Shown: piece after piece, positions 1 to 8,276 of the stretch
How the letters are laid out: each line of letters starts with the position of its first letter
Numbering within the stretch: the first letter of the stretch is position 1
Source of the DNA: Gammaproteobacteria bacterium
GTDB taxonomy: Bacteria; Pseudomonadota; Gammaproteobacteria; Pseudomonadales; Azotimanducaceae_A
Direction: 5' to 3'
Length of the DNA stretch: 8,276 nt
NCBI GenBank assembly: GCA_028819775.1
Contig: JAPPKV010000464.1
Location: 2,371 to 10,646, forward strand
Position numbers and translations under genes: made by a program
Notes under the pieces: model-generated
Told to the model about the DNA's origin: nothing
Seen by the model: the letters and a program-made list of their open reading frames with translations, nothing else
The model's database searches: none

Positions 1-53
1 CGGTGGAAATCCGGTGTACGGAACCCATCTAGCTCGATGACGTCGGAATCAAC
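1..53 (+). other. Left-edge leader; possible 3' end of an upstream gene
   Basis: All three + strand frames entering from the left close here, with stops at 30-32, 38-40 and 55-57, so any upstream + strand gene ends within the first 57 bases. The 55-57 TGA would give a GTGA overlap with the GTG start at 54, which is the same junction seen between the next two genes. The stretch is too short to tell which frame is coding. I see no convincing promoter, so the operon's promoter and possibly more of its genes lie to the left. Confidence 0.3.
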
Positions 54-2117
54 GTGACAGACCCGATTCAACCAGCCGCCGACGGCGACCGCATCGCCGC
101 CGTTCGTTTTCGCCCAACGCCAACGGCCACGGCCAAGCGACGCGCCTGGCTGAGCCCGTGGCGCCTTGCCGGGTTTGTCGTCCTGGCGGGTGTGGTGTGG
201 TTCCTGTGGTTCATCTTCACGGCCAAGAGCGTCCGCCTCGAAGCAACCCCCGCCTCGGCCGTCGTCGAGGTGGACGGCGGATTCGCCTTTCGGCTCGGCG
301 ACATCTACCTATTGCGCGAAGGGGACTACCGCATCCGCGCCCGCGCGGAGGGATACGTCGACTTCATCCGCCGGATCGGCATCGGCAGCGATCGCAACCA
401 GACCATCCCGTTCACGCTGACGCCGTTGCCCGGGAGGGTTACGTTTGCGATCGACCCGCCCGGTGCAACAGTGGTCGTGTCGGGTGGCGACGACCTCCGC
501 GGTACCGCGCCGGTCACCCTCCGCGTGCCGGCGGGTCCGCAAGCGGCCCGTGTCAGCCATCCGCGCTACGAAAAGGGTATCGTCGAATTCGAGGTGACCG
601 GCCGGGACCAGGCCCAGACCGTGACCCTCGCCCTACTGCCCAATTGGGCGGACGTCACCCTGCCCACGACGCCATCTCGTGCCCAGGTGCTCATCGACGA
701 CGATCTCTCCGAGACCACCACACCCGGTCCGATACCGATACTTGCCGGCGAACACCGCATCGTCGTCGCGTTGCCCGGCTACAAGCCGTGGACGGACATT
801 ATCTTCGTCACGGCACGGCAGCCAATGACCCTGCCGCCGATCGTCCTCGACAAGGCCGACGGCACACTTGCGATCGAGTCGTCTCCAAAGGGCGCCGGGG
901 TGACCGTTGGCGGCGTCTATGCCGGCGTCACACCGCTCACCGTCGGCCTCGACGCGGACAAACCGCTCGCCGTCAGCGTTTTCAAGGTCGGCTACGCACC
1001 CCGAAATCTCACCGTCGAACTGGCATCCGGGCAACGTCGGGCAATCGACGTGACGCTGACCGCGCTAACAGGCGACCTGTCGGTGAAGACCCGCCCGAAG
1101 GATGCCGAGCTGTGGATCGACAACGAGCATCGTGGGCTGGCGAGCGGCGTTTTCACCCTCGCGGCCGTGCCGCACACGGTGGAGATCAGGAAGGAGGGAT
1201 ATGCCGGCTTCCGCAAGACCGTGGTGCCCCAGCCAGGACTCACCCAGGAGCTCAACGTGCAGCTTCTGACGTTGGCCCAGGCGCGCCTCGAGCGACTCAA
1301 GCAGGTGCGAACCACCGGGCAGGGCCACGAGCTGGTCCTCTTGAGCCCGGGCCGGCTCCGGATGGGCGCCTCCCGCCGAGAGCCCGGTCGTCGCGCCAAC
1401 GAGGTGATCCGAGACGTCGAACTCACCCGGCTGTTCTACCTATCCCGACACGAGGTCACCAACGGCCAGTTCCGCGTATTCGCCAAGGGCCATTCGTCGG
1501 GACAGTTCGAGAACCGTGATCTCGACCACGACACCCAGCCGGTCGTCGGCGTGTCCTGGCACGAGGCCGCGCTCTATTGCAACTGGCTGTCGGAACAAGA
1601 CGACCTCCAACCGTTCTACCGGGAGGAGTTCGGCAAGATCGTCGGCTTTGACTCGACCGCTCTCGGCTACCGGCTCCCCACCGAGGCCGAGTGGGCGTGG
1701 GCCGCCCGGCATGTCGGCGGGACGAACCTATTGCTATTCGCGTGGGGGGATCAACTTCCGCCGCCCGACAGGCACGGCAACTACGCCGACCAGTCGGCAG
1801 CGCATACGGTCGGTCGGATCATCTTCGGCTACAACGACAACTACATCACCAGCGCACCGGTGGGGACGTTCCCGCCAAACGACAAGGGAGTCTACGATCT
1901 CGGCGGCAATGTCGCGGAATGGGTGCACGATTTCTACGAGATTCCCAGCGGCAGTGCCGTGGTCGATCCGCTTGGACCACGCCAGGGCGACTACCATGTG
2001 ATTCGCGGCGCAAGCTGGATGCATGGAACGGTTTCAGACCTCCGACTGTCCGGTCGCGACTACGGGATCGATGGTCGCCCGGATGTGGGCTTCAGGATCG
2101 CAAGGTTCGCGGAGTGA
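54..2117 (+). CDS. Membrane-anchored PEGA-repeat protein with C-terminal SUMF1/FGE-sulfatase-like domain
   Basis: 687 residues. A basic N-terminus of about 38 residues precedes one membrane helix (about 39-56), which places the rest in the periplasm. Residues 60-408 form about five tandem PEGA-like repeats of roughly 70 residues (60-126, 127-197, 198-269, 270-339, 340-408), each with a P-x-x-A-x-V start and most with a G-Y near the middle. Residues about 422-686 are a SUMF1/FGE-sulfatase fold, with RLPTEAEWAWAAR at 540-552, FAWGD at 562-566, DLGGNVAEW at 615-623, VIRGASW at 649-655 and DVGFRIAR at 677-684. True formylglycine-generating enzymes use two cysteines shortly after the RGxSW motif. 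Here that stretch has none, and the only cysteine in the protein is C509, so oxidation of sulfatases is unlikely. A binding or scaffold role is inferred. The GTG at 54 is the first usable start after the in-frame stop at 30-32, with a weak GGA six bases upstream. Confidence 0.9.
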   Translation: MTDPIQPAADGDRIAAVRFRPTPTATAKRRAWLSPWRLAGFVVLAGVVWFLWFIFTAKSVRLEATPASAVVEVDGGFAFRLGDIYLLREGDYRIRARAEGYVDFIRRIGIGSDRNQTIPFTLTPLPGRVTFAIDPPGATVVVSGGDDLRGTAPVTLRVPAGPQAARVSHPRYEKGIVEFEVTGRDQAQTVTLALLPNWADVTLPTTPSRAQVLIDDDLSETTTPGPIPILAGEHRIVVALPGYKPWTDIIFVTARQPMTLPPIVLDKADGTLAIESSPKGAGVTVGGVYAGVTPLTVGLDADKPLAVSVFKVGYAPRNLTVELASGQRRAIDVTLTALTGDLSVKTRPKDAELWIDNEHRGLASGVFTLAAVPHTVEIRKEGYAGFRKTVVPQPGLTQELNVQLLTLAQARLERLKQVRTTGQGHELVLLSPGRLRMGASRREPGRRANEVIRDVELTRLFYLSRHEVTNGQFRVFAKGHSSGQFENRDLDHDTQPVVGVSWHEAALYCNWLSEQDDLQPFYREEFGKIVGFDSTALGYRLPTEAEWAWAARHVGGTNLLLFAWGDQLPPPDRHGNYADQSAAHTVGRIIFGYNDNYITSAPVGTFPPNDKGVYDLGGNVAEWVHDFYEIPSGSAVVDPLGPRQGDYHVIRGASWMHGTVSDLRLSGRDYGIDGRPDVGFRIARFAE

Positions 2118-2443
2118 ATGTGGACGTGACGGCGAGACGACGGCGAAGGCACATGGCCGCCGTTGCGCTGTGTTGCCTGGCGGGTACTCTTCTCACCGCG
2201 CCGGATGGCCCGTGGAATGCGCCGGGGATCACATTGGCCGCCGAGCAGGACGAGGCGCCTACCAGCCAATCCGAGTCCAACGAACCGGCGACGAAAGCGC
2301 CGGCCGAGGCATCGAAAGACGGTGAGGACCGGCCCCCCGACGAGGAGCCGGCCCAGTCAGAGGCAGACGAGTCCGATGAGATCTTTGTGCCCAGTGAGGA
2401 TATCTCCGAGGATATCGACGTTCCGTTTCCGGTCGACATCTGA
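2114..2443 (+). CDS. Small secreted acidic protein of unknown function
   Basis: 109 residues from GTG 2114, which overlaps the preceding stop as GTGA; AAGG at 2102-2105 lies 8 bases upstream. GTG 2120 and ATG 2153 are alternative starts. Residues 8-12 are five arginines, followed by a hydrophobic segment (about 14-28) and a possible signal-peptidase site near L41-A42-A43. The remainder is low complexity and strongly acidic, with about a third of residues 44-109 being Asp or Glu, plus many Pro, Ser and Ala. It ends in the more ordered-looking tail IFVPSEDISEDIDVPFPVDI. I do not recognise a family. Its place between the PEGA/SUMF1 protein and the channel subunit, with translational coupling, suggests a periplasmic accessory or linker peptide of the same complex. 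The frame is supported by the signal-like start and by the spacing at both ends. Confidence 0.7.
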   Translation: MNVDVTARRRRRHMAAVALCCLAGTLLTAPDGPWNAPGITLAAEQDEAPTSQSESNEPATKAPAEASKDGEDRPPDEEPAQSEADESDEIFVPSEDISEDIDVPFPVDI

Positions 2444-2458
2444 CGGCGTGGTACTGCA

Positions 2459-3256
2459 ATGAGAAAAACCCTACCTTTCGACTTCATCTACCAGGTGGTT
2501 GCGCTTGTGGTCGCCGTCATCCTGGTGCACCTGGTCTATGTCACGGTAATCCGCCCCAACGCCGACACGATCCTCGAGGTGCAGGAGCAGCGAGCCCAGG
2601 TCGAAGAGGACTTCGTTCCGGACCGGTCCCTTTACGTCGTGCTGCACAACTTCGAACAGGAGTGCTGCTTCATCCTGATGTTCTGGGCGATGGCCATCAT
2701 GGGGCTCAAGACCCGGAACTGCCTCCGGGAGCGCCGCATGCTCCAGAATCCGTTCGTGGAGGTGACCGAGGGCATGAGCATCCTGCCCGAGGACACGCGC
2801 GAGTATTCGCGTCCGCTTCAGGCCCTGCCCGAGTCCACCCGGAACAACCTCCTGCCGAGAGCGTTGCTCGCCGCACTGCAGCGATTCGCCTCCACGAGCA
2901 ACGTCCAGGACGTCTCCAACGCGGTACGAGCCGTATGCGACACCGAGTCCGACCGCCTCGACAGCGAACTCGCCATGGTGCGCTACATCGCCTGGGCGAT
3001 CCCTTCCATCGGGTTCATCGGCACCGTACGCGGCATCGGTGCCGCCTTAGGCCAGGCGTACCGCGCCGTCGAGGGCGACATTTCCGGCGTCACGGCGAGC
3101 CTAGGCGTTGCCTTCAACTCGACCTTCGTCGCACTCGTCATCAGCATCGTCGTCATGTTCCTGATGCACCAGTTGCAGCTTATCCAGGAACGCCTCGTCC
3201 TCGACACGCAACACTACTGCGACGACTACCTGATACGTCACATGCAGGTGCGTTGA
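2459..3256 (+). CDS. MotA/TolQ/ExbB-family proton channel subunit
   Basis: 265 residues and an inner-membrane protein. Four hydrophobic segments are visible: about 10-31, 66-84, 172-198 and 212-238. A cytoplasmic-type loop of about 87 residues separates helices 2 and 3. This layout is MotA-like; ExbB and TolQ have three helices. Helix 3 carries P182-S-I-G-F-I-G-T-V-R-G-I-G194, which matches the ExbB/TolQ signature P-x-L-G-L-x-G-T-V-x-G, including T189. Helix 4 has S221-T222 in the place of the conserved channel threonine. Proteins of this family form pentamers that convert proton flow into movement around a dimer of single-pass TolR/ExbD/MotB partners, and the two Asp-containing single-pass proteins encoded at 4561 and 5646 are the obvious candidates. 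A 35-residue periplasmic loop (32-65) is rich in Glu and Gln. The start lies 15 bases after the previous stop and has no clear Shine-Dalgarno. The family call is firm; the cargo is unknown. Confidence 0.88.
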   Translation: MRKTLPFDFIYQVVALVVAVILVHLVYVTVIRPNADTILEVQEQRAQVEEDFVPDRSLYVVLHNFEQECCFILMFWAMAIMGLKTRNCLRERRMLQNPFVEVTEGMSILPEDTREYSRPLQALPESTRNNLLPRALLAALQRFASTSNVQDVSNAVRAVCDTESDRLDSELAMVRYIAWAIPSIGFIGTVRGIGAALGQAYRAVEGDISGVTASLGVAFNSTFVALVISIVVMFLMHQLQLIQERLVLDTQHYCDDYLIRHMQVR

Positions 3257-3257
3257 C

Positions 3258-4568
3258 ATGCTAGTGCTCGACATCAACGACACCGAGATCAGGCTGACGC
3301 GCGACGGCGAGGAGCTCTACCGGCAGCCGGGCGTGGCGGACGTCGCCCCCAAGAACACGGTACTCGGCTACGAGGCACGCGCGCGTTCCCGACTTCACCC
3401 ACAGCAGTCGCACAACGAATTCTGGCAGCGCATGAACGGCGATCCCGTCACGCCTCGCGGCCGCGGCGTGGCCAATCAAGCGGACCTCGTCTATCTGCAG
3501 TTGCAGGAACTGCGTGCCGCCACGGGGGAAAAACGCCCCGCCGTGGTCGTGGTGGCGCCTTCCGCGGTTACCAACGAGCAGTTCGCCGTTCTCCTCGGAA
3601 TCGCGGCCGAGGCCGGCTTCGACGTGCGCGCCATCGTCGATGCCTCCGTAGCGGCTGCCAGCCGAGAGACCTGGGACGGCTCCTGCGGAGTTGTCGATGT
3701 CTCTCTTCAACGCGCGACCCTCGCCCGGGTCGAACGTGTGGATACCGACGACGGGCCGATCATGCGCCGTGCCGCCGTCGACGAGATCCCCGCCGCGGGA
3801 TTCGCGCCACTCCTCGAGGGTTGGATCGATGTCGTCGCCGACCGATTCGTGGACGGCACGCGCTTCGATCCGTTGCGGATCGCCAACACCGAACAACAGG
3901 TCTTCGATCAACTCCTTGCCGGGATCGACGCCGGCGCGGCGGAATTCGCCATCGAGGTCGACCATCACGACGTGAAACGCCGGGTCAGCGTGTCACGCCA
4001 CGCCCTGGCACAGAAGTCGTCGCAACGCTACGAACTGTTTGCGCGCGCGCTGGGCAGTGCCGGAACTCTCGCCGTCAGCCATCGAGTGCTCCGCCTGCCG
4101 GGCTTTGCCGGTTTCCTCCAGCAAGCGGGCCACCAGCTTCTACCGCTCACCCCGGACACCATCGATGTCGCAGTTCGGGATCAGGCCGAGCACATATTGC
4201 CGGGGCCGGGAGACGCCGGCGGCGCACCCGGTGCCCGCCTGGTTACCTCCTTGCCGGCCCCGGCAAGCGCGACCTCGAGCCCCACGCCGGCCAGGTGGCC
4301 CACCCATGTGCTCTGCGAGGCGCTTGCCATCCCGCTGGTCCATGACGTCAGTGCCAACGAGCATCCGGCGTTTCGACCCGGATCGCCGACCTTCCGGATC
4401 AGGCGCGGCGAGAACGGTATCTCGGTGGTGCCGGCACCGGACTCAGGCATTTCCTTGAACGGCATCCCCATCGACTTCGAACATCCTGCCGCGGCTGGGG
4501 ATACCATCGGCAGCGGCGATCTCGCGTTCCACCTGATCGCCGTCGTCGACGGAGAGACCGATGGCTAG
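3258..4568 (+). CDS. Degenerate Hsp70/actin-fold ATPase-like protein with C-terminal FHA-like segment
   Basis: 436 residues with no membrane segment or signal peptide, so cytoplasmic. The order of elements follows an Hsp70/actin-fold nucleotide-binding domain: LVLDINDTEIRL (2-13) where Hsp70 has its first phosphate loop, AVVVVAPSAVTNEQ (95-108) and GFDVRAIVDASVAAAS (120-135) resembling the Hsp70 strand, helix and 'NEPTAAA' stretch, then CGVVDVSLQRATLARV (143-158) at the second phosphate loop. VLRLPGFAGFLQQ (277-289) and LTPDTIDVAVRDQAEH (297-312) match the late 'GGSTRIP' and 'PDEAVAxGAA' elements. The glycine-rich phosphate loops are not preserved, so ATP hydrolysis is doubtful. A Pro/Ala-rich linker (about 316-346) leads to residues 376-430, where ISLNGIPIDF, GDTIGSGDLAFHLI and the preceding strands resemble an FHA fold. 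The start is one base after the channel gene's stop, with AGG at 3246-3248. The fold is inferred from motif order only; it could instead be an FtsA/PilM-type actin homologue. Confidence 0.72.
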   Translation: MLVLDINDTEIRLTRDGEELYRQPGVADVAPKNTVLGYEARARSRLHPQQSHNEFWQRMNGDPVTPRGRGVANQADLVYLQLQELRAATGEKRPAVVVVAPSAVTNEQFAVLLGIAAEAGFDVRAIVDASVAAASRETWDGSCGVVDVSLQRATLARVERVDTDDGPIMRRAAVDEIPAAGFAPLLEGWIDVVADRFVDGTRFDPLRIANTEQQVFDQLLAGIDAGAAEFAIEVDHHDVKRRVSVSRHALAQKSSQRYELFARALGSAGTLAVSHRVLRLPGFAGFLQQAGHQLLPLTPDTIDVAVRDQAEHILPGPGDAGGAPGARLVTSLPAPASATSSPTPARWPTHVLCEALAIPLVHDVSANEHPAFRPGSPTFRIRRGENGISVVPAPDSGISLNGIPIDFEHPAAAGDTIGSGDLAFHLIAVVDGETDG

Positions 4569-5649
4569 GCAGACCGGCCGGCGGTTCAACGTGTTCTCGC
4601 TGGCATTCCTCGATGTGATGTCGTGCGGGTTCGGCGCCGTCGTGCTCGTGTTTCTGATCATCAACCACCGTATCGACGACGAGGCGAAGGATGTCGACAG
4701 GGATCTGCTCTCGGAGTCCCGCCTGCTCGACTACCAGATCCTGACCGGCGAGAAAGACCTGGTGGACCTGCAGACACTCGTGGAGGACGCCAGAAAGCGG
4801 GTCGCCGACGCCAACCGGCAATTGCTCGCGAAGATCGCCGATCGCGACCGGCACAGGGAGGAACTCGAAGAACTCGATGCGAAGACCGTTGCGGAACGCG
4901 AAAGCGTCGAAGATCTGACGTCCGACGTCGAGGATCGGGAACAGGACGTGAAACGCCTCCAGGAGGAGGAGCAACGGCTCGCCGGCACTAGGCTGCTCGA
5001 GGTCAAGGGCGAAGGCGACCGCCAGTATCTCACCGGCCTCTACGTCGGCGGCCGGCACATCCTGATTGCGCTCGATGCCTCGGCCAGCATGTTGGACGAG
5101 ACGATCGTCCAGGTGATACGGCGTCGCAACATGTCCCGGGAACGGCAACTGAACGCGCCCAAGTGGGAACGAGCCCGGAATACGGTCAGGTGGTTGGCTG
5201 CCCGAACCCCCTTGGACAGCAACTTCCAGATCCTGCTCTATGGCGACGAGGCGAGATTCCTCCTGCCGGAGACGGGTTGGATTCCGGCTACCGACGTGGG
5301 AATCCTAGACGAGGCCCTCGACACGCTCGACGACACGGTACCCGCCGGCGGCACCAATCTCGAGGGCTTGTTCGATGTCGTCGGCGCAATGCGTCCCCTG
5401 CCCGACAACGTCTTCCTGGTGACCGACGGCCTGCCGACCCGATCCAACAGGAAGCCGCGCTCCTCCACTGTCGACGGCCGGCAACGGGTCAGGCTGTTCA
5501 CCGACGCCGTCAGGCTGTGGCCAGCCGGTGTTCCCGTCAACGTGATCATGTTCCCGATGGAGGGAGACTGGCAGGCGTCCGCGGCGTATTGGATTCTCGC
5601 CGCGAACAGTGGCGGCACGTACATGTCGCCGTCGAGGGACTGGCCATGA
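4561..5649 (+). CDS. Single-pass coiled-coil VWA-domain protein A (TolR/ExbD-like membrane anchor)
   Basis: 362 residues. One N-terminal membrane helix (about 14-34) begins SLAFLDVMSCGFGAVVLV; D18 sits near the start of the helix, as the proton-carrying Asp does in ExbD, TolR and MotB. A charged, Glu/Arg/Asp-rich coiled coil follows (about 40-142). A VWA domain spans about 165-358, with a complete MIDAS set: D172-A-S-A-S176, T265 in GGTNLEG, and D289 in VTDG. The topology puts the coiled coil and VWA domain in the periplasm, where the domain would bind a metal and a ligand. The start overlaps the previous gene by 8 bases and has GGAG at 4551-4554, six bases upstream. It is paralogous to the next gene in helix, layout and domain. 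VWA and anchor are clear; a motor-partner role is inferred. Confidence 0.88.
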   Translation: MARQTGRRFNVFSLAFLDVMSCGFGAVVLVFLIINHRIDDEAKDVDRDLLSESRLLDYQILTGEKDLVDLQTLVEDARKRVADANRQLLAKIADRDRHREELEELDAKTVAERESVEDLTSDVEDREQDVKRLQEEEQRLAGTRLLEVKGEGDRQYLTGLYVGGRHILIALDASASMLDETIVQVIRRRNMSRERQLNAPKWERARNTVRWLAARTPLDSNFQILLYGDEARFLLPETGWIPATDVGILDEALDTLDDTVPAGGTNLEGLFDVVGAMRPLPDNVFLVTDGLPTRSNRKPRSSTVDGRQRVRLFTDAVRLWPAGVPVNVIMFPMEGDWQASAAYWILAANSGGTYMSPSRDWP

Positions 5650-6623
5650 TCCGCCGACGCGGTCTCGAGGAGATCGGGCTGTCGTTCCTCGACGTCATCT
5701 GTTGTGGTTTCGGCGCGATCATCCTGCTCTTGATGATCATCAAGACCGTCGAACCCATCCTCATCGAGGATCCCATGATCACTCGGGAAGGACTGGTGCA
5801 GAAACGCGAACAGCTCAACGAGATCCTCGGCGAAACCCGAATCCTGAGACGCCAACTGACCGACGAGGAGCGCCAACTGACGCGTGAACTCGCCGAACTT
5901 GCCAAAGTGGAGCGCGACATCAACGACATCCTCGGGCAGTATCGCGCCACGGCGGAGGAGGCGGAGTTCCAGCAATCGACGAGGGAGCGCCTCGTCCAGG
6001 CGAAGCAGTCCCTCACCGCCGAAATGGAGCGTCTGCTCGGACTCGACTTCGTGCGCGCCACGAACACGATCGGCGGCGTCACGGTGGACAGCGAGTACAT
6101 CATCTTCGTCATCGATACCTCCGGCAGCATGCAACAGTGGGCGTGGGGCGCCGTGCAGCGAAAAGTCCGGGAGGCGCTCGACATCTATCCCCGGGTCAAG
6201 GGCATCCAGGTCATGAACGACATGGGCGACTACATGTTCCCGGAGACCGCTGGACGCTGGATTGAAGACACCCCCGGCCGACGGCGCGATATGCTGCGCG
6301 TCCTCGCGGGTTGGTCCCCGAACTCGAACTCGAGCCCGGTGGAGGGCATCCAACAGGCAATCAACACCTACTACTCCCGCGACCGGAAAATCAGCATCTA
6401 CGTCTTCGGCGACGATTTCTCCAAGAGGTCGATCGAGCGGGTGGTCGACACCGTCGACCAGGTAAACCGCGTCGTCGAAGACGGCAGCCGCAGGGTGCGG
6501 ATTCACGCAGTGGGCTTCCCCGTGCGCGTCGGGGCCAACTCCGGCAACCGGTTTGCGGCCCTGATGCGCGAACTGACGTTCCGGAACGACGGAACCTTTG
6601 TCGGGCTGTCGACTTTCGAGTAG
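5646..6623 (+). CDS. Single-pass coiled-coil VWA-domain protein B (TolR/ExbD-like membrane anchor)
   Basis: 325 residues from ATG 5646, which overlaps the previous stop as ATGA; GAGGGA at 5634-5639 is six bases upstream. The reading frame stays open much further upstream, but that part only shadows the previous gene. The membrane helix (about 12-33) begins GLSFLDVICCGFGAIILLL, with D16 in the TolR/ExbD position. A coiled coil covers about 45-132. The VWA domain (about 148-323) has MIDAS D157-T-S-G-S161, a likely third ligand at S229 or S230, and D256/D257 in VFGDDFS. It lacks the insertion that follows the MIDAS strand in protein A and is shorter overall. The two proteins share the anchor motif much more closely than the rest of the sequence, so that helix is probably under specific constraint to fit the channel. 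A heterodimer of A and B is a reasonable inference. Confidence 0.88.
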   Translation: MIRRRGLEEIGLSFLDVICCGFGAIILLLMIIKTVEPILIEDPMITREGLVQKREQLNEILGETRILRRQLTDEERQLTRELAELAKVERDINDILGQYRATAEEAEFQQSTRERLVQAKQSLTAEMERLLGLDFVRATNTIGGVTVDSEYIIFVIDTSGSMQQWAWGAVQRKVREALDIYPRVKGIQVMNDMGDYMFPETAGRWIEDTPGRRRDMLRVLAGWSPNSNSSPVEGIQQAINTYYSRDRKISIYVFGDDFSKRSIERVVDTVDQVNRVVEDGSRRVRIHAVGFPVRVGANSGNRFAALMRELTFRNDGTFVGLSTFE

Positions 6624-6632
6624 GCTCAACAC

Positions 6633-6661
6633 TTGCCGTTACGGAGCGACCCGCATATGGC
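6633..6661 (+). promoter_or_regulatory. Weak sigma70-like promoter candidate before the lipoprotein pair
   Basis: TTGCCG (6633-6638) and TATGGC (6656-6661) are separated by 17 bases in the only gap of note between the motor block and the lipoprotein genes. The spacing is ideal, but the hexamers match consensus at only four and three positions. In GC-rich DNA this can occur by chance. Confidence 0.2.
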
Positions 6662-6680
6662 CGCAGACGCCGCGTCGGCC
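6659..6680 (+). other. Intergenic hairpin
   Basis: GGCC (6659-6662) pairs with GGCC (6677-6680), and GACG (6666-6669) with CGTC (6673-6676), around a three-base loop and a three-base bulge. No U-run follows, so it is not a standard intrinsic terminator. It ends 23 bases before the ATG at 6704 and could protect an mRNA end or reduce readthrough. Short GC-rich stems are common in such DNA. Confidence 0.3.
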
Positions 6681-6703
6681 AAGGTGGCGCAAGGATGGAT
6701 ACG

Positions 6704-7447
6704 ATGCGTCCCATAGGCTTAGGGCGTACGGGTTGGGCTTGTCCCGTCCCGAGCCAGCAAAACTGCGCGTGCCGATTCGGGCGACGTCACATTCTGGCGG
6801 GTGGCTTCGCCGCGCTTCTCCTCGGTGGCTGCCAAGGCGGCGCTTCCATTACCGTCGACGCCACCGTCCCGAGTCCCCTGGTCGACCCCATTCGGGCAGC
6901 CATGGGAGTCTATTTCGAGGATGACCTCGTCACCTACGTCCACGAAGAGGAGTTGGAAGACTACGGCCCCTACCGCATCGACATCGGCGCATCCCAGGCA
7001 CCCGTCTTCGTACGCGTGTTCAATGCGATGTTCGAGAATCTCGTTCCGATGGAGCCTGCGGATCAGGGGACGAACCTCCCCGCCGGCCCCATCCGCTTCG
7101 TCGGGACCGATGGCTCGTCCCCGGTCGTGGACGGCATCATCGCCCCGTCCATCGAAGAGGTGCAGTTCGCGATTCCCGATCAGACCGGCGGCGACTTCTA
7201 CGAGGTCTGGATTCGCTACAAGCTCACTCTGTTCGACGCGGGCGGGAACAACGTAGGTGAATTGCCCTTGATCGGATATGGGAAGGCCAACGAGCGCAAC
7301 TTCGGGCAGTTGGGCCAGCGGACGCCCGCGCTCCACGAAGCAACCATCTGGGCCCTGCGCGGCGCAGCGGCGGAGCTATCGTTACGATTCCAGGACCAGG
7401 ACCAAGTCCGAAAATGGCTCGCCGCCATCGGGGTTCAGCCGAGGTAA
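6704..7447 (+). CDS. Predicted Tat-exported lipoprotein of unknown function
   Basis: 247 residues from ATG 6704, chosen because AAGGA at 6691-6695 then lies 8 bases upstream. ATG 6695 (250 residues) is the alternative, but the same AAGG would abut it. The N-region is long and carries twin arginines in F-G-R27-R28-H-I-L-A-G-G, followed by a hydrophobic stretch and the lipobox L-L-G-G-C43. That combination suggests a Tat-dependent lipoprotein, most likely outer-membrane bound. The mature part has no cysteine beyond C43 and is moderately acidic. Strand-like segments at 163-192 (YEVWIRYKLTLFDAGG, then ELPLIGYG) and a closing helix (about 211-240: EATIWALRGAAAEL, then VRKWLAA) recall small envelope lipoproteins of the LptE or ABC-transport-auxiliary type. 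The resemblance is too loose to name it. It precedes a second lipoprotein gene by 12 bases. Confidence 0.8.
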   Translation: MRPIGLGRTGWACPVPSQQNCACRFGRRHILAGGFAALLLGGCQGGASITVDATVPSPLVDPIRAAMGVYFEDDLVTYVHEEELEDYGPYRIDIGASQAPVFVRVFNAMFENLVPMEPADQGTNLPAGPIRFVGTDGSSPVVDGIIAPSIEEVQFAIPDQTGGDFYEVWIRYKLTLFDAGGNNVGELPLIGYGKANERNFGQLGQRTPALHEATIWALRGAAAELSLRFQDQDQVRKWLAAIGVQPR

Positions 7448-7452
7448 AGGAG
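7446..7452 (+). promoter_or_regulatory. Strong ribosome-binding site for the second lipoprotein gene
   Basis: AAAGGAG lies 7 bases before ATG 7460 and overlaps the TAA stop of the preceding gene. It is the best Shine-Dalgarno match among the genes of the window and fixes the start of the gene at 7460. Confidence 0.7.
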
Positions 7453-7459
7453 TGCCGCA

Positions 7460-8176
7460 ATGAAGGTCTCACACGTCACGCGCTACCGGAAACGAGGAGT
7501 GGCGGCCACGGTTTGCCTTGTTGCCGGTCTGTCATCGGTGGGATGCGTCCAGACGACCGTCCAGGAAGTGCGTCAGGCGGATACGCAAATCGGAACCGGC
7601 GAGTCCATCGTCATCCTGTCCCGTAAACACAAGACCCAGGGAGAGACCGAAGACGACTTCGTGACCTGCGTCAGCGACTCCGTCAACCGCGGCGACGGCG
7701 CCTTGCCGATCTTGAGCGAACGCGAGTTCGTGGATGCCACGTTTCCCTGGTTCGAACCCCGCACCGCCCCGCTCAACATGGAGGATCTCGCAACGGTCAT
7801 CAACCGTCCGCTCATCGCGAGGCGAATCGACGAAATCGGCGTTCGCTACCTGGTCTGGATCGAGGGGACCACGGAACGCACCGACGAGAGCGGGAGCCTC
7901 AACTGCACGTTCTTCTCCGGCGGCATACCGGCCTGCTTCGGCTTCCTATCCTGGGAGAGCGGATCCGACTACGAGGCCTCGGTGTGGGATGTCGAACGGG
8001 GCATGACCGTGGGTACGTTGAGCTCCGAGGCCGCCGGTACCAGCTTCGTCCCCGCCGTCGTGGTACCGATCCCCGTCATCGCCCGGGTCCGCGAAAAGGC
8101 ATGCGCCAACATGTCGGATCAGATCAAGACGTTCATCCACCCGACCTTGGCGTCAGTGCCGGTCCCGGAGGGGTAG
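7460..8176 (+). CDS. Predicted lipoprotein of unknown function
   Basis: 238 residues. A basic start (R9, R11? region RYRKRG at 8-13) and hydrophobic segment lead to a lipobox S26-V-G-C29, so the product is a Sec-type lipoprotein. The mature part has cysteines C70, C149, C159 and C214, enough for two disulfides in the periplasm. Recognisable stretches are EIGVRYLVWIEG (125-136), GGIPACFGFLSWE (154-166), and a hydrophobic stretch FVPAVVVPIPVIARV (196-210) that could be a buried strand pair or a membrane-associated hairpin. I do not recognise the family. The strong Shine-Dalgarno and the 12-base gap indicate it is an operon partner of the preceding lipoprotein gene, and the two may act together in the outer envelope. 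No link to the VWA motor genes is visible except adjacency and common direction. Confidence 0.85.
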   Translation: MKVSHVTRYRKRGVAATVCLVAGLSSVGCVQTTVQEVRQADTQIGTGESIVILSRKHKTQGETEDDFVTCVSDSVNRGDGALPILSEREFVDATFPWFEPRTAPLNMEDLATVINRPLIARRIDEIGVRYLVWIEGTTERTDESGSLNCTFFSGGIPACFGFLSWESGSDYEASVWDVERGMTVGTLSSEAAGTSFVPAVVVPIPVIARVREKACANMSDQIKTFIHPTLASVPVPEG

Positions 8177-8183
8177 CGGCAAG

Positions 8184-8276
8184 TCACTTCGAGGGTTGGA
8201 CCTCGAGAATCTCGCCGGACGTCCGCGACGGTTCAACCGCGTACCACTCCTTGAGCGTCACCTGCCAAGGCTGCTT
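8184..8276 (-). CDS. 3' end of a convergent gene (partial)
   Basis: On the minus strand one frame runs open from the window edge to a TGA at 8186-8184, giving 30 residues that begin KQPWQVTLKEWYAVEPSR and end LEVQPSK. The other two minus frames are closed within the same stretch. Codon composition and the clean stop 7 bases from the neighbouring gene's stop fit a real convergent gene end. The piece is too short to assign a function. Confidence 0.5.
   Translation of the reverse strand, partial: KQPWQVTLKEWYAVEPSRTSGEILEVQPSK
8189..8206. terminator. Possible bidirectional hairpin at the convergent junction
   Basis: TCGAGG (8189-8194) pairs perfectly with CCTCGA (8201-8206) around a six-base loop, just past the + strand gene's stop and inside the last codons of the minus strand gene. 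Neither side has a clear T-run. It sits where a shared terminator would be expected, but the stem is short. Confidence 0.25.

Follow-up and report, generated by a model that had tools for sequence, protein, structure and literature searches.

A conserved gene cluster around an apparent proton-driven envelope motor with VWA ends

Whether two VWA proteins can take the place of the ExbD/TolR partner of a TolQ-like channel is the question raised by a gene block in a gammaproteobacterial stretch of 8,276 nucleotides (hereafter the window), in which all genes described below lie on the + strand. According to the original prediction, a TolQ/ExbB-like channel gene (2459-3256) shares one tight same-strand block with the genes of two VWA proteins that cross the membrane once (4561-5649 and 5646-6623), and this was confirmed. 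The window contains the greater part of a gene cluster that is conserved but uncharacterised and that serves an apparent proton-driven envelope motor with VWA ends. We consider it likely that the block encodes a motor of the MotAB/ExbBD/TolQR type in which two different but homologous VWA proteins replace ExbD/TolR; overall, this reading is supported, not proven. The supposition that no motor with such a layout had been characterised needs correcting, since the same layout and mechanism had already been predicted by Williams-Jones et al. in 2025 (PMC12204202) for TolQ with a heterologous vWA pair, without TolR and with the Asp inside a Thr ring. AF3 models of such a TolQ-vWA complex, reported in the same paper, place the Asp in the Thr ring for its own members, and section 8 of that paper gives no deletion phenotype or function for the family. 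The motor reading is thus not new, and the wider cluster is what the present analysis adds.

The channel subunit and its two VWA partners

The 265 aa product of 2459-3256 matched PF01618 (8e-15) with 55.2 bits, the curated cut-off being 22.9, and is hence a TolQ/ExbB/MotA-like channel subunit. Its two predicted pore threonines, T189 (3023-3025) and T222 (3122-3124), were each invariant in 81/81 relatives; the conservation counts leave out relatives with <80% query coverage. Both residues correspond to E. coli TolQ 145 and 178 in an ungapped alignment to TolQ 98-214 (E 0.021), a single-sequence match taken for residue register only. The TolQ profile A3 gave no match to solved chains at E 0.01, and this weak TolQ likeness to solved chains (E 0.021; no A3 match at 0.01) counts against the motor reading.

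VWA1 (4561-5649) comprises an FLD membrane helix, a coil region and a VWA domain (Pfam VWA_2, 1.2e-5), with Asp18 (4612-4614) in the hydrophobic segment 4606-4662 and a D172-x-S174-x-S176 MIDAS motif; D172, S174 and S176, as well as D289, were found in 73/73 relatives. In the AlphaFold model of VWA2 (5646-6623), the FLD membrane helix (residues 12-34, 5679-5747) is followed by an 85-residue helix (47-131, 5784-6038) and a domain with VWA fold matches (about 6093-6620), whose MIDAS residues D157-x-S159-x-S161 were each present in 70/70 relatives. Fold and the MIDAS DxSxS motif together identify these as VWA domains. The model has a pLDDT <50 at residues 1-16, which include Asp16 (5691-5693), and this also weighs against the motor reading. 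At the level of sequence conservation the FLD Asp was kept in both families (VWA1 D18 in 73/73, VWA2 D16 in 70/70), and FLD was seen in 120/120 VWA2 relatives (best 120 of 7999 scored); in a second list of 120 it was found in 116, the remaining four starting inside or after the motif. Neither helix of the window carries an SHLS motif. The N-termini of VWA1 and VWA2 were homologous (hhalign 99.2%), the proteins themselves being distinct, and both genes occurred at 74 of the 76 judged loci, which is consistent with a heterodimer. On the opposite side, the length from Asp to MIDAS differs between the partners, usually 154 versus 142 residues; the two lengths correlate only weakly (rho 0.34, n = 70, relatedness uncorrected) and so do not establish an in-register heterodimer.

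ExbD (PF02472) was not found inside the cluster in any of 15 genomes searched, in agreement with the proposal that the VWA pair replaces the ExbD partner. All 15 carry 1-8 ExbD matches outside the cluster, the closest about 6 kb away (genome G434). No Pfam match to MotB-type genes was obtained among the window proteins, and the VWA proteins did not match PF02472 at E 1. When alignments of the N-termini of VWA1 (73 rows over 48 columns) and VWA2 (70 rows over 46 columns) were compared by hhalign with 30 ExbD N-termini, the proposed kinship of these helices was not supported: the probabilities were 3.7% and 1.6%, with no detectable homology and no Asp-on-Asp register, a result that speaks against the motor reading. 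The proton-motor interpretation is upheld in part, namely by the invariant Asp, the pore Thr, the co-occurrence with TolQ relatives and the ExbD-free cluster, and not by the comparison with ExbD N-termini; nor did an adhesive role of the VWA domains find support. It withstood two of the three refuting conditions set with the original prediction, a variable Asp among homologues and VWA genes routinely found without a TolQ-like gene.

Composition and distribution of the wider cluster

The cluster holds up to 12 genes including the motor, its further members being a TPR-TonB_C protein, lipoproteins, TPR and FGE/PEGA membrane proteins, a small FPVDI-ending protein and an Hsp70-fold protein. Seven core genes lie in the same order on a single strand in 71/76 judged loci. 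These gene-order counts rest on the 76 of 112 loci in which the channel gene is flanked by at least 6 kb upstream and 3.2 kb downstream; one locus is included twice, as L001 and as L111.

The FGE/PEGA protein (687 aa, 54-2117; Pfam FGE-sulfatase 3.6e-44, PEGA 3.1e-36), found at 74/76 judged loci, has an N-terminal membrane anchor (hydropathy peak at residues 33-51), five PEGA stretches and a C-terminal FGE-sulfatase (SUMF1-like) domain, in which protein C509 (68/75) is the single column with Cys in >30% of relatives. It is followed by a small acidic protein of about 97-107 aa (2120-2443, starting at 2120 GTG or 2153 ATG), which by eye has a signal-like N-terminus, then an acidic linker and a conserved C-terminus, SED..xPFPVDI-stop, whose final 12 codons plus stop occupy about 2405-2443. 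It gave no Pfam match above cut-off and no NCBIfam match at E 1. The PFPVDI tail pattern was present at 72 of 102 loci having both FGE and TolQ; the other 30 include 9/9 scored loci of family f33 (L113-L121).

Between the channel and VWA1 lies a gene (3258-4568) for a presumably cytosolic protein of 436 aa, whose predicted structure has the Hsp70 nucleotide-binding-domain fold, with structure matches mainly over residues 1-319 and a small C-terminal beta domain, at most a candidate FHA domain, at about 350-430. The Gly-rich phosphate loops of Hsp70 are not apparent in this product, so that it is possibly a pseudo-ATPase. The gene was absent at 10/76 judged loci. Downstream of VWA2 are two putative lipoproteins of unknown fold, d250 (6695-7447, starting at 6695 or 6704; LGGC lipobox) and d238 (7460-8176; SVGC lipobox), found at 61 and 59 of the 76 judged loci and on the opposite strand in 9 of those in each case; a simple lipobox-like pattern was matched by 52/71 and 51/68 relatives, respectively.

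Co-occurrence was judged from genome draws and not from the 80 loci that represent the best of 585 relatives, because these had been picked by TolQ similarity. In the class draw (274 genomes of 300 requested), VWA matches were present in all 20 genomes with a channel match at E 1e-70 or better, two of which (G380 and G391) have a VWA1-type match only, on a short contig. None of the 21 VWA genomes among the 274 was without a TolQ relative. Some genomes point against the motor reading: G501 has its channel gene on one contig and its VWA pair on another, and in G328, G331 and G556, whose TolQ relatives are all distant, VWA genes were not matched at 1e-6 (a match at 1.5e-5 lies on a different contig of G328). 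A phylum draw showed channel and VWA genes in 14/15 genomes, VWA2 being on a separate contig in G237; G125, again contrary to the motor reading, shows no channel gene and, of the VWA genes, just part of VWA2 at the edge of a contig. G031 had been dropped from this draw, its VWA2 profile match (E 3.6e-4) covering only coil positions 44-137 and being judged spurious. Among genomes drawn from one bacterial order, the motor was present in 44/194 genomes and 23/97 genera. Named carriers of the loci are Microbulbifer species, Exilibacterium tricleocarpae and Marinibactrum halimedae, and a VWA2 relative was named in Arenicella xantha. Among 72,556 plasmid records there were three partial TolQ matches, none with 80% query coverage. 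PADLOC profiles (Zorya and other anti-phage systems) gave one weak match with ten proteins, to the VWA1 coil (E 0.0056), and a role as a defence system was rejected.

Known systems and competing explanations

The closest published relative is the second vWA family, TPH-vWA/TolQ, with its Idiomarina example (PMC12204202). Like it by description, the window has a tolQ-like gene co-occurring with a heterologous vWA pair, no tolR/exbD in the cluster and a membrane-helix Asp without SHLS. The section and legend on TPH-vWA/TolQ name no FGE/PEGA, Hsp70-fold, TonB_C, small-protein or lipoprotein partners, and 'sulfatase' and 'PEGA' have 0 occurrences in the main text (PMC12204202). Idiomarina was not among the matches listed in our protein searches (120 listed each). 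With TolQR/ExbBD the window shares the PF01618 channel, two pore Thr and a partner helix with a single Asp at its start, but its partners have a long coil with a VWA head and come from two different genes, and their helix has no detectable sequence homology to ExbD. GldLM with GldK/GldN (type IX secretion, Bacteroidota) is similar in that a proton motor stands beside an FGE-domain protein, and GldM touches GldK through its periplasmic domain (PMC8986121). However, GldM and GldN had no NCBIfam match among the window proteins, and identity of the FGE/PEGA protein with GldK was rejected (98.9 bits against an equivalog cut-off of 350); unlike GldK it is anchored N-terminally and carries PEGA repeats. 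The FHA-TolQ-FHA-PP2C clusters (L136-L139) also contain a TolQ relative, and L138 has one VWA gene, with SALDLFASAMGAF at the membrane helix, while none was found in the stretch of L137; the neighbours in these clusters are FHA and PP2C genes (and proteases in L137 and L138), not FGE/PEGA and lipoproteins.

If the VWA proteins were side-bound force transducers like TolA/TonB, or like the first vWA family of PMC12204202, the axle would be an ExbD/TolR encoded elsewhere. We regard this as unlikely: ExbD genes do lie elsewhere in 15/15 genomes searched, and a related vWA family that resembles TolA in topology and carries an SHLS motif is published (PMC12204202), yet the cluster itself had no ExbD match in the 15 genomes, and the VWA1 and VWA2 helices have an invariant Asp instead of SHLS and are two paralogues, not one. 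The many scaffold-type modules of the cluster (TPR, PEGA, FGE, coils, Hsp70 fold), and the lack of a reported measured activity among the papers listed, would suit an envelope scaffold or sensor, either static or gated by protons, in which the Asp serves assembly and not proton-driven motion. Joint invariance of both pore Thr and both Asp is, however, what a functional proton path would lead one to expect, and we hold such a scaffold to be rather improbable.

AAA ATPases are the working partners of several VWA proteins in bacteria, and the Hsp70-fold gene adjoins VWA1, as would be fitting if the VWA heads were cytosolic, with reversed topology, and partnered a chaperone-type ATPase. Against this, the Arg/Lys-rich N-termini ahead of the helices favour an N-in, C-out orientation, no AAA ATPase match was found in the window proteins or in six upstream-family proteins scanned, and 10/76 judged loci do without the Hsp70-fold gene; we give cytosolic heads very little credence.

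Proposed mechanism and its meaning

For the motor in which the VWA pair replaces ExbD/TolR, the data above show the genes and their order, the conserved residues, the co-occurrence, a cluster free of ExbD and the folds predicted for VWA2 and the Hsp70-fold protein; its stoichiometry, proton conduction, rotation and ligand we infer as follows. One VWA1 and one VWA2 helix are probably ringed by five channel subunits, each helix placing one Asp at the T189/T222 ring, and the pair would be turned or switched by the passage of protons. A periplasmic coil would extend each helix (85 residues, roughly 12 nm, in the VWA2 model) and raise the two VWA heads towards the peptidoglycan and outer membrane, where the heads, with intact metal-site motifs, probably grip an acidic ligand. 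Candidate ligands within the cluster are the PFPVDI-ending small protein, the FGE/PEGA protein and the lipoproteins. By analogy with GldLM on the GldK/GldN ring or Tol on Pal, work might be done on envelope partners, and the Hsp70-fold protein may act as a regulator or assembly factor in those lineages that have it.

More tentatively, and with considerable doubt, the locus could encode an energy system of its own across the envelope, equal in rank to Tol-Pal or type IX secretion. As many as twelve genes inherited together would then provide a heterodimeric Asp-bearing VWA axle turning inside a TolQ-like ring, with metal-dependent heads that catch the C-terminal PVDI tail of a dedicated small protein in the periplasm or some other acidic ligand, while a cytosolic Hsp70-like pseudo-ATPase would control assembly or engagement and proton flow would drive catch-and-release on outer-membrane lipoproteins.

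To our knowledge, a function is established for only a few of the proton-driven motors of the envelope. The wider cluster, which is unmentioned in the text of the 2025 paper as far as it bears on this family (PMC12204202), suggests with which proteins the motor is likely to work and thereby makes its function testable; as named species carry the loci, this can be done by ordinary gene removal. The cluster around the motor thus gives first pointers to what the motor may act on.

Gene content of the window and conservation of the proposed motor residues

Sequence and family searches identified eight genes in the window, all on one strand: an FGE/PEGA gene (54-2117), a small acidic protein (2120-2443), a TolQ/ExbB-like channel subunit (2459-3256), an Hsp70-fold protein (3258-4568), VWA1 (4561-5649), VWA2 (5646-6623) and two putative lipoproteins, d250 (6695-7447) and d238 (7460-8176). 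The channel subunit carries PSIGFIGTVRGIG at 3002-3040 as well as T189 and T222, and the FLDV motifs of VWA1 and VWA2 start at residues 16 and 14, respectively, confirming the coordinates, motifs and residue numbers of the original prediction. The Hsp70-fold protein, encoded here within a membrane-motor cluster, gave no Pfam match above the cut-off.

Named genomes were scanned with the channel protein and the best 80 of 585 loci kept, by title mainly from Pseudomonadales and other Gammaproteobacteria. In the window sequence and those relatives that span 80% or more of the respective protein, F16, L17 and D18 of VWA1 were present in 73/73 and F14, L15 and D16 of VWA2 in 70/70; the aspartate predicted to serve the motor is kept in all of these VWA sequences. 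In the same sets the metal-site (MIDAS) motif DxSxS showed no variation in either protein, D289 of VWA1 was found in 73/73, and T189 and T222 of the channel in 81/81. Two VWA2 searches, each read among the 120 matches listed, gave FLD in 120 and DxSxS in 119 (first search), and FLD in 116 and DxSxS in 120 (second search), the four relatives lacking FLD having sequences that start inside or after the motif. Channel residues 142-258 align without gaps to residues 98-214 of E. coli TolQ (E 0.021, weak by itself), whereby T189 and T222 fall on TolQ positions 145 and 178, its pore threonines.

Gene order, co-occurrence and distribution

The conserved cluster extends beyond the window. In the best 80 of 585 loci, four further families recur 5' of the FGE gene, namely a TM/TPR protein in 71 loci, a lipoprotein in 62, a lipoprotein rich in Pro, Gln and Ser in 57 and, also in 57, a TPR protein whose N-terminus is signal-like. 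This last protein, at the upstream end of the cluster, has in L001 (1608-3077) a C-terminal TonB_C domain (E 9.1e-8, above the cut-off); the corresponding match in L022 was weaker and below it. Gene order was judged in the 76 of 112 stretches with a channel match that were long enough, one locus being counted twice. Seven core genes (Q-rich lipoprotein, lipoprotein, TPR protein, FGE/PEGA, channel, VWA1 and VWA2) had the same order and strand in 71 of the 76, with the Hsp70-fold gene also in place in 63, and both VWA genes lay within the stretch in 74. The five exceptions were L016 (upstream genes not found), L129 (channel gene by itself), L130 (channel gene following VWA2), L131 (match to the Q-rich lipoprotein too weak) and L137 (TolQ distant and from another cluster type). 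No Hsp70-fold gene was found in the judged loci of family f33 (L114-L117, L121) or in L126, L133 and L134. In ten loci (L036, L041, L049, L051, L059, L066, L069, L075, L077 and L079), d250 and d238 did not follow VWA2 but lay on the opposite strand, 7-9 kb 5' of the channel gene.

Among 274 genomes drawn from the class, the channel profile matched 24 at E 1e-20, 20 of these at 1e-70 or better. VWA matches were obtained in 21 genomes, including all 20 of the latter. In G380 and G391 the only VWA evidence is a match of VWA1 type, on a short contig; in the 21st genome, G383, a distant TolQ relative lies 1.5 kb away from the VWA gene. All 21 VWA genomes of this draw thus carry a TolQ relative, which argues against VWA homologues routinely occurring without one. 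No VWA match at 1e-6 was found in the three genomes of the draw with only distant TolQ relatives, one of which, G328, gave a VWA match on a different contig at 1.5e-5. G501 holds both the channel gene (L129) and the VWA pair (contig C5), on separate contigs.

The VWA2 profile matched 44/194 genomes drawn from the order (E 1e-20), 21/274 from the class (E 1e-6) and 16/299 from the phylum (E 1e-3); one of these 16, in G031, was coil only and was rejected. Thirteen of the 16 came from f33, which is marked only 'same phylum' and therefore presumably belongs to another class. The fetched f33 stretches contained the core genes; the Hsp70-fold gene, d250 and d238 were not found in them. An additional VWA2 copy, more divergent than the first, is present in two genomes from the same genus (G646:C60:50371-51303 and G696:C5:88290-89231).

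Comparison with ExbD and with other TolQ clusters

ExbD matches were obtained in all 15 genomes searched (1-8 per genome), none of them in the cluster, the nearest lying ∼6 kb outside it (G434). The proposed resemblance of the VWA N-termini to ExbD was not borne out by hhalign, as comparison with 30 ExbD N-termini was not significant and did not align Asp on Asp; the likeness may hence be convergent, or too short for detection. The VWA1 and VWA2 N-termini match each other (hhalign 99.2%), and their coil lengths covary only weakly.

Another cluster type, in L136-L139, combines one or more FHA proteins with a TolQ relative containing LIPTLGFIGTV. L137-L139 further encode a PP2C phosphatase, and trypsin-like proteases occur in L137 and L138; the FHA, phosphatase and protease genes were named by eye. 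The VWA protein also encoded in L138 has SALDLFASAMGAF at the membrane helix, and of the 120 relatives listed for it, 98 show LD[LVIMAF] within the first 70 residues.

A previously described TolQ-vWA family and its candidate partners

Among membrane-tethered vWA proteins, Williams-Jones et al. 2025 (PMC12204202) describe a second family, which co-occurs tightly with tolQ, lacks syntenic tolR/exbD, consists mostly of heterologous pairs and keeps the Asp; AF3 places this Asp within the Thr ring. The authors assign the family no biological function. The window matches every feature described there that could be tested. The observation of a TolQ-like channel with a VWA pair is real and the inference of a motor good, but this kind of motor had already been predicted in print. 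Judged by titles and abstract beginnings, the papers listed included no experimental study of such a system, and a term search of a 2026 review citing Williams-Jones et al. (PMC12905483) did not return the word vWA.

A conserved tail, SED..xFPVDI-stop, forms the C-terminus of the small acidic protein (2405-2443). Of the 102 loci in which FGE and TolQ occur together, 72 contain S[EA]D..[FY]P[VI]DI-stop; the other 30 comprise, among others, every one of the nine f33 loci scored and ten from the first 80. As acidic ligand residues commonly mediate binding to VWA/MIDAS domains, this tail is a candidate MIDAS ligand, at the level of a guess. In GldLM, the periplasmic domain of GldM contacts GldK (PMC8986121); by analogy, the VWA arms would act on envelope partners encoded in the cluster. 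What this analysis adds is the conserved wider cluster and the first pointers to partners of the motor.
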